This document shows positions 1-64,000 of a stretch of 64,000 nucleotides of DNA, one piece after another. The notes below the pieces were generated by a model. That model was not told the origin of the DNA, did not search any database, and worked only from the letters and a program-made list of their open reading frames with translations. The stretch comes from Methanosarcina sp. MTP4 (GTDB taxonomy: Archaea > Halobacteriota > Methanosarcinia > Methanosarcinales > Methanosarcinaceae): positions 124,001 to 188,000 of the forward strand of contig NZ_CP009505.1 of the NCBI RefSeq assembly GCF_000970045.1, given 5' to 3'. The position numbers were made by a program, and so were the translations under genes. Position 1 is the first letter of the stretch. Each line of letters starts with the position of its first letter.

Positions 1-1446
1 TACACCCTGCCCAGGCTTCTTTGCCCGCGCTGCAAGATCGATGTGCGGGGTGCGGAGACCTGCCCAAAGTGCGGAAGAAAGTCAAGCTCCGTTGCAAATG
101 TGAAACTGGATTTTCGCAGCCTGTACAAACAGGCTTTTGAGAAGCTCGGGGAACGGGAAAAGCTGGACATGATCAAAGGGGTAAAAAGGCTCATGAACGG
201 GCAGATGACCCCGGAACCCCTGGAAAAAGGAATTTTGAGGGCCAAACATGAGGTTTTTACTTTCAAGGACGGAACCATTCGCTACGATATGTCCGATATC
301 CCCCTGACCCATATCCGGGCCGATGAACTCGGGATTACGGCAGCTAAACTCCGGGAACTCGGGTACAGGGAAGATATTTACGGGAAACCTCTTGAAAGGA
401 ATGACCAGGTGGTCTGCCTGAAGGTCCAGGATCTGGTGGTCTCCTATGACGGGGCTGAGTACCTTCTGCGCATAGCTCAGTATGTGGACGAACTACTCGT
501 GAAGTATTATAATGTAGAACCTTACTACAATGCGGAAACTATCTACGACCTTGTAGGGGCCCTTTTGATGGGTCTTGCTCCCCACACCTCGGCAGGGGTT
601 CTTGGAAGGCTGGTCGGGTTTACGAAGGCTTCGGTAGGGTATGCTCATCCGTTTTTCCATGCTTCGAAGCGGCGGAACTGCGACGGGGACGAGGACTGTG
701 TGATGATGCTTATGGACGGGATTCTGAACTTCTCCCGTTCTTATCTTCCTGAAAAGAGGGGAGGGAAAATGGATGCTCCCCTTGTGCTCACCACCCGGAT
801 CGACCCCAAAGAAGTGGACAAGGAAGCCCATAACATCGATGTCCCTGCCCGCTATCCCCTGGAGTTTTACAGGGCTACGGAAGAGATCAAAAACCCGACG
901 GAACTCGAAGACCTGATGGACCTGGTAAGCGGGCGGCTGGGGACCCCTGAGCAGTATGAACATTTCATGTTCACCCACGATACCACGGATATTGCTGCAG
1001 GGCCCCTTAAATCTTCTTACAAGACCCTTGGCAGCATGATTGAAAAAATGGAAGCTCAGCTCTCTCTTGCCGAGCGTATAAGGGCGGTTGATGCTCCTGA
1101 TGTGGCTGAAAGGGTGCTGAAGTCCCATTTCCTTCCGGACCTCATCGGGAACCTGCGTTCCTTTTCCCGCCAGAAGACGCGCTGTATCAAATGCGGGGAA
1201 AAGTTCCGGAGGCCTCCTCTTTCCGGAGCCTGTCCGAAGTGCGGAGGGAACGTGATCCTGACGGTGCATGAAGGGTCAGTCAAAAAGTACCTGGAAGTCT
1301 CGAAGGAAGTGGCGGAAAAGTACGGGGTTTCGGCCTATACCCGGCAGAGGATTGAACTCCTTGACTATGATATACACTCCCTCTTTGAAAACCATAAAAT
1401 AAAACAGATGGGGCTTTCGGATTTCATGTCCGGGCCCGGACATTAA
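1..1446 (+). CDS. polC: DNA polymerase II large subunit (DP2), C-terminal part, 5' truncated by window edge
   Basis: The frame is open from base 1, so the gene starts upstream of the window; the GTG at 43 is internal. This is the catalytic subunit of the euryarchaeal family-D replicative polymerase, which pairs with the DP1 exonuclease subunit. Visible marks are a four-Cys zinc site at the very start (CPRC...CPKCG), the catalytic acidic motif NCDGDEDC coded near 675-698 (equivalent to the NADGDED motif of the family), a second zinc site CIKCG...CPKCGG near the C-terminus, and a final segment QMGLSDFM that resembles a PCNA-binding PIP box. It ends 403 bp before the convergent mmp10 gene. Family assignment is strong; the PIP box is inference. 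Confidence 0.93.
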
Positions 1447-1849
1447 AGAAAGGTACACGGAATGTGAATTGATCCGGGAATTGTGAATTGAACCAATAGT
1501 CGGATTGAACAGGAAACGTGAGCTAATTTCTCTGAACTGTCTTATCCGAATCCTGAAAGCCGAAAATATTTTCTATACAATAATGTATACATTCTATCTA
1601 TTTATGGGTAATTTATATAATATGCACATTATTTATATAGGATCGCTTGTATTTTTTATATTTTCTACTTCATTTTTATTATTTTTATGTTTTTCTTGCA
1701 GCCCGGATTTTGGACCCATGTGCCGATAAAGCTTGAAAAAGCAAAGCTGTTGGGAAGAAGGGTAAAAAGAGAATCTGCCCGGAGATAAAGTTGAAAAAGT
1801 GAATCTGCCGGGAAAAAACGGTCAGAAAGTAAATTAGGGGCAGATGGTT
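1447..1849. other. intergenic region between two convergent genes
   Basis: About 400 bp without a credible gene. It holds an AT-rich stretch with a 12-bp palindrome (AATGTATACATT, 1582-1593) and, near 1725-1830, two imperfect copies of a GAATCTGCC(C)GG-containing motif separated by about 40 bp. The short ORF at 1505 has no start signal and no recognisable protein character. Transcription of polC and mmp10 probably ends here, but no clear hairpin terminator is visible. Confidence 0.5.
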
Positions 1850-3085
1850 TTATTCCACAGGCAGCCCCAGGGAGTTTATTTGCTCGATTAATTCCGTAAA
1901 ATTCTCGATTTCCAGTTTCAAGACCTCTTCGCGGCTCATTCCTATGGACATTTCCCCGTCCACGGAAAGGCATTCGGGGCCTCTGCGAACAATCCTGTCC
2001 ACACCGTCCCGGGTAAGGGTTTCTTTTACTTCCCTGTCGTGGACAAAGGCTCTCCCGGGTAAGAAAACGGTTTCTTTTACTTCCGAGAGGTCCAGGTTTC
2101 CGAAGTCTTCGATGGTGATGAGGCAGCCCACGTCTTTTTCCAGGGGAACGACGTTTACTTTTCCTCCAAGGGAATCGAAGATTTCCTTTAGCCTGGGGGC
2201 TGCAACCCGGCTCGTAATTACAGTGGCGCTTCTGGTAATGGGGGGCAGTTTCTCAAGGGCTTCAGGCACGTTTCGGATGGCAAAGGGAGAGCCGATAAGG
2301 GGGTCTTCCAGGGGAGTGCCGGTGATCCGGATGGAGGGATGCTTTGCTGCGGAACTGCGTACAAGTTCGGTAAATTCGTCCACGGTGTGCGGAGTTACTC
2401 CCGGCATGATCGGGGCGTTGTTCAGGATCAGCCCGTTTTCCCTGCTGTTTGCAAAACGCATCAGGATGGCTCCTTTAGCTCCCATGGTTTCCAGGTCAGA
2501 AAGGGTCTTTTCAAGGACTATCCCGTCGTTTACTCCGGGGATGGGCACGATTGCTCCATAGACCTCACAGTGGGCACAGAAATCTTTGAGGACCTGAAGG
2601 GAGGCTTCAGGCTCCGGGTCCTTCATGTATTCACCGCGCAGAGCCGGATCTGTTGCAAACACGGTGAAACTCACTTCACTTACCCCGCGGTCGATATAGA
2701 ATAGGGCGTCGTCAGGCTTGCTAAAGCCTTTTCCGCTGGTATATCCGAGATGAATAGGAGTTTTGAACTGGGATAGGAAAGCTACGAGGTTTTTAAGTTC
2801 GGGGTAGCAGCTAACATCCCCACCTCCGCTGATGGTGAATTTTTTCACTTCCTCATTTGCGAAACAGAGTTTCTGGGCGGTGTCTTCAAGGACCATCTGG
2901 AGGGGTTTGAAGCCAGAATATGATTCTTTTACCCCGCGGGTGCAGTAATCACACCCTTTTTTGAAAGGCAGGCAATGCTTGCAGCCCAGGGGGGGCACTT
3001 CTTTAACTTTTTTGAAATAACAGTACCTACAAAAGCCCCTGCAGTCAATTCCAGGGTTCCCGCCTACGTCGACAACAACTTCCAT
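1850..3085 (-). CDS. mmp10: methanogenesis marker protein 10, radical SAM McrA arginine methyltransferase
   Basis: 411 aa. The N-terminus carries the radical SAM cluster motif C15-x3-C19-x2-C22 (CRGFCRYC), followed by a second Cys group C35, C38, C45, C48 (CKHC...CDYC) that probably binds another metal centre. Residues around [11 protein letters not shown] fit the SAM-binding GGE-like region. In Methanosarcina acetivorans the equivalent gene, directly upstream of and divergent from mcrB, makes the 5-C-methyl-arginine at McrA Arg285 using cobalamin and SAM. The same arrangement is seen here, and McrA in this window has Arg285. The ATG at 3083-3085 is the first Met of the family-like start. Shared regulation with mcr through the 430-bp divergent region is possible but not shown. 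Confidence 0.9.
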
Positions 3086-3359
3086 ATTAAGCTTTCGTAT
3101 TTGAAGGGATATTACTAAATCTTTATGGTTTTGTTCTGTTTTAGATGGCCATGACTTTATAAAAAAAATAATTAAGAAATCTCTCTCTTTGGCTCTTATA
3201 ATTTATAAAGTATCTTTCTATATCTCGAAGAGTTTTAGAAGCTGTTGAAACGATCGTTATCTATTGATGCTGTTTTTTTATATAAAACCCTAAAAATAGT
3301 TTTTTTCTTTATAAAAACAATTTTAAAAAAATGGACGGATGCCCCCTTCCAAGAACACA

Positions 3360-3374
3360 AAAGATTTAAGTACC
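3360..3374 (+). promoter_or_regulatory. candidate mcr operon TATA region within the mmp10/mcrB divergent intergenic
   Basis: The 430-bp space 3086-3515 is very AT-rich and has several TATA-like tracts. For mcr the best candidate is AAAGATTTAAGTACC (3360-3374). Initiation about 25 bp downstream would give a leader of roughly 120 nt before the mcrB GTG at 3516. A second tract, TTATATAAAA at 3278-3287, reads well on both strands and could serve either gene. Others near 3155 and 3200 are closer to mmp10. These are positional guesses from base composition only. Confidence 0.4.
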
Positions 3375-3515
3375 TTCTCAGCGAATGAAAGTTCATTGGG
3401 AAAGTGGACACTTAAAAACGAAGCGGTACTTGATCTGTAAGAGTAAATTTAACACTCTCGTGGAATGTGACCAGTCCCAAAAATGATTTTTAATAACTTA
3501 AGGAGGAAATTAAAC

Positions 3516-4820
3516 GTGTCTGACACAGTAGACATCTACGACGACAGAGGAAAACTGCTTGAGAGCAATGTCGACATTATGTCTCTTGCTCCAACCAGAA
3601 ACGCAGCAATTCAAAAAATCATCATGGACACCAAGAGGTCCGTTGCGGTAAACCTCGGCGGCATCCAGAACGCCCTTGCAACAGGCAAGATGGGTGGAAA
3701 GGGACGCCAGATCCTTGGACGTGAACTTGACTACGATATCGTAGGCCGTGCTGACGAAATTGCAGAAAAGGTTAAGGCTTTAGTGCAGGTCGATGAAGGC
3801 GACGACACCAACGTGACGGTCCTCAACGGCGGAAAGAACCTGCGGATTCAGTCCCCCACATCAAGGATTCTTTCCGGTGCAGACTACATGTCTTCCACCA
3901 CCGTCGGTGCAGCAGCAGTCACCCAGACCCTCATTGACATGTTCGGAACCGACATGTATGACGCCATGATCGTCAAGTCCGCAATCTGGGGCAGCTACCC
4001 ACAGACCATGGACCTCATGGGCGGAAGCGTTGCAGGTATCCTCAACATCCCCCAGAACAACGAAGGTCTCGGCTTCTCCCTGAGGAACATTATGGCAAAC
4101 CACGTTGCAGCCATCACCAACAGGTCTGCAATGAACGCCGCAGCCCTTTCCTCAATCTACGAACAGAGCGGTATCTTCGAGATGGGCGGCGCAGTCGGTA
4201 TGTTCGAGAGGCAGCAGCTCCTCGGTCTTGCATGCCAGGGTCTCAACGCCAACAACATCGTCTACGAAACCGTAAAGGAAAACGGCAAGGACGGTACCAT
4301 CGGTACTGTGCTCCAGTCCATCGTAGGCAGGGCAATCGAAGACGGCGTCATTTCCGTTGACAAGACCGCACCTTCCGGATACAACTTCTACAAGGCAAAC
4401 GACGTCCCAATGTGGAACGCATATGCCGCAGCAGGTACCCTTGCAGCCACTCTCGTGAACTGTGGTGCAGGCCGTGCAGCCCAGAACGTATCCTCCACAC
4501 TTCTGTACTTCAACGACATGCTCGAGAAAGAGACTGGTCTTCCAGGCTGTGACTACGGTAAAGTACAGGGTGTAGCTGTTGGTTTCTCCTTCTTCAGCCA
4601 CTCCATCTACGGCGGCGGCGGACCGGGTGTATTCAACGGTAACCACGTCGTAACCAGGCACTCCAGAGGCTTTGCAATTCCATGTGTATGTGCCGCAGTA
4701 GCCCTCGATGCAGGTACCCAGATGTTCACAATCGAAGCAACATCCGGCCTCATCGGAAACGTGTTCGGAACGATCGGGGAATTCAGCGAGCCTATTAAGG
4801 CAGTAGCAGGAGCGCTCTAA
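3516..4820 (+). CDS. mcrB: methyl-coenzyme M reductase beta subunit
   Basis: 434 aa from the GTG at 3516, which follows a strong ribosome site AGGAGG (3501-3506). The longer reading from 3483 would include the Shine-Dalgarno site and is rejected. McrB is the beta subunit of the (alpha-beta-gamma)2 nickel F430 enzyme that reduces methyl-CoM with coenzyme B to release methane. The protein starts MSDTVDIYDDRG as in Methanosarcina homologues and contains the conserved blocks NNEGLGFSLRNIMANH and FSFFSHSIYGGGGPGVFNG, the latter lining the active-site channel. It is the first gene of mcrBDCGA and lies 25 bp upstream of mcrD. Codon use is strongly C-ending, as expected for a very highly expressed gene. 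Confidence 0.97.
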   Translation: MSDTVDIYDDRGKLLESNVDIMSLAPTRNAAIQKIIMDTKRSVAVNLGGIQNALATGKMGGKGRQILGRELDYDIVGRADEIAEKVKALVQVDEGDDTNVTVLNGGKNLRIQSPTSRILSGADYMSSTTVGAAAVTQTLIDMFGTDMYDAMIVKSAIWGSYPQTMDLMGGSVAGILNIPQNNEGLGFSLRNIMANHVAAITNRSAMNAAALSSIYEQSGIFEMGGAVGMFERQQLLGLACQGLNANNIVYETVKENGKDGTIGTVLQSIVGRAIEDGVISVDKTAPSGYNFYKANDVPMWNAYAAAGTLAATLVNCGAGRAAQNVSSTLLYFNDMLEKETGLPGCDYGKVQGVAVGFSFFSHSIYGGGGPGVFNGNHVVTRHSRGFAIPCVCAAVALDAGTQMFTIEATSGLIGNVFGTIGEFSEPIKAVAGAL

Positions 4821-4845
4821 ACAAATTAAGTCAAAAGGTCTAACA

Positions 4846-5340
4846 ATGTCAGACTCTGCTTCAAACACGGAAAATCTTATTCAAATAGAAATCTTCCCCC
4901 GAAGAATCCTGTCCCCCGAAACAGCTCAGGTCCTCCTGGCCGAGCTGTATAAAGTGGATGGGGTAATCCGCGTTATAGTCCAGGGCCAGAGGTTGCCTGA
5001 AAAGGTCTCATCCGGCCCGGGTACCGGGGAAAAGGTGGAACATCCTCTCAGGAAACCTATTCAGATTGGGGACCAGTTAATTGAGATGAAGGTCAGTGTG
5101 GGCAGGATTCAGATGGAACTTGCAAGCCCCGAAGCCAAGGAAAAGGTCCGGGAAGTATGTGATAAGGTTTTATCGTTCCCCTTCGAGTTCAGGGAAGGAA
5201 ATTTCATGAGACGGAAGGCAACGGTAAGTGACTACGCCAAACTTGGTTCTGACGCAGACCCTACTTTGCTTGGCATGGTTGATCCAAAAGCCAAACATGA
5301 AGACAACCTCGTCTTCATAGAGAAGAAGGAAGAAGAGTGA
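4846..5340 (+). CDS. mcrD: methyl-coenzyme M reductase operon protein D
   Basis: 164 aa. McrD is not part of the final enzyme; it associates with McrABG and is thought to help assembly or cofactor F430 insertion and activation. The family start QIEIFPRRILSPETAQ and the central VIVQGQRLP block are visible. The gene lies between mcrB and mcrC, six bases upstream of the mcrC ATG. Codon use is less biased than in mcrB, mcrG and mcrA, as expected for a non-structural operon member. Confidence 0.94.
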   Translation: MSDSASNTENLIQIEIFPRRILSPETAQVLLAELYKVDGVIRVIVQGQRLPEKVSSGPGTGEKVEHPLRKPIQIGDQLIEMKVSVGRIQMELASPEAKEKVREVCDKVLSFPFEFREGNFMRRKATVSDYAKLGSDADPTLLGMVDPKAKHEDNLVFIEKKEEE

Positions 5341-5346
5341 ATTTGT

Positions 5347-5967
5347 ATGATGTTTGACCGGGAAACGCAGGTAGTTGACTGCCGCTGCGGAATGGGACTT
5401 GGAAAAGGAGGTGGGCTTGCCCAGCGAGGGACCCTCTCGGAAGCCGGCCGTTCCGATGTGGTCGCCATTGCGATGAGTCCCGGGCAGAGACATATTACAA
5501 AACCGGTCTGTGAAATTACATACGGAATGCGGAAGGAAAATATCCAGGTAAGTGTTCTCGTGCTCTATTCGGGTACGGGGATTCCGGACTCGGGTTTGAG
5601 GACGGGATCTTTCGTTATGAGCCCGATGGAAAAGGCACAGATCGAGATGCACAAGTTGGCCGTCATTCACCTTGGAAACATAAGGGACCACGTGGTAAGG
5701 AAGGCCAGGGAAATCCTGAGTCAGGCAAACATCCCGGCAATCATTGTCAGCCAGATCCCGGTAGATTTCGAAGATTTTGCAGAAGCAGGAGTGAAAACGA
5801 GATTAGTGATGCCAAAGGACGAAAATATCCAGACAAAGGGAATTGTGATGGATATGGTAAACGGAGTAACACGTGGAGACTCCTGTCCCAGGGATAAACT
5901 AAACTTAATCGTGAAAGACGTGAAATCGACATTAGACCAATTAGAAGATCATAAAGGAGTTGCATAA
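5347..5967 (+). CDS. mcrC: methyl-coenzyme M reductase operon protein C
   Basis: 206 aa. McrC is a component of the ATP-dependent complex that reductively activates McrABG. Visible features are the N-terminal CRCGMGLGKGGGLAQRG segment, with two Cys and a Gly-rich turn, and the conserved RPGQRHITKP-like block (here SPGQRHITKPVCEITYG). The first two codons are both ATG, so translation may begin at 5347 or 5350. The gene ends one base before the mcrG start, and the mcrG ribosome site lies inside its last codons, which indicates translational coupling. Confidence 0.94.
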   Translation: MMFDRETQVVDCRCGMGLGKGGGLAQRGTLSEAGRSDVVAIAMSPGQRHITKPVCEITYGMRKENIQVSVLVLYSGTGIPDSGLRTGSFVMSPMEKAQIEMHKLAVIHLGNIRDHVVRKAREILSQANIPAIIVSQIPVDFEDFAEAGVKTRLVMPKDENIQTKGIVMDMVNGVTRGDSCPRDKLNLIVKDVKSTLDQLEDHKGVA

Positions 5968-5968
5968 G

Positions 5969-6715
5969 ATGGCATATGAACCACAGTTCTATCCAGGCGC
6001 AACCTCAGTTGGCGCTAACAGAAGAAAGCACATGTCTGGAGACCTTGAGAAAATCAGGGAAATCTCCGACGAAGACTTAACCGCAGTTCTTGGACACCGT
6101 GCCCCGGGAAGCGACTACCCCAGCACCCACCCACCACTCGCAGAGATGGGCGAGCCTGCATGCTCGGTCCGTGAAGCTGTAGAAGCTACACCTGGTGCAA
6201 AGGCCGGCGACAGGGTCAGGTACGTCCAGTTCGCTGACTCCATGTACAACGCTCCGGCTACCCCGTACTTCAGATCCTACTTCGCAGCAATCAACTTCAG
6301 AGGCGTAGACCCAGGTACCCTTTCCGGCCGTCAGATTGTCGAAGCCCGTGAAAGAGACATGGAAGAGTGCGCAAAGGTTCAGATGGAAACCGAAATCAGC
6401 TGCCCCGGACTTTCCGGTATGCGCGGTGCAACAGTGCACGGTCACTCCGTCCGTCTTCAGGAAGACGGTGTTATGTTCGACATGCTCGACAGGAGAAGAC
6501 TTGAAAACGGCACCATCATCATGGACAAGGACCAGGTCGCAATCCCCATCGACAGGAAGGTAGACCTCGGAAAGCCAATGTCCGAAGAAGAAGCCGCAAA
6601 GAGGACCACCATCTACCGTGTCGACAACGTTCCTGCAAGGAGCGACGCCGAAGTAATCGAGTGGATCCACAGAGTGTTCGACCAGAGAACTTCATTCGGA
6701 TTCCAGCCCAAGTGA
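5969..6715 (+). CDS. mcrG: methyl-coenzyme M reductase gamma subunit
   Basis: 248 aa from the ATG at 5969, preceded by AAAGGAGT (5953-5960). The reading from 5960 starts inside the ribosome site and is rejected. This is the gamma subunit of the methane-forming enzyme. The start [20 protein letters not shown] and the blocks [16 protein letters not shown] and [16 protein letters not shown] are typical of the family and contact F430 and coenzyme M. Codon bias is strong, as in mcrB and mcrA. The stop is followed within 10 bases by mcrA. Confidence 0.97.
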
Positions 6716-6725
6716 GGTGAACAAG

Positions 6726-8438
6726 ATGTCAGCAGATATTTTCGCAAAATTCAAGAAGTCAATGGAAGTTAAGTTCGCACAGGATTACGGTACAAACCAG
6801 TTGGGCGGGAGCGACATTGAGGCAAAGACCTCCAAGTTCCTCAGACTCGGTCCTGAGCAGAGCCCCAGAAAGGTCGAGATGATCGCAGCTGGTAAGGAAA
6901 TCGCCGAGAAGAGGGGCATTGTAGGATACAACCCCAACATGCACATGGGTGCACCTCTCGGACAGCGCGCAATCACCCCCTACACTCTCTCAGGCACTGA
7001 CATCGTCGCAGAGCCCGACGACCTCCACTACGTCAACAACGCTGCAATGCAGCAGATGTGGGACGACATCAGGAGGACCTGTATTGTCGGTCTGGACATG
7101 GCACACGAGACCCTCGAGAAGAGGCTGGGTAAGGAAGTCACTCCTGAAACCATCAACCACTACCTCGAGACCCTGAACCACGCAATGCCTGGTGCAGCAG
7201 TTGTCCAGGAAATGATGATCGAGACCCACCCAGCTCTTGTCGACGACTGTTACGTCAAGATCTTCACCGGGGACGACGCCCTGGCTGACGAAATCGACTC
7301 CCAGTTCGTTATCAACATCAACAAGATGTTCCCTGAAGAGCAGGCAGAACAGATCAAGGCCTCCATCGGCAAGACAACCTGGCAGGCAATCCACATCCCG
7401 ACAATTGTCTCCAGGACAACTGACGGTGCACAGACCTCCAGGTGGGCAGCCATGCAGATCGGTATGTCCTTCATCTCCGCATACGCAATGTGTGCCGGTG
7501 AAGCAGCCGTCGCTGACCTGTCCTTCTCCGCAAAGCACGCATCCCTTGTCTCCATGGGTGAAATGCTGCCCGCAAGGCGTGCACGTGGACCCAACGAGCC
7601 CGGTGGACTTTCCTTCGGTCACATGGCAGATGTCATCCAGACCAGCCGTGTAGACGTAGATGACCCTGCACACGTCTCCCTTGAGGTAGTCGGTGCTGGA
7701 TGTATGCTCTACGACCAGATCTGGCTCGGATCCTACATGTCCGGTGGTGTCGGTTTCACTCAGTACGCAACCGCAGCATACACTGACGACATCCTCGACA
7801 ACAACACCTACTACGACGTTGACTACATCAACGACAAGTACGGTGGTGCAGCAGCCGTGGACAAGCCGACCGTAAAGGCCAGCCTCGAAGTCGTCAAGGA
7901 CATCGCAACCGAATCCACTCTCTACGGTATCGAGACCTACGAGAACTACCCGACAGCCCTTGAAGACCACTTCGGTGGATCCCAGAGAGCAACCATGCTG
8001 GCAGCAGCATCCGGTGTTGCATGTTCCCTTGCAACCGGAAACGGAAATGCCGGTCTGTCCGGATGGTACCTCTCCATGTACGTCCACAAGGAAGCATGGG
8101 GCCGCCTCGGATTCTTCGGTTTCGACCTGCAGGACCAGTGTGGTGCAACCAACATCTGTACCTACCAGGGTGACGAAGGTCTTCCAGGCGAACTCCGTGG
8201 TCCAAACTACCCGAACTACGCCATGAACGTCGGTCACCAGGGTGGCTACGGTGGTATCGCTTCCGCAGCTCACTCGACCCGCGGAGACGCATTCGCTGTC
8301 AACCCACTGATCAAGGTCTGCTTCGCCGACGATCTTCTGCCCTTCGACTTCACTGCACCCAGAAGGGAATTCGGCCGTGGCGCAATCAGGGAATTCGTGC
8401 CTGCTGGTGAGAGATCTCTCATCATCCCGGCAAAGTAA
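6726..8438 (+). CDS. mcrA: methyl-coenzyme M reductase alpha subunit
   Basis: 570 aa from the ATG at 6726, with the ribosome site GAGGTGA (6714-6720) overlapping the mcrG stop. The catalytic alpha subunit binds nickel F430; Gln161 (VVQEMM) matches the axial nickel ligand position. All known modification sites of Methanosarcina McrA are present: His271 (1-methyl-His), Arg285 (5-methyl-Arg, made by Mmp10), Gly465 in FFGFDLQD (thioglycine, made by YcaO/TfuA encoded elsewhere), Asp470 (didehydro-Asp) and Cys472 (S-methyl-Cys, made by McmA). The gene ends the mcr operon and is followed by a hairpin terminator at 8463. The long open frame on the opposite strand is an artefact of its codon bias. Confidence 0.98.
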
Positions 8439-8462
8439 ATTCATTAAAAGATTAAGTACCGT

Positions 8463-8499
8463 GAGTAGGCCTTTCCGGCCTACTCTGTCCTCTTTTTTT
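8463..8499 (+). terminator. hairpin plus T-tract downstream of mcrA
   Basis: A perfect 9-bp stem, GAGTAGGCC (8463-8471) and GGCCTACTC (8477-8485), encloses a 5-nt loop and is followed by a run of seven T (near 8492-8498). It begins 25 bp after the mcrA stop. In archaea the T-tract is the main termination signal, but mcr operons of Methanosarcina commonly carry such a hairpin, which may also protect the 3' end of this abundant mRNA. Confidence 0.8.
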
Positions 8500-8932
8500 C
8501 TACACTCATTTTTTCGTACGATTCTTACAAGCTTTTTATCGTGAGGATTCTTTCCATTGGCAACCATTACGAAGGAGATGGAAAGTTGAGATAAATAACT
8601 GCAGATTTTCGAATAATTCTTCAAAAACGATGTCAAGAAATATGTTATTTTTTTGAAGACGGAATCTGCGAAAGGTCAGAGTTAAAAAAGAAAAGTACAA
8701 TAAAAATTTTCTTTAACTATATAGGGTCATTTAAGAAGGTATTTCCAGGATATGAAATTAAATAAATATCATACTTTGGAGTTGTAATCCTGGCAACGAT
8801 AATGAAGTTAAGCCGAGTTTTGGGATGAGCTCAATGGCATAAATTCCAGCATTGGATAGTGGTTCCCATTTTTTTATTGGATAAGGGTAATCAAACAATA
8901 TTCCTCTCCATTCTAAGCTCATATAATTCTCT
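8500..8932. other. intergenic region between convergent mcrA and mcmA
   Basis: AT-rich, no open frame with coding character, no tRNA-like structure and no strong repeat. It lies between the ends of two convergent genes. A further T-rich stretch near 8649 may act as a terminator for the opposite strand. Confidence 0.4.
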
Positions 8933-9913
8933 TCAAATCACGACAACTTTTTTGCCTAATTTGCCTGCGGCTTCCACAAATTCTGTTGTATCCACACCAG
9001 GGAATGTATCTATAATACAAATATCAAATTTTTCGTCTAAACAATTCACTAATTCTCTTATATCCATACTATAAACTTCAAATTTGTCTCCGGATGCTAT
9101 TAATTCTTCTTCACTGCCTGAAAGTTTGACCGGAAAGCCATTAGCCTCTAAATTAATCAAAGTAGTTTCTATTGCAGGATTCCATATGTCATTAAAAACA
9201 ACTTTTCGCGCGCCGGCTTTAAGGCATGCGATTCCTAAAGTCCCGGAACCACATGTACAATCAAGAACATTAGGCCTTTCATAATCTTTCAAAGCTTCTT
9301 TAAGTATCTCTATTTTGGGTGATTTTTCATTTGGAAACTCTATATGAATTTCATGCTGATATTTGTATATTCCTAAAGCCCCGTAAGGAGTCTGTATAAT
9401 ATCACATCTCATATCGCACCCGGCAAGAAGTTCATATATATGAGGATTAGAATCAGAATCTTTTATACCCACGGTTTTTCTTACATCTCCTTTTAAAACC
9501 CCTTTAACTTCCCCAACTTCCTTTACAATTTTTTCAGCACATCCTTTATCCACTTTATCAGATATTATTACTAAAGAATCCCCGGGCAAATAGGGAACAA
9601 AATCAGTTGGATAGCCAGGAGTCACAAGAGGGACACATGCATTCCTTAAATTAGCTTTTTTATCTTTTATTCCTTCATCGATCATTATTTTTAGCACGTG
9701 AGACATTACAATATCAAGCTGCCTCTTACCGCATTTACAACTTCCAAAATCGTTGTCTATTTCATCCAGGTTAATCTGTTCTGCTAGAGGAGCGAATTTC
9801 CTTATTTTTTCTGTTTTGCAATCGCTGCATGGTTTGTAGAATAATTCAATGTCTTTTAGTGCTTCCGAAATAGGCCTTATACACGTATCTCCACACCTGC
9901 ATCTTATTTCCAT
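8933..9913 (-). CDS. mcmA: SAM-dependent methyltransferase, probable McrA Cys472 S-methyltransferase McmA
   Basis: 326 aa. The N-terminal third is Cys-rich (C5, C7, C11, C29, C32 and a later CKCG), which suggests a zinc-binding domain. The C-terminal half has a class I methyltransferase fold with motif I VLDCTCGSGTLGIACL, the following acidic residue in VFNDIWNP, and a late CIIDTFPGVD strand in the motif IV region. In M. acetivorans the methyltransferase gene next to mcrA was shown genetically to install S-methyl-cysteine at McrA Cys472. The position here, convergent with and adjacent to mcrA, and the presence of Cys472 support the same job. The assignment rests on position and fold, so a general SAM methyltransferase remains the fallback call. 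Confidence 0.78.
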   Translation of the reverse strand: MEIRCRCGDTCIRPISEALKDIELFYKPCSDCKTEKIRKFAPLAEQINLDEIDNDFGSCKCGKRQLDIVMSHVLKIMIDEGIKDKKANLRNACVPLVTPGYPTDFVPYLPGDSLVIISDKVDKGCAEKIVKEVGEVKGVLKGDVRKTVGIKDSDSNPHIYELLAGCDMRCDIIQTPYGALGIYKYQHEIHIEFPNEKSPKIEILKEALKDYERPNVLDCTCGSGTLGIACLKAGARKVVFNDIWNPAIETTLINLEANGFPVKLSGSEEELIASGDKFEVYSMDIRELVNCLDEKFDICIIDTFPGVDTTEFVEAAGKLGKKVVVI

Positions 9914-10121
9914 ATGCTTAAATATGGATATTCTGTATAAAAGTTATACCATTCTTATTATTCCTGAATTTTGGTTCCTTATTATTCCTGAATTCTGGTT
10001 CAGATTCATCTAGGGGGTAAATGATTTTTTGACCGATTGGAGCTTAATTCAAAAAAGAAAATACTGAAAGTCTGAGGATTCCTCTCATGATCAGTTATTA
10101 TGTTAAATAAAATTTGCATTT

Positions 10122-10277
10122 ATAGTCAAGGACAAAAATTCCTTCATCAATCTCAAGTGAAAGTTTAACCACCGAAAGCACGGAAAACACGGAATAAAGG
10201 AAATAGGGGCACAACCCTTCCGTGCTTTCTGTGTCTTCCGTGGTTATAATGTAAGTTTAAATATTTACGTCCGGGAC
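10122..10277. repeat. MITE-like dispersed hairpin repeat, copy 1
   Basis: About 155 bp that recur at 55459-55611 with roughly 85-90% identity by eye. The core is a long imperfect inverted repeat: an arm rich in GAAAGCACGGAAAACACGGA (10167-10195) pairs with its complement at 10218-10245, around a roughly 22-nt loop. Both copies end just downstream of the stop codon of a minus-strand gene (aroA here). No coding capacity. It could be a miniature element or a bidirectional terminator. The rest of 9914-10326 is unremarkable AT-rich DNA with a short duplicated 'TTATTCCTGAATT' motif near 9957-9992. Confidence 0.7.
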
Positions 10278-10326
10278 TACAATCTGCATCTAATCTGCAC
10301 TTAGAAATCCAGATTGTATCTTCAAC

Positions 10327-11616
10327 TTATTCTTCTGAGATTTTCTCGATTTCAGCTCCGAGTTCAGCCATGTCTTTGAAGAAGTCCGGGTATGAGACCG
10401 AAATTGATTCGGTGGTGTCGATGGTGGTGTTTCCGGCTACCATTCCTGCGATTGAGAGAGCCATGACTATCCTGTGGTCGTGCCAGCCGTGGAGGTCTGC
10501 ACCATGGAGTTTTCCGCCGGTGATGGTCAGGCTGTCTTTTTCTTCTTTTACTTCAACTCCGAGCTTGGGGAGTTCCATGGCAAGGGCGTGCAGGCGATCT
10601 GTTTCTTTGTAGCGGACATGTTCGGCGTTTTCGATTTTTGTTGTGCCCTCTGCGACGGCTGCCAGGACTGCGACCGTGGGGACAAGGTCCGGGGTTGCTC
10701 CGGCATCGAAGGTTATGGCTTTCAGGGGTTTTCCACCTTTGATGGTGACCACTCCGGTTTCCATGTCCCAGCGGATGTCCGCGCCCATCCTTGCTAGGGT
10801 CTGGATAATGACCAGGTCTCCTTGTTTTGAGCGGAAGAGGTTTTTGACCGTGACTTCGGAATCCGTGACTGCAGCTGCTGCCAGCAGATAGGATGCCGAG
10901 GAGAAGTCTCCGGGGACGGTGTATTCCTTGAGAGCGTACTTTTGCTTTCCCGGGATGATGAATTTGATCCGGTTGTTGTTGTCCATGTGGATTTCAGCCC
11001 CTGCCAGGCAGATCATTTCCAGGGTCACGTCTACATAGGGTTTTGACTTCAGCTCCCCGATGATCGAGAGGGTGGTGCTGGTGTTTGCAAGGGGGCAGGC
11101 GATCAAGAGGGCGGAGATGAACTGGGAGCTGATGGAACCGTCGATTTGCACGATTGCTCCTTCAAGCTCCCCTTCGACTATGAGAGGCGCCCTTTCATTT
11201 TTCCTTGTGGAGCAGGCCCTGACCCCGAGCTTGTTCAGGACTTCGAGCAGGGGGCCGTTTGGCCGGGTCCGAAGGGAATCATCTCCCGTGAGCACGGTTA
11301 TCCCGTCGGTCAGGGCTGCGACTGCGGTCATGAGGCGCAGGGTGGTGCCTGAGTTTGCAACGTCGATTACGTTGTCAGGAACCTGTGGTTTTCCTTCCAC
11401 TCCCCGGATCCGGAGGTCTTCACCCCTCTTTTCGATGGTAGCTCCCAGCATCTCGCAGGCCCGGACGGTTGCCAGGGTGTCAGCGGAGAGCAGGGGGCGG
11501 CGGATGAGCGATTCTTTGGAGAGGGCTCCGAGGGTAATGGCCCTGTGGGTGTAGCTTTTCGAGGGCGGAGCAAAGACTTCTCCGTTAACTGATGATTTGC
11601 CGATAGAAACGCGCAT
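10327..11616 (-). CDS. aroA: 3-phosphoshikimate 1-carboxyvinyltransferase (EPSP synthase)
   Basis: 429 aa, the usual length. It transfers the enolpyruvyl group of phosphoenolpyruvate to shikimate-3-phosphate, the sixth step of the shikimate pathway, in the cytoplasm. Seen directly: the substrate-binding start PPSKSYTHRA (residues 17-25, Lys20 and Ser21), the family block NSGTTLRLM near residue 88, GDDSLRTRPNGPLLE, and the late RYKETDRLHAL and DHRIVMAL blocks. The start ATG at 11614-11616 begins directly with the first beta strand. It stands alone on the minus strand, about 160 bp downstream of thyA. Confidence 0.96.
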   Translation of the reverse strand: MRVSIGKSSVNGEVFAPPSKSYTHRAITLGALSKESLIRRPLLSADTLATVRACEMLGATIEKRGEDLRIRGVEGKPQVPDNVIDVANSGTTLRLMTAVAALTDGITVLTGDDSLRTRPNGPLLEVLNKLGVRACSTRKNERAPLIVEGELEGAIVQIDGSISSQFISALLIACPLANTSTTLSIIGELKSKPYVDVTLEMICLAGAEIHMDNNNRIKFIIPGKQKYALKEYTVPGDFSSASYLLAAAAVTDSEVTVKNLFRSKQGDLVIIQTLARMGADIRWDMETGVVTIKGGKPLKAITFDAGATPDLVPTVAVLAAVAEGTTKIENAEHVRYKETDRLHALAMELPKLGVEVKEEKDSLTITGGKLHGADLHGWHDHRIVMALSIAGMVAGNTTIDTTESISVSYPDFFKDMAELGAEIEKISEE

Positions 11617-11773
11617 GTGTAATCAGGACTCCTTGATAATTGTGAAATTTATTTTCTGGTTTTTCAGGAATTTTTCGGGCTTTCCGGCTCCCAGGATTCA
11701 GGTTTTCATCCTGTTTTTTTCTTCCCTTTTCTTCATCCCTTTTTTTCTTCCCTTTTCTTTCATCCCTGTTTTT

Positions 11774-12427
11774 TCAGCAAACGCCTTTTACGATGTTTTC
11801 CACCATGTCCCAGTCGTGGTCGTAGACGTGGGCTGAGATGCTAACCGTGGTAATCTTCCCGGGTTCAACGCCGATCCTTCCAGCTACGTACTCTAACAGC
11901 TTCGAGAGTCCGTAGAGATTTGCCGGATAGGCTCCCCCGAAGTCGTGGCTCCTGAAAAGGGTTGTCAGGTGCACTTTCCCGTCCCGAATCTTGAAGTCGT
12001 CCAGCATCATGCAGGGTACCTCGTTTACCTTCGTGTCCACAGGGGGGATCCAGGTAACGGCAGTAGCCCTCCGCGAGGTCGGGCTTTCCTTTAGCTTTTC
12101 GATCACGTACTCGATCTGGTCTACTTCTTCGTTCCAGTTCCTGAGCCGCTGTCCGTATGTGTACTCGAAGTCCTGTACGTTTTCGCCCGAGATCAGCTGT
12201 TTTGCGTACTCTTCAAGCCTCTCCTCGTTCCAGGCAGTATCCGCGGGAATCCGGTTGGTATAGGGGTCCTCGATTACTACCATTAAGTCCATAAACTCCC
12301 TGATCTGGCTTCCCCTCTCATCGGTGATTACCTGCCCGTGGTTCCAGATGATATTAAGCCCGCGGTACCATGCATCAGAGATATTCTTTGCCCTGATGAT
12401 CCTGCCAATCTCAAGCTTTTCTTCCAT
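11774..12427 (-). CDS. thyA: thymidylate synthase, archaeal short type
   Basis: 217 aa, shorter than bacterial ThyA (about 264 aa) but normal for the methanogen form. It methylates dUMP to dTMP. The catalytic cysteine is Cys139 in NEVPCMMLDD, and the Arg pair before it (SRRATAVTW, near 119) and the late SAHVYDHDWD block that contacts the nucleotide are present. In methanogens the one-carbon donor is thought to be a sarcinapterin derivative rather than folate. The 157-bp gap to aroA is pyrimidine-rich (11700-11775) and probably contains the T-tract terminator on the thyA strand or a purine-rich leader of aroA. Confidence 0.92.
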   Translation of the reverse strand: MEEKLEIGRIIRAKNISDAWYRGLNIIWNHGQVITDERGSQIREFMDLMVVIEDPYTNRIPADTAWNEERLEEYAKQLISGENVQDFEYTYGQRLRNWNEEVDQIEYVIEKLKESPTSRRATAVTWIPPVDTKVNEVPCMMLDDFKIRDGKVHLTTLFRSHDFGGAYPANLYGLSKLLEYVAGRIGVEPGKITTVSISAHVYDHDWDMVENIVKGVC

Positions 12428-12932
12428 TGAAAATTCCCCAATTTCATTTCGGGTAAAATGTGAACGGATGATATAATAATCTTTTATTTATAAAAATTTT
12501 CTTTAAATTTGGTGATTTGAACTTTTCCGGACGCTTTTTCGTGGAGTATGGTGCGTATTTGATGTATCGCATATTGCTCTGTTGAAACTTTTAGCTCTTA
12601 ATTTATTTTTTTAATTCTGTTTTTCACGCTATATTATCTCTTGTTTCTGTTTATTCTTTCCTCTTTTTATCTCTATCTGTCATTTTCTTTTATAAGTCTT
12701 TTTTGCCGGATTGCATTTTGCTCTTCGTGATTTGTGTTAGCATGTAGCACGATTTTGCTTATAATAATACCGGTACATGCCTTCCAGTCCTGGACAGAAA
12801 AGGGGAACAGGTAGGTACAGAGGAAATTAGGAAAAGGAATAGAGGAAAAAAGGAAAAAGAAAATGAAAAGAAAAAAGGAAAAAGTAAAAAAGAAAAGGAA
12901 AAAATCTGGTTTTATGTGCCGGGAAGGCTTTT
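12428..12932. other. non-coding stretch between thyA start and htpX end
   Basis: About 500 bp. The half next to thyA is AT-rich and contains likely promoter tracts for thyA on the minus strand (TTTATTTATAAA near 12482). The half next to htpX, 12820-12908, is an almost pure purine strand (GGAAAAAG-type runs), which means a long pyrimidine/T-rich tract on the htpX-coding strand just after its stop, as expected for an archaeal terminator. No gene or RNA structure is seen. Confidence 0.45.
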
Positions 12933-13796
12933 TCAGAACCTCATTGCTCTGAGTCTTTTGACCCTTTCTTCGGTCACGGGGTGGGTCCTGAAAAGGGACT
13001 GGAGTGCCCCGCCCTTGAGGGGGTTTACGATGAACATGTGAGCCGTGTTTTCTTTTGCCGGAATGTCCCTGATGCTCGGCTTGTAGTGGGTGTTTCCGTA
13101 TTCGAGTTTTTCCAGGGCATCGGCAAGGGCCCAGGGTTTTTTACACATCCGTGCGCCTTCGTAATCCGCTGCAAACTCCCTTGACCTTGAGATTGCAAGC
13201 TGGATCAGGGTTGCTGCAAGCGGGGCCAGGACAGCCATCACGATAAAGCCGACGATGTTTCCTCCGCCGTCGTCATCCCTTCCCCCAAAGCCGCCAAAGA
13301 TTGCAGCCCAGCGGGCCCAGGTTGCGAGCATGGTAATTACACCGGCAAGGGTCGCAGCCACTGCACTGATCAGGGTATCCCTGTTCTTTACGTGTGCCAG
13401 CTCGTGTGACAGTACCCCTTCTATCTCTTCATTTGAGAGCAGGTTGAGAATCCCGGTAGTAACAGCCACAGCCGCATGTTTCGGGTCCCTCCCCGTTGCA
13501 AAGGCGTTTGGCATCCCGGACTCAACGATATAAACCTTGGGCTTCGGAAGTCTTCCCTTCATAACGAGCCCGTCCACAATCTTGTGCAGGTTCGGAGCCT
13601 CCGAAGGGGAAACTTCCTTTGCCTTGTACATCTTGAGTACGATCTTGTCACTATACCAGTAACTCCCAAAGTTCATGACAACCGCAAACATAAACGCGAT
13701 CATCATTCCGCCCGTGCCTCCTAATTCGCCTCCGACAATGACCAGGAGCCCTGTAAGAGAAGCAAGCAGAATAGTGGTTTTAAACATGTTCTTCAT
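12933..13796 (-). CDS. htpX: membrane zinc metalloprotease HtpX
   Basis: 287 aa. M48-family protease that degrades misfolded membrane proteins. Two N-terminal membrane segments (about 8-25 and 31-48) precede the catalytic motif H131-E-L-A-H135, with the third ligand probably in the [10 protein letters not shown] block after two further hydrophobic segments (about 145-165 and 183-205). The motif [12 protein letters not shown] upstream of HELAH is typical of the family. The C-terminal [12 protein letters not shown] block is also typical. Start ATG at 13794-13796. TATA-like tracts on the minus strand lie near 13860-13890. Confidence 0.95.
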
Positions 13797-14105
13797 GATT
13801 TATCACACGACATCCTCCCAGGCTAACGTCTGGGTTTTCAGTCTTTTGAATAAGGGTTTTTATTATACGCTTTATAGATTTTTATAGTTGATGTAGTTTT
13901 GGAATCAGGTTTGGTTTGATTTCAAACTACTATATAGGGGGTTAAGGTATATATTATTTGTTGAAAGAAATTTTTTAGGGAGGGAATATAGAATAGATTT
14001 GTTTATATGTTTTCTCTAATTCTTTTTGTATGGCTAAAACGAAATAATCTCTTTGAAGGAATATAGGTGGATTTTAATCATAAAATTTAAAACTCTTCCA
14101 ATCTC
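13797..14105. other. divergent promoter region htpX / radical SAM gene
   Basis: 309 bp, AT-rich. On the minus strand the tract TATAAAAATCTATAAAG (near 13875-13890) is a plausible htpX TATA box. On the plus strand CATAAAATTTAAAAC (near 14079-14093) is so close to the ATG at 14106 that the radical SAM mRNA may be nearly leaderless. This is also the left border of the accessory segment. Confidence 0.4.
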
Positions 14106-14861
14106 ATGGATAAGTTTGAAGGTGGAAATATCACTACTATAATATATGAAACTCGAGGAAAGGCTAGAGAATACTGTGAACTAGCAGCCAATTTATACCG
14201 TGGATGTAGTCATGGTTGCACCTATTGTTATGCTCCATCTGCAACATTCAAAAAAAGAGAGAATTTTGTTAAACCTTGTGTAAGGAAAGACGTTATCAAA
14301 AAGTTTGAAAATGATGCTATTTATCTAGAAAAAATAGGGGAAACAAGGCCAGTATTGCTTTCTTTTACGACAGATCCTTACCAACCCTTAGATATAATAG
14401 AGAAATTAACGCGCCAAGCAATTGAAATTTTGCACAAACACAACCTCAAAGTTAAGATCCTTACAAAGGGAGGTAAACGGTCTGAAAGGGATTTTGATTT
14501 ACTCGCTGAAAGACCTGAATTAAGTGAATATGGCGCTACATTAGTTTTCACAGACGAAGAACTCCGATCTGAAATTGAGCCATTTGCGGCAAGTACAAAG
14601 GAAAGGATAGAATGTTTGAAAAAAGCCCATGAACTAGGCATTCCTACATTTGTTTCATTAGAGCCGGTCTGGACCGCTGAGCAGACATTAGAATTAATTG
14701 ATTCGACTTACAAGTTTGTAGATTCTTTTAAAGTTGGGAAGTTGAACTACAACAAACAGCAAAAAAATGTAGACTGGAAACAATTCAAATGCGATGTCAT
14801 TGTCAAACTTAAGAAATACAATAAGAACTATTATATTAAAGAAGATTTAATGAAATTTTGA
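14106..14861 (+). CDS. SplB-like radical SAM protein
   Basis: 251 aa. The cluster motif C34-x3-C38-x2-C41 (GCSHGCTYCYAP) defines a radical SAM enzyme of the spore-photoproduct-lyase-like group (COG1533). The later block FTTDPYQPLD and the LTKGGKRSERD region fit that family. It is shorter than the large COG1533 proteins and lacks an extra C-terminal Cys cluster. Codon use is AT-rich and unlike the core genes upstream, which suggests transfer. It converges with the TcmP-family gene 18 bp away. Three-Cys radical-SAM-like proteins are known partners of TcmP, so the two probably work together. The substrate is unknown. Confidence 0.75.
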   Translation: MDKFEGGNITTIIYETRGKAREYCELAANLYRGCSHGCTYCYAPSATFKKRENFVKPCVRKDVIKKFENDAIYLEKIGETRPVLLSFTTDPYQPLDIIEKLTRQAIEILHKHNLKVKILTKGGKRSERDFDLLAERPELSEYGATLVFTDEELRSEIEPFAASTKERIECLKKAHELGIPTFVSLEPVWTAEQTLELIDSTYKFVDSFKVGKLNYNKQQKNVDWKQFKCDVIVKLKKYNKNYYIKEDLMKF

Positions 14862-14879
14862 AGTTACTTATTTAAATTT

Positions 14880-15986
14880 CTAACTTGAGCATATGAAATT
14901 AATAATTGCTTTTTTATCTTTAAATCCTCCTCTAGTACCTTTTCCTGTGATTATTACTTTTCCTTTTCTTTCCAACTCCAATAAAGCCTCTTTGTAATCT
15001 TTTTGAATAAATTTGGTTTCAGTGAGCGTTTCATATCTTATTTGTTGATAAGAAAGTTTTCTTCCACCAAACTTTTCGAATAAATAATTTTGAAATTCTG
15101 ATGAATCTGAATATCTCATTAAATTCATTTGTCCATTTTGAGGTCCTAAGTAACCGAATCTGCCCTCAGTGCCTGCTTTGTACATTATATTTTTCATAAC
15201 TTCACACCCCATGGGGTGATTTGTTGCATGGATCAGGTAGTATGTAGTTTGCGATGTTTCGTCTGCACATACTTTGTAAGAGAGAACATAGTTTACTTTT
15301 GCATCTTCCAAGAGTTGTTTTTTATATAATTCGAGTAATGCGTATTCTCCGGCCCACTCAGAATCCCGATTTTTTATGATCTCTTCTACATTCTCGATTC
15401 CAAAAAAATCGTCTATACTTATCTTGTGGTTCGAATTTGTCAAAAATCTGTTCATGTCCCTTACCATAAAATTCAGGAAAACTTCAGTTCTCTTTACTTT
15501 GAGAATATCTTTTATCGCTTTAAATGGGATTCCACTCCATCCAAATGGATCGATAAAGAAAAAAGAGGGTGTTGAGGAACTTATTTGTGTGAAATCTGGT
15601 GCAATATTAATAAATTCATCGTTAATTATTTGTGTACTGATCATTCCTTCGTAATCATCTTTATGTTCTTCCATATTATCTGCTATTTTTTTAACAAGGT
15701 TTTCATAGTTGTTCTTATTCTTTTCAACAAAATAGCAGTTAATCTTGTCTAAGTAAGAAAAATCTTCTTTAACAATTTTGGCCGTATCTAATGCTATGAT
15801 CGGAGATCCTTTTTCTCCTTCTGCATATTCTCCTCTACCAGCAAAACAATCAAAATAATTCACGGCTTTATATCTTGAGCCCAGTATTCTTATCCAAGTG
15901 CCAAGATATTTGCTCAGTATTTCATGCTTTATTTCAGTGTGTTTCTTATAAATCCACTTATCTAGCTCGTCATCATTTAATGGCAT
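14880..15986 (-). CDS. three-Cys-motif partner protein TcmP family
   Basis: 368 aa. The N-terminal HTEIKHEILSKYLGTWIRIL (15-34), the motif-I-like NYFDCFAGRGEYAEG (43-57) and the FFFIDPFGWSGIPF block (142-155) match the TcmP family and look like a methyltransferase-type nucleotide fold, with DPFG in the place of a DPPY-type motif IV. Its partner in most genomes is a Cys-motif, radical-SAM-like protein, here the convergent 14106-14861 gene. The function of the pair is not established. It sits in an accessory segment near a RloA/RloB-like pair, so a role in mobile or defence biology is possible. AT-rich codons suggest transfer. Confidence 0.75.
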   Translation of the reverse strand: MPLNDDELDKWIYKKHTEIKHEILSKYLGTWIRILGSRYKAVNYFDCFAGRGEYAEGEKGSPIIALDTAKIVKEDFSYLDKINCYFVEKNKNNYENLVKKIADNMEEHKDDYEGMISTQIINDEFINIAPDFTQISSSTPSFFFIDPFGWSGIPFKAIKDILKVKRTEVFLNFMVRDMNRFLTNSNHKISIDDFFGIENVEEIIKNRDSEWAGEYALLELYKKQLLEDAKVNYVLSYKVCADETSQTTYYLIHATNHPMGCEVMKNIMYKAGTEGRFGYLGPQNGQMNLMRYSDSSEFQNYLFEKFGGRKLSYQQIRYETLTETKFIQKDYKEALLELERKGKVIITGKGTRGGFKDKKAIINFICSS

Positions 15987-16133
15987 CCTTACACCGCTAG
16001 TAAATTCTTCTACCTGAAATTAAAAAGGATATTAAGGAGAAATACACATTACATTACTTTTCTACATTAAAAACTTATTTTTAATCATCTCCAAAATGAT
16101 ATTTCCTGTGAATAAATTGTAATTATGAAAATC

Positions 16134-16378
16134 TCACTCCACAACCTCATACTCCACCCCCAATCCGATCTACTTCCCTATCCTATCAAACAGTGGAATC
16201 CCGCCTCTCAGAATGACCGGAATCACAAAAATAATAAAATCCTTCGCGAGGTCCTCCTCAAGAAAAACCTTGATGATCTGTGAGCCGCCGACGAGCCAGA
16301 TGTCCTCTTCCGTGGTTTCCTTGAGTTGGCGCACAAATTTCCCGATGTCCCCGGAGACGAACTCAGTGTTCTTTTCTC
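16134..16378 (-). pseudogene. partial copy of the DHFR-family gene at 17093-17638
   Basis: On the minus strand this stretch matches the 3' half of the intact gene, from the stop codon (TCACTCC...) to the point ACTC(A/G)(G/A)(T/C)GTTCTTTTC, with about 85-90% identity by eye. It has lost about 45 bp near the C-terminal end and the whole N-terminal half with its start and DGYIARSDG-type motif. It cannot make a functional enzyme. It marks an old duplication of this gene separated by about 700 bp. Confidence 0.85.
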
Positions 16379-17092
16379 TCTAAAGGTCCACATTATCTGA
16401 TTTACTTTGAAGGCATGATGCCTTTTTGTTCCTTAAGGTCAAAACCTGAAGTTCAGAAATTACTCCTTAAATAATTGTGGGGAGTGCTATCTTTTGTATT
16501 CCAATTTTATCTTGAAAAGCATCGAACTTGCTTGCTTGATTATTATTGTACTGAAGCCTAGCGTCGATATTCTAATCGAATAATAATAGAGAGTAATTTG
16601 TGTAGGATTTAATTGATTGCGGAAACTAAGGATTACGGATAGTAAAAGGTGTATAGAGGATATTAAGATTACAACTCCCTCTGGAGAAACCTTCGTGTAT
16701 TTTTTATCCGTACCTTCGGTAATTAGAGATCCGGATATTTGCATAGTATCCACTACCCACTCCCATTTACGGATTCGTTTATTAAATAAAATTACTTTTG
16801 ATATAAAGTCCCAGTTTTCTTACTGAATTTTTATTTTTGTACAGTTTTTCCCCAAAAACTTCTTACTGTTCAATAACGAGAGACCTCTATATATATCTTT
16901 TGAAAATAGTTAAATATGTAATTATATTTCTATTGTCATGGGTCCTATATCCGACACTAAAACCCCGAACTCACTTAATTTTGGTCATACGTTTGCCGAA
17001 ATCTGAGTAACTCTCTTTTATTTGATCTACTCATTTAAAAAACAGAATAGTTAAACCTCAATTCAATTGATTGCGGAAAAGTTTCGAATTTT
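16379..17092. other. unassigned spacer between decayed and intact DHFR-family genes
   Basis: About 710 bp, AT-rich. Two short overlapping open frames on opposite strands (16487-16753 and 16617-16826) have no recognisable motif or ribosome site and are not called. A 15-bp direct repeat AATTGATTGCGGAAA occurs at 16611-16625 and 17065-17079, 454 bp apart; it could be a relic of an insertion or recombination event. A TATA-like run lies near 16888-16895. Confidence 0.4.
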
Positions 17093-17638
17093 TCACTCCA
17101 CCACCTCATACTCCACCCTCACCACCCCACCATCATACCTTTCCGTCCCCACCAACCTCAACCTTATCTCCTTCCCAACCCGATCAAACAGCGGAATCCC
17201 GCCCCCCAGAATTACCGGAATCACGAAAATAATCAAATCCTGAACAAGGTCCTGCTCAAGAAAGACCTTGATGATCTGTGAGCCGCCGACGAGCCAGATC
17301 TCCTCCTCCGTATTTTCCTTTAGCTGGCGCACGAATTTCCCGATGTTCCCGGAGACGAACTCGACGTTCTTTTCACGGGGGAGGGTAGCTTCTTTTTCGG
17401 GTTGGCGGGTGAATACGTAGGTCTTTTTGTCCCCATAAGGCCAGGGGACCCCAAAGCCTAGGACCTGTTCGTAGGTCTTCCTGCCCATGAGGACCGTGCC
17501 GATTGAGGCGTAGAATTCGGAATAGCCGTAGTCGGTATCGGAGTTTTGCCCGGGTTCGGGGAGCCAGTCTATGCTTCCGTCGGAGCGGGCTATGTAGCCG
17601 TCGAGGCTGCAGGCGATGTAGAGCTTTATTCGGGGCAT
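17093..17638 (-). CDS. dihydrofolate reductase family protein (RibD C-terminal / YyaP type)
   Basis: 181 aa. It begins MPRIKLYIACSLDGYIARSDGS, the usual start of the RibD-C/DHFR-like reductases, followed by VLMGRKTYEQVLGF, the NADPH-binding EEIWLVGGSQIIKVFL, and the C-terminal VIPVILGGGIPLF block. These proteins reduce pterin- or pyrimidine-like substrates with NADPH; the exact substrate here is unknown. It stands alone on the minus strand. A truncated duplicate lies downstream at 16134-16378. Confidence 0.85.
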   Translation of the reverse strand: MPRIKLYIACSLDGYIARSDGSIDWLPEPGQNSDTDYGYSEFYASIGTVLMGRKTYEQVLGFGVPWPYGDKKTYVFTRQPEKEATLPREKNVEFVSGNIGKFVRQLKENTEEEIWLVGGSQIIKVFLEQDLVQDLIIFVIPVILGGGIPLFDRVGKEIRLRLVGTERYDGGVVRVEYEVVE

Positions 17639-18127
17639 GGTTTGGGTCTCGGTTTGGTTTCCGGGTTGTTTTACGGGTTTTTTTACGGTTATTGAATATG
17701 TGAATCAGGTTGGTCTTTACACAAAGCTTTGTTGTTGAAGTGATCGGGACAGAGGGGTAAAGTTCATTTTTTGGGGTGGGTTTTTTAACGTAACCTCGGT
17801 TTTCTTCTCGCGTCCCCTGGCGAAATATAATAATTCAGTCGTAAAAATGGAGCATAACTCCTTCCTCCCCTTTTCCTCTTCTTTCAGGGTGTTGCAAAAG
17901 GAAAGGCCGTTCGCAAGCGAACGGGACAGGACAGACGGGAATACGGTATTCACGTTTCTCGGGGCATCTCCCCTCAAAAATCGAGCAAACGGTTATGATT
18001 TTGAATGCCTCTTAAATGCAAAAATACGGTTAAATCTCTGAATTTTGCCCCTAAAAAGCCAAAAAATGCAAAATTTTTACAAAATTTTCAATTAAACTTA
18101 TTAACCTGAACCGCTATATACAATATT
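17639..18127. other. intergenic region upstream of the defence-like ATPase gene
   Basis: About 490 bp. It contains a GC-rich hairpin CCGTTCGC-aAGCGAACGG near 17908-17926 and AT-rich DNA up to the ATPase start, with a TATA-like CTATATACA only 20 bp before the ATG at 18128. The open frame at 17717-17977 (minus) is low-complexity and has no start signal, so it is not called. Confidence 0.4.
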
Positions 18128-19495
18128 ATGCTCCTGGAATTCTCTGTTGAAAACTTTCTCTCCTTTAAGGATAGGGTTACCCTTAGCCTTGACTCCAGTG
18201 CGAGCAAGAAGCTTCCCTGCAACCTTATAGAGGTCTCGGAAAAGGAGCGGCTGCTCAAGTCGGCTGTGGTTTACGGGGCAAACGCTTCCGGGAAGTCTAA
18301 CCTTGTGAAGGCTCTCTTTTTCATGCGGAACATGGTTGCGCATTCGCACAATTTTAACATTGACACGAGGATTCCCGTTACTCCTTTCAGGCTGGACAGG
18401 GACTGCCTTGAAAAGCCTTCCCGTTTTGAGCTCAAATTTGTTCATGAGGGGGTCAGGTACAGGTATGGTTTTTCCTGTGACAGATGGCGGGTTATCGATG
18501 AGTACCTTTTCGAAAGGCCGGGGAGAAGGGAAAGGGCCGTCTTTAAGCGGAAGAACAGCTCTGAAAAAGACAGTTCTGACAAAAACAATTTTGACAAAGG
18601 CAGCTCTGATAGCGATAACTCTTACAGATGCAGCTCGGAATTTCACTTTCCCGTGGACAAAAAGCAACAGGAACTTATTAGTTCCCAGACCATCGAAAAC
18701 ACCCTCTACCTCTCACGGGCGACGCAGCTCGGGTATGAGAAAACCAGGCCGGTCTATGATTTCTTCACCGGGGGCCTGCGGGTCTGCCTCACTCCGGGCT
18801 GGGAGAACTATACCCTTGAGCGGATGCATTCTGACGAAGTATTCAAGGCAAGGGTTATCGAGGTGCTAAAAAAAGCTGATTTCGGAGGGATAGAGGAGAT
18901 CACGGTCAAAAAGCTAAAAAGTCCTTCCCCCGCGCCGGAATTCGTGTTCGAGTACTCCCCTACGGATGCTTTCAAAAGTTCTGGGCCTGCTACTGGGCCT
19001 GCCGCTATGTCTGCCAGTGGGTACGGTGGGGCTTACAGTGGGGCTTATGGGGATTCTTACGAAGTAAGGACCAGGCACAGGACAGAAAGCGGGGATGCCG
19101 TATATTTTGACCTGCGCGAGGAATCCGAAGGGACCCGGAAAACCCTCATGCTCCTTGGACCTCTCTTTGACGTAATGGACAAAGGCGGGGTTCTTTTCAT
19201 AGACGAACTCGAATCGAGCCTCCACCCTGAAATCACCCGGCTTCTGATCCGGCTTTTCAACAGCAAAAAGAACAGCCAGGCACAGCTAATCTTCACCACC
19301 CATGACACGAACCTCCTTGACAACGAACTTTTCAGGCGGGACCAGATATACTTCTGTACGAAAGAGCCTAATCGGCATACGGAGCTTGCTTCCCTGCTAG
19401 ATTTCGACATAAGGCAGGAGATTGATTTTGAGAGGGCTTACCTGACGGGCAGGGTCGGGGGTGTTCCTATCGTGGATGAAACTCTGCTTTATTGA
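18128..19495 (+). CDS. AAA_15/OLD-like ATPase, RloA/AbiLi-type
   Basis: 455 aa. ABC/SMC-like ATPase of the COG1106 group. Seen: the Asp/Asn-rich start FSVENFLSFKD, Walker A GANASGKSN (50-58), a signature-like EESEGTRK (331-338), Walker B VLFIDELE (355-362), and the H-loop TTHD (390-393). The C-terminus lacks a TOPRIM domain; that function would come from the next gene. Two low-complexity insertions are odd: Ser/Asp/Lys-rich 142-170 and Gly/Ala/Ser/Tyr-rich 284-311. A RloB-family gene follows 97 bp downstream on the same strand. Such ATPase/RloB pairs occur in restriction loci and as the AbiL abortive-infection system, so anti-phage defence is the likely role. This is inference from family and context. 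Confidence 0.82.
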   Translation: MLLEFSVENFLSFKDRVTLSLDSSASKKLPCNLIEVSEKERLLKSAVVYGANASGKSNLVKALFFMRNMVAHSHNFNIDTRIPVTPFRLDRDCLEKPSRFELKFVHEGVRYRYGFSCDRWRVIDEYLFERPGRRERAVFKRKNSSEKDSSDKNNFDKGSSDSDNSYRCSSEFHFPVDKKQQELISSQTIENTLYLSRATQLGYEKTRPVYDFFTGGLRVCLTPGWENYTLERMHSDEVFKARVIEVLKKADFGGIEEITVKKLKSPSPAPEFVFEYSPTDAFKSSGPATGPAAMSASGYGGAYSGAYGDSYEVRTRHRTESGDAVYFDLREESEGTRKTLMLLGPLFDVMDKGGVLFIDELESSLHPEITRLLIRLFNSKKNSQAQLIFTTHDTNLLDNELFRRDQIYFCTKEPNRHTELASLLDFDIRQEIDFERAYLTGRVGGVPIVDETLLY

Positions 19496-19592
19496 CAATA
19501 ATTCATTGAACTGGTCTATTGACAATGATTGTCAACAGTTTGTTTATAACTGTTGACAATAATTTATTGATGGGGTTTGGGAAGGGCCTATC

Positions 19593-20189
19593 ATGGTTAG
19601 AAAGAAAGGGAAAAAGCCTATAAAAACTGCCTGGATCTTTTGCGAAGGCGAAAAAACGGAGTCCTACTACTTTAGCAAGTTGAGGGCAGAGGAAAGGCTT
19701 GAAAGGTTGAGGATCAAGGTCCATTCTTCTGAAAATAAGGATCCTGTTGGCCTTGTGAATTACTCCGTCGAATTCAAAAAGCACAGAAAGGACTACCTGC
19801 CCGGGGATTTGATCTTCTGCGTTTTCGACAGGGACCTAAATTCAAACGCGGCACTTGCAAAAGCAAAGAAAATTGCAGAGGAAAACGGTCTTTCCCTGAT
19901 CTTCTCGAACCCCTGTTTTGAATACTGGCTACTTTCGCATTTCGAATATTATCCACAGGCGATAGAAAAGGACCTGCTTGAAAGAAAACTGGACCGAAAC
20001 CTGGGCGAATACCGAAAAAATGACCCGGAACTCTACACAAAAACAAGGGACAGGATTGATGATGCAGTAAGCAATTCCAGGCAGGTCCGTGAAAAGCACC
20101 TGGAATACGGTGTGGAAATCCTGAGCAGGAAGAGCAATCCTTCAACCTTTGTCTTTGATTTGATAGAAAAAGTCAATGGTTTCAGGTAG
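19593..20189 (+). CDS. RloB/AbiLii-like TOPRIM-type protein
   Basis: 198 aa, normal length for RloB. The start KTAWIFCEGEKTESYYF places acidic residues at 18-23, followed by IFCVFDRD (74-81) and SNPCFEYWLLSHF (105-117). This is the pattern of a small TOPRIM-like nuclease domain (Glu, then DxD, then the RloB-specific NPCFExWL block). It follows the ATPase gene with a short spacer that contains repeated TTGACAATAATT(C/T)ATTGA-type sequence (19493-19570). In known systems the ATPase senses infection and the TOPRIM partner is the effector. Confidence 0.82.
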   Translation: MVRKKGKKPIKTAWIFCEGEKTESYYFSKLRAEERLERLRIKVHSSENKDPVGLVNYSVEFKKHRKDYLPGDLIFCVFDRDLNSNAALAKAKKIAEENGLSLIFSNPCFEYWLLSHFEYYPQAIEKDLLERKLDRNLGEYRKNDPELYTKTRDRIDDAVSNSRQVREKHLEYGVEILSRKSNPSTFVFDLIEKVNGFR

Positions 20190-20258
20190 CAGCCTGTCTA
20201 TTTTGGAGGGGCAAATATTCTCAAATTGTTCATGTATAATGGCAAATACCCACTAAAT

Positions 20259-20322
20259 CGGTCTCCTATGCAGAATCAAATATCTTTTAAATCAGTCTCT
20301 TATGAAAGACCAAAACTTGCCT
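20259..20322. repeat. 34-bp-period tandem repeat, degenerate left pair flanking the IS
   Basis: Two degenerate units beginning GGTCTCCTAT (20260) and AGTCTCTTAT (20294), 34 bp apart. They match the cleaner pair at 22246-22297 on the other side of the transposase gene. The shared core GGTCT...AGACC is a short palindrome. See the finding on flanking repeats. Confidence 0.65.
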
Positions 20323-20410
20323 ATAACCGGAGTTTCTAAGATCTTGAAAAATAAAGGCTCTTGGCTACGATAATTTGAAGTCTAATAAAAAATTAATTAA
20401 GTTAACGATT

Positions 20411-22048
20411 TCAACTTGGGATATACTTCCCAAGTTGAAGTTTTGTAAATATTTTTGCAGTTTCTTTGTTCATTTCTTCTATAACAAACTCTGCATTTTT
20501 CTCTTCTTTTGCACTATAGACAAGACTCATTCTTATCTTTTCGAGATTAGTGGCCAATTTTTGAATTGTCAGTTCAGGATCATCAATCAAATGGAGTAAA
20601 TAATTGTGGAGCAGTAATCCCATTACACAAAGAAACACGTGTGCTCTTATCTTCACATCCTTCCTTACATATACAGGTTTTATCGGTATCAGTAACCTGT
20701 CCTTTAGCCACTTTATGTCCTCTTCAATCATATTTCGGGAATCATACATTTCCACAATTTCTTTTGTTGCAAGGTTTTCCTTATCAGTAAATACAACAGT
20801 CTTTCCCATCCCTGAAAGAAACTCTTTCTCCCGACTTTCATTTAAACTGAAATTAAGTTGTAACTTCCCTTCATTTTCAATGACATTGTAATCAAAGAGT
20901 CCTCTATATTGCTTTGGTACCGTATCAACGACCCGGTTCATAAGGCCTTTTGATGTCATTTTTCTTCCCCTTCCTTTGTGGTTAAGCCTTGATCTTAGTT
21001 CTTCGATTTTCTCCAGAATCATGACTCTTTTTGTTTCCCACTCATGCATCTGTTTTCTCCTGGTAATTTCACTGTACTTTATTGCTCCGGTGAAATTCTG
21101 TTCATACCATTTCCCCATAATACGATGAGCTTTAATGATATTGTTTTTTCCATTTTCCCATTCCTCTTCAAAGTCGGACAAAGGAATTTGAAACAAATCT
21201 TTACACATCGAAGAAGGTAGAGCCCCAACAACATGCATTTTATCCAGAACATGTTCTATGTTATCTATTGAGTTCATTCCCCTATCAAAAACGATAGTAA
21301 TCTCATCAAGAGGAATCTCGATTTCTTCTACACGTTTGCAAATGTTGTCAATTAAACCTGAAAACAAAGTTACATCAGGTATGTTTGCCGGGTAGGTAAT
21401 TGTCTGAAAAGGAATGTTCTTGTTTGAAGTTGTTAAGCCAACACCTATCAGGTTCTTATCATACCGTTTATCCTTAGAGAACCCCTTTTTTGGGAGTTCC
21501 TCTCCATGCTCGATATGAGTGTAAAAGTTAGTCGTGTCAAATGTTAGTTTAGTTGGCCTTATTCCTTTTTGGATTAGTGTTCTGGAGACATCAATTTCGA
21601 TTTTACGGATTGTTTCTTCATCCAATCTTTCCATGTAGTTAAGGAAGTTCTGACTTGAGAGTTTATATGAGGGATTCCAGAAAAATTTGAGTAAACTTTC
21701 TTTGAAGTATTCATCAAGAACATTCCTGCTAAGGATATGTTCGGATCTTCCGATGATGATTAAAAGGAGATATTCTGCAGGCGTAAGGCCTTTTATGCTT
21801 TTTCTGTCAATGTGTTTGTTCATAGCTTCAATGAGGCCTACTTCTTCAGCTGCCTTGAGTAAGGCAGCTGGTTTGCCAAAAGAGTAGGATGCTATTCTTG
21901 TTTCTTTTGTTTCCATTATGAGGTCATAAACTTGGTCAGCAGTCCCAACATACTTTTGAATTGTTTGGACAACTTTTCCATCAATTCGTTCATTCTTTAT
22001 GACGTAAAGGTATTTGTGGCCCGATATAGTTTTAATCTTGAAGTGCAT
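20411..22048 (-). CDS. IS1634-family-like transposase
   Basis: 545 aa, full length and uninterrupted, so potentially active. DDE-type transposase: the first catalytic region is around KLTFDTTNFYTH, the second around ITIVFDRGMNSID, and the Glu region around DSRNMIEEDIKWLKDRL, followed by RKDVKIRAHVFLCVMGLLL, which is typical of IS4/IS1634-group enzymes. The stop codon lies inside a 9-bp hairpin CAACTTGGG...CCCAAGTTG (20412-20438). Confidence 0.85.
   Translation of the reverse strand: MHFKIKTISGHKYLYVIKNERIDGKVVQTIQKYVGTADQVYDLIMETKETRIASYSFGKPAALLKAAEEVGLIEAMNKHIDRKSIKGLTPAEYLLLIIIGRSEHILSRNVLDEYFKESLLKFFWNPSYKLSSQNFLNYMERLDEETIRKIEIDVSRTLIQKGIRPTKLTFDTTNFYTHIEHGEELPKKGFSKDKRYDKNLIGVGLTTSNKNIPFQTITYPANIPDVTLFSGLIDNICKRVEEIEIPLDEITIVFDRGMNSIDNIEHVLDKMHVVGALPSSMCKDLFQIPLSDFEEEWENGKNNIIKAHRIMGKWYEQNFTGAIKYSEITRRKQMHEWETKRVMILEKIEELRSRLNHKGRGRKMTSKGLMNRVVDTVPKQYRGLFDYNVIENEGKLQLNFSLNESREKEFLSGMGKTVVFTDKENLATKEIVEMYDSRNMIEEDIKWLKDRLLIPIKPVYVRKDVKIRAHVFLCVMGLLLHNYLLHLIDDPELTIQKLATNLEKIRMSLVYSAKEEKNAEFVIEEMNKETAKIFTKLQLGKYIPS
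20411..22048 (-). mobile_element. insertion sequence, IS1634-like; outer ends not resolved
   Basis: The element must at least contain the transposase gene. No convincing pair of terminal inverted repeats or target duplication could be read in 20330-20411 and 22049-22200, so the ends are left open. Beyond the element on each side lie copies of a 34-bp repeat, and an inverted 12-bp match (ATAACCGGAGTTT near 20322, AAACTCCGGTATA near 22230). Confidence 0.6.
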
Positions 22049-22244
22049 ATGTGTATTATACCCTACTTATTAATAAATTTTTCTAAAATATTAGTTTCTA
22101 TTTCGAAAAAATAATGTATATTGATTGTTTTTTTTATCAATTCATATTACAGATCTGATAACAATTATTTAATTATAGTTAGACCCTACAGGAATGAAGC
22201 CGCAAGATATCGTTTTTAGTCACAAAGTATAAACTCCGGTATAA

Positions 22245-22297
22245 TGGTCTCCTATACAAGACCAAATTTCCATTAAATTGGTCTCCTATACAAGACC
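22245..22297. repeat. 34-bp-period tandem repeat, right pair flanking the IS
   Basis: Two near-identical units beginning GGTCTCCTATACAAGACC, at 22246 and 22280, with period 34. Each core forms a 5-bp stem (GGTCT/AGACC) with an 8-nt loop. The units lie 95-145 bp upstream of the membrane-protein gene at 22392 and match the degenerate pair at 20259. No spacers, so this is not a CRISPR array. The rest of 22049-22391 is AT-rich. Confidence 0.7.
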
Positions 22298-22391
22298 ACT
22301 TTCCCTGAAACCTGTTTTTCCTGCAGGATAATCCAAAAACCATCCTCTAAATCAAAACCTTTATACCTCTCCCCTCCCCAAAAATTCATAC

Positions 22392-22919
22392 ATGTCTCCT
22401 TCAAACCCTCGGCAAGCAATCCCTCTCAAGGTGGAGCATTCCACAAAAGACCGCCTTTACTGGAACTTCTTTAACATGATCCCTTTCCTTATTGGCTCCA
22501 TAGCAATTGCCAGGGATTCGTTCAAATGGGTGGCAGTTTATATCGGTATATCCCTTCTCTTTTTCCTGGTTATAGAGTTCCGTTTCACCTGCACCCACTG
22601 CCTGCACTATATCCGGAGCAAGGGTTGCGTAAAGTGCATGATGCTTCACGGGGTGCCAAAGCTTTTCAAGGACAGGCCCGGATCCCACAGCCCTTTCGAA
22701 AAGGTTATTACTGGTATTGGGGCTATTCCCATGTTTCTTTTTCCGGTGTACTGGCTGATAAGGGACCCTCTCCTGCTCGGTGCCTACATTGTTGCCTGGG
22801 CTCTCTTCGGGATGACTGCGAGGAGATACGAATGCATCCGCTGCATTAATTTCGAGTGCCCGATGAACAGGGTACCGGCTGAGCTCAGGAAGGAGTTTGA
22901 GGAAAAAGAGGGCTTTTAA
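22392..22919 (+). CDS. membrane protein with paired Cys motifs, paralogue 1
   Basis: 175 aa, not recognised. Hydrophobic segments near 30-40, 46-60, 100-116 and 124-140 suggest four membrane spans. Two Cys groups face the same side: CTHCLHYIRSKGCVKCMM (about 67-84) and CIRCINFECPMNRVP (about 150-164), the second followed by a charged tail AELRKEFEEKEGF. The spacing C-x2-C...C-x2-C and C-x2-C-x4-C suggests iron-sulfur or zinc binding. The next gene is a clear paralogue. No ribosome site is visible, and the transcript may be leaderless. The last codons seed the tandem repeat that follows. Confidence 0.75.
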   Translation: MSPSNPRQAIPLKVEHSTKDRLYWNFFNMIPFLIGSIAIARDSFKWVAVYIGISLLFFLVIEFRFTCTHCLHYIRSKGCVKCMMLHGVPKLFKDRPGSHSPFEKVITGIGAIPMFLFPVYWLIRDPLLLGAYIVAWALFGMTARRYECIRCINFECPMNRVPAELRKEFEEKEGF

Positions 22920-23005
22920 TAAAGATGGTTTTTAAGAATGAGATAGCTTTTAAGAAAGACGTCTGTTAAGAAGGATGTCTGTTCAGAAAGATGTCTGTTA
23001 AGGTA
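22908..23005 (+). repeat. 16-bp degenerate tandem repeat starting at the stop codon of the preceding gene
   Basis: Six units of 16-18 bp of the form GATG(T)CTTTTAAGAAA. The first (22908-22923) consists of the final codons plus the stop of the membrane-protein gene; the last three (22958-23005) are cleanest, with GTCTGTTAAGAA-type sequence. The array fills the whole gap to the ribosome site of the next gene. Confidence 0.7.
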
Positions 23006-23030
23006 ACTCTTTTTGCTGGAGAAAACTCTA

Positions 23031-23558
23031 ATGTCAGTTCCTGATTCACAGATCCCCCTAAAAACAGAACACGAATTTAAGGACTTCCTTTACTGGAACT
23101 TCATTACCCTGGTCCTGTTATTTCCGGCAGCACTTGCAATCGGCATGCGTTCGACAGGGTGGCTGCTTGTCTACCTTTTCCTGGTTTTTTTCCACTTCTA
23201 TATCCTTGAACAGCGTTTTTTCTGCACTCACTGCCCTTACTACGCCAGAGGCGGGAAATGCGTGAAGTGCATGATGAACTGGGGCTGTCCGAAATATTTC
23301 AAACCGAGGCCGTGTCCCCCGAGCACATTTGATATTGCGATAACGGCTCTTGGTTTCATCGTTGTTATCTTCTTCCCGCTTCCCTGGCTCTTGAAAGAAC
23401 CTTTCCTGCTGGGCGCTTACTTTGTTGCCATTGCCCTTTTCCTGTTGACCGTGAGGAGGTATGAGTGTGGGCGCTGTGTTTATTTCGGCTGTCCCTTTAA
23501 CAGGGTGCCTGCTGATCTGAGGGAGGAGTTTGAGGTAAGTGAGGGCAGGGTTGGATAA
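23031..23558 (+). CDS. membrane protein with paired Cys motifs, paralogue 2
   Basis: 175 aa from the ATG at 23031, which has GGAG 11 bases upstream; the TTG at 23013 overlaps that site and is rejected. It has the same length and layout as the preceding gene: four hydrophobic segments, Cys groups CTHCPYYARGGKCVKCMM and CGRCVYFGCPFNRVP, and the shared phrase KTEHEFKDFLYWNF near the N-terminus. The strict conservation of Cys spacing while the membrane segments diverge argues that the Cys groups are functional. The pair may form a heteromer. Function unknown. Confidence 0.75.
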   Translation: MSVPDSQIPLKTEHEFKDFLYWNFITLVLLFPAALAIGMRSTGWLLVYLFLVFFHFYILEQRFFCTHCPYYARGGKCVKCMMNWGCPKYFKPRPCPPSTFDIAITALGFIVVIFFPLPWLLKEPFLLGAYFVAIALFLLTVRRYECGRCVYFGCPFNRVPADLREEFEVSEGRVG

Positions 23559-23575
23559 TTCTAATTGCTTTAAGT

Positions 23576-24103
23576 TCAAATCTTCTCAAAAGAGTATGTC
23601 CATTTTCCTTTCTCTTTCAACTGGAAAAGCCCGCCTTCTGTTAACTTTTTTACGATTTCCTTTTCTTCCAGGTGGCGGTCGCTGAATGATAGGGTGCCGC
23701 CGGGTTTCAGGATACGGTGAAGCTCTTTCAGGATTTTGTCGGGCTCGCTCAGGGCGTGATAGGTGTCGTAGAAGAGAACAAGGTCAAGGCTCGAGGCCGG
23801 GAGGCCGGTATCGCAGTCGGAAAGAATGGTTTCAACGTTTTTCAGGTTCTTTTTAAAAGCCAGGTCTTTGACCATCTCTATTGCTTGTGGGTGGATGTCC
23901 AGCGCATAGACTTTTCCCGAACTTCCTGCAAGCTCCGCGGCTGCAGGGACGTACCCACCTGGGCCGCAGCCGTAGTCCAGAATCCTGAAGCCCGGTTCTA
24001 TTTTCACCTCTTCAAGGATCTTCCGCCTGGGCTTGATGAAGTCCCTGAACCTGAACATGAGAGCCATGGCATGGAAGTGAAGGTCAGACATCGGTTCGTC
24101 CAT
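23576..24103 (-). CDS. class I SAM-dependent methyltransferase
   Basis: 175 aa. Motif I is ILDYGCGPGGY (about 41-51), followed by the acidic end of beta 2 in VYALDIHPQAIEM, motif IV DLVLFYDTYHAL, and the post-motif LKPGGTLSFSDRH. The short start with HFHAMALMFRFRDFIKP resembles UbiE/ArsM-like methyltransferases of methanogens. It converges with the Cys membrane-protein pair, with 17 bp between the stops. Substrate unknown. Confidence 0.88.
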   Translation of the reverse strand: MDEPMSDLHFHAMALMFRFRDFIKPRRKILEEVKIEPGFRILDYGCGPGGYVPAAAELAGSSGKVYALDIHPQAIEMVKDLAFKKNLKNVETILSDCDTGLPASSLDLVLFYDTYHALSEPDKILKELHRILKPGGTLSFSDRHLEEKEIVKKLTEGGLFQLKEKGKWTYSFEKI

Positions 24104-24359
24104 AATATTCCCCTGCCGGTTTGTAGAAATCGCTTTATTGTTATTCCGGCTCTGTATCCCCTATAACATTATTTGAAATTCTTGAGCCTTATATTTTGTC
24201 CGCAAAAGTTGTGAGACTTGTATTTTTATATGCAAAAGTTGATTGGTTTGAATAAAATCTGTCTCTTTTTCAAAAAATTAAGTAAACAAATATTAAAGTA
24301 ATTGATTACATACACTTATTCATAAATTGAAATCCGATGCCAATACGCTATGAATATCT

Positions 24360-25205
24360 GTGGGGGGTGGTAGCTTGGCTGAGGTTTCCTCATATTCCGT
24401 TTCCGGACATTCCAAATCTAAAAATAAGTCTGATAATAGCAGTGCTTCTAATACTTCTAATAATAGTGTTCCTAATAGCGGTGCTCCTTATCTATTCCAG
24501 GGCAGCTTTTCGAATATTGAGTTTCATTCTGCTTCCAGCATGCACATCATCACATACGGAGGAGAGTACAAAAGCGATTTTTTCCTGAAAAGGCTGGCTC
24601 CTTCTCTTGTCAGTAATTTTGGCGAGGAAAGAATTTCGGCTGCTTCCGAACTCTTTTCATACATGTTCCCTCCTCTTCTTGTTATGTTCTCTTTTCTGTT
24701 CTCAGGCTTTCTTTCTTCTAACCTGGGAGTTCCCTTATGGGTGGATACCTTCATAGTCGTTTTCGGAATAGCTCTCGGAGTGCTTGCGGTGGTGCTTGGG
24801 GGACAGTTTTCCAGAATCACGGACTACCACAGGGATGCCCGGTGCAGGGAGTGCTGTGAGCCTTTCGCCTGTGAAGAGTTCGAAAAACCGGATGTAAAAG
24901 AACTCAGCACCCCTCACAGCTACAGCGTAAAAATAACCCGCTACTGGAGATGCAAAAAATGCGGACATGAAGAAGCCAGGACAGGGAGTGAAGGAATCGT
25001 CGCCTGGAAGGGAGACCCCGGTGTTTTTACCCCGAAAAAAATCTCATGCAGGGCTTGCGGAAAAAACGCTGCATGTGAGGAATTCAAAAGACCGGATGTA
25101 AAGGAAATCAAGCAGAATTTCTGGGCATTGATTACCACAACCAGGTATTACCGGTGTAAATACTGCGGGCATGAAGACATCGAGGTAGAAAAACAACGAA
25201 TTTAA
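24360..25205 (+). CDS. membrane-anchored protein with two C-terminal zinc ribbons
   Basis: About 281 aa, not recognised. The N-terminus is Ser/Asn-rich and low complexity; two adjacent hydrophobic spans lie near 100-120 and 127-147. The soluble C-terminal part holds two tandem repeats of one module: CRECCEPFACEEFEKPDVKE...RYWRCKKCGHE and CRACGKNAACEEFKRPDVKE...RYYRCKYCGHE, each with a four-Cys zinc-ribbon pattern. The start is uncertain: GTG at 24360, or TTG at 24375 with a GGGGTGG upstream. The internal duplication is clear. A regulatory or protein-binding role at the membrane is possible. Confidence 0.65.
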   Translation: MGGGSLAEVSSYSVSGHSKSKNKSDNSSASNTSNNSVPNSGAPYLFQGSFSNIEFHSASSMHIITYGGEYKSDFFLKRLAPSLVSNFGEERISAASELFSYMFPPLLVMFSFLFSGFLSSNLGVPLWVDTFIVVFGIALGVLAVVLGGQFSRITDYHRDARCRECCEPFACEEFEKPDVKELSTPHSYSVKITRYWRCKKCGHEEARTGSEGIVAWKGDPGVFTPKKISCRACGKNAACEEFKRPDVKEIKQNFWALITTTRYYRCKYCGHEDIEVEKQRI

Positions 25206-25281
25206 TGCCTGGGGGACAGTGCATTTGGTGCTCTGGGAGAAAGTGTATTTGATTCCCGGAAGACAGTGCATTTGATGCTTT
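25182..25281 (+). repeat. 24-bp tandem repeat spanning the stop codon of the zinc-ribbon gene
   Basis: Three 24-bp units begin at 25210, 25234 and 25258, each with (A)CAGTG(C/T)ATTTGGTGC-like sequence. A zeroth unit (25182-25209) is made of the last codons and stop of the upstream gene (ACGAATTTAATGCC aligned with GCATTTGATGCT). About 130 bp separate the array from the next gene. Confidence 0.6.
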
Positions 25282-25410
25282 AAATAAAGTTTATCCGGTT
25301 AACGGTTTTTTTGGAAATGCAAGGGATCACAAAGCTTTAATTGAATTGGGATGTAAGCAGATGCTAGGAACACATTAGTAGAATTTTATTTCTGATTCCG
25401 GTGGCCCTCC

Positions 25411-26253
25411 ATGAAAATCGCCTGCATCCAGATGAACATCTCCCTCTGCTCAAAACAGGAAAACCTTGAGCGTGCCCTTTCCCTTGCAGAAAAAGCAGTC
25501 TCAAAAGGGGCTGAACTACTTGTTTTCCCGGAAGTTTTCTCAACCGGGTTTTGTTATGACCACATAAAGGATGTAGCTGAATCCGTTTCTGGCCCCACTC
25601 TCGAAGCCCTCCGCTCTTTTTCAAAAGAAAACGACTGCATTCTTGCAGGCTCGATTATAGAGAAGATGGAAAGTGCAGGAAAAGAACCAGGGTTTATAGA
25701 AAGGGATAAAGTAAGGGGCGAAGTCAGAAAAGAAGAGCAGGGCCCATCCCAGTACAACCTCGGCTTCTGCATTGAATCCGGAAAACTGGCCGGCATCCAT
25801 CGGAAAACCCACCTCTACGGCCCGGAAAAAGAACACTTTGCGCGCGGAGACCGGATCCTTCCTATTTCGCTCGAAAAACACGGACTTACCATCGGGCTTA
25901 TCGTTTGCAACGAACTCCGCTACCCGGAAGTTGCCAGGAAACTTGCTCTTGAGGGCGCCGACATCCTGGTCTCGGCTGCTGAAATCCCTGACTTTTTCGG
26001 GTACCCCTGGAGGACCATCTCTCTTGCCAGGGCGCTGGAAAACCAGCTCCCTCACATCGCCTGCAACCGGGTAGGAAAAGACCGGTATTCGACTTACCTC
26101 GGCGGCTCTTTTATCGCGGACGCCTGGGGGAGCATGCTGGCAGAAGCCGGAAAAGAGGAATGTGTGCTGGTAGGGGAAATAGATCTGGAAAAAGCAAAAG
26201 AAACCAGGGAAACAACATCCATTTTCGGAGACCGGAGGCCGGAATTGTATTGA
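25411..26253 (+). CDS. carbon-nitrogen hydrolase (nitrilase superfamily, omega-amidase-like)
   Basis: 280 aa. The Glu-Lys-Cys triad of the family is visible: Glu41 in LLVFPEVFSTGF, Lys in HRKTHLYGPEKEHF, and Cys in GLIVCNELRYPEVAR. The start MKIACIQMNI is the usual first strand. An insertion of about 20 charged residues between EKMESAGKEP and EEQGPSQYN is unusual. The family hydrolyses amides such as alpha-ketoglutaramate or cyclic nitriles; the precise substrate cannot be read. The gene stands alone. Confidence 0.85.
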   Translation: MKIACIQMNISLCSKQENLERALSLAEKAVSKGAELLVFPEVFSTGFCYDHIKDVAESVSGPTLEALRSFSKENDCILAGSIIEKMESAGKEPGFIERDKVRGEVRKEEQGPSQYNLGFCIESGKLAGIHRKTHLYGPEKEHFARGDRILPISLEKHGLTIGLIVCNELRYPEVARKLALEGADILVSAAEIPDFFGYPWRTISLARALENQLPHIACNRVGKDRYSTYLGGSFIADAWGSMLAEAGKEECVLVGEIDLEKAKETRETTSIFGDRRPELY

Positions 26254-26309
26254 AATTTTAGAAAAAAGGGCAAAGATCGAGTCAAAAGGGGGCGGGCAGT
26301 TTGAAGAAG

Positions 26310-26408
26310 ATGTGTGCGGTGCAAAAAAGGGCTTATTTCCGGGTTGTCCTGGGGCTTGTTTTCTTCTTGCTTGTGATGGTGGTGGTTTTGAAGTATCTTT
26401 TCGCTTGA
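26310..26408 (+). CDS. possible 32-aa single-span membrane peptide
   Basis: The frame from ATG 26310 codes MCAVQKRAYFRVVLGLVFF followed by a hydrophobic stretch and ends KYLFA. A basic N-terminus, one strong membrane span and a stop are consistent with a real small membrane protein; an in-frame TTG at 26301 with a GGGGGCGGG upstream would add three residues. It lies 57 bp after the nitrilase-family gene on the same strand. No homologue is recognised, and chance cannot be excluded. Confidence 0.4.
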   Translation: MCAVQKRAYFRVVLGLVFFLLVMVVVLKYLFA

Positions 26409-26752
26409 AGCTTTCTTTCTGAAATTAGATTCTGGGGTTTTTATCTTTTTTTATTTTTTTATTTCTGATTTTTAATTTCGGGGTCAGGCCGCTTCGCTTC
26501 GCGAGCGGGGACAATAACGACGGGGATGAGGCTATTCACGCAGCTCTGGTTTTCTATCTTTCAGCAGAAACCTTCGGCTCCCGAAAAAAGAGCTCTATAG
26601 AGAAAAGAGAAAATTCGAAAAACGTTCCCCGATAAAAGGCGAATCCTAGTAAAAAGAAAAGTGTAGTGGAGGTTAACCCTTTTCCAGGCTAACCTATAGT
26701 TTTTCAATATTTGGCACTAAAACTGGTAAGTATTCGGAATTAAAGCCTCTTT
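26409..26752. other. intergenic region downstream of gatB
   Basis: About 340 bp. It contains a GC hairpin CCGCTTCGC-ttc-GCGAGCGG near 26490-26510 that resembles the right arm of the M0 element seen elsewhere, and otherwise AT-rich DNA. No gene seen. Confidence 0.4.
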
Positions 26753-28240
26753 TTATCCTTTCAGTTCCTTGACGAGCATCTCGCGGGCGGTCTTTGCGTC
26801 TGCTGTGCCCTTGGTCTTTTTCATGACCTGCCCGACCAGGAAGTTCAGGGACTTTTCAGCGCCTCCGAGGTAGTCCTGGACTGCGGCTTCGTTTTCGGCG
26901 ATTGCTTCGGAAACGGCTTTTGTTACCAGGTCATCTTCGGCTTTGAAGAGACCCTTTTCTTCCACGATTTCAGTGGGAGTCTTTTCTTCTTCGGAGTCGA
27001 GGATTGTCCGGATTACTTCCACTGCAGCCCTGTCACTGATCTTGCCGTCAGTGAAGAGGGCTACCAGTTCGACCATGTCGCTTACCTTTGCCGAGTTTGT
27101 TATGCTGTGGTCCTTGTCGTTGAAGCATCCGATGGCGCTGCCGTCGTATGAGGCGATTACAAGGTCACGGTAGTTTAATTCGCCCAGGAGGACGTCGGCG
27201 ATCCAGGTAGATGCCTGTTTGGGGTCTGTAGCTTCTTTACAGACGCCTTCATAGAAGTCGGCAAGCATGATCTTGGAAGTCAAGGCTTTTGCGTGCATGT
27301 CCGCTATGCCGTACTGCTCAATGAAGCGGGAGCGTTTGGCGTCGGGAAGTTCCGGGAGGGTCTCTTTGATCCCCGGGATCCAGTCGGACACTTTCATCGG
27401 CATGAGGTCGGGTTCCCTGAAGTAGCGGTAGTCTTCTGCTTCTTCTTTTGTCCTCATTCCTATGGTCACACCCCGGGCTTCGTCGAAGTGGCGGGTCTCC
27501 TGCGTGATCTCGCCTCCGCGGCGGATCACGTTCTTCTGGCGCATGATCTCATAGAGGAGGGCTTTTTCCACGCCTTTATGGGAGGAAATGTTCTTGACCT
27601 CTACACGGGTGCCGCCGTAGACCGAGACGTTTGCGTCCATCCTCATGGCTCCTTCCAGGTTGCCGTCGAAGACGTCCAGGTACTCGAGGATGTTCCGGAA
27701 CTTGTCCAGGAACCTCCGGGCTTCCTTGGGGGTCCTCATGTCAGGGGCTGTAACGGTCTCGATCAGGGGCATTCCGGACCGGTTGTAGTCGATCAGTACC
27801 CCTTTGGACTTTTCGATGCTCCCTATATGTACCAGCTTTCCGGGGTCGTCTTCCATGTGGGCTCTCCAGATCCCTACCTCATGTTCTCCGTCTTCGCCCT
27901 CGATCACTACCTTCCCGGTGCTCACGATCGGGTAGTCGTACTGGGTAGTCTGGAAGCCTCTGGGCAGGTCAGGATAGAAATAGTTCTTCCTGTGAAACTG
28001 CGTCTCCTCCGCAATTTCCCCCTCAAGGGCAAGCCCTACCTTGATTGCAGCCTTCACAACTTCCCTGTTCAGGACCGGCAGGGCTCCGGGCAGGCCCAGG
28101 CAGACCGGACAGGTGTGAGTGTTGGGTTCCGCATCGTGATAGTCGGTCGAACAGCCGCAAAACATCTTGGTATTGAGCTTGTTGAGCTGGACGTGGATTT
28201 CAAGCCCGATTTTCACGCCGTCAGGGTTCTCGTAAACCAT
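26753..28240 (-). CDS. gatB: aspartyl/glutamyl-tRNA amidotransferase subunit B
   Basis: 495 aa. Recognises mischarged Asp-tRNA(Asn) (or Glu-tRNA(Gln)), activates the side chain with ATP and receives ammonia from GatA. In methanogens with GatDE for glutamine, GatCAB mainly makes Asn-tRNA. Seen: the start VKIGLEIHVQLNKLNTKMFCGC, with zinc-type Cys continuing in HTCPVCLGLPGALPVLN, the DYNRSGMPLIETVT and RMDANVSVYGGTRVEVKN blocks, and the C-terminal YqeY-like tail ending NFLVGQVMKKTKG. Its start abuts the gatA stop directly, so gatC-gatA-gatB form an operon on the minus strand. Confidence 0.97.
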   Translation of the reverse strand: MVYENPDGVKIGLEIHVQLNKLNTKMFCGCSTDYHDAEPNTHTCPVCLGLPGALPVLNREVVKAAIKVGLALEGEIAEETQFHRKNYFYPDLPRGFQTTQYDYPIVSTGKVVIEGEDGEHEVGIWRAHMEDDPGKLVHIGSIEKSKGVLIDYNRSGMPLIETVTAPDMRTPKEARRFLDKFRNILEYLDVFDGNLEGAMRMDANVSVYGGTRVEVKNISSHKGVEKALLYEIMRQKNVIRRGGEITQETRHFDEARGVTIGMRTKEEAEDYRYFREPDLMPMKVSDWIPGIKETLPELPDAKRSRFIEQYGIADMHAKALTSKIMLADFYEGVCKEATDPKQASTWIADVLLGELNYRDLVIASYDGSAIGCFNDKDHSITNSAKVSDMVELVALFTDGKISDRAAVEVIRTILDSEEEKTPTEIVEEKGLFKAEDDLVTKAVSEAIAENEAAVQDYLGGAEKSLNFLVGQVMKKTKGTADAKTAREMLVKELKG

Positions 28241-29674
28241 TTATGCCACCTCCGGAGGTCTCTTTGTATGATGATCGGTATTCTGTTCAAAGGCATAGGC
28301 AGCCTGAAGTATGCTAACTTCGTCAAAGGGCTTTCCTATTACCTGAAGTCCAATTGGCAGCCCGTCGGTAAAGCCACAGGGCACGGAAATCGAGGGTACG
28401 CCTGCCAGGTTGATGGGACAGGTGTTGACGTCCGAGAGGTAAAGGGTTAGCGGGTCTTCGATCTTTTCCCCGATCTTGAAAGCAGGGTTCGGCATGGTGG
28501 GGGCCATAAGGACGTCCGTCTTTGAAAGTGCCTTATCAAAGTCCTGCTTTATCAGGGTCCTGACCTTTAGGGCTTTGAGGTAGTACTTGTCGTGGTACCC
28601 TGCGGAAAGGGCATAGGTCCCAAGGAATATCCTGCGCTTTGCCTCAACCCCGAATCCTTCTGCTCTGGTTTTGGAAATCATGGAGTGCCAGTTCTCTCCT
28701 TTTTCCCGGTATCCGTAACGGGTCCCGTCAAAGCGGGCAAGGTTGGAGGATGCTTCGCTCATTGCAATGATGTAGTAAGAGGCAAGGGCGTAGGGGATGT
28801 TTGGCATCGAGACTTCTTCCCAGGAGGCACCCAGGTCCTCGCAGCGGTGGATCGAATCCCACACCGCCTTTTCAACGTCAGGGTTTATTCCTTCTCCGAA
28901 GAATTCTTTCGGGATCCCGATTTTCAGCCCTTTGATATCATCTTTCAGGGCTTCCTGGTAGGGGATCTTCCTGTCGATCGATGTTGAGTCCCTGCTGTCA
29001 TACCCTCCTATCACGTCCATCAGGGCTGCGATGTCGCTTACGTTGTTGGCAAGGGGGCCTACCTGTTCCAGGGAGTTTGCGTAGGCAACTACCCCATACC
29101 TGGAAACGGACCCGTATGTGGGTTTTAGCCCCACGATCCCGCAGAAAGCTGCAGGGCAGCGTACCGACCCTCCGGTGTCCGACCCGAGGGCAAAAGGAGC
29201 TTCTCCGCCTGCAACGACTGCGGCGCTTCCTCCTGAAGACCCACCGGGTACTCTTTCGAGGTCCCAGGGGTTCAGGGTGGGCCCGTAGTGGCTGGTTTCC
29301 GTGGAAGAGCCCATGGCAAACTCGTCCATGTTCGTCTTCCCGAGGATCACGGCTCCCGCTGCCTGGAGTTTTTCTATCACGTGGGCGTTGAATGGGGGGA
29401 CATACCCTTCAAGGATTTTTGAGCCGCAGCAGTTTTGCATGCCCTGCACGGAAATGTTGTCCTTGATCGCGATTGGTACTCCTGCAAGGGGTCCCTGATG
29501 CCCTTTGGAATCGATTTCCTTTGCCTGTTCAACTGCCTTTTCCGAGACCGCGACATAGCCGTTGAGTTTGCTCTTTTCGATGGTTTCGAGGTAGCGGGCA
29601 GTGACTTCTTCGGCTGAACTGTCCCGAATCTGCTCCTTTACTTGAGCAACACTCATCCATTTTACTTCTGCCAT
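28241..29674 (-). CDS. gatA: aspartyl/glutamyl-tRNA amidotransferase subunit A
   Basis: 477 aa. Amidase-signature enzyme that releases ammonia from glutamine (or asparagine) for GatB. The Ser-Ser-Lys machinery is visible: Lys in VPIAIKDNI, the Gly/Ser-rich [14 protein letters not shown], and the nucleophile Ser in [17 protein letters not shown]. Normal length and no disruption. The gene is nine bases downstream of gatC and directly abuts gatB. Confidence 0.97.
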
Positions 29675-29683
29675 TTTTTCCCC

Positions 29684-29965
29684 TCACACGATCTTCGGGC
29701 TCTTGAAAGCCCCATCTTGCTTGTGTTCGGTGTTTGCAAGCACTTCTTCCTGCGGGAGGGATTCCTTGACCACGTCCTCCCTGAACACGTTGAAGACCTC
29801 AGCCACGTGGTAGGTGGGGGGTACATCTTCTGTCGGCAGTTCGTCCAGCTGCCCGAAATAAGCCAGTACTGAGTTAAGTTTTTCCATATATTCGGTGGTT
29901 TCCTGCTCGCTAATCTCAATACGGGCAAGCCAGCCGATGTGTTCTACATCTTCTTTTGTGATCAT
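29684..29965 (-). CDS. gatC: aspartyl/glutamyl-tRNA amidotransferase subunit C
   Basis: 93 aa, the usual small belt subunit that wraps around GatA and stabilises the complex. The family pattern ITKEDVEHIGWLARIEIS...EYMEKLNSVLAYFGQLDELPTEDVPPTYH is clear. It is first in the gatCAB operon; a minus-strand TATA-like tract ATATATATTTAT lies near 30035-30048. Confidence 0.95.
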   Translation of the reverse strand: MITKEDVEHIGWLARIEISEQETTEYMEKLNSVLAYFGQLDELPTEDVPPTYHVAEVFNVFREDVVKESLPQEEVLANTEHKQDGAFKSPKIV

Positions 29966-30266
29966 GAAATTTCCTCAAAAAAGAATGATCTGAATAAAAG
30001 GATATTGACTCTGCATACTAAAAACAAGTCATGAAATAAATATATATTCTCTTCCTCCCCAATCTGTTGCCGGCGGGCAGCTAATGGGTGGCCGATAAAT
30101 AATCGTATAGTAGCCGGATAGCAACTGGTTAGCAGTCGGTGGGAAGTCAGTAAGTTGCGATTCTTTTCGCTCGCTCAAGAGGACTGAATAAATAATCTTC
30201 TGTCCGCTTCAACCGCCTCAATTCGCTTTTTTTCTTTCGGTCAAGCGGACCGATTTTTTATTTAAA

Positions 30267-30392
30267 GTTTCTTTTTGAATGTTTCTTTTTGAATGTTTCT
30301 TTTTGAATGTTTCTTTTTGAATGTTTCTTTTTGAATGTTTCTTTTTGAATGTTTCTTTTTGAATGTTTCTTTTAGAATGTTTCTTTTAGAAT
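30267..30392. repeat. 14-bp tandem repeat, nine copies
   Basis: Seven perfect copies of GTTTCTTTTTGAAT followed by two of GTTTCTTTTAGAAT, all in register. The array lies between the FrhB-like gene (stop at 30463) and gatC (start 29965), about 70 bp downstream of the former. More copies of TCTAAATAAAG-type sequence lie between the array and that stop. The rest of 29966-30266 contains a decayed M0-like piece (CTTTTCGCTCGCTCAAGAGG, 30156-30175) and an inverted GGTCAAGCGGACC/GTCCGCTT pair near 30207-30251. Confidence 0.9.
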
Positions 30393-30462
30393 TTCACCTG
30401 GAGTTCCACTTTGACTTTATTTAGAGTTTGTTAAACTTTATTTAGACTTTATTTAGAAATTT

Positions 30463-31626
30463 TCACGCTTTCTCCCTCATGTGCAGGGCGTACATCTGGA
30501 CCTTCTTCATTTTGGCGAGGTTGAGAACTTTTTCGAGTTCGTTGTCGGTCAACTCTTTTGCTTCGATGTATCCGCTGTCAACGGCTTCCTTGAAGATTTC
30601 GTAGCCCATGGCTGATCTCGCGAGGACTGTGGTCCAGCCTTTGGGGCTTCCGACGCCGCCAAAGGAGATGTCCGAGTTTTCTCCGGTAAGGTCCGTGCAG
30701 AATTTGCAGGAGGAGCTCCGGTATTCGTCGAATTCGCTGAGTTCGAAGGTGTGGGCTTCCCCATTTTTGAGGAAGACTTCGAACTTTCCTTTCCTGATTT
30801 TCATGGCGTCGACGTCTCCGAGCAAGAGCCCGTAACTCTCAAGCACTGCTTTTATTCCTTCGTAGGAGAAAGTGTCCATGCAAAAGAGCCCCAGTTTAAG
30901 GACTTTTGCCCGCATGAAAAGGTGCAGTAAGCCGTGGGAACTTTTCTGCATCTTCGTTACGGCATCGATGTTGCAGCTCGTGCCAACGAAAGCGATGCTG
31001 TGCATCCCCTGTTTTATGGCGCTCATGAGAGCTTCCAGGGTCATGGAATGAGAGTAGATGCTGCCCCCGCTTTCCAGAATTTCTTCCCGGGTTTTTGCAA
31101 CTATCGGCATGGGTTTCCAGGGTTCTTCCTTTGACTGGCTGGTGACCACGGCGCAGTCAATGAGCCCTTCGTCAAGGGCGTAAAGGAGGAGGGAGGTCAC
31201 TACCCCGCCGTCCTGGCCCTTTAATTCGGGAATGGCAGATTTTGCGGCGTAGGCATAGCGGATGTTCCCGATAAGCCCCTCTTCTGTGGTGATAGTCCGC
31301 GGGCACTGGTAGTAACAGACCCCGCAGGCTTTGCAGGGGCCTACAAGTTTTGGTTTCCCGTCTTCGATGGTGATGCACTCGCAGCTTGCGGCGCAGGCTC
31401 CGCAAAGGGTGCAGATCCCCGGTTTGATGATGTCGCGCTTTAGTTTTCCGAAGGAAATTTTTTCCTTGTCGCTAAGGTTTCGTTTGAGCCGGATAACACT
31501 CTTTTCCAGCACCTCGAATTTTTGCTTGCATTCGGGACTGCAGAAATAGTACGGTTTCCCCCCGTAGTCCGAAACGTATTCAGTACTGTCTGACACAATT
31601 TTCTTGCAGATAGGATCAAGTGGCAT
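30463..31626 (-). CDS. YHS domain, ferredoxin and F420 hydrogenase/dehydrogenase beta subunit (FrhB-type) fusion
   Basis: 387 aa from the ATG at 31626, which has GGGAGG six to eleven bases upstream; the longer frame from 31650 would swallow that site. The order is an N-terminal YHS metal domain (CKKIV...GGKPYYFCSPECKQKF, 1-45), two 4Fe-4S ferredoxin motifs (CTLCGACAASC and CKACGVCYYQCP, about 75-115), then the FrhB N and C domains with GTSCNIDAV and SSSCKFCTDLTGENSDISFGG. FrhB proteins bind FAD and exchange electrons with coenzyme F420. The electron partner cannot be told; no hydrogenase or other subunits lie nearby. Confidence 0.85.
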   Translation of the reverse strand: MPLDPICKKIVSDSTEYVSDYGGKPYYFCSPECKQKFEVLEKSVIRLKRNLSDKEKISFGKLKRDIIKPGICTLCGACAASCECITIEDGKPKLVGPCKACGVCYYQCPRTITTEEGLIGNIRYAYAAKSAIPELKGQDGGVVTSLLLYALDEGLIDCAVVTSQSKEEPWKPMPIVAKTREEILESGGSIYSHSMTLEALMSAIKQGMHSIAFVGTSCNIDAVTKMQKSSHGLLHLFMRAKVLKLGLFCMDTFSYEGIKAVLESYGLLLGDVDAMKIRKGKFEVFLKNGEAHTFELSEFDEYRSSSCKFCTDLTGENSDISFGGVGSPKGWTTVLARSAMGYEIFKEAVDSGYIEAKELTDNELEKVLNLAKMKKVQMYALHMREKA

Positions 31627-32228
31627 TAAAAGCCTCCCATGAAGGTTCACATGAAAAATTAAGGCAGTATACGACTCCCCTCCCCAGGATATCTATTTGC
31701 ACCAATTAGGAAGGGTTAGTCAACTGGTGTGTCAATTACAATGTATGTGGTGTATGCATGGTGTATGTTGTGTATGCAAGGTTCCATTTGTAATTTCACC
31801 ACATTTATATATTTACAATCTTTATATTTAGACGCTGTACGCTTCCCTTATTAAAATATCGGTCAGAGCTTTTGAGTTTCTTGGGGTCTGCAGGTCGGAA
31901 AGTGAGGTGAAATCGTTAACGGTGTAAACACAGGTGAAACTGAACGAGTATACAATGAAATAAAGTATTGTGTGTCGGGGCGTAAACCCCTATCTCTTTC
32001 CCTTTCCAGGCTGAAATCAGGGGCAATTTGTCCCTTCGATTGTGTAAAATCCGGATCAATAGACTCTCAGGGGTCTTTTTGGAAACATTATTATATGCTC
32101 TGGTTAATACCTTCCTCTATACTTCGAATAAATTGTGTTCTTGTTAAATTCCTCTCTCGGAACCCTTTGCAGGTATCCTGAAGCATTCCTTTGTTTACAG
32201 CCTTTGTTTACAGGAATCTTTTAAAATT
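31627..32228. other. long divergent intergenic region upstream of mmp14
   Basis: About 600 bp. Contains GTGTATG-type short repeats (31747-31783), a strong TATA-like tract TTTATATATTTACAATC (near 31806-31822), and a fairly GC-balanced stretch at 31850-32180 in which the small frame 31972-32181 has no coding character. A leader RNA or an unannotated small RNA from the 31806 tract is possible, but nothing specific can be shown. Confidence 0.4.
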
Positions 32229-32300
32229 GCAACTCATAAATTAGTTTTATAAATTGAAGCTCATAAATTAGTCTTATAAAACACAACTCATAAAATTTAC
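32229..32300 (+). repeat. 27-bp tandem repeat in the mmp14 promoter region
   Basis: Three units with period 27, anchored by CTCATAAATTAG at 32233, 32260 and (as CTCATAAAATTT) 32287. Each of the first two carries TTATAAA, so each could serve as a TATA box. The array ends about 20 bp before the mmp14 start at 32322. Confidence 0.75.
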
Positions 32301-32321
32301 AGATTTTAAGAAGGAATAAAA

Positions 32322-33755
32322 ATGGCTCTGAAACCCAGAATTGCTGAATCCCCCCAGGTCCGTTTACTTGACCTGAAGTCAAAACCTTTCTTCATAGTGG
32401 CTTCCGTGGAAGTCGGAAACACCACCACTAAATGCATCCTGACCGCTACAAATATGGACACAGGCAGGACCCATATTATCAATAAAGTCGTGAAGATGAC
32501 CAGGGACGTCCGGGGCCCGAAACCCGGAGAAGTGGTTTTTGGCAGGACGCTTACGGGCGTGGAACTGACCCGGGAGTCCATTGCGGAGCTTGTGAGCAAC
32601 AGCCTGCTCGAGTCCCTGGATAAAGCCAACCTGGATATTAAGACTGACCTCAACTTTGTTGTCCGTTCCACAGGGGTTGTTGCGGGTTTTGATTCTCCGG
32701 ATGAGGTCGGGGAATTCGTCAAAGCCCTTGCAGAGGGCTGTCTCCTTGCCGGCGTTCCCCCAAAAAACATGACTCCTCCGATGTCCACCTCAAATATCCC
32801 AAAAAAATTCCAGAAATACAGCAAGATGGAAAAGGTGGTTTTCGATGGGGCTGTTGCAGGAGTCCTGCCTCCAATAGGCTCCACAGGAGTTGAAATTGTT
32901 GCGAATGAAATGGAAGGAGAACTTGCAACGGCAGGGATCAAGGAAGCAGCCAAAATGACGGACGTGGATTTCAGGAATCCCTGTATCTCCATTGATTTCG
33001 GGACCACCCTGGACGGAAGGATAACAAGCCCCGACTTGCCCTATGCAAAGACCGTCGGGAACTTCTGTGGCTACGCGGGTGCAATCCCCGACGCCATCAT
33101 TCGGGGTTCAAGGGTCGTGGACGCTAAACTGGGAACTGCGCTCGATGTTCTGAAAGGCGAAAAGCCTACCTCTTTCCTGACCCTGAAAATGAAGGGCAAG
33201 GTAATCCAGGAATACACAAAGAGAATTAACGACCTTATCATTATAGAAAAAGTTCCGGAACACAGGACGAGGTACGGAAGTGTGCCAGTGAGTTCCGAAG
33301 GGGCTAAAGAAGTGGGGGTCGTGCTCATCGGCTGTGATGTTGGAGAAAACGGGTCCGATATGGGCAAACTGAGCGCAATCGGCATGGAAATCTGCAAGAA
33401 ATATGGGGTACAGGTTATCTCGGCTGTCATTGACGAGGTAATGGCGGATGTTACCTGCAGGCTGGTTAAAGTTGCAAAAGATGAAGGCCTGGTCTTTGAG
33501 GACAGCACCATCGGGATCACAGGCAGGGCCGGAATTACCGGGAACAAACCAAAACTGATCCTGAAATGCCTGGATGAAATGGGCATTGCCCCGAAAGTCG
33601 ATGAGCGCGTTGTTTTCGTGGACGACGGGCTTGCCCGGGGTGCAGCTGTCATGGCCCGTTGCATGAATTCCCTTGGAACACCTCAGTATCCCCTTGGAGG
33701 CCGGCATGGAGGGAAGTGTATCCTTGCTCAGAGGGTCAAATTGCAAAATAAATAA
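32322..33755 (+). CDS. mmp14: methanogenesis marker protein 14, ASKHA-like ATPase fold
   Basis: 477 aa. The N-terminal VASVEVGNTTTKCILTATN and the central CISIDFGTTLDGRIT both look like phosphate-binding loops of the actin/Hsp70/sugar-kinase (ASKHA) fold, and GITGRAGITGNKP and VVFVDDGLARGA provide the late nucleotide-binding loops. The family is restricted to methanogens and similar to RACo-type corrinoid-protein reactivators; its precise role is not established. An AGGA ribosome site precedes the ATG. A 30-bp tandem repeat begins at the stop codon. Confidence 0.72.
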   Translation: MALKPRIAESPQVRLLDLKSKPFFIVASVEVGNTTTKCILTATNMDTGRTHIINKVVKMTRDVRGPKPGEVVFGRTLTGVELTRESIAELVSNSLLESLDKANLDIKTDLNFVVRSTGVVAGFDSPDEVGEFVKALAEGCLLAGVPPKNMTPPMSTSNIPKKFQKYSKMEKVVFDGAVAGVLPPIGSTGVEIVANEMEGELATAGIKEAAKMTDVDFRNPCISIDFGTTLDGRITSPDLPYAKTVGNFCGYAGAIPDAIIRGSRVVDAKLGTALDVLKGEKPTSFLTLKMKGKVIQEYTKRINDLIIIEKVPEHRTRYGSVPVSSEGAKEVGVVLIGCDVGENGSDMGKLSAIGMEICKKYGVQVISAVIDEVMADVTCRLVKVAKDEGLVFEDSTIGITGRAGITGNKPKLILKCLDEMGIAPKVDERVVFVDDGLARGAAVMARCMNSLGTPQYPLGGRHGGKCILAQRVKLQNK

Positions 33756-33850
33756 AGCAAATGAACAACGAAAATAAAAAATGAAGCAAATAAACAACGA
33801 AAATAAAACAATAAAGCAAATGAACAACGAAAATAAAGATCTAAAGTAAA
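33740..33850 (+). repeat. 30-bp tandem repeat beginning at the mmp14 stop
   Basis: Three good copies of AAGCAAATGAACAACGAAAA-type sequence start near 33757, 33784 and 33814, with a decayed fourth at about 33844. The first partial unit consists of the last coding bases and stop (CAAATTGCAAAATAAATA). AT-rich throughout; no open frame. Confidence 0.7.
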
Positions 33851-33935
33851 TGGACAAATAGGCAGCTGAAAATAACACACAATTTTTCAAAAAAGCTGTT
33901 GAATATAATATCCTTAAATAGAGAGGGCTGGAGTA

Positions 33936-34259
33936 TTAGCCTCCTGCCCCTCCTCCGGTCGTTTTTGAAAGATCGAAAGCTGCCACGTCCTCCTTTCCTC
34001 TCCGGATCAGTTCTTCCATTTCTTTGGCTGTTAATTCCTTTTCTTCTTTCTTTTCCTTGAGTTCAATGTGCGTGACTTCCAGGGTTTCATCCCTGTACCA
34101 GAGGTTTGTTGCCTCGAGCAGTACCCAGACTCCCTGTTCATCTTCTTTGATCTCGCTTACGCGGCTTATTGTATCAGTGTTGACGTATTTGACAACGTTC
34201 CCCACATTGATGGGTTTATTGTTTCGGCCAACAGCCGTGATGACTTCAGCTTCAGCCAT
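33936..34259 (-). CDS. DUF2098 family protein
   Basis: 107 aa. The conserved body is residues 10-75: GRNNKPINVGNVVKYVNTDTISRV, then GVWVLLEATNLWYRDETLEV, a small beta-barrel-like domain found in methanogens. The tail is Glu/Lys-rich and ends TTGGGAGG. Function unknown. A GAGGTGA ribosome site lies just before the ATG on the minus strand. The gene is convergent with mmp14. Confidence 0.8.
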   Translation of the reverse strand: MAEAEVITAVGRNNKPINVGNVVKYVNTDTISRVSEIKEDEQGVWVLLEATNLWYRDETLEVTHIELKEKKEEKELTAKEMEELIRRGKEDVAAFDLSKTTGGGAGG

Positions 34260-34603
34260 TATTTCACCTCGACGGCTCCCGGGGCATGCTTGCTTTTACG
34301 ACCCCGCAAAGTCCTTTGTTTCTCAAGATTGACTGCTTATAGGTTATCCCGTCCCTGTAATAAACTTTGTGCGGCCTTTTTCCCGGATGGAATGCCCGGG
34401 AAAGGGGGCTGGAAAGGAAGCACGGGTCCTATTTTGCGGCTTTTCCGGAAAAAGAATAGGTTGACTATAATATTTTGGGGAATTTTGTGAAATGGGTGGG
34501 AAGTTAAAGAAATGCTTTATTTTGTCAAAGAAATGTTAAAAGTCATGTGGGAATTAACAACTGGCACAAAATAATGGAAAAATTAAAAAAAAGAAAAAAA
34601 ATT
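34260..34603. other. intergenic region between DUF2098 gene and mptA
   Basis: About 340 bp. Contains a hairpin CCCGG-atggaatg-CCCGGG near 34382-34400 and the phrase AGCACGGGTCCTATTTTGC (34419-34437) that resembles a decayed M0 element. A T-tract on the mptA strand lies directly after the mptA stop. The frame at 34068-34490 is not credible. Confidence 0.4.
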
Positions 34604-35578
34604 TTAATTGTCGTTGATCTCTTTCTTGAGCTCTCCAAGGAGAGCAACCCTTTCAGCAAAGGCATTGTGTCTGTGGATGCTTTCCTCATTGACTTGCTTA
34701 ATGGTGATCACTGCGTCGTCGGGAAGGTTGGGAAACTGTTTTACAATGTTGTCTGCCATGGTCCTTACACAGTCTTCCACGAATTTCGGGTTTTTGTGGG
34801 CGGTTTCCACGACGGCTTTTTCATCGGCACGCTTCAGGACTTCAAAGACGCTGGAACTCATGGAGTGCTCGATGATTTCGATGAGGTTTTCCAGGGACAC
34901 ATCGAAATCGTGTGCCACCTTTATCGAGATTGTGCCCCTCCCACGCTGGTTGTGAGTGGCCATCGGAACCTTTTCCAGGAACTTGATGATAGTCTCTTCT
35001 TCAACTCCGAGGTCGGCAAGTTCGTTTGCTGCCTTGTCTCTCATGATTTCCTGGGCGCAGGGGCAGGCAGTCATCCCTACCACTTCAGTCCCTATGAGTT
35101 TCTTTACATCAAAGTAGTCATCATCGCCGCTGCCTCTTACAGCCGAAGCTTCGGCAAAAATGTTCACGACTTCCTGGCATTTCATGCCTGTGGCCGGGGA
35201 AGCACGCCTGACCATGTATTCGCTTGTCATCCTGACTTCTGCCTGGTTGGCATATTCGTGGCGGCCTAAAAGGTTGTGTGCGATATCGCTGCAGAGTTTC
35301 TCAATCTCGTACACGGGCATGCTGAGTATATTCTCCAGCACCTCGTCAACGGCTTCGAAATTGCGTGAGAGGTTAGCTCCCTTCCTGTCAGAAGGCAGGT
35401 CAACAAAGACGTCAAAGGTTGAAATCAGTACGATGGGACGTTTGTCTCTTCTTTTTATTTCAACGAGTTTTTTTACGTTTGTAACCCCTACCCTCGTGAG
35501 GTTAATCGGCACGCTCGGTTTGCTGGCCTGGACGTCGGGGAGGTTGAAAATACAATTTTCCATGTTAACCATATCCAT
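34604..35578 (-). CDS. mptA: GTP cyclohydrolase MptA (methanopterin biosynthesis)
   Basis: 324 aa. Fe(II)-dependent enzyme that converts GTP to 7,8-dihydroneopterin 2',3'-cyclic phosphate, the first step to tetrahydrosarcinapterin, the one-carbon carrier of methanogenesis. Seen: the FolE2-like [17 protein letters not shown] start, [19 protein letters not shown], the metal-ligand Cys region [12 protein letters not shown], and RGRGTISI with the His of MATHNQ. The first Met codons are at 35578, 35572 and 35563; none has a clear ribosome site, and [10 protein letters not shown] from 35563 is equally possible. Confidence 0.92.
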
Positions 35579-35927
35579 AAAAAGATGAATGTTCGATTTT
35601 ATACGGATAAATTTGATTGGTACGGATTTTGCAATCTTGCAATTTTATATGCATTTACAAAATATAATAGCCATTAGGGGTTATAGCATGTAAAGCTTAT
35701 GCTTTCTATTTTTCAGTTTTTTTCCAAAAGTACAATAAAACATTCTTTTCCAAAATGCTATTACCCGTTTCCTGAACCCATATTTGGGTATATTTCCAAC
35801 AAGCCATAAATATTTAAATATTTCCCATACAGAGCACAATATAGAAAAATTTAGTTTATATAGAGTTCACGGTTTTGGGTCATTTTTCCCCAAAACACTA
35901 ACTATAGCCAACTTCCTGAAGAAAGAA

Positions 35928-35935
35928 TTTATATA
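35928..35935 (+). promoter_or_regulatory. candidate TATA box of the MC1 gene
   Basis: TTTATATA within AAGAATTTATATACTTTAAA. Initiation about 25 bp downstream gives a leader of roughly 25 nt that contains the GAGGTGA ribosome site. The rest of the divergent region 35579-35984 is AT-rich and has a second candidate, AGTTTATATAGAG, near 35852. Confidence 0.6.
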
Positions 35936-35984
35936 CTTTAAAACTTAATCAGTGTCTAGCAATACAATTTGCGAGGTGACCTTT

Positions 35985-36269
35985 ATGTCCAACACAAGAA
36001 ATTTTGTTTTACGAGACGAAGCTGGCAATGAGCACGGAGTATTCACCGGAAAACAGCCTCGGCAGGCTGCTCTCAAGGCTGCGAACCGTGGGGCCGGCAC
36101 AAAGAAGAAGCCGGAAATCATCCGCCTCAGGGAACGCGGGACAAAGAAGGTGCACGTTTTCAAGGCATGGAAGGACGACGTCGAAGCCCCCAAGAACAGG
36201 CCTGACTGGATGCCCGAGAAAATCAGCAAGCCCTTTGTCAAGAAAGAAAGGATTGAAAAGCTCGAGTAA
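35985..36269 (+). CDS. non-histone chromosomal protein MC1
   Basis: 94 aa from the ATG at 35985 with ribosome site GAGGTGA (35974-35980); the frame from 35952 adds 11 residues that no MC1 has. The protein SNTRNFVLRDEAGNEHGVF...KISKPFVKKERIEKLE is a near-textbook Methanosarcina MC1 (93 aa after Met removal). It binds and sharply bends DNA and is the main chromatin protein of these archaea. Highly basic with alternating Lys/Arg; no Cys. A hairpin terminator follows at 36286. Confidence 0.97.
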   Translation: MSNTRNFVLRDEAGNEHGVFTGKQPRQAALKAANRGAGTKKKPEIIRLRERGTKKVHVFKAWKDDVEAPKNRPDWMPEKISKPFVKKERIEKLE

Positions 36270-36285
36270 ATTGCATTTGTCACAG

Positions 36286-36318
36286 CCCCTTCAAATAGGG
36301 GTTATTTCTTTTTCTTTC
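36286..36318 (+). terminator. hairpin plus T-rich tract after the MC1 gene
   Basis: CCCCT (36286-36290) pairs with AGGGG (36297-36301) around a 6-nt loop, followed by TTATTTCTTTTTCTTT. It lies 17 bp after the stop codon. Confidence 0.65.
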
Positions 36319-36393
36319 CAATACTTATATATGCATTTTCCTGGAAAGGACTTTATTTTTCAAAACTTTCCGGGATCGTTTATTTCAAAACCT

Positions 36394-36570
36394 TTAAAGG
36401 AAATTCCTCTTTATATGACGTTCTGTTTTCTAAAGAAAATTCCTCTCTTTATGTGTGAAGTTTTATTCTCTAAATGCAATTCTGCTTTTTTAAATGAAGT
36501 TTTGTTCTCTAAAGAGATTCAGCTCTTTTAAAGAAGTTTTGTTCTCTAAATGCAGTTCTGCTTTTTTCGG
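36394..36570 (+). repeat. degenerate 36-40 bp tandem repeat downstream of MC1
   Basis: About four to five units, each containing GAAGTTTTGTTCTCTAAA and a short (A/G)ATTC(C/A)(G)CTCTTT or CAGTTCTGCTTTTTT block. Units differ at many positions, so the array is old. Each has a T-rich run, and together they could act as serial terminators before argB. The rest of 36570-36706 holds the argB promoter, a TTTAATAG tract near 36676. Confidence 0.65.
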
Positions 36571-36706
36571 ATTCCTTCTCCTATAAATCTTTTTTGAGCG
36601 CCCGGAGGATCTTTATGGTTCTTCGAATCTTTTTTCTTCAATATCCCGGGGTTTTGCGGTCCCTTTTAACGATAGGTTTAATAGCAGAACTTCTGATTCC
36701 TAGGTC

Positions 36707-37603
36707 ATGTCACTGAAGCGAGAGAATGTGCTTATCGAGGCCCTGCCTTACATGCAGGAGTTCTATGACTCGGTCATGGTCATCAAGGTTGGTGGAAATG
36801 CCATGGTCAACGTCCAGGTCATGGAAGACATCATCAAGGATATCGTGCTCCTGCGTTTTGTGGGGATCAAGCCGGTGATCGTGCACGGGGGCGGCCCTGA
36901 GATCACGGAAAAGATGACGCGCATGGGGAAGAAAGCCGAATTTGTGGAAGGGCTCCGCATAACGGATGACGAGACCCTGGAAATCGCCCGCATGGTCCTG
37001 GTGGGCAACATCAACACGAAAATGATTTCCCTTATAGGGAAAGCCGGGGGCAAGGGTATAGGTTTAACGGGCCACGACGGGAGAATGATTCTCGCCCGCA
37101 AGAAAGCCGTTCAGAAGGTCATGGTTGAAGGCGTGGAAACCGAGGTTGATATCGGCTGGGTGGGGGAGAGCGAGGTCATCAATCCCGAAATCCTCCGGAT
37201 TGTGCTTGAAAAGGGCTATATCCCCGTAATCTCCCCGATTGCCGTGGACGTGGCAGGCAATGCCCTGAACATCAACGCCGATACTGTTGCAGGAGACATT
37301 GCCGCAGCTCTCAGTGCCAAAAAACTCATCCTCATGACCGACGTCTCCGGGCTCCTCAGGGACATGAACGATCTCGAAAGCCGTATCTCCCGCATCACGC
37401 TGGATGATGTCGATCCCCTTATCAGGAAAGGAATAATCCGGGGGGGCATGATTCCGAAAATCAAAGGAGCGGCCGTGGCCGTAAAAAGCGGGGTCGAGAA
37501 GGCTCACATTATAAACGGTAGCGTTTCTCATTCCATGCTTCTCGAACTCTTCACCGACGGCGGAGTCGGGACAATGATCTATGGGCCTGGCTTTGAGCCA
37601 TGA
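36707..37603 (+). CDS. argB: acetylglutamate kinase
   Basis: 298 aa. Phosphorylates N-acetylglutamate in arginine biosynthesis. Amino acid kinase fold: VIKVGGNAMV (catalytic Lys about residue 27), VIVHGGGPEI, GLRITDDETLEIARMVLVGNINTKM, the Asn/Asp region NINADTVAGDIAAALSA and LMTDVSGLLRD. The ATG at 36707 begins a normal N-terminal helix. It is a single gene with no other arg genes nearby. Confidence 0.96.
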   Translation: MSLKRENVLIEALPYMQEFYDSVMVIKVGGNAMVNVQVMEDIIKDIVLLRFVGIKPVIVHGGGPEITEKMTRMGKKAEFVEGLRITDDETLEIARMVLVGNINTKMISLIGKAGGKGIGLTGHDGRMILARKKAVQKVMVEGVETEVDIGWVGESEVINPEILRIVLEKGYIPVISPIAVDVAGNALNINADTVAGDIAAALSAKKLILMTDVSGLLRDMNDLESRISRITLDDVDPLIRKGIIRGGMIPKIKGAAVAVKSGVEKAHIINGSVSHSMLLELFTDGGVGTMIYGPGFEP

Positions 37604-37722
37604 GAAAATAAAAGTTCGACTAAAAAGTAAGAAGGGAAAAAAAAGTATTCAATAATAAAGGACGGGAGGTATGCCGACCTGTTTATGATGGCAAGGTGCC
37701 AGCTTCCCTCTTATTAAATAAA

Positions 37723-37797
37723 GGGAGAAAAAGTAAAGGGAGAAAAAGTAAAGGGAGAAAAAGTAAAGGGAGAAAAAGTAAAGGGAGAAAAATCTCC
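37723..37797. repeat. 15-bp tandem repeat, five copies
   Basis: Four exact copies of GGGAGAAAAAGTAAA (37723, 37738, 37753, 37768) and a fifth that changes to GGGAGAAAAATCTCC. Located between the convergent argB and archaeosine genes. Confidence 0.9.
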
Positions 37798-37863
37798 TCA
37801 GTTCTTATTTTTTGTCCGGTTCCTGCTTTTTGTTTTCTGCCAATTAATTTTTCTTTTTTTCTG

Positions 37864-38904
37864 TCACTCTAAAATCGGCGTCCCGTACGTAAAGTCCTCT
37901 ATTTCGAGCACTTTTTTCCAGAGCTCTTTGCATCCGCAGTCGACTTTTTCGAGGTCTGCGGGGTCCTGGGTCAGGGAGAATTCCCTTATCTCGTCTGCGA
38001 CATCTCTGCTGCATATTTTGCAGTTGTGAGGGCCACGTTTTGAGCCTGCGCCTACGGGGTCGGACATCATGGGGAGCTCAGGGTGGGCGGCTTTTGCCTG
38101 CTTCAGAATTTCTACGATGCTCCAGAGCCAGGGGGGGCGATACTGGCCTTTTTCCCAGAGGGACTCGACCAGAGTTCCTTTCTGGACGTTACAGAGGTTG
38201 ATGGAGATGGTGTCCGAATAGGGGGCTGCGTCGTCGATGGAGTGGAGGATGTCTTCCATGGCCTGTTTTTCGGAGAGGAAGAGGGGTTTTAGCATGAGGT
38301 AGGTTTTTACGGTTACCCCGTGCTTTTTTGCTATCTCGGCGGCGCGGACGAAGTCCCTGAAACTGAAACCTTTGTTGATGGAGTCTTTCCTGATCCTGTC
38401 GGAACTGGTCTCAAGACCAAAGGCAAGTTCGAAGGGCTTTTCTCTCATAATGTCGAGGCAGTCCTGCACGTTTTCGTCGCTTACGAAGCCGGGGCGGGTT
38501 TCCACGAGCACCTTGACCACACGGGGGTCAGCTGCCAGGGCTTCGAGGATTATGTGCCGCGCTTCGAGGGGGACTTCCTTGTCATCCAGGAAACTTCCTG
38601 AGGTGAAGATCTTGATCATGAGCTCTGGAAAGTTTTCGGCTTTTTTCATCGCTTTTTCAAGCTGGGCCTTATAGTCTTCCAGGGTAGGGGGTTCGCTTGC
38701 GCAGTCGTAGACATAGCCGCACATGGTGCACCCTCCGGCTTTTCCCCAGCGGCATCCTGCGGTCTTGAATATCATCGTCAGGGTCTTTGTCTCTACACCG
38801 TTTACCAGGTCGCTTCCTGTCCAGCTTGCCGCCGGCACGTTTGTTGGAGAAGGCCTGACCTTTATCCGCTGCCGGATATCGAGTACTGCTTTATTCAGGG
38901 ACAT
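37864..38904 (-). CDS. archaeosine biosynthesis radical SAM protein RaSEA
   Basis: 346 aa. Radical SAM enzyme that works with ArcS to convert the lysine adduct of preQ0 to archaeosine at position 15 of archaeal tRNA. The cluster Cys lie in TAGCRWGKAGGCTMCGYVYDC, which has the unusual long spacing of this family (C-x8-C-x2-C), and further Cys sit in CKICSRD and CGCKELW near the C-terminus. The FTSGSFLDDKEVP, VETRPGFV and GLETSSDRIR blocks match COG1244. The start is at the first Met, followed by a conserved Arg/Lys-rich segment. Confidence 0.86.
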   Translation of the reverse strand: MSLNKAVLDIRQRIKVRPSPTNVPAASWTGSDLVNGVETKTLTMIFKTAGCRWGKAGGCTMCGYVYDCASEPPTLEDYKAQLEKAMKKAENFPELMIKIFTSGSFLDDKEVPLEARHIILEALAADPRVVKVLVETRPGFVSDENVQDCLDIMREKPFELAFGLETSSDRIRKDSINKGFSFRDFVRAAEIAKKHGVTVKTYLMLKPLFLSEKQAMEDILHSIDDAAPYSDTISINLCNVQKGTLVESLWEKGQYRPPWLWSIVEILKQAKAAHPELPMMSDPVGAGSKRGPHNCKICSRDVADEIREFSLTQDPADLEKVDCGCKELWKKVLEIEDFTYGTPILE

Positions 38905-38987
38905 GGTTGTGAAAACTCGCTTTAAAGCTAGGTTTGTTTAATGCTTTTCAAAAAAAAGAAAAAGATTGTTTGAAGCCTTTTCCGGCT

Positions 38988-39902
38988 TTATTCGAACTCA
39001 ATGGTCGCAGGAGGTTTTGGCGTGATGTCGTAGACCACCCTGACCACGCTCGGGATCTCGGAGGTGATCCTGGACTGGATGTGCCTCAGGACGTCCCAGG
39101 GCAGTTCCAGCGCTTCTGCGGTCATCCCGTCCCGGGACCCGACAGCCCTGACTGCCATGATCCAGCCGTAGGCCCGGATGTCGCCCTTGACCCCGGTCCC
39201 TTTACCGATCAATGCGGCATAGGTCTGCCAGGGGCAGAACCGGTCCAGAAGTTCTTCTTCTACAATGGCGTTTGCCTCACGGGTAGCTTCGAGCTTCTCT
39301 TCGGTAACTTCCCCGAGCACGCGCACAGCCAGTCCCGGACCCGGGAAAGGCATCCTCTCGCAGATTTCCTCTGGCATTTCAAGCGCCCAGGCAACTTCCC
39401 TTACCTCGTCCTTGTAAAGGTCGTCAATAGGCTCCACAATTTTCTTGAAATCGACTACTGAAGGCAGTCCACCCACGTTGTGGTGGGACTTGATCCCGCC
39501 CTCGGACTCGATCCTGTCCGGGTAGATGGTGCCCTGGATCAGGTACTCAGCCTGCAGTTCCTTTGCTTCCTCTTCGAAGACCCGGATAAAGGTCTCTCCG
39601 ATTGCTTTTCTTTTCTCTTCGGGGTCTGTGATCCCCTTGAGAGCTCCCAGGAACCTGTCCTTCGCAAACACGATGTGCAGGTTCATGTGGGAAAATATGT
39701 GGGCGATCCTTTCGGTCTCCCCCTTCCTCATGAGCCCGGTATCTATATAGATGGGGTGCAGCTTCTCCCCGATTGCCCTGTAAGCCAGCTCCGCACAGAC
39801 CGAACTGTCCACGCCGCCGGAAAGGGCAATTATCGCCCTCCCCTCGATTTCGTTTTTAATCCTATCAATTGCCTTTGGAATGAATTTCTCGGTTTTTACC
39901 AT
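38988..39902 (-). CDS. guaA: GMP synthase, PP-ATPase subunit (GuaA B subunit)
   Basis: 304 aa. Adenylates XMP and accepts ammonia from a separate glutaminase subunit, as archaeal GMP synthases are split in two. The PP-loop is [11 protein letters not shown] (about 28-38). The C-terminal dimerisation domain with [15 protein letters not shown]-like [16 protein letters not shown] and the end KPPATIEFE are complete. The glutaminase partner is not in this window. Confidence 0.95.
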
Positions 39903-40192
39903 CGAAATGCTCCTTTGAATGGTACTTTGATTCCTTCGGATTAGTTACCTTGAATTAGACTTCGAATTGATTTCCGTTGAATAATAACCGTGATTGGTGA
40001 AAGCTAATAGAATTATTAGGATTTGATTATATTTTAGTTGGATATATGTGTCAGTGCATGGGGGTTTTGATATTTAAAGGTATAGTAGGTGGAATAATCC
40101 ACTATTATATTGTGACACTTTGAAGCACTTAAATGTTAGAAGGTCTTGCGTGGTACCCCCTTTGAATCGGTAATCCCGCATTCTTTCGCCGG

Positions 40193-40474
40193 TGCATTTC
40201 TACGCGGCTGCAAACCCGGATGTAAAACCGGGAGTTTCAACCATGGTCCACTTTGACCAGAACATCCCGGCAACCTATAAGCTTCCGGAAGCCATGCGCA
40301 GGCAGGGGGCCGAAAGCTTGCGTTTACCTCCACTACCGCCGTCTACGGGGAAACAAAAGTTATGGCAACCTTGAAAAACTACGCCCCAACATCCCGATTT
40401 CCCTTTACGGAGCGTCCAAACTTACCTGTGAGCCCTTGATAACCTTGTATTCCCACACCTTTGATATGCAGGCC
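40193..40474 (+). pseudogene. fragment of NDP-sugar epimerase, related to the gene at 44116
   Basis: About 280 bp that match bases 44360-44645 of the intact epimerase (AAANPDVK...HFDQNI..ATYKL.EAMR...[22 protein letters not shown]) with frameshifts near 40300-40320 and 40365. It has neither start nor end of the gene. It stops abruptly at GGCC (40471-40474), where the 3' end of the opposite-strand epimerase begins. Interpreted as a rearrangement scar. Confidence 0.88.
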
Positions 40475-40475
40475 C

Positions 40476-41372
40476 TTAAAGCATTCCCTCGATGCCTTCC
40501 CTGAGCTTGAGCTCGCCTTTCCACCAGCCAGAGATCTTTGAGACGTCGGCGCGAGAGTCACGGACATCCCCTGCACGGGGGTCGGCGTGAACTATTTTTC
40601 CCGAGGAGCCGGTGAGGTCCAGGATGGTTTCTGCAAGTTCAAGGATTGTTATGCTCTTTCCCAGGGCAACGTTGAAAACCTCTCCGTCCCCGTGTTCCAG
40701 GGCTGTGGCGTTTGCCTTGACCACGTCTTTTACATGCACGAAGTCCCGGGTCTGGAGACCGTCTCCATAAATCGTAAGGTCTTTTCCTGCTTTTGCCCTT
40801 TCCAGGAAGATGGGGATTGCCGCTGCATAGGGGGATTTCGGGTCCTGGCGGGGGCCGTAGACATTGAAGTAACGCAGGCAGGTGGTCCGAAGCCCGTAGT
40901 CCTCGTAAAACATCCGGGCAAGGTACTCCCCGTCCAGCTTGGAGATTGCGTAAGGGGAGGCAGGTTCAGGGTACATGTCCTCGCGCTTGGGGAGGGCGGG
41001 GTTGTTTCCGTAGATCGCCGCCGAGGAGGCGGTCACGAACTTCTCGACTCCGGCTTCTACGCAGGCCTGGAGCACGTTCAGGGTCCCGAGGGTGTTTGTC
41101 CTGAAGGCTTCGGCAGGTTTTTCACAGCTTAAGGGGACGGAGACCAGGGCCGCCTCATGAAAGACATAGTCCATGCCGGAAACAGCTTTTGACACGGCGA
41201 AGGGGTCACAGATATTCCCTTCGAGGAATTCGATGTTTTTGTGTGCAGGGACGTTTTGCAGGAAGCCGGTTGCCAGGTTGTCAAAAACCCGGACTCTGTG
41301 CCCTTCATCCGCAAAATATTTGGTAATATGGGAGCCGATGAACCCTGCCCCGCCTGTAACCAGTACATTCAT
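40476..41372 (-). CDS. NAD-dependent sugar epimerase/dehydratase (UDP-glucose 4-epimerase-like)
   Basis: 298 aa from the ATG at 41372 ([15 protein letters not shown]). The 32 extra residues of the longer frame are not epimerase-like and are left out. SDR-extended fold: GGAGFIGS, the ASSAAIYG active-site Ser/Thr strand, YAISK catalytic Tyr-Lys, and YFNVYGPRQ. It would interconvert or oxidise UDP-hexose C4. The stop lies at the junction with the 40193 pseudogene, and the protein ends LREGIEGML, a few residues short of many homologues, so its C-terminus may have been replaced. Confidence 0.88.
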   Translation of the reverse strand: MNVLVTGGAGFIGSHITKYFADEGHRVRVFDNLATGFLQNVPAHKNIEFLEGNICDPFAVSKAVSGMDYVFHEAALVSVPLSCEKPAEAFRTNTLGTLNVLQACVEAGVEKFVTASSAAIYGNNPALPKREDMYPEPASPYAISKLDGEYLARMFYEDYGLRTTCLRYFNVYGPRQDPKSPYAAAIPIFLERAKAGKDLTIYGDGLQTRDFVHVKDVVKANATALEHGDGEVFNVALGKSITILELAETILDLTGSSGKIVHADPRAGDVRDSRADVSKISGWWKGELKLREGIEGML

Positions 41373-41617
41373 GGTTTTTAGAGAAGGGGGGAGAAAACAT
41401 AAAATTTTCTGTGTGAGTCGGAAAGTTCCGGGATGCATTTTCATTCCGTATTTATACCTGTTCTTCAAATCCGTTCTTTGAATCTGTTCGAATTTATGCA
41501 GACTCTCTTAAGACTCTTCTAAAAAGGGAAAAACTTTTCATAGAAAGGAACAATATGAGTATGGGGAAGTTAAAAACTTGAAGAAGCCCAGGGGGAATTT
41601 TTCATTATAAATGGTAA

Positions 41618-41775
41618 TCGGAGCTTGGAGTGGGTTCTTTTAGGAGCTGGAGTGCAAGTTTTCCAGAGCCTTGGGTATAAGCTTTTCGGGGATCGGAATA
41701 CAAGCTTTTCAGAGCTTTGAGTACAGGCTTTTTGGGGGGCAGGAATACAAGCTTTTAGGGGACTGGATTGGGATC
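41618..41775. repeat. degenerate 22-25 bp tandem repeat
   Basis: About six units of the form GGAATACAAGCTTTTCAGAGC, for example at 41650, 41692 and 41739. It lies in the 590-bp intergenic region 41373-41964 between two divergent genes. The same region has AT-rich promoter-like DNA near 41830-41950; no gene is seen. Confidence 0.65.
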
Positions 41776-41964
41776 TTTTTTGAGACCCGACCCGGATACC
41801 ACACTGCATATCCTCCGGTATCCAGCTAACAAATAAATTGAAACCGTAACCGGACCGGAGTACAAGGATTCCATTTCAAAATTAAGGACTCATTCAATAG
41901 GACTTACTTGATACATCAGGTGTGGAAAGAAGAAAGTGATTAAAAAATTATTCTCAGAGGGAAA

Positions 41965-42861
41965 ATGGCCGGAAATAAACGATTTCCTTTGGACCTGCTG
42001 CTGGTGGCAGGTCTTGTACTCCTGACAGATATCTTCGTGCTGACGCCGGGGCTTAACGGGAGTTTTATCAGGGTGGTGTTGGGGATACCCATGGTGCTCT
42101 TTTTGCCGGGGTACACGCTGGTGGCAGCGCTCTTTCCAGGAAAAGAAGACCTGGGCTGGATCGAAAGGGTTGTCCTTTCCTTAGGGTTGAGCATTGCAGT
42201 CGTGCCAATGATGGGGCTCTGGCTGAACTATATGGCTTGGGGGATAAGGCTCATGCCCATAATTGTGAGCCTTTCGGTTTTTACGCTCCTCATGTGCGGG
42301 GCTGCATACTACCGGAGGCGGAACCTTCCCGGGGAAGAAGTTCTTGTGGTGTCTTTCAGGGCTGTGGCCCTTGACCTGAAGGACGAAATCCTGAATAAAC
42401 CGGAAACAACAGTAGAGAAAATCCTCATGGTGCTCATGGTCTTTTCCATTCTTGCGTCGTTGGGGACCCTTACCTATGCTGCTGTGGTGCCGAAAGAGTA
42501 CGAGCACTTTACGGAATTCTATATACTGGGGCCAGAGGGTATGGCAAGCAACTACCCGACAGAGTACGTGCTTGGTGAAGACGGGAATGTCATTGTGGGG
42601 ATTGTAAACCATGAGTACCGGACAGTAAACTATGCGATGGCCGCCCGGCTTGATAACAGGTCCTTAGACCTTCCCGAAAACATGAAATATATCAACCTGG
42701 CCCATAACGAGAGCTGGGAAGAAACTCTCGAAATCACGCCGCCTTTCGAAGGGACGGATATGAAACTTGAGTTCCTGCTCTTCAACGATACTGAAAAGGA
42801 AGTCCCATACCGGGAACTGCGTCTCTGGATAAACGTAAGTGAAAAGGCTGAGGAGGCCTGA
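41965..42861 (+). CDS. DUF1616 family membrane protein
   Basis: 298 aa. Hydrophobic segments near 9-25, 33-54, 66-90, 92-112 and 150-170, followed by an extracytoplasmic domain of about 130 residues with several N-x-S/T sites (DNRS, HNES). The N-terminal LPGYTLVAALFPGKEDLGWIER is diagnostic of DUF1616. In Methanosarcina these genes occur in surface-glycan regions. It overlaps in expression with the CPBP gene, whose ATG lies two bases after its stop. Confidence 0.85.
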   Translation: MAGNKRFPLDLLLVAGLVLLTDIFVLTPGLNGSFIRVVLGIPMVLFLPGYTLVAALFPGKEDLGWIERVVLSLGLSIAVVPMMGLWLNYMAWGIRLMPIIVSLSVFTLLMCGAAYYRRRNLPGEEVLVVSFRAVALDLKDEILNKPETTVEKILMVLMVFSILASLGTLTYAAVVPKEYEHFTEFYILGPEGMASNYPTEYVLGEDGNVIVGIVNHEYRTVNYAMAARLDNRSLDLPENMKYINLAHNESWEETLEITPPFEGTDMKLEFLLFNDTEKEVPYRELRLWINVSEKAEEA

Positions 42862-42863
42862 AC

Positions 42864-43784
42864 ATGGCAAGCCCGGAACTGGTAGACGAGACTTATGAAC
42901 ATGAAAGGAACTCCGCATCTTTCCTGAACGAAATAGATAAATTCGAAAGGAAAAGGGAGTTGGGGAAAAAAGTGAGTGAAAATAGCGAAGTCCGGGAGGA
43001 GCCTGAAAACGCCTTGCCCCGGCACAGGGGTGTTCTTGAAGCTATCCCGATACTGATTATCGCTTTTGCCGAACTGATGATCTACGAGGGGAGTCTGGAT
43101 GAAGCCATAATGGCGCACACCCTGCTCCTTATAACCCTGGTAGTGTGCATTGCGCTCATCAAGGACCGTGAGATACAGCGGACCTACCAGATCCTGATGC
43201 TCCTCCCGATCCTCCGCCTGGTCAACCTCGCAACACCTGTCTTTTTTGAAGATACACTCTATGCCCTGGCCTTCATCTACGCCCCTATGGCAATCCCGGT
43301 AGCAATTATCGCCGTGTACCAGGAGTTTACCCTTGAAAAGATGGGCCTTACTTTGAGGAGACTCTGGCTCTTCTTCCCCTTAGCTGTTTCCATGGGCGCG
43401 GTTCTTGGTTATGGAGAGTATACCATACTCCAGGTAAGTGTAAGAGATGCTCTTATCCCGGACCTGGGCCTTGCAAGCCTCCTGAGCCTCGTAATCGTGA
43501 TGATCTTCTTCGTCGGGCTAATCGAAGAACTCATCTTCAGGGGTCTTCTCCAGACAAGGCTCGAGTCGTTCCTGGGCCCTGCCGCAGGCATCCTCGTTGC
43601 AAGTCTTCTCTTCGGACTCATGCATGCAGGTTACGGCAGTCTCACTGAGATCCTTTACGCCATCTTCGTGGGAATTTTCATAGGCCAGCTCTACTACAGG
43701 ACAGGGGATCTTACCCTTGTGGTTCTTATCCACGGCTTTATGAATATCTTCGTTTTCGGGATTTTTCCCCTGATGGGGCTGTAA
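42864..43784 (+). CDS. CPBP-family (CAAX protease-like) intramembrane metalloprotease
   Basis: 306 aa. A charged N-terminal region of about 55 residues is followed by some eight hydrophobic spans. The family motifs are clear: EELIFRGLLQ (EExxxR type), FGLMHAGYG (FxxxH) and IHGFMNIF (HxxxN/B). These are the metal-binding residues of Rce1/CPBP proteases. The partner DUF1616 gene is directly upstream, so the two are probably co-translated. The target is unknown. Confidence 0.9.
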   Translation: MASPELVDETYEHERNSASFLNEIDKFERKRELGKKVSENSEVREEPENALPRHRGVLEAIPILIIAFAELMIYEGSLDEAIMAHTLLLITLVVCIALIKDREIQRTYQILMLLPILRLVNLATPVFFEDTLYALAFIYAPMAIPVAIIAVYQEFTLEKMGLTLRRLWLFFPLAVSMGAVLGYGEYTILQVSVRDALIPDLGLASLLSLVIVMIFFVGLIEELIFRGLLQTRLESFLGPAAGILVASLLFGLMHAGYGSLTEILYAIFVGIFIGQLYYRTGDLTLVVLIHGFMNIFVFGIFPLMGL

Positions 43785-43820
43785 CCGGGCATATCCCAAT
43801 TCGAAAGGCTGTGCTGTACC

Positions 43821-43882
43821 AGCCGAATTCCGCTTCGGCAGCACGGGGTCCGTTTCGGTCGCTTTGCTCCCTCAAGCGGACT
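43821..43882 (+). repeat. M0 hairpin element, short form, copy a
   Basis: Two hairpins: GCCGA-attccgct-TCGGC, then GTCCGTTT ... (C)AAGCGGAC. Located 37 bp after the CPBP stop. Its first stem has G-C where other copies have C-G (CCCGA/TCGGG), a paired change. Confidence 0.8.
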
Positions 43883-43967
43883 TAAAATAATAGTCTGGCA
43901 TTTATACCAGTCGATTGGATCTATTTTGCGGGGGGTTCGGAGGCGGGGCTGCCTGATATGAATAAAA

Positions 43968-44020
43968 CCAAATCACTTAAATAAATATAAAGTGTATCCA
44001 GATAAAAATTTGGGTAGTTG
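43968..44020 (+). promoter_or_regulatory. palindromic promoter-like element, copy A, upstream of the diacetamido-sugar gene cluster
   Basis: A 53-bp block that is almost identical to 58945-58997. CCAAAT and ATTTGG form the outer arms, and ACTT...AAGT forms an inner pair around TTAAATAAATATAAAG, a plausible TATA box. The epimerase ATG is about 96 bp downstream. A second shared motif AATTAAGTG (44041-44049) follows in both copies. Confidence 0.65.
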
Positions 44021-44115
44021 ATAAGTTATATTTTGTGAATAATTAAGTGCATCCTGGTCTATTATACTAGGTCAGTAGAAATATTTCATATAAAAAAAGA
44101 AGATGAAGGGATTTT

Positions 44116-45084
44116 ATGGCGTTTAGTGAAAAAAACCCGGTTGCGGGCAAAGTCCTGGTGACGGGCGGGGCTGGTTTTATAGGGAGCCATCTGGTGGACC
44201 GCCTGGTGGAAGATGGAAACGAGGTGGTGGTGCTGGACAATTTCAGCTCGGGCAGCATGGATTTTATTGAGCAGCACCTCAAAAAACCGAATTTTGAACT
44301 CATAAACGGGGACATTCTTGACACAGAGCAGCTCGAAAGGGCTCTTTCAGGCATAGACTTCGTCTTCCACGTAGCTGCAAACCCGGATGTAAAACTCGGA
44401 GTTTCGGATACGAAAGTCCACTTCGACCAGAACATATTTGCAACCTACAAGCTCCTGGAAGCCATGCGGAAAACCGGCGTTGGAAAAATAGTTTTTACTT
44501 CGACTTCCACTGTCTACGGAGATGCAAAAGTCATGCCCACTCCTGAAGACTACGGCCCCCTCATCCCCATTTCCCTTTACGGGGCCTCCAAACTTGCCTG
44601 CGAAGCCCTTATCACTTCTTATACCCACACCTTCGACATGCAGGCCTGGGTATTCAGGTTTGCAAATATAGTCGGCCCGAGAAGCACTCACGGGATTACC
44701 GTGGACTTTATCCGCAAATTGAGGGAAAACCCGGCGAGGCTTGAGGTCCTGGGGGACGGAAAGCAGGAAAAATCCTATCTGCACGTCTCGGAATGCGTGG
44801 AATCGATCCTTTTTGCCATTGAAAATAGCACCGAAGAAGTCAACATCTTCAATGTCGGGTCCGAGGATACCATCAGTGCTACCCGGATCGGGGAGATTGT
44901 TGTGGAGGAACTGGAGCTTTCGGATGTCGAGTTTACCTACACCGGCGGGAGCAGGGGCTGGAAAGGAGATGTCCCGAGGATGAGACTCGGGATTGGGAAC
45001 CTGAAGGAAATAGGGTGGAAGCCTGGGTATTCTTCGGAAGAGAGTGTGAGGGAGACGGCGAGGGCACTGCTTTGTGGAAAATAA
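44116..45084 (+). CDS. NDP-sugar epimerase (UDP-glucose 4-epimerase/GalE-like)
   Basis: 322 aa. Extended [14 protein letters not shown] (about 17-27), the FTSTSTVYG strand, the catalytic YGASK, and the C-terminal [13 protein letters not shown]. It is first in a plus-strand group with acetyltransferase, aminotransferase, oxidoreductase and nucleotide-sugar dehydrogenase, so it probably supplies or converts a UDP-HexNAc precursor. A decayed relative is at 40193-40474. Substrate not determined. Confidence 0.9.
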
Positions 45085-45280
45085 TCAAATAATTTAAATA
45101 ATTATACAGAGTAATTAGCCCGGAACTAAAAATATTTGCAAACACGCCAGGCCGGGAAAGCCAGGGGGCCATAAAAATCAAAATCATTCCTGGAAGCCGG
45201 CCAGGTGAGCACGGATAAAATTATCAAATCAGCCATATTATGCACATTTTATGAAGAACAGCTTCCGGAAAACAGTATTT

Positions 45281-45430
45281 GAAACATATTGTTCTGAAAC
45301 ATATTGTTCTGAAACATATTGTTCTGAAACATATTGTTCTGAAACATATTGTTCTGAAACATATTGTTCTGAAACATATTGTTCTGAAACATATTGTTCT
45401 GAAACATATTGTTCTGAAGCATATCTGGAA
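45281..45430. repeat. 15-bp tandem repeat, nine perfect copies plus one decayed
   Basis: GAAACATATTGTTCT is repeated without error from 45281 to 45415, then GAAGCATATCTGGAA. Because 15 is a multiple of three, all frames stay open. In the frame of the downstream acetyltransferase gene the repeat would read as VLKHI pentapeptides. The array lies just upstream of that gene's ribosome site and is perfect enough to be recent or variable in copy number. Confidence 0.93.
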
Positions 45431-45446
45431 TAAAATGGGGGAAGAA

Positions 45447-46115
45447 ATGAATTCGAGCGAGTTTAGAATCCACAATTCTTCAAAAGTATACGGCTCTTCA
45501 ACAGTCGGTGAAGGAACAATCATCCTGGAAAACGTGATTCTGGGATATCCCGAGCACAAAATCCTGATGGAAATCCTGAAACAGGGCCTGGAAATTGAAG
45601 ACTACGATTTTCCCGGCTGCACAATAGGTCCGGATTCGATTATAAGGGCGGGGAGTACAATCTTTTCCAGGGTGAGGGCCGGGAAGAATTTCAAAACAGG
45701 CCATAACGTGATGATCAGGGAAAATACCGACATCGGAAACAACGTACTCATAGGGACAAACGTCATTATCGATGGGAACGTCAGGATCGGGGATAATGTG
45801 AGCATCCAGGGAAATGTTTACATTCCAACTAATGTGACTATCGAAGATAACGTCTTTATTGGGCCCTGTGCCGTACTTGCAAATGATAAATATCCTATAA
45901 GGAAAGAGTACCCTCTCAAAGGACCTGTCCTCCGGAAAGGGGCATCAATAGGTGCAAATGCAACTCTTCTTCCGGGTGTTGAAATAGGGGAGGGCGCTAT
46001 GGTGGCGGGAGGGGCTCTTGTTACGAAGGATCTCCCTCCATGGAAACTGGCAGCCGGAGTCCCTGCAAAAATTCTTGACCTGCCGGGAGATTTGAAAGAA
46101 CTGAACAAGATCTAA
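45447..46115 (+). CDS. left-handed beta-helix acetyltransferase (WbpD/WlbB-like)
   Basis: 222 aa from the ATG at 45447, with GGGGGAAG just upstream; ATG 45435 is an alternative four codons earlier. The body consists of hexapeptide repeats (for example [29 protein letters not shown]) and ends with the typical [22 protein letters not shown]. In context with the next three genes it would N-acetylate the 3-amino group of a UDP-2-acetamido-3-amino-uronic acid. The open frame extends upstream through the 15-bp repeats, but these are probably not translated. Confidence 0.88.
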
Positions 46116-46300
46116 ATAAATCGGAATAAGACCTGTAAGATCCGAATAAGGTCTTAAAAAAGAGATTTAATGAGATTTGAATAAGGTCTTAAAAAAGAGA
46201 TTTAATGAGATTCGAACAAGGTCTTAAAAGAAACAGATCTACTGAGATCCGAACAAGGTCTTAAAAGACATGAATTCGAATAAGGTCTTAAAAGGCACAG
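46100..46300 (+). repeat. degenerate tandem repeat beginning at the acetyltransferase stop
   Basis: At least six units of the form GA(T)(C/T)CGAATAAGGTCTTAAAA, about 18 to 40 bp apart. The zeroth unit is the end of the gene itself (CTGAACAAGATCTAAA with its stop). The array fills nearly all of the gap to the aminotransferase gene. Confidence 0.7.
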
Positions 46301-46331
46301 AATAAATTTAAACACAAAAAGAAGATCAACC

Positions 46332-47414
46332 ATGATCCCAGTTGCAAAACCGCTGTTAGGTCCGGAAGAAATTGACGCAGTAACCGATGTCCTGAAATCG
46401 GGTATGATTGCCCAGGGCCCGAAGGTTGAAGAATTTGAATCTGCTTTTGCAGAGTACACCGGGTGTGAGTATGCAGTTGCCGTAAACTCGGGCACTGCTG
46501 CCCTCCATGCCTCTCTTTTAGCCCACGGGATAGGAGTGGGGGATGAGGTAATAACAACTTCTTTTAGCTTCATTGCAACCGCAAACAGCATCCTCTACAC
46601 AGGGGCAAAGCCGGTATTTGCGGACATTGAGCCGGATACATATAATATAGACCCGGAAAAAATCCGGGAAAAAATCACTTCGAGAACAAAAGCCATTATG
46701 CCGGTCCACCTTTACGGGCACCCTGCAGGGATGAAAGCCATCATGGAGCTTGCCGAGGACCACAACCTGGCCGTCCTGGAAGACGCCTGCCAGGCGCACG
46801 GAGCCGCTTATTCCGGGAAGAGGGTGGGGGCTTTCGGGACAGGGGCATTCAGTTTCTACCCGACCAAGAACATGACTACCAGTGAAGGCGGGATGCTTAC
46901 CACAAACGACCGGGAAGTTGCGGAAAAGGCAAAGATGGTCCGGGCCCACGGTTCACACACCCGCTACCTGCATGAATGCCTGGGCTTCAACCTGCGGATG
47001 ACCGACATTGCAGCCGCAATCGGGCTTGTGCAGCTAGGAAAACTCAACGGGTTCATCACCTGCAGGCAGAAAAACGCAGAACTGCTCTCAGCCGGGCTCA
47101 AGGGAGTTCCCGGCGTTTCAATCCCTGGGATAAAAGCCGGCTGCACCCACGCTTTCCACCAGTACACCGTCAGGGCTGAAAAGCGAGACGAGCTTGCTGC
47201 ATTCCTGAGAGAGAAAGAAATCGGGACTGGTATCCACTACCCGATGCCCATTCACAAGCAGCCTCTCTACCTGGAACTCGGATACGAAGACCTCCTGCCT
47301 GTTTCCGAAAAGGCAGCAGAAGAAGTCCTTTCCCTGCCGGTTCACCCTGGGGTATCGGAAATGGATACGCAGAAAATAATTGAAGCAATCAGGGAATTTT
47401 ACTCTAACAACTGA
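46332..47414 (+). CDS. DegT/DnrJ/EryC1/StrS aminotransferase (WbpE-like)
   Basis: 360 aa. PLP enzyme that transfers an amino group to a keto-sugar nucleotide. Visible are [23 protein letters not shown], the Lys of the Schiff base in [15 protein letters not shown], and the C-terminal [14 protein letters not shown]. With the oxidoreductase gene 70 bp downstream and the acetyltransferase upstream it matches the WbpB/WbpE/WbpD trio, which builds a 3-acetamido group on UDP-GlcNAcA. Confidence 0.93.
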
Positions 47415-47484
47415 ATCAGGACCGAACTTTTGATTCAAACCCTGTTTTCCAGAACCCAGCTTAAAATAAGAGGAAGTGAGACAT

Positions 47485-48417
47485 TTGATCAGAGTAGGAG
47501 TAATAGGCACTGGAGCCATGGGCCAGAACCACGTCAGGATCTACAGTGAAATGGAAGGTGTAGAACTTGCCGGGATCTCGGACGTTGACTTTGAACGGGT
47601 GGACGCCATGGCTGCCCAGTTTGACACGAAACCCTTTACGGATTACAAAGAAATGTTTGCCGAAGGTCTTGATGCGGTCAGTGTCGTTGTCCCGACCAAG
47701 CTGCATAAGCAGGTCGTCCTTGACGCCCTGGAAGCGGGGCTTCACGTCCTTGTGGAAAAACCTATCGCAGACAGTATCGAAAATGCAGACCTGATGATCG
47801 AGGCTGCAGAGAAGGCGGGAAAGATCCTGATGGTTGGCCATATCGAGAGGTTCAACCCTGCGGTTATCAAACTTAAGGAGATCATGGAGTCCGGGGTCCT
47901 GGGCAAGGTTGTTTCCATCTCCACCCGGAGGGTCGGCCCCTATAACCCCAGGATCCGTGACGTTGGCGTGATCCTGGACATCGGGGTCCACGATATTGAC
48001 ATTATTTCGTACCTCTACGGCAAGAGAGTAAACCACGTCTACGCCGTGGCAGGTGCTGACATCCATTCTTTTGAAGACCATGCCTCAATCATCCTCCGCC
48101 TGGACCACGAGTTCGCAGGGGTCGTGGAAACAAACTGGCTAACCCCTCACAAAGTAAGGCGGCTCACAGCCATAGGCGTTAACGGCGTCGCTTACCTGGA
48201 CTACATCGACCAGACCGTAGAAATCCACGACAACGGCTGGATCCGGCAGGCTAAAGTGGTGGAAAGCGAACCTCTTAAAAACGAACTGGAACACTTCATA
48301 GAATGCGCTTCCACGGGCAAAGCCCCAAAAACCTGTGGTGAAGACGGCAAACACGCTCTGGAAGTTGCCATGGCAGCCATCCGCTCATATGAAGAAGAAA
48401 AACTGATCAAGATTTGA
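47485..48417 (+). CDS. Gfo/Idh/MocA family oxidoreductase (WbpB-like)
   Basis: 310 aa from the TTG at 47485; GGAAGTGA (47472-47479) is the ribosome site, which rules out the GTG at 47476 that lies inside it. Rossmann motif VGVIGTGAMGQNHV, then VEKPIADS and the GGxxxDxGxHDID-like ILDIGVHDIDII. NAD-dependent oxidation at C3 of UDP-GlcNAcA is the predicted step before transamination. Its last 17 bases, including the stop, are exactly duplicated just downstream. Confidence 0.9.
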   Translation: MIRVGVIGTGAMGQNHVRIYSEMEGVELAGISDVDFERVDAMAAQFDTKPFTDYKEMFAEGLDAVSVVVPTKLHKQVVLDALEAGLHVLVEKPIADSIENADLMIEAAEKAGKILMVGHIERFNPAVIKLKEIMESGVLGKVVSISTRRVGPYNPRIRDVGVILDIGVHDIDIISYLYGKRVNHVYAVAGADIHSFEDHASIILRLDHEFAGVVETNWLTPHKVRRLTAIGVNGVAYLDYIDQTVEIHDNGWIRQAKVVESEPLKNELEHFIECASTGKAPKTCGEDGKHALEVAMAAIRSYEEEKLIKI

Positions 48418-48553
48418 TAACTGATCAAGATTTGAAGGTCCGAAACGCTGATCTCGTTAAATCAGAAATATTTACTTCACTGAATCTGAAACGCTTACCG
48501 GATTAAGTCTGAAACACTTACTTCATTATATCCGAAATGCTGTCCTTATTGAA
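48401..48553 (+). repeat. 17-bp stop-codon duplication followed by five 23-bp repeats filling the intergenic gap
   Basis: AACTGATCAAGATTTGA occurs at 48401-48417 (end of the gene, with TGA) and again at 48419-48435. From 48439 to 48553 five degenerate 23-bp units follow without gaps, each starting TC(C/A/T)GAAA and ending in an A-rich triplet. The last unit ends at the GTG that begins the next open frame. Confidence 0.85.
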
Positions 48554-48562
48554 GTGGTACTC

Positions 48563-49993
48563 ATGAGCAAACTTAAAACTCTCCTCGAAGCCCGCGGTCC
48601 GATAAAAAAGGTCGGAGTCCTCGGCATGGGCTACGTCGGCATCCCTGCAGCCGTCCTTTTCGCAGATGCCTCCTGTTTTGATAGAGTCCTGGGGTTCCAG
48701 AGAAACTCGAAGTCCTCAGGCTACAAAATCGATATGCTCAACCGGGGAGAAAGCCCGTTAAAAGGCGAAGAGCCAGGCCTGGAAGAGCTGATCGGCAAAG
48801 TAACAGGTGCCGGGAAGTTCGAGTGCACTCCCGATTTTTCGAGGATCTCCGAACTGGACGCTGTTACCCTTTCAATCCAGACCCCCTTTGCCAACCCGAA
48901 AGACCTGACTCCTGATTTCAGTGCCCTTATAGAAGGCATCAGAAACGTCGGGAAATACCTGAAACCCGGAATGCTGGTGGTCCTGGAGTCCACCATTACC
49001 CCAGGCACAACCGAAGGTATGGCAAAGCAGATCCTTGAAGAGGAATCCGGGTTAAAAGCGGGGGAAGACTTTGCCCTTGCCCATGCTCCCGAAAGGGTCA
49101 TGGTGGGGAGGCTCCTTAAAAATATCAGGGAACATGACCGGATTGTGGGAGGGATTGATGAGGCCAGCACGAAGCGGGCAGTTGAGCTCTACACCCCGGT
49201 GCTCACAGTCGGAAAAGTAATCCCTATGTCTGCCACTGCTGCCGAAGTTACCAAGACCGCAGAAAACACTTTCCGGGACCTGCAGATTGCAGCCATCAAC
49301 CAGCTCGCCCTCTACTGTGAAGCCATGGGCATAAACGTCTACGACGTCAGGACCGGCGTGGACAGCCTGAAAGGTGAGGGAATTACGCGAGCCATCCTCT
49401 GGCCCGGGGCCGGGGTTGGGGGGCACTGCCTTACCAAGGATACCTACCACCTGGAAAGAGGCGTAAAGATCGGGGAAGGGCAGCTGGACTATCCGGAAGG
49501 TGCGGATTCCATCTACGTGCTTGCCCGGAAGGTCAACGACTTCATGCCTGTTCACATGTACAACCTGACCGTTGCAGCCCTTGAGCGGATTGGGAAAACG
49601 GTAGAGGGGGCAAAGATTGCCATGCTCGGCTGGGCTTTCATAAACGACTCCGACGATGCCAGAAACGCCCCCTCCGAACCCTACAGGGACCTTTGCCTGC
49701 AGGCAGGGGCAGAAGTGAGGGTACACGATCCCTACGTCGTAAATTACCCGGACGTTGAGATCTCGGCTGACCTGGAAAAGGTTGTCAGGGGTGCGGATGC
49801 TGTGGTTGTTTTTACGGGGCACAGTGCGTACTTTAATGTGAAGGCCGATTGGCTCAAAGAGCTTAGCGGGAAGGAAAACCCTGTCATTGTGGATGGAAGG
49901 AACGTTGTTAAGCCGGCCGAGTTTATTGAAAAGGGTTTTGTGTACAAGGGAATCGGAAGGGGAGATAAAAACGGGCACGAGCTAAAGGGATGA
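48563..49993 (+). CDS. wecC: UDP-N-acetylhexosamine 6-dehydrogenase (WecC/WbpA-like)
   Basis: 476 aa from the ATG at 48563; GAAGTGGT (48551-48558) is the likely ribosome site. Two-step oxidation of a UDP-HexNAc C6 to the uronic acid. Seen: GVLGMGYVGIPAAVLF, ESTITPGTTEGMA, the AEVTKTAENTFRDLQIA helix, the catalytic Cys in GAGVGGHCLTKD, and the C-terminal NDSDDARNAPS. It could be UDP-ManNAc dehydrogenase (WecC) or UDP-GlcNAc dehydrogenase (WbpA); the neighbouring WbpB/E/D-like genes favour the latter. A decayed relative of its 3' end lies at 62395-62643. Confidence 0.9.
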   Translation: MSKLKTLLEARGPIKKVGVLGMGYVGIPAAVLFADASCFDRVLGFQRNSKSSGYKIDMLNRGESPLKGEEPGLEELIGKVTGAGKFECTPDFSRISELDAVTLSIQTPFANPKDLTPDFSALIEGIRNVGKYLKPGMLVVLESTITPGTTEGMAKQILEEESGLKAGEDFALAHAPERVMVGRLLKNIREHDRIVGGIDEASTKRAVELYTPVLTVGKVIPMSATAAEVTKTAENTFRDLQIAAINQLALYCEAMGINVYDVRTGVDSLKGEGITRAILWPGAGVGGHCLTKDTYHLERGVKIGEGQLDYPEGADSIYVLARKVNDFMPVHMYNLTVAALERIGKTVEGAKIAMLGWAFINDSDDARNAPSEPYRDLCLQAGAEVRVHDPYVVNYPDVEISADLEKVVRGADAVVVFTGHSAYFNVKADWLKELSGKENPVIVDGRNVVKPAEFIEKGFVYKGIGRGDKNGHELKG

Positions 49994-50135
49994 ATGTGGG
50001 ATTAAGGGGGTAATAAGAAATTTAAGGGGAAATTGATGGAAGAGAAACCTGTGTCTCCTCTTTTTGATTTTTCGAAGGTATTAAGGGCTAAGGCCCTGCA
50101 TCCCTTTTTTTATTTTTAACCGGCTGAGTTGCATT

Positions 50136-50260
50136 AGCCGAGTTCTGCTTCTGAAACATGGGGTCTATTTTGCGTATTCAAGCGGACTGAAAAACAGAGC
50201 AGCGTTTATTCCCGTATGTCGTGGTTATTTTTCCGTTTGCTTGCAAACGGCCTGCTCAAA
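50136..50260 (+). repeat. composite repeat: decayed M0 (copy b) joined to module M1
   Basis: 50136-50188 is a decayed M0 (GCCGAGTTCTGCTTCTG... then TCAAGCGGACT). It runs straight into M1 (50186-50260), which contains CAGAGCAGCGTTTA and the hairpin CCGTTTGC-tt-GCAAACGG. M1 recurs at 52095-52175 and 55030-55105. The open frames at 50216-50686 and 50545-51036 that cross this region are not treated as genes. Confidence 0.75.
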
Positions 50261-50356
50261 AAAGTTGAAAGGAAGACAATGAAAGAAATGAAACTCAAAC
50301 AAACTGAAAAAAGGATAAAATTCACAAAAAACACCTCTAAAATTGCTTTTAAATTT

Positions 50357-50855
50357 ATATTTCAGCAGCCTTCTATTAATTTTCATGGAAAAGCCGGCTG
50401 CCTTTGGCACCCGGTGAGAGTTCCGGGAAGTGAAAAGCAGTCCGAAAAACGGATTTTCCGGAAAGAATCACTTCGCTCTTATCCAGCCGATTATAATCTG
50501 GAAACCCGGGCAAGCACATACTTTCAAAACCCGTTTTTTATTTTTTGCAGGTCTGCGGACAGCTCCCTAAACTCCCCCGGAGCAACCGGAATCAAAAAAC
50601 GAAAACAAAAACTACCTTTGAATTTTTATTGCAGCAGCCTTCTATTAATTTTCAGGGAAAGGCCGGCTGCCTTTGGCACCCTGTGAGATCCCCGGGACCT
50701 GAAAAGCAGTCCGAAAAACGGATTCTCCGGAAAGAATCACTTCGCTCTTATCCAGCCGATTATAATCTGGAAACCCGGGCAAGCACATACTTTCAAAACC
50801 CGTTTTTTATTTTTTGCAGGTCTGCGGACAGCTCCCTAAACTCCCCAGAGCAACC
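50357..50855 (+). repeat. tandem duplication of modules M2-M3, period 269 bp
   Basis: Two copies of M2 plus M3, with identical spacing (for example CTTCGCTCTTATCCAGCCG at 50471 and 50740). M2 contains the hairpins GCCGGCTGCC(T)(T/C)(T/C)GGC and CCCGGTGAGAG..CCGGG; M3 contains TTTTTATTTTTTGCAGGTCTG and GACAGCTCCCTAAACTCCCC. About 95% identity by eye over the last 150 bp, so the duplication is fairly recent. Confidence 0.88.
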
Positions 50856-50943
50856 TTATTCAAACCGCACACGTCCTTCCCCCCGCATGAATCTTATTTT
50901 ACAAATCGAAACCCTGGCAGCTGTGTACCCGGATATACGAAAC

Positions 50944-51033
50944 GTCTTCAGACATCTCCGGAAGTCTTCGGGAGTCTTCGGGAGCCTTCGGGAGCCTTCG
51001 GACGTCTTCGAGAGTTTCCGGAGGTCTTCAGGC
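50944..51033. repeat. 10-bp tandem repeat, nine copies
   Basis: Units of the form GTCTTCGGGA, nine in register with variants (GCCTTCGGGA, GTTTCCGGAG). It ends 12 bp before the stop codon of the small membrane protein on the opposite strand. Confidence 0.8.
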
Positions 51034-51044
51034 TAGGCTTTAAA

Positions 51045-51356
51045 TCAGGCAAGAATTGCCAGCACCTTAAAAACAACGATTCCGAAAAAAGAAACCAACA
51101 ATGGCAAGATAGCTGTATTGAGCGAGCCGTTCAGGTCCCGGGACCACTGGCTTGATGCCGAGAGCACTTCCTTTAAGGAGAGCAGGAGGATCAGGCCGAC
51201 GGTTATTATCGCCCCGTATTCCGGGTAGTAGATCCCCGTGGATATCGAACAGGCACTTACGCCTGAAACTGCAGTATTAAGTATCAAATTCCCGGAAGCC
51301 GTTATGGAACCCGCAAGCAACTTCATCCCCCCGATTAGAGAGATGAATTGGTACAT
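51045..51356 (-). CDS. small membrane protein, unknown
   Basis: 103 aa with three hydrophobic stretches (about 5-22, 30-62 with a break, and 83-102). It begins MYQFISLIGGMKLLAGSI and ends FKVLAILA. No family recognised. Base composition of the frame (Ile/Leu/Val/Ser-rich with normal turns) looks like a real membrane protein. It lies alone between repeat modules. Confidence 0.6.
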   Translation of the reverse strand: MYQFISLIGGMKLLAGSITASGNLILNTAVSGVSACSISTGIYYPEYGAIITVGLILLLSLKEVLSASSQWSRDLNGSLNTAILPLLVSFFGIVVFKVLAILA

Positions 51357-51776
51357 ATAAAAAACTTTTTAATCATGTTAAAAAATACGAAAAGAGATAT
51401 TAAACCGAAGAGAATACAATTAAAGAATAAAAAATATGAAAAAAAGATTGAAACCTCCATAATCCCTTAAAAATCATAAAAAAGCCCTGAAACAGCCCAT
51501 ATTGAAAGCAAATTTCCAGGAAAAATTCATAATGATTTCAATCATAAACAGTTTTTAAAAAATAAGTTACGGATAGAATTAAAAAACTCGAACAGAGTAA
51601 AGATGAAATCAAAAACACGCTGAAAAACGCCTTTGAAATTGTTTTTTAACTTCTATTTCAGCAATCATCCCCAAATTTCCAGGGAAAAACCGGCTGGAAG
51701 CTAAGCACACTTCCCTGAACAACCGTGCCCCCTCCTCCCGGCCTCTGCCCGGCAAACCGCAATCCCCCCACGGAGC
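51357..51776. other. AT-rich spacer with a partial M2 module
   Basis: 51357-51640 is AT-rich with no gene. 51645-51700 is a partial M2 (TTCAGCAATCATCC...GGGAAAAACCGGCTGGAAG) followed by CTTCCCTGAACAACCGTGCC, the usual M3 tail that also precedes the other zinc-finger genes. Confidence 0.5.
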
Positions 51777-51932
51777 TTACTGTTCAACCGGTAAAGGGTC
51801 TTTCCGAATTTCCGAAGCTTCCTGAGCCTTTGCCAGGCACTCAAGCGTGCAGTAAACCGCTTTTTCTTCCACGTTTTCCAAAACAAAGAACTCTCTGCCG
51901 CAAATGGGGCAAATTTTCCTTACATGTTCCAT
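51777..51932 (-). CDS. 51-aa treble-clef-like zinc-finger protein, paralogue A
   Basis: The minus-strand frame codes MEHVRKICPICGREFFVLEN continuing through KAVYCTLECLAKAQE. The four Cys (C8, C11, C28, C32: C-P-x-C-G ... Y-C-x3-C) form a small zinc finger like those of MYM or TRASH type. A GGGTGATG ribosome site lies six bases upstream of the ATG. Two paralogues at 57124 and 58564 have exactly the same length and keep the Cys while varying at third positions and in the tail (here IRKDPLPVEQ). Conservation among three copies shows this is a real gene. Function unknown; DNA, RNA or protein binding is possible. Confidence 0.85.
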   Translation of the reverse strand: MEHVRKICPICGREFFVLENVEEKAVYCTLECLAKAQEASEIRKDPLPVEQ

Positions 51933-52009
51933 GTACACATCACCCGGAAGTAGACTTTAAAGAATAACAAACTGTAGTTATTCATTACTTCACAATGTAT
52001 AAAAGAATT

Positions 52010-52380
52010 TTTCATGACTTACTTTTTATTTTTTCCCTGTCGGCGGGCACCTTCGAGAACTTAAACAGAACAACCATGGTCGAATTGTCCTCAAGCAGGC
52101 TGAAAAAAGAGCAGCGTTTAATGCCGTATCCTGTGGCTATTTTCCCGTTTGCTTGCAAACGGCCTGCCCGAAAAAAAAAGCAAAAAAGAAAAGGGGAATC
52201 AGCCATAAAAGAGCAAAAAAGGTAAATTCACTAAAAAAACCTTGAATCTGCTTTGAAATTTATACTCCATCAATCTTTTAACAATTTTCAAGGAAAAGCC
52301 GGCTGCCTCCGGCACCCGGTGAGAGCCCCGGGAAGTGAAAAGCCACCCAAAATACGGTTTTTCCGGAAAGAAAACATTAG
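52010..52380 (+). repeat. composite repeat M3-M1-M2
   Basis: M3 (52010-52075: TTTATTTTTTCCCTGTCGGCGGGCACC), M1 (52095-52175, with the CCGTTTGC-tt-GCAAACGG hairpin), and M2 (52250-52375, with GCCGGCTGCCTCCGGC and CCCGGTGAGAGCCCCGGG). It separates zinc-finger gene A from the first HepT/MntA pair. Nothing else is seen in 51933-52450 except a TATA box TTTATATA at 52419-52426 for the MntA-like gene. Confidence 0.8.
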
Positions 52381-52450
52381 TTAGATGTTGTCAAGGGTTT
52401 AAAGGAGAAAGCCATCAATTTATATACGAAAGGTCATAAATCAAAATATC

Positions 52451-52762
52451 ATGAAACTGCAGGGGAGCCAGCATGAGGTTGACATATATATAAAAAAACT
52501 GCAGGAAATGCTTCCGGAACTGAAGAAGAAGTACCCCATCAAGTATATGGGGGTTTTTGGTTCCTACATCAGGGGAGAGCAGAGTGCCTCAAGCGACCTG
52601 GACATTCTGGTGGAATTCAACGGGTCCATCACACTTTTAGGGTATGCCAGACTTGGGAATGAGCTGTCGGATAAACTTGGGGTCAAGGTAGACCTTGTAT
52701 CAAAAACTGCCCTGAAACCCAGAATCGGCAAACACGTCCTTTTAGAGGTAGTCGAAGTATGA
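52451..52762 (+). CDS. MntA-like minimal nucleotidyltransferase (antitoxin of HepT/MntA)
   Basis: 103 aa. Pol beta-type minimal nucleotidyltransferase with GSYIRGE (37-43) and the metal-binding DLD (49-51) in SSDLDILVEF. It overlaps the HEPN gene by four bases (ATGA at 52759). In characterised pairs MntA adds AMP to a Tyr of the HepT RX4HXY motif and silences it. The TATA-like TTTATATA 25 bp upstream leaves almost no leader, so the mRNA is probably leaderless. Confidence 0.9.
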   Translation: MKLQGSQHEVDIYIKKLQEMLPELKKKYPIKYMGVFGSYIRGEQSASSDLDILVEFNGSITLLGYARLGNELSDKLGVKVDLVSKTALKPRIGKHVLLEVVEV

Positions 52763-53103
52763 GCGACCGGGAAGCAGGAGATTACATAGAAGACATACTC
52801 AATGCCATGCTGGATATTGAAGAATTCACAGCCGAATATTCCTATGACCGGTTTATCAACGATAGAAAAACACAATATGCCGTTATCAGGGCAATAGAGA
52901 TCATAGGGGAAGCGTCTAAAAACGTACCTGCAAAGATCAGGGAAAAATACCGACACATCCCGTGGAGAGACATGGCCACCATGCGAGACCGGCTAATCCA
53001 TGGTTATTTTGGCGTGGACCCTATAATTGTATGGGACACCATAAAACAGGACATCCCACCCCTTATCCCTATGTTCAGATCTATCCTTGCCGAAATGGAG
53101 TAA
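52759..53103 (+). CDS. HepT-like HEPN ribonuclease (toxin, DUF86)
   Basis: 114 aa, all-helical HEPN domain. The toxin motif R-x4-H-x-Y is intact: R76-D-R-L-I-H81-G-Y83 in MRDRLIHGYF. The preceding HIPWRDMA is typical of DUF86. It overlaps the MntA-like gene by four bases, so the pair is co-translated. Intact motifs on both sides suggest a working toxin-antitoxin module. Confidence 0.9.
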   Translation: MSDREAGDYIEDILNAMLDIEEFTAEYSYDRFINDRKTQYAVIRAIEIIGEASKNVPAKIREKYRHIPWRDMATMRDRLIHGYFGVDPIIVWDTIKQDIPPLIPMFRSILAEME

Positions 53104-53104
53104 A

Positions 53105-53770
53105 AACTAACTTTGATTTTTATACTGCAACCACCATCTGCTAATTTTCAGGGAAAAGCCGGCTGCCTCCGGCACCCGGTGAGATCCCAGGGAAGTGAAA
53201 AGCAATCAGAAAAAAAGGTGTTCCGGAAGAGCATATTAACTTTTGTCCAGGCATTACAGCCTTTTCAGTCCATCCAGTCCATTCAGTCCATCCAGCTAAA
53301 CTACGATTCGAAAAAAACAAGGACCGGGACTCTGTAGATTTCTTAAGAACTATTTGATAGCCTTATGAGAGAACATAAATATTAATAGATATCAATTAGT
53401 TATTAATCAATAACTTTTTGTTACGCAAATGTACCTGAAAAGCAAAATTTCAAAGCCTACTGCAATCTACCGGAGGCAAAGAAATGGCAGAAGCGTTAAA
53501 TTCCGGGAAGGCAAAACCATCCCCGACTCTTAATACTATTCTCATGGTAGAAGACACCCTGAAAAACAGCCCGGACAGTGTTGTAACAGTTGCAGATCTC
53601 AAGAAAATGCTGCCAAGACAGGTTAACCACAATACTCTGATTGTCATTCTGGATTATCTGGAACAAAGTAATAAAATTGCTGTTGGGATAAAGGGAATAA
53701 CCTGGATTCACAGCAGGAATGAAAACTTGAGAAAGGCAGTGGTCCAGGGGCTCGAACTATGAAATATAGC
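53105..53770 (+). repeat. segmental duplication copy 1: M2 plus winged-helix/toxin module
   Basis: From the M2 module (53105-53215) through CAGTCCATC short repeats (53265-53293), an AT-rich promoter with TAATAGATATCAATTAGTTA, and the complete antitoxin-like gene up to the fourth toxin codon, this segment is almost identical to 57455-58116. The offset between copies is about 4348 bp. Confidence 0.88.
53484..53762 (+). CDS. putative winged-helix antitoxin, copy 1
   Basis: 92 aa. The central part, VTVADLKKMLPRQVNHNTLIVILDYLEQSNKIAVG, reads like a winged helix-turn-helix, and the C-terminal KGITWIHSRNENLRKAVVQG completes the wing. GGAGG lies 9 bases before the ATG. Its stop overlaps the start codon of a RelE-like toxin gene (ATGA), which is deleted here. 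A second copy at 57832 differs at only two residues. It is an orphan antitoxin in this copy. Confidence 0.8.
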   Translation: MAEALNSGKAKPSPTLNTILMVEDTLKNSPDSVVTVADLKKMLPRQVNHNTLIVILDYLEQSNKIAVGIKGITWIHSRNENLRKAVVQGLEL

Positions 53771-53815
53771 TGATTCCTGCGAAATACAAGACCGAAAACT
53801 GAATAAAGCTAGAAG
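53759..53815 (+). pseudogene. remnant of RelE-like toxin gene, internal deletion
   Basis: The first three codons (ATGAAATAT) match the toxin start at 58107, then AGCTGATTCCTGC jumps to sequence that matches 58275 onward (LIPAEYKT region). About 158 bp are missing, and the frame stops after four codons. The homology fades after about 53815. Confidence 0.85.
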
Positions 53816-53919
53816 TTTTCACAAGCCTGAACTATTTATCACTCCGGAACCATATATTGTAGGACCTGCTATTGCAAGGCCTGCATAAGATATAAACAGA
53901 GGTAAGCATAAAGTCCTTA

Positions 53920-54390
53920 ATGATGGGTAATATGCAGTCTGCTGATGTGAAGTCCGTTACTCCAGACCCGAAGCTTGAAAGGCTTGAAAGGGAGCTCAGG
54001 GATTTTTTCTCCGGAGTTGAGGATGTTACGGTAGCCTATCTTTTTGGCTCAACAGTCCGTGGAGAAGCTAACAGCTTAAGCGATATAGATATAGCTGTGC
54101 TTTTTAAGGAGAGCCTTTCACAGGAGGAAGCCTTTGACCTTCAACTTGAATTGATCGGCGAACTTACAGAACTTCTTAATACGAATAACGTAGACCTCGT
54201 GTTACTCAATGATTCACCCCTCCTTTTGACCTATAATGTTATACGTGACGGAATTATTTTGAAATCCGACGAACTTGAAAGAGTCAGGTTCGAAACAAAA
54301 ATAATGTCCAGGTACCTTGACGAGCGGTATCACATTGAAAGGCATGCAAAAGAGAGCCTGAAAAGAATAGCGGAGAACGGGTTTCGATGA
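53920..54390 (+). CDS. MntA-like nucleotidyltransferase, second type
   Basis: 156 aa. GSTVRGE (43-49) and DID (55-57) are the nucleotidyltransferase residues. It is longer than the 52451 protein and of a different subgroup, with a C-terminal helical tail SRYLDERYHIERHAKESLKR. The start is at one of two Met codons (MMGNM at 53920 or 53932). Its stop overlaps the ATG of a HEPN gene that has been interrupted by an M0 element; a complete HEPN gene follows at 54555. Confidence 0.88.
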   Translation: MMGNMQSADVKSVTPDPKLERLERELRDFFSGVEDVTVAYLFGSTVRGEANSLSDIDIAVLFKESLSQEEAFDLQLELIGELTELLNTNNVDLVLLNDSPLLLTYNVIRDGIILKSDELERVRFETKIMSRYLDERYHIERHAKESLKRIAENGFR

Positions 54391-54406
54391 GAGAAGAAAT
54401 AAACTA
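54387..54406 (+). pseudogene. first six codons of a HEPN gene cut off by an M0 element
   Basis: ATGAGAGAAGAAATAAACTA codes MREEIN, the same start as the HEPN gene at 54555 (ATGAGAGAAGAGATAAACTT). The M0 element begins at the next base. The 25 bases upstream are also similar in both places (AATAGCGGAGAACGGGTTTCG and GATAGCAAAGAGCGGATTTAG), so about 45 bp are duplicated across M0. Confidence 0.85.
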
Positions 54407-54514
54407 CCCGAGTTCCGCTTCGGGATCAGAAAAATCTATGATTTTTCTTTTAGTTGCACTGTAAGTGCAACAGCACGGAGTCCGTTTCGCTCGCTTTGCT
54501 CGCTCAAGCGGACC
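54407..54514 (+). repeat. M0 hairpin element, long form, copy c
   Basis: 107 bp with four hairpins: CCCGA/TCGGG, AGAAAAATC-tat-GATTTTTCT, GTTGCACT-gta-AGTGCAAC and GTCCGTTT/AAGCGGAC. It matches copy e (58327) closely. It sits between the six-codon HEPN stub and the intact HEPN gene. Confidence 0.88.
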
Positions 54515-54554
54515 AAGCTAGAAACTTAATAAGGATAGCAAAGAGCGGATTTAG

Positions 54555-54977
54555 ATGAGAGAAGAGATAAACTTCAAGCTTGAACAACTTGGTGAGTATG
54601 TCAGCATCCTCAGGGAATATCAGAACTATGATCTGGAGGAAATCAGAGACAACCTTACTTTGAGAGGAGCAGTTGAGAGGTATATGGAGGTTTCCCTGGC
54701 CTGCGTGATTGATATTTGCGAGATGATTATTTCCAGTGAGAAATTGAGGCGGCCAGATACCTATAGAAAAGTTATCCTGACACTTGGCCAGAACGGAATT
54801 CTCCCTGAAGACTTTGCAGAAAAACTTGCACCAGCCGCAGGTTTTCGAAATGTGCTCGTCCACATGTATGCAGATATCGATATAGTGAAACTTTATTCTC
54901 ATCTCCAGAATGACATTGATGACCTGGAACTCTTTGCAGAATACATTGCAAAGCACCTTATTTCAAAATACGAGTGA
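54555..54977 (+). CDS. HepT-like HEPN toxin, second type (DUF86)
   Basis: 140 aa. The motif R98-NVLV-H103-M-Y105 (GFRNVLVHMY) is an intact RX4HXY. It is the partner of the nucleotidyltransferase at 53920, now separated from it by an M0 element and a duplicated start region, so translational coupling is lost. The upstream duplicated segment supplies its own start. Confidence 0.88.
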   Translation: MREEINFKLEQLGEYVSILREYQNYDLEEIRDNLTLRGAVERYMEVSLACVIDICEMIISSEKLRRPDTYRKVILTLGQNGILPEDFAEKLAPAAGFRNVLVHMYADIDIVKLYSHLQNDIDDLELFAEYIAKHLISKYE

Positions 54978-55025
54978 TAAGAAACTGCTGCTGGAACATC
55001 TCCTAAGGAACCGTAGCCGAATTTC

Positions 55026-55445
55026 ACTCAATCCGACTGAAAAACAGAGCAGCGTTTAATACCGCATCCCGTGGTTATTTTCCCGTTTGCTTGCAAACGG
55101 CCTGCACGAAAAAATTGAAAAGAAAAAAAAGAAAGAAATGAAAGGAAGTTAACTCAAGCCTACTAAAACCGGAATCAAAAATTAATTAAAAAGCCTTCAA
55201 AACTGCTTTGAAATTTATACTTCAGCAATCTTTTAATAATTTTCAGGGAAAGGCCGGCTGCCTCCGGCACCCGGTGAGAGCCCCGGGAAGTGAAAAGCAA
55301 CCCAAAATACGGTTTTTCCGGAATGAAAAATCAGCTCTTATCCAACAGAACTTTGATTCGAGAACCCGAACACCTAATATTTTCAAAACTCTTTTTTTAT
55401 ATTTAGCCGGTCGGCGGGCAGCTCCGAAAACTTCCCTAAACAACT
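55026..55445 (+). repeat. most complete composite repeat M1-M2-M3
   Basis: M1 (55030-55105, hairpin CCGTTTGC-tt-GCAAACGG), a 95-bp spacer ending AATTAAAAAGCCTTCAAAAC, M2 (55200-55330) and M3 (55383-55445, TTTTATATTTAGCCGGTCGGCGGGC). This copy best shows the order and spacing of the modules. No gene is present in 54978-55618. Confidence 0.82.
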
Positions 55446-55458
55446 TTTACTAAATCAA

Positions 55459-55611
55459 TAGTCAAAGACCCAAATTCTTTCACCAATCCCAGGTGAAAGT
55501 TTAACCACAGAAAGCACGGAAAGCACGGAATAAAGGAAATTGGGGCACAATCCTTCCGTGCTTTCCGTGTCTTTCGTGGTTATAAATCAAGTGTAAATAT
55601 TTACGTTCGGA
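55459..55611. repeat. MITE-like dispersed hairpin repeat, copy 2
   Basis: Partner of 10122-10277. The arms GAAAGCACGGAAAGCACGGA and its complement are more perfect here. It ends eight bases before the stop of the truncated phosphoglucose isomerase copy. Confidence 0.72.
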
Positions 55612-55618
55612 GATCCGA

Positions 55619-55900
55619 TCAATTCTTCTCAAAAACCTCTCCAAAAAACTCCTCAAACTCCTGAGGCTCCTTCAAGAACCTTAATTTCTCAAGCTCATTT
55701 ACGAGCCCATACATATCCTCTCTCCTCTCAAGCCCCAGAAGCTCAGGCTCCACAGGCTCAAGCCGCCTGATTTCAGGCAAGGAAACATAATTAGAATTCG
55801 GAACGAACCCTTCACCTTCAAGCAGATAATAAGCTCCGCCCCCGGCCTTCCTGATAGGCTCATAAACAGAAGAAAAACTGGTGCAGACCCAGTTGGCCAT
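55619..55900 (-). pseudogene. 3' duplicate fragment of the cupin phosphoglucose isomerase gene
   Basis: 93 codons, from MANWVC to the stop, nearly identical to residues 153-245 of the gene at 56046 but lacking the whole metal-binding cupin core (His84, His86, Glu98, His141). The break falls exactly at the CCCGAG end of M0 copy d. An open frame continues into M0 but has no function. Confidence 0.92.
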
Positions 55901-56045
55901 CCCGAGTTCCGCTTCGGGAGCACGGGGTCCTTTTCGCTCGCTTCGCTCCCTCAAGAGGACTACTAATTCAAAACTTTATTTCTATTTTTTATCAGTCGGC
56001 GGACTGCTCAGAAAACTCCCCCCAAGCAACCTTTACCGAATACAA
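55901..56045 (+). repeat. M0 (short form, copy d) joined to M3
   Basis: M0 55901-55961: CCCGA/TCGGG, then GTCCTTTT/AAGAGGAC. The second stem has T-A where others have G-C, a paired change. M3 (about 55970-56035) follows, directly upstream of the intact isomerase stop. Confidence 0.85.
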
Positions 56046-56783
56046 TCAATTCTCCTCAAAAGTCTCCTCGAAAAACTCCTCAAACTCCTGTGGCTCCTTC
56101 AAGAACCTTAATTTCTCAAGCTCATTTACGAGCCCATACATATCCTCTCTCCTCTCAAGCCCCAGAAGCTCAGGTTCCACAGGTTCAAGCCGCCTGATTT
56201 CAGGCAAGGAAACATAATTAGAATTCGGAACGAACCCTTCACCCTCAAGCAGGTAGTAAGCTCCACCCCCGGCCTTCCTGATAGGCTCATAAACAGAGGA
56301 AAAGTCGGTGCAGACCCAGTTAGCCATCTTCAGGACAGTTTCGGACCTGTTGATGCTGATATGCCCGTATCCCGGAGGCACAATTACCACATCCCCTTTT
56401 TCAGCCTCTATAACAACAGCGTCCAGGACGTTTTCCCCCTCCGCCTGTTGTAGGAGATAGACAGCCTCTCCTTCGAGCACCTGGTAGATCTCAGGATACG
56501 AGACCTTTGCCCCCGGAACTATGGGATGGTAATGCCCTTTGGTCTTTACGAACTCTTTTCCCAGGCGGGCAGGCGGGATAACCGTGATGTCATAGCGGAG
56601 CCCGGCTTTTCGCATGCTCTGAAGGTCGGATTCGGTCCGGGAAAGTTCCCGGTACATATAATAGAGCTCAAAGTCCCCTGCTGTCCGGAACCAGGCCTTG
56701 TCAGCAAGGACGTCTTTCATGTCGGAGAGCATCCGGACATCGGGCTCCCTGATCGTTTCCCCAAATTGCAACGTATTTTCCAT
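56046..56783 (-). CDS. cupin-type glucose-6-phosphate isomerase (archaeal PGI)
   Basis: 245 aa. Interconverts glucose-6-phosphate and fructose-6-phosphate. The metal site is complete: His84 and His86 in KGHYHP, Glu98 in YPEIYQVLEG and His141 in PPGYGHISIN. Length and motifs fit the cupin PGI described from Methanosarcina and Thermococcales. Its supply of hexose phosphate fits the adjacent glycan genes. Its 3' part has been duplicated at 55619-55900, which suggests recent recombination in this island. Confidence 0.9.
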   Translation of the reverse strand: MENTLQFGETIREPDVRMLSDMKDVLADKAWFRTAGDFELYYMYRELSRTESDLQSMRKAGLRYDITVIPPARLGKEFVKTKGHYHPIVPGAKVSYPEIYQVLEGEAVYLLQQAEGENVLDAVVIEAEKGDVVIVPPGYGHISINRSETVLKMANWVCTDFSSVYEPIRKAGGGAYYLLEGEGFVPNSNYVSLPEIRRLEPVEPELLGLERREDMYGLVNELEKLRFLKEPQEFEEFFEETFEEN

Positions 56784-57123
56784 CTTTTGCCCTCATAATC
56801 CGCTTAAAACAACAACCTTTTTGATCTGCATCCCATAACTTCTTCAGATATGAAAATTTTATATGGAAGTTATATTTATATTAATGTTATAAAGACTCTT
56901 TGAGTATTTGTCAAAACAGGTGGGGAGAAAGTGCTTTTGAATCGGAAACTAATGAAAACAGCAATTATCCCCGGGACCCGACCCGAGACCTGAGAAACCT
57001 CACATTTTCAAAACCCATTATTTATATTTCACCGGTCGGGGGGCACCTTCATGCACTTCCCCAAACAACCGTAACCCTACATCCCAACCTCTACCCCACA
57101 AACCGCAAACTCCCTCCCAAAAC
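56784..57123. other. isomerase promoter region and M3 module
   Basis: AT-rich DNA near 56850-56895 with minus-strand TATA-like tracts for the isomerase gene, then an M3 module (57003-57070, TTTATATTTCACCGGTCGGGGGGC) and the tail CAACCGTAACC that precedes zinc-finger gene B. The frame at 56900 (plus) runs through M3 and the complement of gene B and is not credible. Confidence 0.5.
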
Positions 57124-57279
57124 TTACTCTCCGGCAACCAAAAACTCTTCCCGAACCCCCGAACCTTCCTGAGCCTTTTCCAGGCACTCGAGAGTGCAGT
57201 AAACCGCCTTTTCTTTCACATTTTCCAGAACAAAGAACTCTCTGCCGCAAACGGGGCAGATTTTTCTTACATGATCCAT
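57124..57279 (-). CDS. 51-aa treble-clef-like zinc-finger protein, paralogue B
   Basis: Codes MDHVRKICPVCGREFFVLEN and continues KAVYCTLECLEKAQEG, ending REEFLVAGE. Cys at 8, 11, 28 and 32 as in paralogues A and C. Ribosome site GGGTGATG six to eight bases before the ATG. Nearly identical to paralogue C (58564); both lie directly downstream of an M3 tail in the plus orientation, so the gene and repeat were probably copied together. Confidence 0.85.
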   Translation of the reverse strand: MDHVRKICPVCGREFFVLENVKEKAVYCTLECLEKAQEGSGVREEFLVAGE

Positions 57280-57367
57280 AAATACATCACCCGAAGTAGA
57301 TATTAAATATTAAAAAACTGTATATGTTTAATACTTTAACATATATAATATAATCGCCAATACTTGA

Positions 57368-58116
57368 TCATTATTTTTAGCCTGTCAGCGGGCACCTGCG
57401 AACACTAAACCGGAACAACAGGGATCAAAAATTAATTAAAAAACGTCTTAAAATCTTTTTTGAAATTTACACTTCAGCAGTCTTCTATTAATTTTCAGGG
57501 AAAGGCCGGCTGCCTCCGGCACCCGGTGAGAGCCCCGGGAAGTGAAAAGCAATCAGAAAAAAAGGTGTTCCGGAAGAGCATATTAACTTTTGTCCAGGCA
57601 TTACAGCCTTTTCAGTCCATCCAGTCCATTCAGTCCATCCACCCAAACTACGATTCGAAAAAAACAAGGACCGGGACTCTGAAGATTTCTTAAGAACTAT
57701 TTGATAGCCTTACGAGAGGATATAAATATTAATAGATATCAATTAGTTATTAATCAATAACTTTTTGTTACGCAAATGTACTTGAAAAACAAAATGTCAG
57801 AGCCTATTGCAAATCTACCGGAGGCAAAGAAATGGCAGAAGCGTTAAATTCCGGGAAGGCAAAACCATCCCCGACTCTTAATACTATTCTCATGGTAGAA
57901 GACACCCTGAAAAACAGCCCGGAAAGTGTTGTAACAGTTGCAGATCTCAAGAAAATGCTACCAAGACAGGTTAACCACAATACTCTGATGGTCATCCTGG
58001 ATTATCTGGAACAAAGTAATAAAATTGCTGTTGGGATAAAGGGAATAACCTGGATTCACAGCAGGAATGAAAACTTGAGAAAGGCAGTGGTCCAGGGACT
58101 CGAACTATGAAATATG
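57368..58116 (+). repeat. M3, M2 and segmental duplication copy 2
   Basis: M3 (57368-57420), then M2 (57455-57565) and the segment that matches 53105-53770, including the CAGTCCATC short repeats, the promoter region and the antitoxin-like gene. It differs from copy 1 at only a few percent of positions. Confidence 0.85.
57832..58110 (+). CDS. putative winged-helix antitoxin, copy 2
   Basis: 92 aa, identical to the 53484 product except at two positions (Glu for Asp near residue 31, Met for Ile near 53). GGAGG before the ATG; ATGA overlap with the toxin gene at 58107. Here more of the toxin gene survives, which shows the original two-gene operon. Confidence 0.8.
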   Translation: MAEALNSGKAKPSPTLNTILMVEDTLKNSPESVVTVADLKKMLPRQVNHNTLMVILDYLEQSNKIAVGIKGITWIHSRNENLRKAVVQGLEL

Positions 58117-58326
58117 TCAGGGTAATCCTTGCCCCTGAAGCTGCAGATGCATATCAGGATCTCATGAACAAAGCCTCAGGCTCAAAGCAAGAAGAGGCAA
58201 TCCTTAATTCGTTCCTTCAGAAGGTGGAACTGTTAAAGGAAAATATCCACTATGGGCAGCCAATTGCCAAAAAACTGATTCCTGCTGAATACAAAACCAG
58301 TTACGGAATAACAAACCTGTTTAGAG
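58107..58326 (+). pseudogene. RelE/ParE-like toxin gene truncated by an M0 element
   Basis: The first 72 or so codons are a good archaeal RelE-like toxin: MKYVRVILAPEAADAYQDLM, IHYGQPIAKKLIPAEYK and SYGITNLFR. The next bases are the M0 element, so the C-terminal region with the usual WRMLYT-type strand and catalytic basic residues is missing. The frame continues through M0 and M3 to 58508, but that tail is not toxin sequence. Probably inactive. Confidence 0.87.
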
Positions 58327-58510
58327 CCCGAGTTCCGCTTCGGGATCACAGAAAATCGGAGATTTTCTGGGAGTTGCACTGTAAGTGCAACAGCACGGGG
58401 TCCGTTTCGGTCGTTGCACTCCCTCAAGCGGACGAAATTTTAAAAACTCCTTTTTTATATTTCGCCGGTCGGTGGGCTCCAGCGAACACTTCCCCGGAAC
58501 GACCATAACC
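58327..58510 (+). repeat. M0 (long form, copy e) joined to M3
   Basis: M0 58327-58433 has the four hairpins CCCGA/TCGGG, CAGAAAATC-gga-GATTTTCTG, GTTGCACT-gta-AGTGCAAC and GTCCGTTT/AAGCGGAC. M3 (58440-58510) follows and leads into zinc-finger gene C. The CCCGAG end abuts the broken toxin gene. Confidence 0.88.
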
Positions 58511-58563
58511 GAATTGCACTCCAACCTCTCCCCTGCAAACCGCAAGCTTCCCTCTCGCAAAGC

Positions 58564-58719
58564 TTACTCTCCGGCAACCAAAAACTCTTCCCGAACCCCC
58601 GAACCTTCCTGAGCCTTTTCCAGGCACTCGAGAGTGCAGTAAACCGCCTTTTCTGCCACATTTTCCAGAACAAAGAACTCTCTGCCGCAAATGGGGCAGA
58701 CTTTTTTTACATGATCCAT
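58564..58719 (-). CDS. 51-aa treble-clef-like zinc-finger protein, paralogue C
   Basis: Codes MDHVKKVCPICGREFFVLEN and continues KAVYCTLECLEKAQEG, ending REEFLVAGE. It differs from paralogue B at a few residues only. The GGTGATG ribosome site is present on the minus strand. As with A and B, the gene is flanked by M3 on both sides (58440-58510 and 58801-58866). Confidence 0.85.
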   Translation of the reverse strand: MDHVKKVCPICGREFFVLENVAEKAVYCTLECLEKAQEGSGVREEFLVAGE

Positions 58720-58800
58720 GTACACATCACCCAGAAGTAGACTTTAAAAAACAAAAAACTATGGGTGTTTGTTACTTCTTTACCATATAAAAAAATTTCT

Positions 58801-58866
58801 CAAAACTTTATTTTTATATTTGTCCAGTGGGCGGTCTCCTCAAGGAACTTCCCGGGCAACCGCAGC
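58801..58866 (+). repeat. M3 module at the right end of the repeat island
   Basis: TCAAAACTTTATTTTTATATTTGTCC, then GGGCGGTCTCC and AACTTCCCGGGCAACCGCAGCC. It is the last recognisable module. Then 58867-58944 is a short unassigned spacer. Confidence 0.7.
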
Positions 58867-58944
58867 CAAACCGCACCACGCCCTTTCCCCCGCACGAATA
58901 CCTTTTTACGGATCGAAACTTTAAAGGAGGGCTATCCGGATTAA

Positions 58945-58997
58945 CCAAATCACTTAAATAATTATAAAGTGTATCATACTAAAAATTTGGATATTTG
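58945..58997 (+). promoter_or_regulatory. palindromic promoter-like element, copy B, upstream of the rml operon
   Basis: Nearly identical to 43968-44020: CCAAATCACTTAAATAATTA, TAAAGTGTATC, then AAAAATTTGG. The TATA-like core and the outer CCAAAT/ATTTGG arms are retained, as is the following AATTAAGTG (59019-59027). The remnant wecB start is 37 bp and rmlC about 100 bp downstream. Confidence 0.68.
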
Positions 58998-59033
58998 TAT
59001 TACTCATCTTTATTAATAAATTAAGTGAAACTC

Positions 59034-59087
59034 ATGAAAATCGCGATCATCCTCGGCACAAGGCCAGAGATTATAAAAACCAAGTGA
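59034..59087 (+). pseudogene. wecB (UDP-GlcNAc 2-epimerase) N-terminal remnant 1
   Basis: 17 codons, MKIAIILGTRPEIIKTK and stop. The sequence IILGTRPEIIK is the characteristic first strand and loop of UDP-GlcNAc 2-epimerase. The rest of the gene is missing and rmlC starts 11 bp later. It retains the original promoter position, so it is probably translated as a leader peptide. Confidence 0.82.
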
Positions 59088-59097
59088 GGCAAAACCT

Positions 59098-59649
59098 ATG
59101 AACCTGATAAAAACCAAAATAGAAGACCTTTTTATTCTGGAGCCAAGAGTTTTCGCTGACGACCGGGGATACTTTTTTGAAAGCTATAACAAAAAGATCC
59201 TGGACGGTCTGATTGGAAAGGAATACAATTTCGTCCAGGACAATGAATCAAAATCATCCTATGGCGTGGTCCGGGGGCTCCATTACCAGTTAGCTCCCTA
59301 TAGCCAGGCAAAACTTGTGAGGGTTCTGGAAGGATGCGTATACGACGTTGCTGTTGACCTGAGGAAAGATTCACCGACTTTCGGGGAATGGGTAGGAGTT
59401 GAACTTTCCGCTGAAAACAAGAGACAGTTCCTGATCCCAAAAGGTTTTGCCCACGGCTTTTCCGTCCTGAGTGAAACTGCCGTTTTTACTTACAAGTGCG
59501 ACGAGTACTATCACCCAGAAACCGAAGGTGGGATAATCTACAATGACCCTTCCCTCGACATCGACTGGAAAATGCCGGAAGAGAAAATTGTCCTCTCGGA
59601 AAAGGATAAACTCCTCCCGAAACTGGAAAACGCCGAAATGAACTTCTGA
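59098..59649 (+). CDS. rmlC: dTDP-4-dehydrorhamnose 3,5-epimerase
   Basis: 183 aa cupin enzyme, third step of dTDP-L-rhamnose synthesis. Motifs: PRVFADDRGYFFESYN, the catalytic His in VRGLHYQLAP, AKLVRVLEGCVYDVAVDLR, and PKGFAHGFSVLSE. GAGG lies 5-10 bases before the ATG. First intact gene of rmlCBDA. Confidence 0.96.
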   Translation: MNLIKTKIEDLFILEPRVFADDRGYFFESYNKKILDGLIGKEYNFVQDNESKSSYGVVRGLHYQLAPYSQAKLVRVLEGCVYDVAVDLRKDSPTFGEWVGVELSAENKRQFLIPKGFAHGFSVLSETAVFTYKCDEYYHPETEGGIIYNDPSLDIDWKMPEEKIVLSEKDKLLPKLENAEMNF

Positions 59650-59702
59650 TTCCTGATTATTATCTAATATTAAAAATTGTACCAACCCGGAAGGTGAGCA
59701 AA

Positions 59703-60659
59703 TTGAAACTGCTGGTAACTGGCGGCTGTGGATTCATAGGCAGCAACTTCATCCATTACATGCTGGAAAAATATCCTGATTATGAAATTGTAAACCTTGA
59801 CAAACTGACCTATGCGGGAAATCCTGAAAACCTGAAAGATATCGAAGAGAACCCTAATTATTCCTTCATAAAAGGCGACATCTGCGACCCTGTCATTGTG
59901 AATGAAGTAATGAAAAACGCAGATCAGGTTGTCCACTTCGCAGCCGAAAGCCACGTAGACCGTTCAATTGAAGACGGTTCGGTTTTTGTCAGGACAAACG
60001 TGCTCGGCACAAACACCCTGCTCCAGAGTTCCCTTGCAAATGACATCAAAAAGTTCATTCATGTTTCAACTGATGAAGTTTACGGAAGCACCATGGAAGG
60101 TTCTTTTACCGAAAAAGACAACCTTGCCCCTTCAAGCCCCTATTCCTCAAGCAAAGCAGGTTCCGACCTCCTTGCAATGTCCTACTACACAACCTACGGT
60201 CTTCCAGTATGCATAACCCGATGCACAAACAACTTCGGCCCCTACCAGTACCCTGAAAAATTAATTCCTTTTTTCATCAGCCGATTAATGGAAGGAAAGA
60301 AAGTCCCCGTCTACGGCACCGGCCTGAACATCCGGGACTGGATTCATGTTGAAGACCACTGTTCTGCAGTAGACTTTGTCCTCCATTCCGGCAGCAGCGG
60401 GGAAATCTACAACATAGACGGCGGAAATGAACTAACTAACCTCGAAATCACTCACGTCCTCCTTAAAATGCTCGGCAAAGACGAGTCTTCAATCGAGTAT
60501 GTTGAAGATAGAAAAGGCCACGATTTCCGGTACTCCCTTGACGGCAGCAAACTGGAAAAAATGGGCTGGAAACCCAGATATGATTTTGACACTGCCCTGG
60601 AACAGACAGTCAGCTGGTACGTTGAAAACAAATGGTGGTGGGAACCATTAAAACGTTGA
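59703..60659 (+). CDS. rmlB: dTDP-glucose 4,6-dehydratase
   Basis: 318 aa from the TTG at 59703, six bases after GGAAGGTGAG; the GTG at 59694 lies inside that site and is less likely. Extended SDR: VTGGCGFIGSNFIHY, HFAAESHVDRSIED, STDEVYGS, catalytic YSSSKAGSD, and TNNFGPYQYPEKLIP. Converts dTDP-glucose to the 4-keto-6-deoxy sugar. It overlaps the rmlD frame by 28 bp or, if rmlD starts at the TTG 60656, by four. Confidence 0.96.
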   Translation: MKLLVTGGCGFIGSNFIHYMLEKYPDYEIVNLDKLTYAGNPENLKDIEENPNYSFIKGDICDPVIVNEVMKNADQVVHFAAESHVDRSIEDGSVFVRTNVLGTNTLLQSSLANDIKKFIHVSTDEVYGSTMEGSFTEKDNLAPSSPYSSSKAGSDLLAMSYYTTYGLPVCITRCTNNFGPYQYPEKLIPFFISRLMEGKKVPVYGTGLNIRDWIHVEDHCSAVDFVLHSGSSGEIYNIDGGNELTNLEITHVLLKMLGKDESSIEYVEDRKGHDFRYSLDGSKLEKMGWKPRYDFDTALEQTVSWYVENKWWWEPLKR

Positions 60660-61441
60660 TCATCGGCTCCACTGGGATGCTCGGTTCGGACCTCTGCAAA
60701 GTCTTTCCCGATGCTATGAAACTGACACATAAGGATCTTAACATCACAGACAGAGAGCAGGTTATCGAATCTATTCAAAAAATAAAACCTGAGCTTGTCA
60801 TAAATGCAGCTGCCTACACAAATGTGGATGGCTGCGAAGATTCCCAGGAGCTTGCCTTTCAGGTTAATGGATACGGCCCTGGATACATTGCAGAAGCCTG
60901 TTCTATGGCTGGAGCGAAGCTTGTCCACTTCAGCACGGACTACGTTTTTGACGGATCCAAAAAAGAGTATGTAGAGTCAGATACCACAAATCCGATCAAT
61001 GTATATGGGCACTCAAAACTTCTCGGTGAAAAGAAAATCATTGAGAATATGAATGATTACAGGATTGTAAGAATTTCCTGGCTTTTTGGAATCAATGGGA
61101 ACAACTTTGTTGAAACCATGCTGAGATTATCCAGAGAAATGGATACAGTAAAGGTTGTCAATGACCAGTTTGGCAAACCCACCTATACGATGGACATAGC
61201 CACTAAAATAAAAGAAATAATTGAACTCGACCCCGGAATCTATCACATTACAAATGATGGAATATGTTCCTGGTATGAATTTGCCTCTTCTATTATCGAT
61301 AACGTAATTCCCTGTACCAGTGAAGAATTCCCAAGAAAAGCGAAACGTCCTGAGTACTCAGTTCTGACAAACACTAAAACCGAACCCATGAGGCACTGGA
61401 AAGAAGCACTTAAAGCCTATTTGAAGGAGAGAAAAGCATGA
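60632..61441 (+). CDS. rmlD: dTDP-4-dehydrorhamnose reductase
   Basis: 269 aa as drawn. NADPH-dependent last step of dTDP-rhamnose synthesis. Motifs: IIGSTGMLGSDLCK, NAAAYTNVDGCE, HFSTDYVFDG and the catalytic YGHSKLLGE. The start is uncertain: ATG 60632 keeps the first beta strand complete, while TTG 60656 gives a TTGA overlap with the rmlB stop but trims the strand. It overlaps rmlA by four bases (ATGA). Confidence 0.95.
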   Translation: MVVGTIKTLIIGSTGMLGSDLCKVFPDAMKLTHKDLNITDREQVIESIQKIKPELVINAAAYTNVDGCEDSQELAFQVNGYGPGYIAEACSMAGAKLVHFSTDYVFDGSKKEYVESDTTNPINVYGHSKLLGEKKIIENMNDYRIVRISWLFGINGNNFVETMLRLSREMDTVKVVNDQFGKPTYTMDIATKIKEIIELDPGIYHITNDGICSWYEFASSIIDNVIPCTSEEFPRKAKRPEYSVLTNTKTEPMRHWKEALKAYLKERKA

Positions 61442-62154
61442 AAGGCGTAATACTTGCAGGCGGTACCGGCAGCAGACTGTATCCTCTTACCAAAGTGACT
61501 AACAAACACCTTTTGCCGGTTTATGACAAACCAATGATCTACTACCCGATGGAGACTCTAATAAATGCCGGAATAAAAGACATCATGATCGTGTCTGGCA
61601 GAGGGCATGCAGGGCATTTTCTTGAACTTTTAGGTTCCGGGGTAGATTTTGGAGTTCATTTTACCTATGAAATTCAAGAAAAAGCAGGAGGTATTGCCCA
61701 GGCACTTAGCCTAGCCGAGGATTTTGTTGATGGGGACAGTGTAACTGTTATTTTAGGAGATAACATCTTCCAGGACAACATCGAGAAGGATGTTGCAAAC
61801 TTCAATGGTGGTGCCAGGATCTTTTTAAAAGAAGTCACCGATGCTCAGAGGTTTGGAGTAGCCGAATTGAAGGGTGAGAAAGTAATAGGCATTGAGGAAA
61901 AACCAAAAGTGCCAAAAACCAATTTTGCAGTTACCGGGCTTTATATTTATGGCTCTGATGTTTTTGATGCAATTAAAACACTCAAGCCTTCCGGAAGAGG
62001 TGAACTTGAGATAACGGACGTAAATAATTATTACATAAGCAAAGGGGCCATGGAGTACGGGGTTCTTGAGGGTTTCTGGAGTGATGCAGGGACTTTTGAG
62101 AGTTTATTAAGAGCAAGTATGATGGTAAAGCAAAGTAGAGAAAAAGACTCCTAG
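61438..62154 (+). CDS. rmlA: glucose-1-phosphate thymidylyltransferase
   Basis: 238 aa, the short archaeal form (bacterial RmlA has about 290 aa). Makes dTDP-glucose from glucose-1-phosphate and dTTP. Motifs: ILAGGTGSRLYPLT, DKPMIYYPMETL, VILGDNIFQDN, and EEKPKVPKTNFAVTGLYIY. Last gene of the operon; four-base overlap with rmlD. Confidence 0.96.
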   Translation: MKGVILAGGTGSRLYPLTKVTNKHLLPVYDKPMIYYPMETLINAGIKDIMIVSGRGHAGHFLELLGSGVDFGVHFTYEIQEKAGGIAQALSLAEDFVDGDSVTVILGDNIFQDNIEKDVANFNGGARIFLKEVTDAQRFGVAELKGEKVIGIEEKPKVPKTNFAVTGLYIYGSDVFDAIKTLKPSGRGELEITDVNNYYISKGAMEYGVLEGFWSDAGTFESLLRASMMVKQSREKDS

Positions 62155-62285
62155 AGTATAATGCCAAAAATTATAAAATTATTAGCGATTTTGTCAATTT
62201 CATACAAGAGTAAGAAATTCTAAGAATGGAACATAGATTCATAGATTAATTAGAGAATATTTTCCGGCAAGGATGCGGTAAAAAT

Positions 62286-62378
62286 ATGAAGATTGCAATT
62301 ATTCTCGGCACAAGGCCCAAGATCATTAAAATGAGCCCTATAATAAGAGAATGTGAAAAACACACGCTTAGAACCTGA
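62286..62378 (+). pseudogene. wecB N-terminal remnant 2
   Basis: 30 codons: MKIAIILGTRPKIIKMSPII, then RECEKHTLRT and stop. It extends further into the 2-epimerase than remnant 1 and has the next conserved MSPIIREC. The continuing sequence is not wecB. Confidence 0.85.
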
Positions 62379-62394
62379 TAGGGATCTCTATCTA

Positions 62395-62643
62395 TATGCG
62401 GGAATTAAGATTAAAGTTAGTATATTTTGAATTATCCGATTGTAGAGATTTCAGATCACTGGAGAGGTTTCCAGAGATGCGGATTCTGTATTGACTTTAC
62501 GGAATAAGGTGCGTATTTTGAGAAAAAGGCTTATCGGTTAAAAGAGCTTACCGAAAAAGTGAATCCAACTATTGTGAGTGAAAGGAACGTAGTTGAACCG
62601 GGTAAATTCATTGAAAGCCAAAATGATCTCATGCTCGTTTGAT
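62395..62643 (+). pseudogene. 3' remnant of a nucleotide-sugar dehydrogenase (wecC-like)
   Basis: Frameshifted pieces match the C-terminal region of the dehydrogenase at 48563: NYPIVEIS (for NYPDVEIS), RDADSV..FT (for RGADAVVVFT), then in one frame YFEKKAYRLKELTEKVNPTI and ERNVVEPGKFIE (for YFNVKADWLKELSGKENPVI and GRNVVKPAEFIE). A stop lies before AYFEKK, so the gene is dead. 62155-62285 and 62644-62740 are AT-rich and hold nothing else that I see, apart from the promoter of the next gene. Confidence 0.85.
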
Positions 62644-62740
62644 CTCCTCTCCTAATTCCCTCATACGTAAAACTTTAGTAAACTACAGCTTAAAAAGTAA
62701 ATATATAATTTTGTAGAATTATGTAAAAAGGAAGAGCACA

Positions 62741-63763
62741 ATGTATAAGAAATTAAAAGAAAACGAGGAGCTCTGGGACCTTTTTACCAGAAAGGAAGAA
62801 TACGACCTAACCTTTCGCGACATGTATGAGAGGTTTCCGTACTATCTAAGCAGCCAGAGAGATATCTTTGACCCTAGAGTTTCCAAATTTCTATTAGAAA
62901 ATGGCCTGAGACCACAGTATCCAGACGAAAAACAGTTTGCGGTCTGCCTTACACACGACATTGATATTATTCGTCCTAGTAGATTATACCCAGTACTTGA
63001 AGCCTCAAGAGCTTTTGTAAAAGGAAATTTGGCAAGTGCCATAAAAATTTCCTGTTCTAGAATTAACAAGAAACGAAATCCGTTCTGGAATTTTAAAGAA
63101 ATAATGGAACTAGAAGCGAAATATGATGCAAAATCCAGCTTTTATTTCTTAACTCTTAATCAAGGGGAGAGCGACTATAATTATAAGATAGAGGATATCG
63201 AAGATGAATTAAAGACTATATCAGATAATGGATGGGAAGTTGGACTTCACGGAGGGCATGAATCTTATAACAACCTTGAAGATATCAAGAAAAAAAAGCA
63301 AAAGCTTGAAAAGGTTCTCGGGAAAGAAGTAGTCGGATACAGAAATCATTACTTAAAATTTGAGACACCGAATACTTGGGAATTATTGAGCAAAGCAGGC
63401 TTTAAATACGATTCTACATTTGGATATGCTGATTGTGCAGGATTTAGGAATGGAATGTGCCATCCGTTCAAACCCTTTAATGTAAATACTGGACAACAGA
63501 TTGATATTCTGGAGATTCCTCTAACAATTATGGATTCTACTTTATTAAAAGACTATATGCGCCTTGATTTTAAAAAAGCATGGGAATTAACAAAAAACCT
63601 TATTGATACTGTCGAGAAGTGTAACGGAGTAATTACAATCTTATGGCACAATACACACATGCAGGAAGAAAATTTAGAATACTATAAGAAGATATTGAAG
63701 TATTGCTCAGAGAAAAACGCATGGTTAACAAGTGGCAAAGAAATATATGAAGTGTGGCAATAA
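62741..63763 (+). CDS. polysaccharide deacetylase-like protein
   Basis: 340 aa. THDID (71-75) supplies the metal-binding His-Asp pair, WEVGLHGGHESY the next His residues, and VGYRNHYLKF the Arg block of the NodB-like fold; the late ITILWHNTHMQEEN gives the final His. No signal peptide or membrane segment, so it would act in the cytoplasm on a lipid- or nucleotide-linked sugar. An AAGGA ribosome site precedes the ATG. AT-rich codons compared with the rml genes. Confidence 0.8.
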   Translation: MYKKLKENEELWDLFTRKEEYDLTFRDMYERFPYYLSSQRDIFDPRVSKFLLENGLRPQYPDEKQFAVCLTHDIDIIRPSRLYPVLEASRAFVKGNLASAIKISCSRINKKRNPFWNFKEIMELEAKYDAKSSFYFLTLNQGESDYNYKIEDIEDELKTISDNGWEVGLHGGHESYNNLEDIKKKKQKLEKVLGKEVVGYRNHYLKFETPNTWELLSKAGFKYDSTFGYADCAGFRNGMCHPFKPFNVNTGQQIDILEIPLTIMDSTLLKDYMRLDFKKAWELTKNLIDTVEKCNGVITILWHNTHMQEENLEYYKKILKYCSEKNAWLTSGKEIYEVWQ

Positions 63764-63803
63764 CCTGATAAATAGCGAGTTAAAAAAATTAGATTAAAAA
63801 AGA

Positions 63804-64000
63804 TTACTTAGTATTTTTATGTTTAAAAATCGAATTCCTGAGAGCTCCCAATATTCCAACTAAGGTATCATACAATACTTTGATTGATATGATCCAATCT
63901 CCAGCATTAAATTCTGCAAAAACTATCTTTTCTGTATTTAGATCGTTTATCCACTCAGAAAAAGACATCGTCCACTTATGATAATCTTTTTTATAGTTCC
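63804..64000 (-). CDS. unrecognised protein, C-terminal part, truncated by window edge
   Basis: The minus-strand frame is open from base 64000 to a TAA at 63804-63806 (about 65 codons). It contains FSEWINDLNTEKIVFAEFNA, then DWIISIKVLYDTLVGILGAL, and ends KHKNTK. The composition looks like real protein, and the basic end fits a cytoplasmic tail. It converges with the deacetylase-like gene, 40 bp away. Family cannot be named from this part. Confidence 0.6.
   Translation of the reverse strand, partial: NYKKDYHKWTMSFSEWINDLNTEKIVFAEFNAGDWIISIKVLYDTLVGILGALRNSIFKHKNTK

Follow-up and report, generated by a model that had tools for sequence, protein, structure and literature searches.

Methanosarcina sp. 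MTP4 carries an accessory radical SAM-TcmP gene pair with a candidate role in nucleic-acid modification

Described relatives of the pair and its genomic setting

TcmP, the three-Cys-motif partner (NCBIfam TIGR04474), is a protein family named for the neighbour of its gene, and the family name gives no function. PADLOC lists TcmP together with DUF5131 proteins as the defence candidates PDC-M30 and PDC-M41, and for 32 P. aeruginosa strains with PDC-M30 one study gives 68.8% as resistant, which is a correlation only (PMC10855318). As TcmP owes its NCBI name to its partner, and PDC-M30 and PDC-M41 are already in PADLOC, the pairing as such is known. Within the literature searched, a scope that left bioRxiv and most subscription journals outside, no publication on TcmP function was found, and the searchable papers yielded no activity or phage-resistance assay of the pair. 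Two characterized enzymes are relevant for comparison. RlmJ is the 23S rRNA m6A2030 methyltransferase; its K18A and D164A variants have lost activity, and its cofactor is bound by Ser100 (PMC3814359). The spore photoproduct lyase (SPL) of B. subtilis possesses a hydrogen-donating fourth cysteine, C141 (PMC3742179).

The pair analysed here is located in a window of 64,000 nucleotides (contig NZ_CP009505.1, positions 124,001 to 188,000) of the 4.21-Mb genome of Methanosarcina sp. MTP4 (Table 1). An mcr operon was recognised by eye within the same window, and a Methanolobus contig (L084) carries a close relative of the pair. The ORF coordinates bear out the gene positions, the convergence and the 18 bp between the stop codons that had been given in a preliminary description. 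Both genes had also been called AT-rich compared with their neighbours, and this holds: with GC contents of 0.349 (radical SAM) and 0.326 (TcmP) versus 0.459 for the window, they show the two lowest values among the 53 non-overlapping ORFs of at least 100 aa.

Table 1. Features at and around the radical SAM-TcmP pair, in window coordinates
Feature	Position	Strand	Remarks
Radical SAM gene	14106..14861	+	ORF, ATG start, 251 aa; compact PA0069-like subfamily, spore-photoproduct-lyase fold
TcmP gene	14880..15986	-	ORF, ATG start, 368 aa; RlmJ-like methyltransferase core and C-terminal winged helix (predicted)
Gap between the convergent stop codons	14862..14879		18 bp
Cluster motif CSHGCTYC of radical SAM	14205..14228	+	CX3CX2C (C34, C38, C41); 40/40 aligned relatives
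K20 codon of TcmP, motif X	15927..15929	-	aligned with catalytic Lys18 of RlmJ
DPFG, motif IV of TcmP	15540..15551	-	D146 aligned with catalytic Asp164 of RlmJ
GMT-like winged helix domain of TcmP	14946..15113	-	PF22560, residues 292-347, 9e-10
AT-rich cargo segment with the pair	13985..16133		GC 0.322; flank BLAST against L095, L096, L097
Decayed partial copy, 3' part of the RibD-like gene (17093-17638)	16134..16376	-	self-BLAST; right cargo edge
AbiL-type pair (AAA_21 18128-19495, RloB-like 19593-20189)	18128..20189	+	PADLOC AbiLi 6.6e-94, AbiLii 1e-25

The genes that flank the segment, htpX upstream and the RibD-like gene downstream, are conserved in three congeners (L095, L096 and L097), where the space between them is occupied by different cargo: two unknown genes, a repeat-bearing lipoprotein-like gene, and a gene for a 521-residue protein that appears nuclease-like by eye. 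A TcmP match was obtained in none of the three. The right edge of the segment is marked by the partial copy of the RibD-like gene, which self-BLAST aligns with the intact gene at 85.7% over 223 bp and at 96% over another 26 bp. On the evidence of these alignments, the segment with the pair is cargo in a hotspot whose contents are exchanged, and the proposal of a two-gene module of methyltransferase and radical SAM enzyme in accessory DNA is borne out. The nearby AbiL-type pair is retained in all three congeners and is therefore not part of the TcmP module but a separate, known defence system.

To survey TcmP neighbourhoods for defence genes, as the preliminary description had proposed, 12 pair loci were taken as regions of 12-14 kb and set against 12 control regions from these genomes; the controls were picked by coordinate and are not formally random. 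Among the matches listed, type I restriction genes adjoin 3 of the 12 archaeal pair loci, as restriction and specificity genes at two of them (L067, L068) and as a restriction gene at the third (L071), where an OLD-like gene is found as well. At E 1e-15, the 12 control regions gave no match to a type I model. Together with the AbiL genes of the window, the three type I loci bring the listed defence genes to 4 of 12 loci, again among the matches listed. The controls matched 20 other PADLOC models, including E1-E2, Cas4, BrxP, mad2, mad3, LmuB and pVip. The totals of 170 at pair regions and 20 at controls are numbers of PADLOC models rather than of genes, and redundancy among the type I specificity models inflates them. 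A third protein likewise had specificity matches. As the sample is small, the defence context is taken as supporting evidence only. Further copies of the pair are present on plasmids and in temperate phages.

Predicted structures and active sites of the two proteins

The radical SAM protein matches the Pfam family Radical_SAM (PF04055) at 4.2e-15. It is related to the PA0069/Rv2578c families, its nearest NCBIfam being the PA0069-type model NF033668 (1.4e-24), but at 86.8 bits it falls below the cut-off of 360, and it also scores under every other NCBIfam cut-off compared. Searches of its profile against PDB sequences returned no match at E 0.1. The structure model (pLDDT 94.4) has SPL as its best fold (4k9r; Z 19.1, 223 residues, 2.9 A), followed by the RiPP maturase SuiB (Z 17.4) and the pyruvate formate-lyase activase (Z 16.3). 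The CX3CX2C motif is invariant in all 40 aligned relatives, and its three cysteines are the sole invariant ones; two further columns are rich in cysteine (C in 22 of the 40) and hold S or T in the window protein. The protein thus has the predicted fold and the cluster motif in common with SPL, but since the fourth conserved cysteine, the equivalent of C141, is missing, its identification as a true spore photoproduct lyase was rejected. Likewise rejected was DUF5131 as the window's partner type (17 bits versus a Pfam cut-off of 28.9). No PADLOC model matched the window radical SAM protein at E 0.01. For DUF5131 partners found on a Streptomyces plasmid and in two Gordonia phages, the matches to PDC-M30B/M41B are at 3e-104 or better, and the window TcmP matches the A component PDC-M30A at 3e-37, so that the window pair has this component in common with PDC-M30, whereas its radical SAM protein is not of the DUF5131 type. 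The cysteine spacing of the partners varies more widely: among 87 of them, CX6CX2C occurs in 46 and CX3CX2C in 27 (first match) or 29 (any match), and CX3CX3C was found in at least three.

TcmP of the window fits its family well (TIGR04474, 197.3 bits versus a cut-off of 53, 4.4e-58) and stands, as the family name would have it, beside a three-cysteine radical SAM gene. Compared with PDB sequences it gave chance-level matches only (best 0.11, HhaI at 0.2), and because this search found no useful match, a comparison of folds was needed. The AlphaFold2 model (pLDDT 80.9, pTM 0.82) has RlmJ as its top fold (Foldseek 1.6e-6), with a structure alignment by VIA-align over 212 residues (Z 18.4, 3.0 A); Trm1 (3axs) is the next family (Z 14.7, 233 aligned). 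A search of BFVD gave one match below 0.001, a Hyperionvirus protein at 1.9e-5. The residues Lys18, Asp164 and Ser100 of RlmJ align with K20, D146 and S61 of TcmP. In an alignment of 87 TcmPs, the K20 column has K in 86 of 86 residues with one gap, the D146 column D in all 87, and the S61 column S or T in 85.

The preliminary description had pointed out the motifs FDCFAGRGEY and DPFGWSG and had taken them to suggest a modified methyltransferase. Both are present, but they represent the usual motifs I and IV of TcmP proteins and are not peculiar to this copy. The assignment as a methyltransferase stands, whereas "modified" undersells the protein, because the catalytic lysine and aspartate and the SAM-binding serine of RlmJ are all retained. 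Since TcmP keeps these catalytic residues, it is, on its modelled active site, very probably an active amino-methyltransferase. Two features speak against an RlmJ-type reading. Motif IV is DPFG in the window TcmP, where DPP(Y/F) is expected for RlmJ (DPPY in RlmJ itself), and among the 87 TcmPs its third position is Y in 36, F in 28 and W in 8 and its fourth position G in 62. Moreover, the helical subdomain that follows motif I in RlmJ is absent, with 5 residues in the window TcmP versus 50 between GAGRY and GSP of RlmJ. Unlike RlmJ, TcmP is also accessory and paired, and TcmPs of the window's type carry the winged helix as an addition.

Profile comparison by hhalign gave a probability of 41% over 66 columns for TcmP and single-sequence RlmJ. 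For TcmP and the set of viral Trm1-like proteins described below, the probabilities were 57% over 39 columns and 77% over 47, in both cases around motif IV. In Pseudomonadota, the sub-threshold matches of TIGR04474 proved to be RlmJ orthologues at all six loci checked. As the hhalign and sequence matches are weak, the putative kinship with RlmJ rests on the predicted fold, the motifs and the weak TIGR04474 matches, and membership of TcmP and the viral Trm1-like methyltransferases in a single family is not claimed.

Pairing and exchange in genomes, phages and other viruses

The partnership of TcmP and the radical SAM protein is real. Of 392 genomes in this archaeal phylum, 37 contain a TcmP match, and in 36 of these 37 a radical SAM ORF adjoins it, including two genomes with split TcmP genes (G107, G326); in the exception (G282), TcmP is a 74-residue fragment on a contig of 3.5 kb. 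Bacterial genomes with TcmP over the cut-off, assigned to phyla by their record titles, amount to 24 of 398 Pseudomonadota and 30 of 398 Bacillota. The partner is found at 24/24 loci over the cut-off in the former and at 27/30 in the latter, where the loci lacking it comprise two fragments and a case at a contig edge; 33 Bacillota genomes had a match, and the three left out (G874, G934, G1100) hold partial matches. Away from contig edges, no full-length TcmP without a radical SAM neighbour was seen. A recurrent partnership, as the preliminary description had put it, is thereby confirmed for archaea, Pseudomonadota and Bacillota: the two genes do co-occur in other genomes.

The convergent arrangement, true at this locus, is one of several and not a general feature. 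In two sets of pairs (n=44 and n=45), 19 and 9 are convergent, 23 and 36 tandem, and 2 and 0 divergent, and convergent overlap was accordingly rejected as a defining feature. The genes of a pair often overlap or nearly touch, leaving no space for an intervening gene. In G268, both proteins are fused in a single frame of 645 residues. A fused radical SAM protein at L043 and L065 was rejected as a TcmP fusion; by eye, its N-terminal part resembles a viral replication protein. Three Pseudomonadota genomes (G634, G662, G719) have two TcmP genes with one radical SAM gene. A broken TcmP beside a full-length radical SAM ORF occurs in four cases (G326, G1161, G918, G107), some of which draft-assembly errors could account for. 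Judged by ORF length, none of the loci examined showed a broken radical SAM gene beside an intact TcmP.

The identities of the two proteins across 87 pairs are uncorrelated (Spearman -0.045; 859 of 1000 permutations equal or above), as they were in a smaller first set of 42 pairs (0.039; 367 of 2000 permutations). In a control of the method, the two halves of the same protein did correlate, at 0.839 for radical SAM and 0.444 for TcmP. Inside one radical SAM subfamily (identity of at least 40%, 1060 comparisons) a weak correlation of 0.316 is seen, and exchange is therefore frequent but not total. Where radical SAM identity is at least 60% (162 comparisons), the TcmPs have a median identity of 22%; 104 comparisons fall under 30%, and 9 reach at least 60%. 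Nine archaeal radical SAM proteins share 61-74% identity with that of the window but are encoded next to TcmPs of 16-49% identity, and the TcmPs closest to that of the window (55% and 52%) adjoin radical SAM proteins of 17 and 16%. By these sequence comparisons, TcmP is exchanged, and frequently so, while its radical SAM partner stays.

The same pattern appears at a single slot in ten temperate Gordonia phages. Their gene order is immunity repressor, TcmP, radical SAM gene on the opposite strand, protease-like gene, HTH gene and integrase; Jablanski and Pytheas have one additional gene, which separates TcmP from the repressor. In the BaxterFox record, the radical SAM gene is present and unannotated. 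The radical SAM genes are 92-100% and the proteases 90-100% identical, whereas the TcmPs fall into five types that are mutually 18-28% identical, apart from one pair at 51%. In the four pairs aligned, the DNA match over the radical SAM gene starts at the 3' end that faces TcmP, 7 to 22 bp into the gene, indicating that TcmP was replaced as a block. TcmP type does not track repressor type, the repressors of Easley and Bosnia being 85% and their TcmPs 21% identical. Two genes of the related phage CarolAnn, gp43 and gp44, are cotranscribed with the repressor and give defence (PMC6426606). They occupy a position tied to the repressor like that of TcmP, and the genes themselves differ. In cluster CZ, which includes BaxterFox, the region near integrase and repressor was predicted to hold defence genes, although the BaxterFox genes named, 31 and 32, are other ones than TcmP (PMC5559632). 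Given the defence by CarolAnn and the predicted CZ region, prophage-mediated exclusion would be a natural guess, by analogy, for the role of TcmP in these phages.

In other viruses, the radical SAM family is found in different company. IMG/VR yielded 330 stretches with relatives of the window protein, of which 80 were retained; TcmP was undetected beside 79 of these 80, many of them cut by contig ends. A clear radical SAM ORF is present at 70 viral loci, 45 of them with 2 kb on both sides. At 31 of the 70, a small methyltransferase-like protein with a DxDxY motif, distinct from TcmP, is encoded within 3 kb, and at 16 it lies within 100 bp, convergently in 12; over half of the 70 have no methyltransferase of this kind nearby. 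A profile of 19 of the 33 members of the DxDxY family matches Trm1 at 3.9e-4, and Pfam TRM matches two of the 19. In a few viral copies, the radical SAM protein carries a fused ParB-like domain (L158; others by eye). The pairing with TcmP and the viral pairing with a Trm1-like protein together mean that the radical SAM family is joined to a methyltransferase at least twice.

Possible functions of the pair

The interpretation we prefer, and hold only tentatively, is a mobile two-enzyme module for conflict between cells and viruses, in which TcmP would pick the nucleic-acid target and the radical SAM enzyme would act on the chosen base. TcmP would methylate an exocyclic amine, most likely N6 of adenine, and set the choice of target. 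The radical SAM enzyme, as the common partner, would act on the base selected by TcmP and most likely add a second modification, and a swap of TcmP alleles would change the target while the radical chemistry remains constant. Both enzymes would then work on one base, in DNA or RNA of invader or host, with defence as the presumed outcome. The suggestion of the preliminary description that the pair may modify nucleic acid fits in so far as the RlmJ-like and SPL-like folds make nucleic acid the most plausible substrate; that it is modified, we infer. By analogy, RNA may be somewhat favoured over DNA, because RlmJ and Trm1 act on RNA.

With regard to the order of the two steps, TcmP methylation that came first and was harmless would lead one to expect the opposite asymmetry between the two genes, an observation against joint modification. 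The reverse order, with the radical enzyme first and TcmP second, would also explain the dependence of TcmP on its partner.

This one-sided dependence favours the strongest rival, which we consider rather unlikely: a writer with its antidote, where TcmP would attach a methyl group that does harm or serves as a mark, for the radical SAM enzyme to take off or repair, as in a toxin-antitoxin system with a generic enzymatic antidote. Stand-alone viral radical SAM genes would in that case represent counter-defence. TcmP seems to need the radical SAM protein and not the reverse, in line with the viral loci without detected TcmP and with the four broken TcmPs beside intact partners, although broken genes in drafts may reflect sequencing errors. 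That one conserved partner serves highly divergent TcmPs, even two together, would suit a generic antidote, and in fold the radical SAM protein comes closest to an enzyme of direct-reversal repair, whose hydrogen-donating cysteine it nevertheless lacks. The fusion and the viral pairing with another, Trm1-like methyltransferase fit joint modification better, and to our knowledge no radical SAM enzyme demethylates a nucleobase. Less likely still is a new class of conflict system with an exchangeable methyltransferase of m6A type that would poison or mark nucleic acid, a radical SAM enzyme that would erase the mark without oxygen, and stand-alone viral erasers as counter-defence; if this were true, the eraser would be the first radical SAM nucleobase demethylase.

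We give little credence to a housekeeping pair for RNA modification or DNA repair that has no role in conflict and spreads by chance transfer. RlmJ and Trm1 are housekeeping RNA methyltransferases and SPL is a repair enzyme, which would agree with such a role, but the presence of the pair is patchy in archaeal and bacterial genomes alike, and copies on plasmids and in temperate phages, the cargo hotspot and the extreme replacement of alleles argue against it. Many radical SAM enzymes modify proteins or peptides, and SuiB and the pyruvate formate-lyase activase are the next folds, yet modification of TcmP or of some other protein by the radical SAM enzyme, with TcmP alone acting on nucleic acid, is the least likely reading of all, as many pairs have no room for an intervening gene, the top fold is that of a nucleic-acid enzyme, and the enzyme would need to accept TcmPs of 16-28% identity.

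As far as the literature searched goes, the link to RlmJ with its catalytic residues, the exchange of TcmP beside a kept partner and the Gordonia series are new, as is the subfamily of radical SAM partners that PADLOC 2.0.0 misses. To a family whose name is silent on function, the likeness to RlmJ and the shuffled partners of several classes are thus added here. Recognition of TcmP as an RlmJ-like protein that retains the catalytic residues, and as the half that varies beside a shared radical SAM enzyme, makes the pair a testable enzyme system, for which the ten Gordonia phages, with differing TcmPs beside near-identical radical SAM genes, constitute a ready-made laboratory set. Either outcome would be new, be it a two-step nucleobase modification via interchangeable methyltransferases or the radical reversal of a methyl mark.

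Viral Trm1-like methyltransferases

The small Trm1-like methyltransferases of the viral loci carry a DxDxY motif, as seen in L128 and in the alignment of the family (A6), and their genes are frequently convergent with a radical SAM gene. Comparison of three of these proteins with PHROG gave no match at 0.001. In four of the viral loci (L150, L158, L172 and L174), an N-terminal ParB-like domain is fused to the methyltransferase, as indicated by a PHROG match for L158 and by eye for the other three.

Features discussed in the text (window positions unless a locus is given)
Feature	Locus	Positions	Remark
Cargo hotspot		13985-17092	bounded by htpX and RibD-like gene
AbiL-type defence pair		18128-20189	AAA_21 + RloB-like
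IS1634-family transposase		20411-22048	downstream of AbiL pair
Small viral Trm1-like methyltransferase	L128	6747-7337	family aligned in A6
1077-aa frame	L065	2766-5999	archaeal contig; radical SAM domain toward C-terminal side
Radical SAM gene	L278 (Gordonia phage BaxterFox)	4007-4756	absent from annotation

The htpX/RibD-like site and its surroundings

The cargo between htpX and the RibD-like gene differs in each of the four genus genomes compared; that of the congener locus L097 encodes a 521-aa protein which, judged by eye, appears nuclease-like. The AbiL-type pair is kept in all three congeners.

Variants of radical SAM and TcmP genes

Two radical SAM genes occur at several TcmP loci (L062, L076, L087 and L183-L187; haloarchaeal where named), and at L266, L267 and L268 two different TcmP genes flank or adjoin a single radical SAM gene. 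In BaxterFox, opposite-strand ORFs are annotated in place of the radical SAM gene, and in PantheRoc a radical SAM gene is annotated at the equivalent position. By eye, the protein carrying the radical SAM domain in L065 resembles a viral replication protein. In Sinorhizobium meliloti, SMa2243 is a TcmP gene whose row in a table of PMC12445080 adjoins that of the phage-defence gene hna (SMa2245), the two rows giving log2 changes of 1.04 and 1.08 in the nolR comparison.
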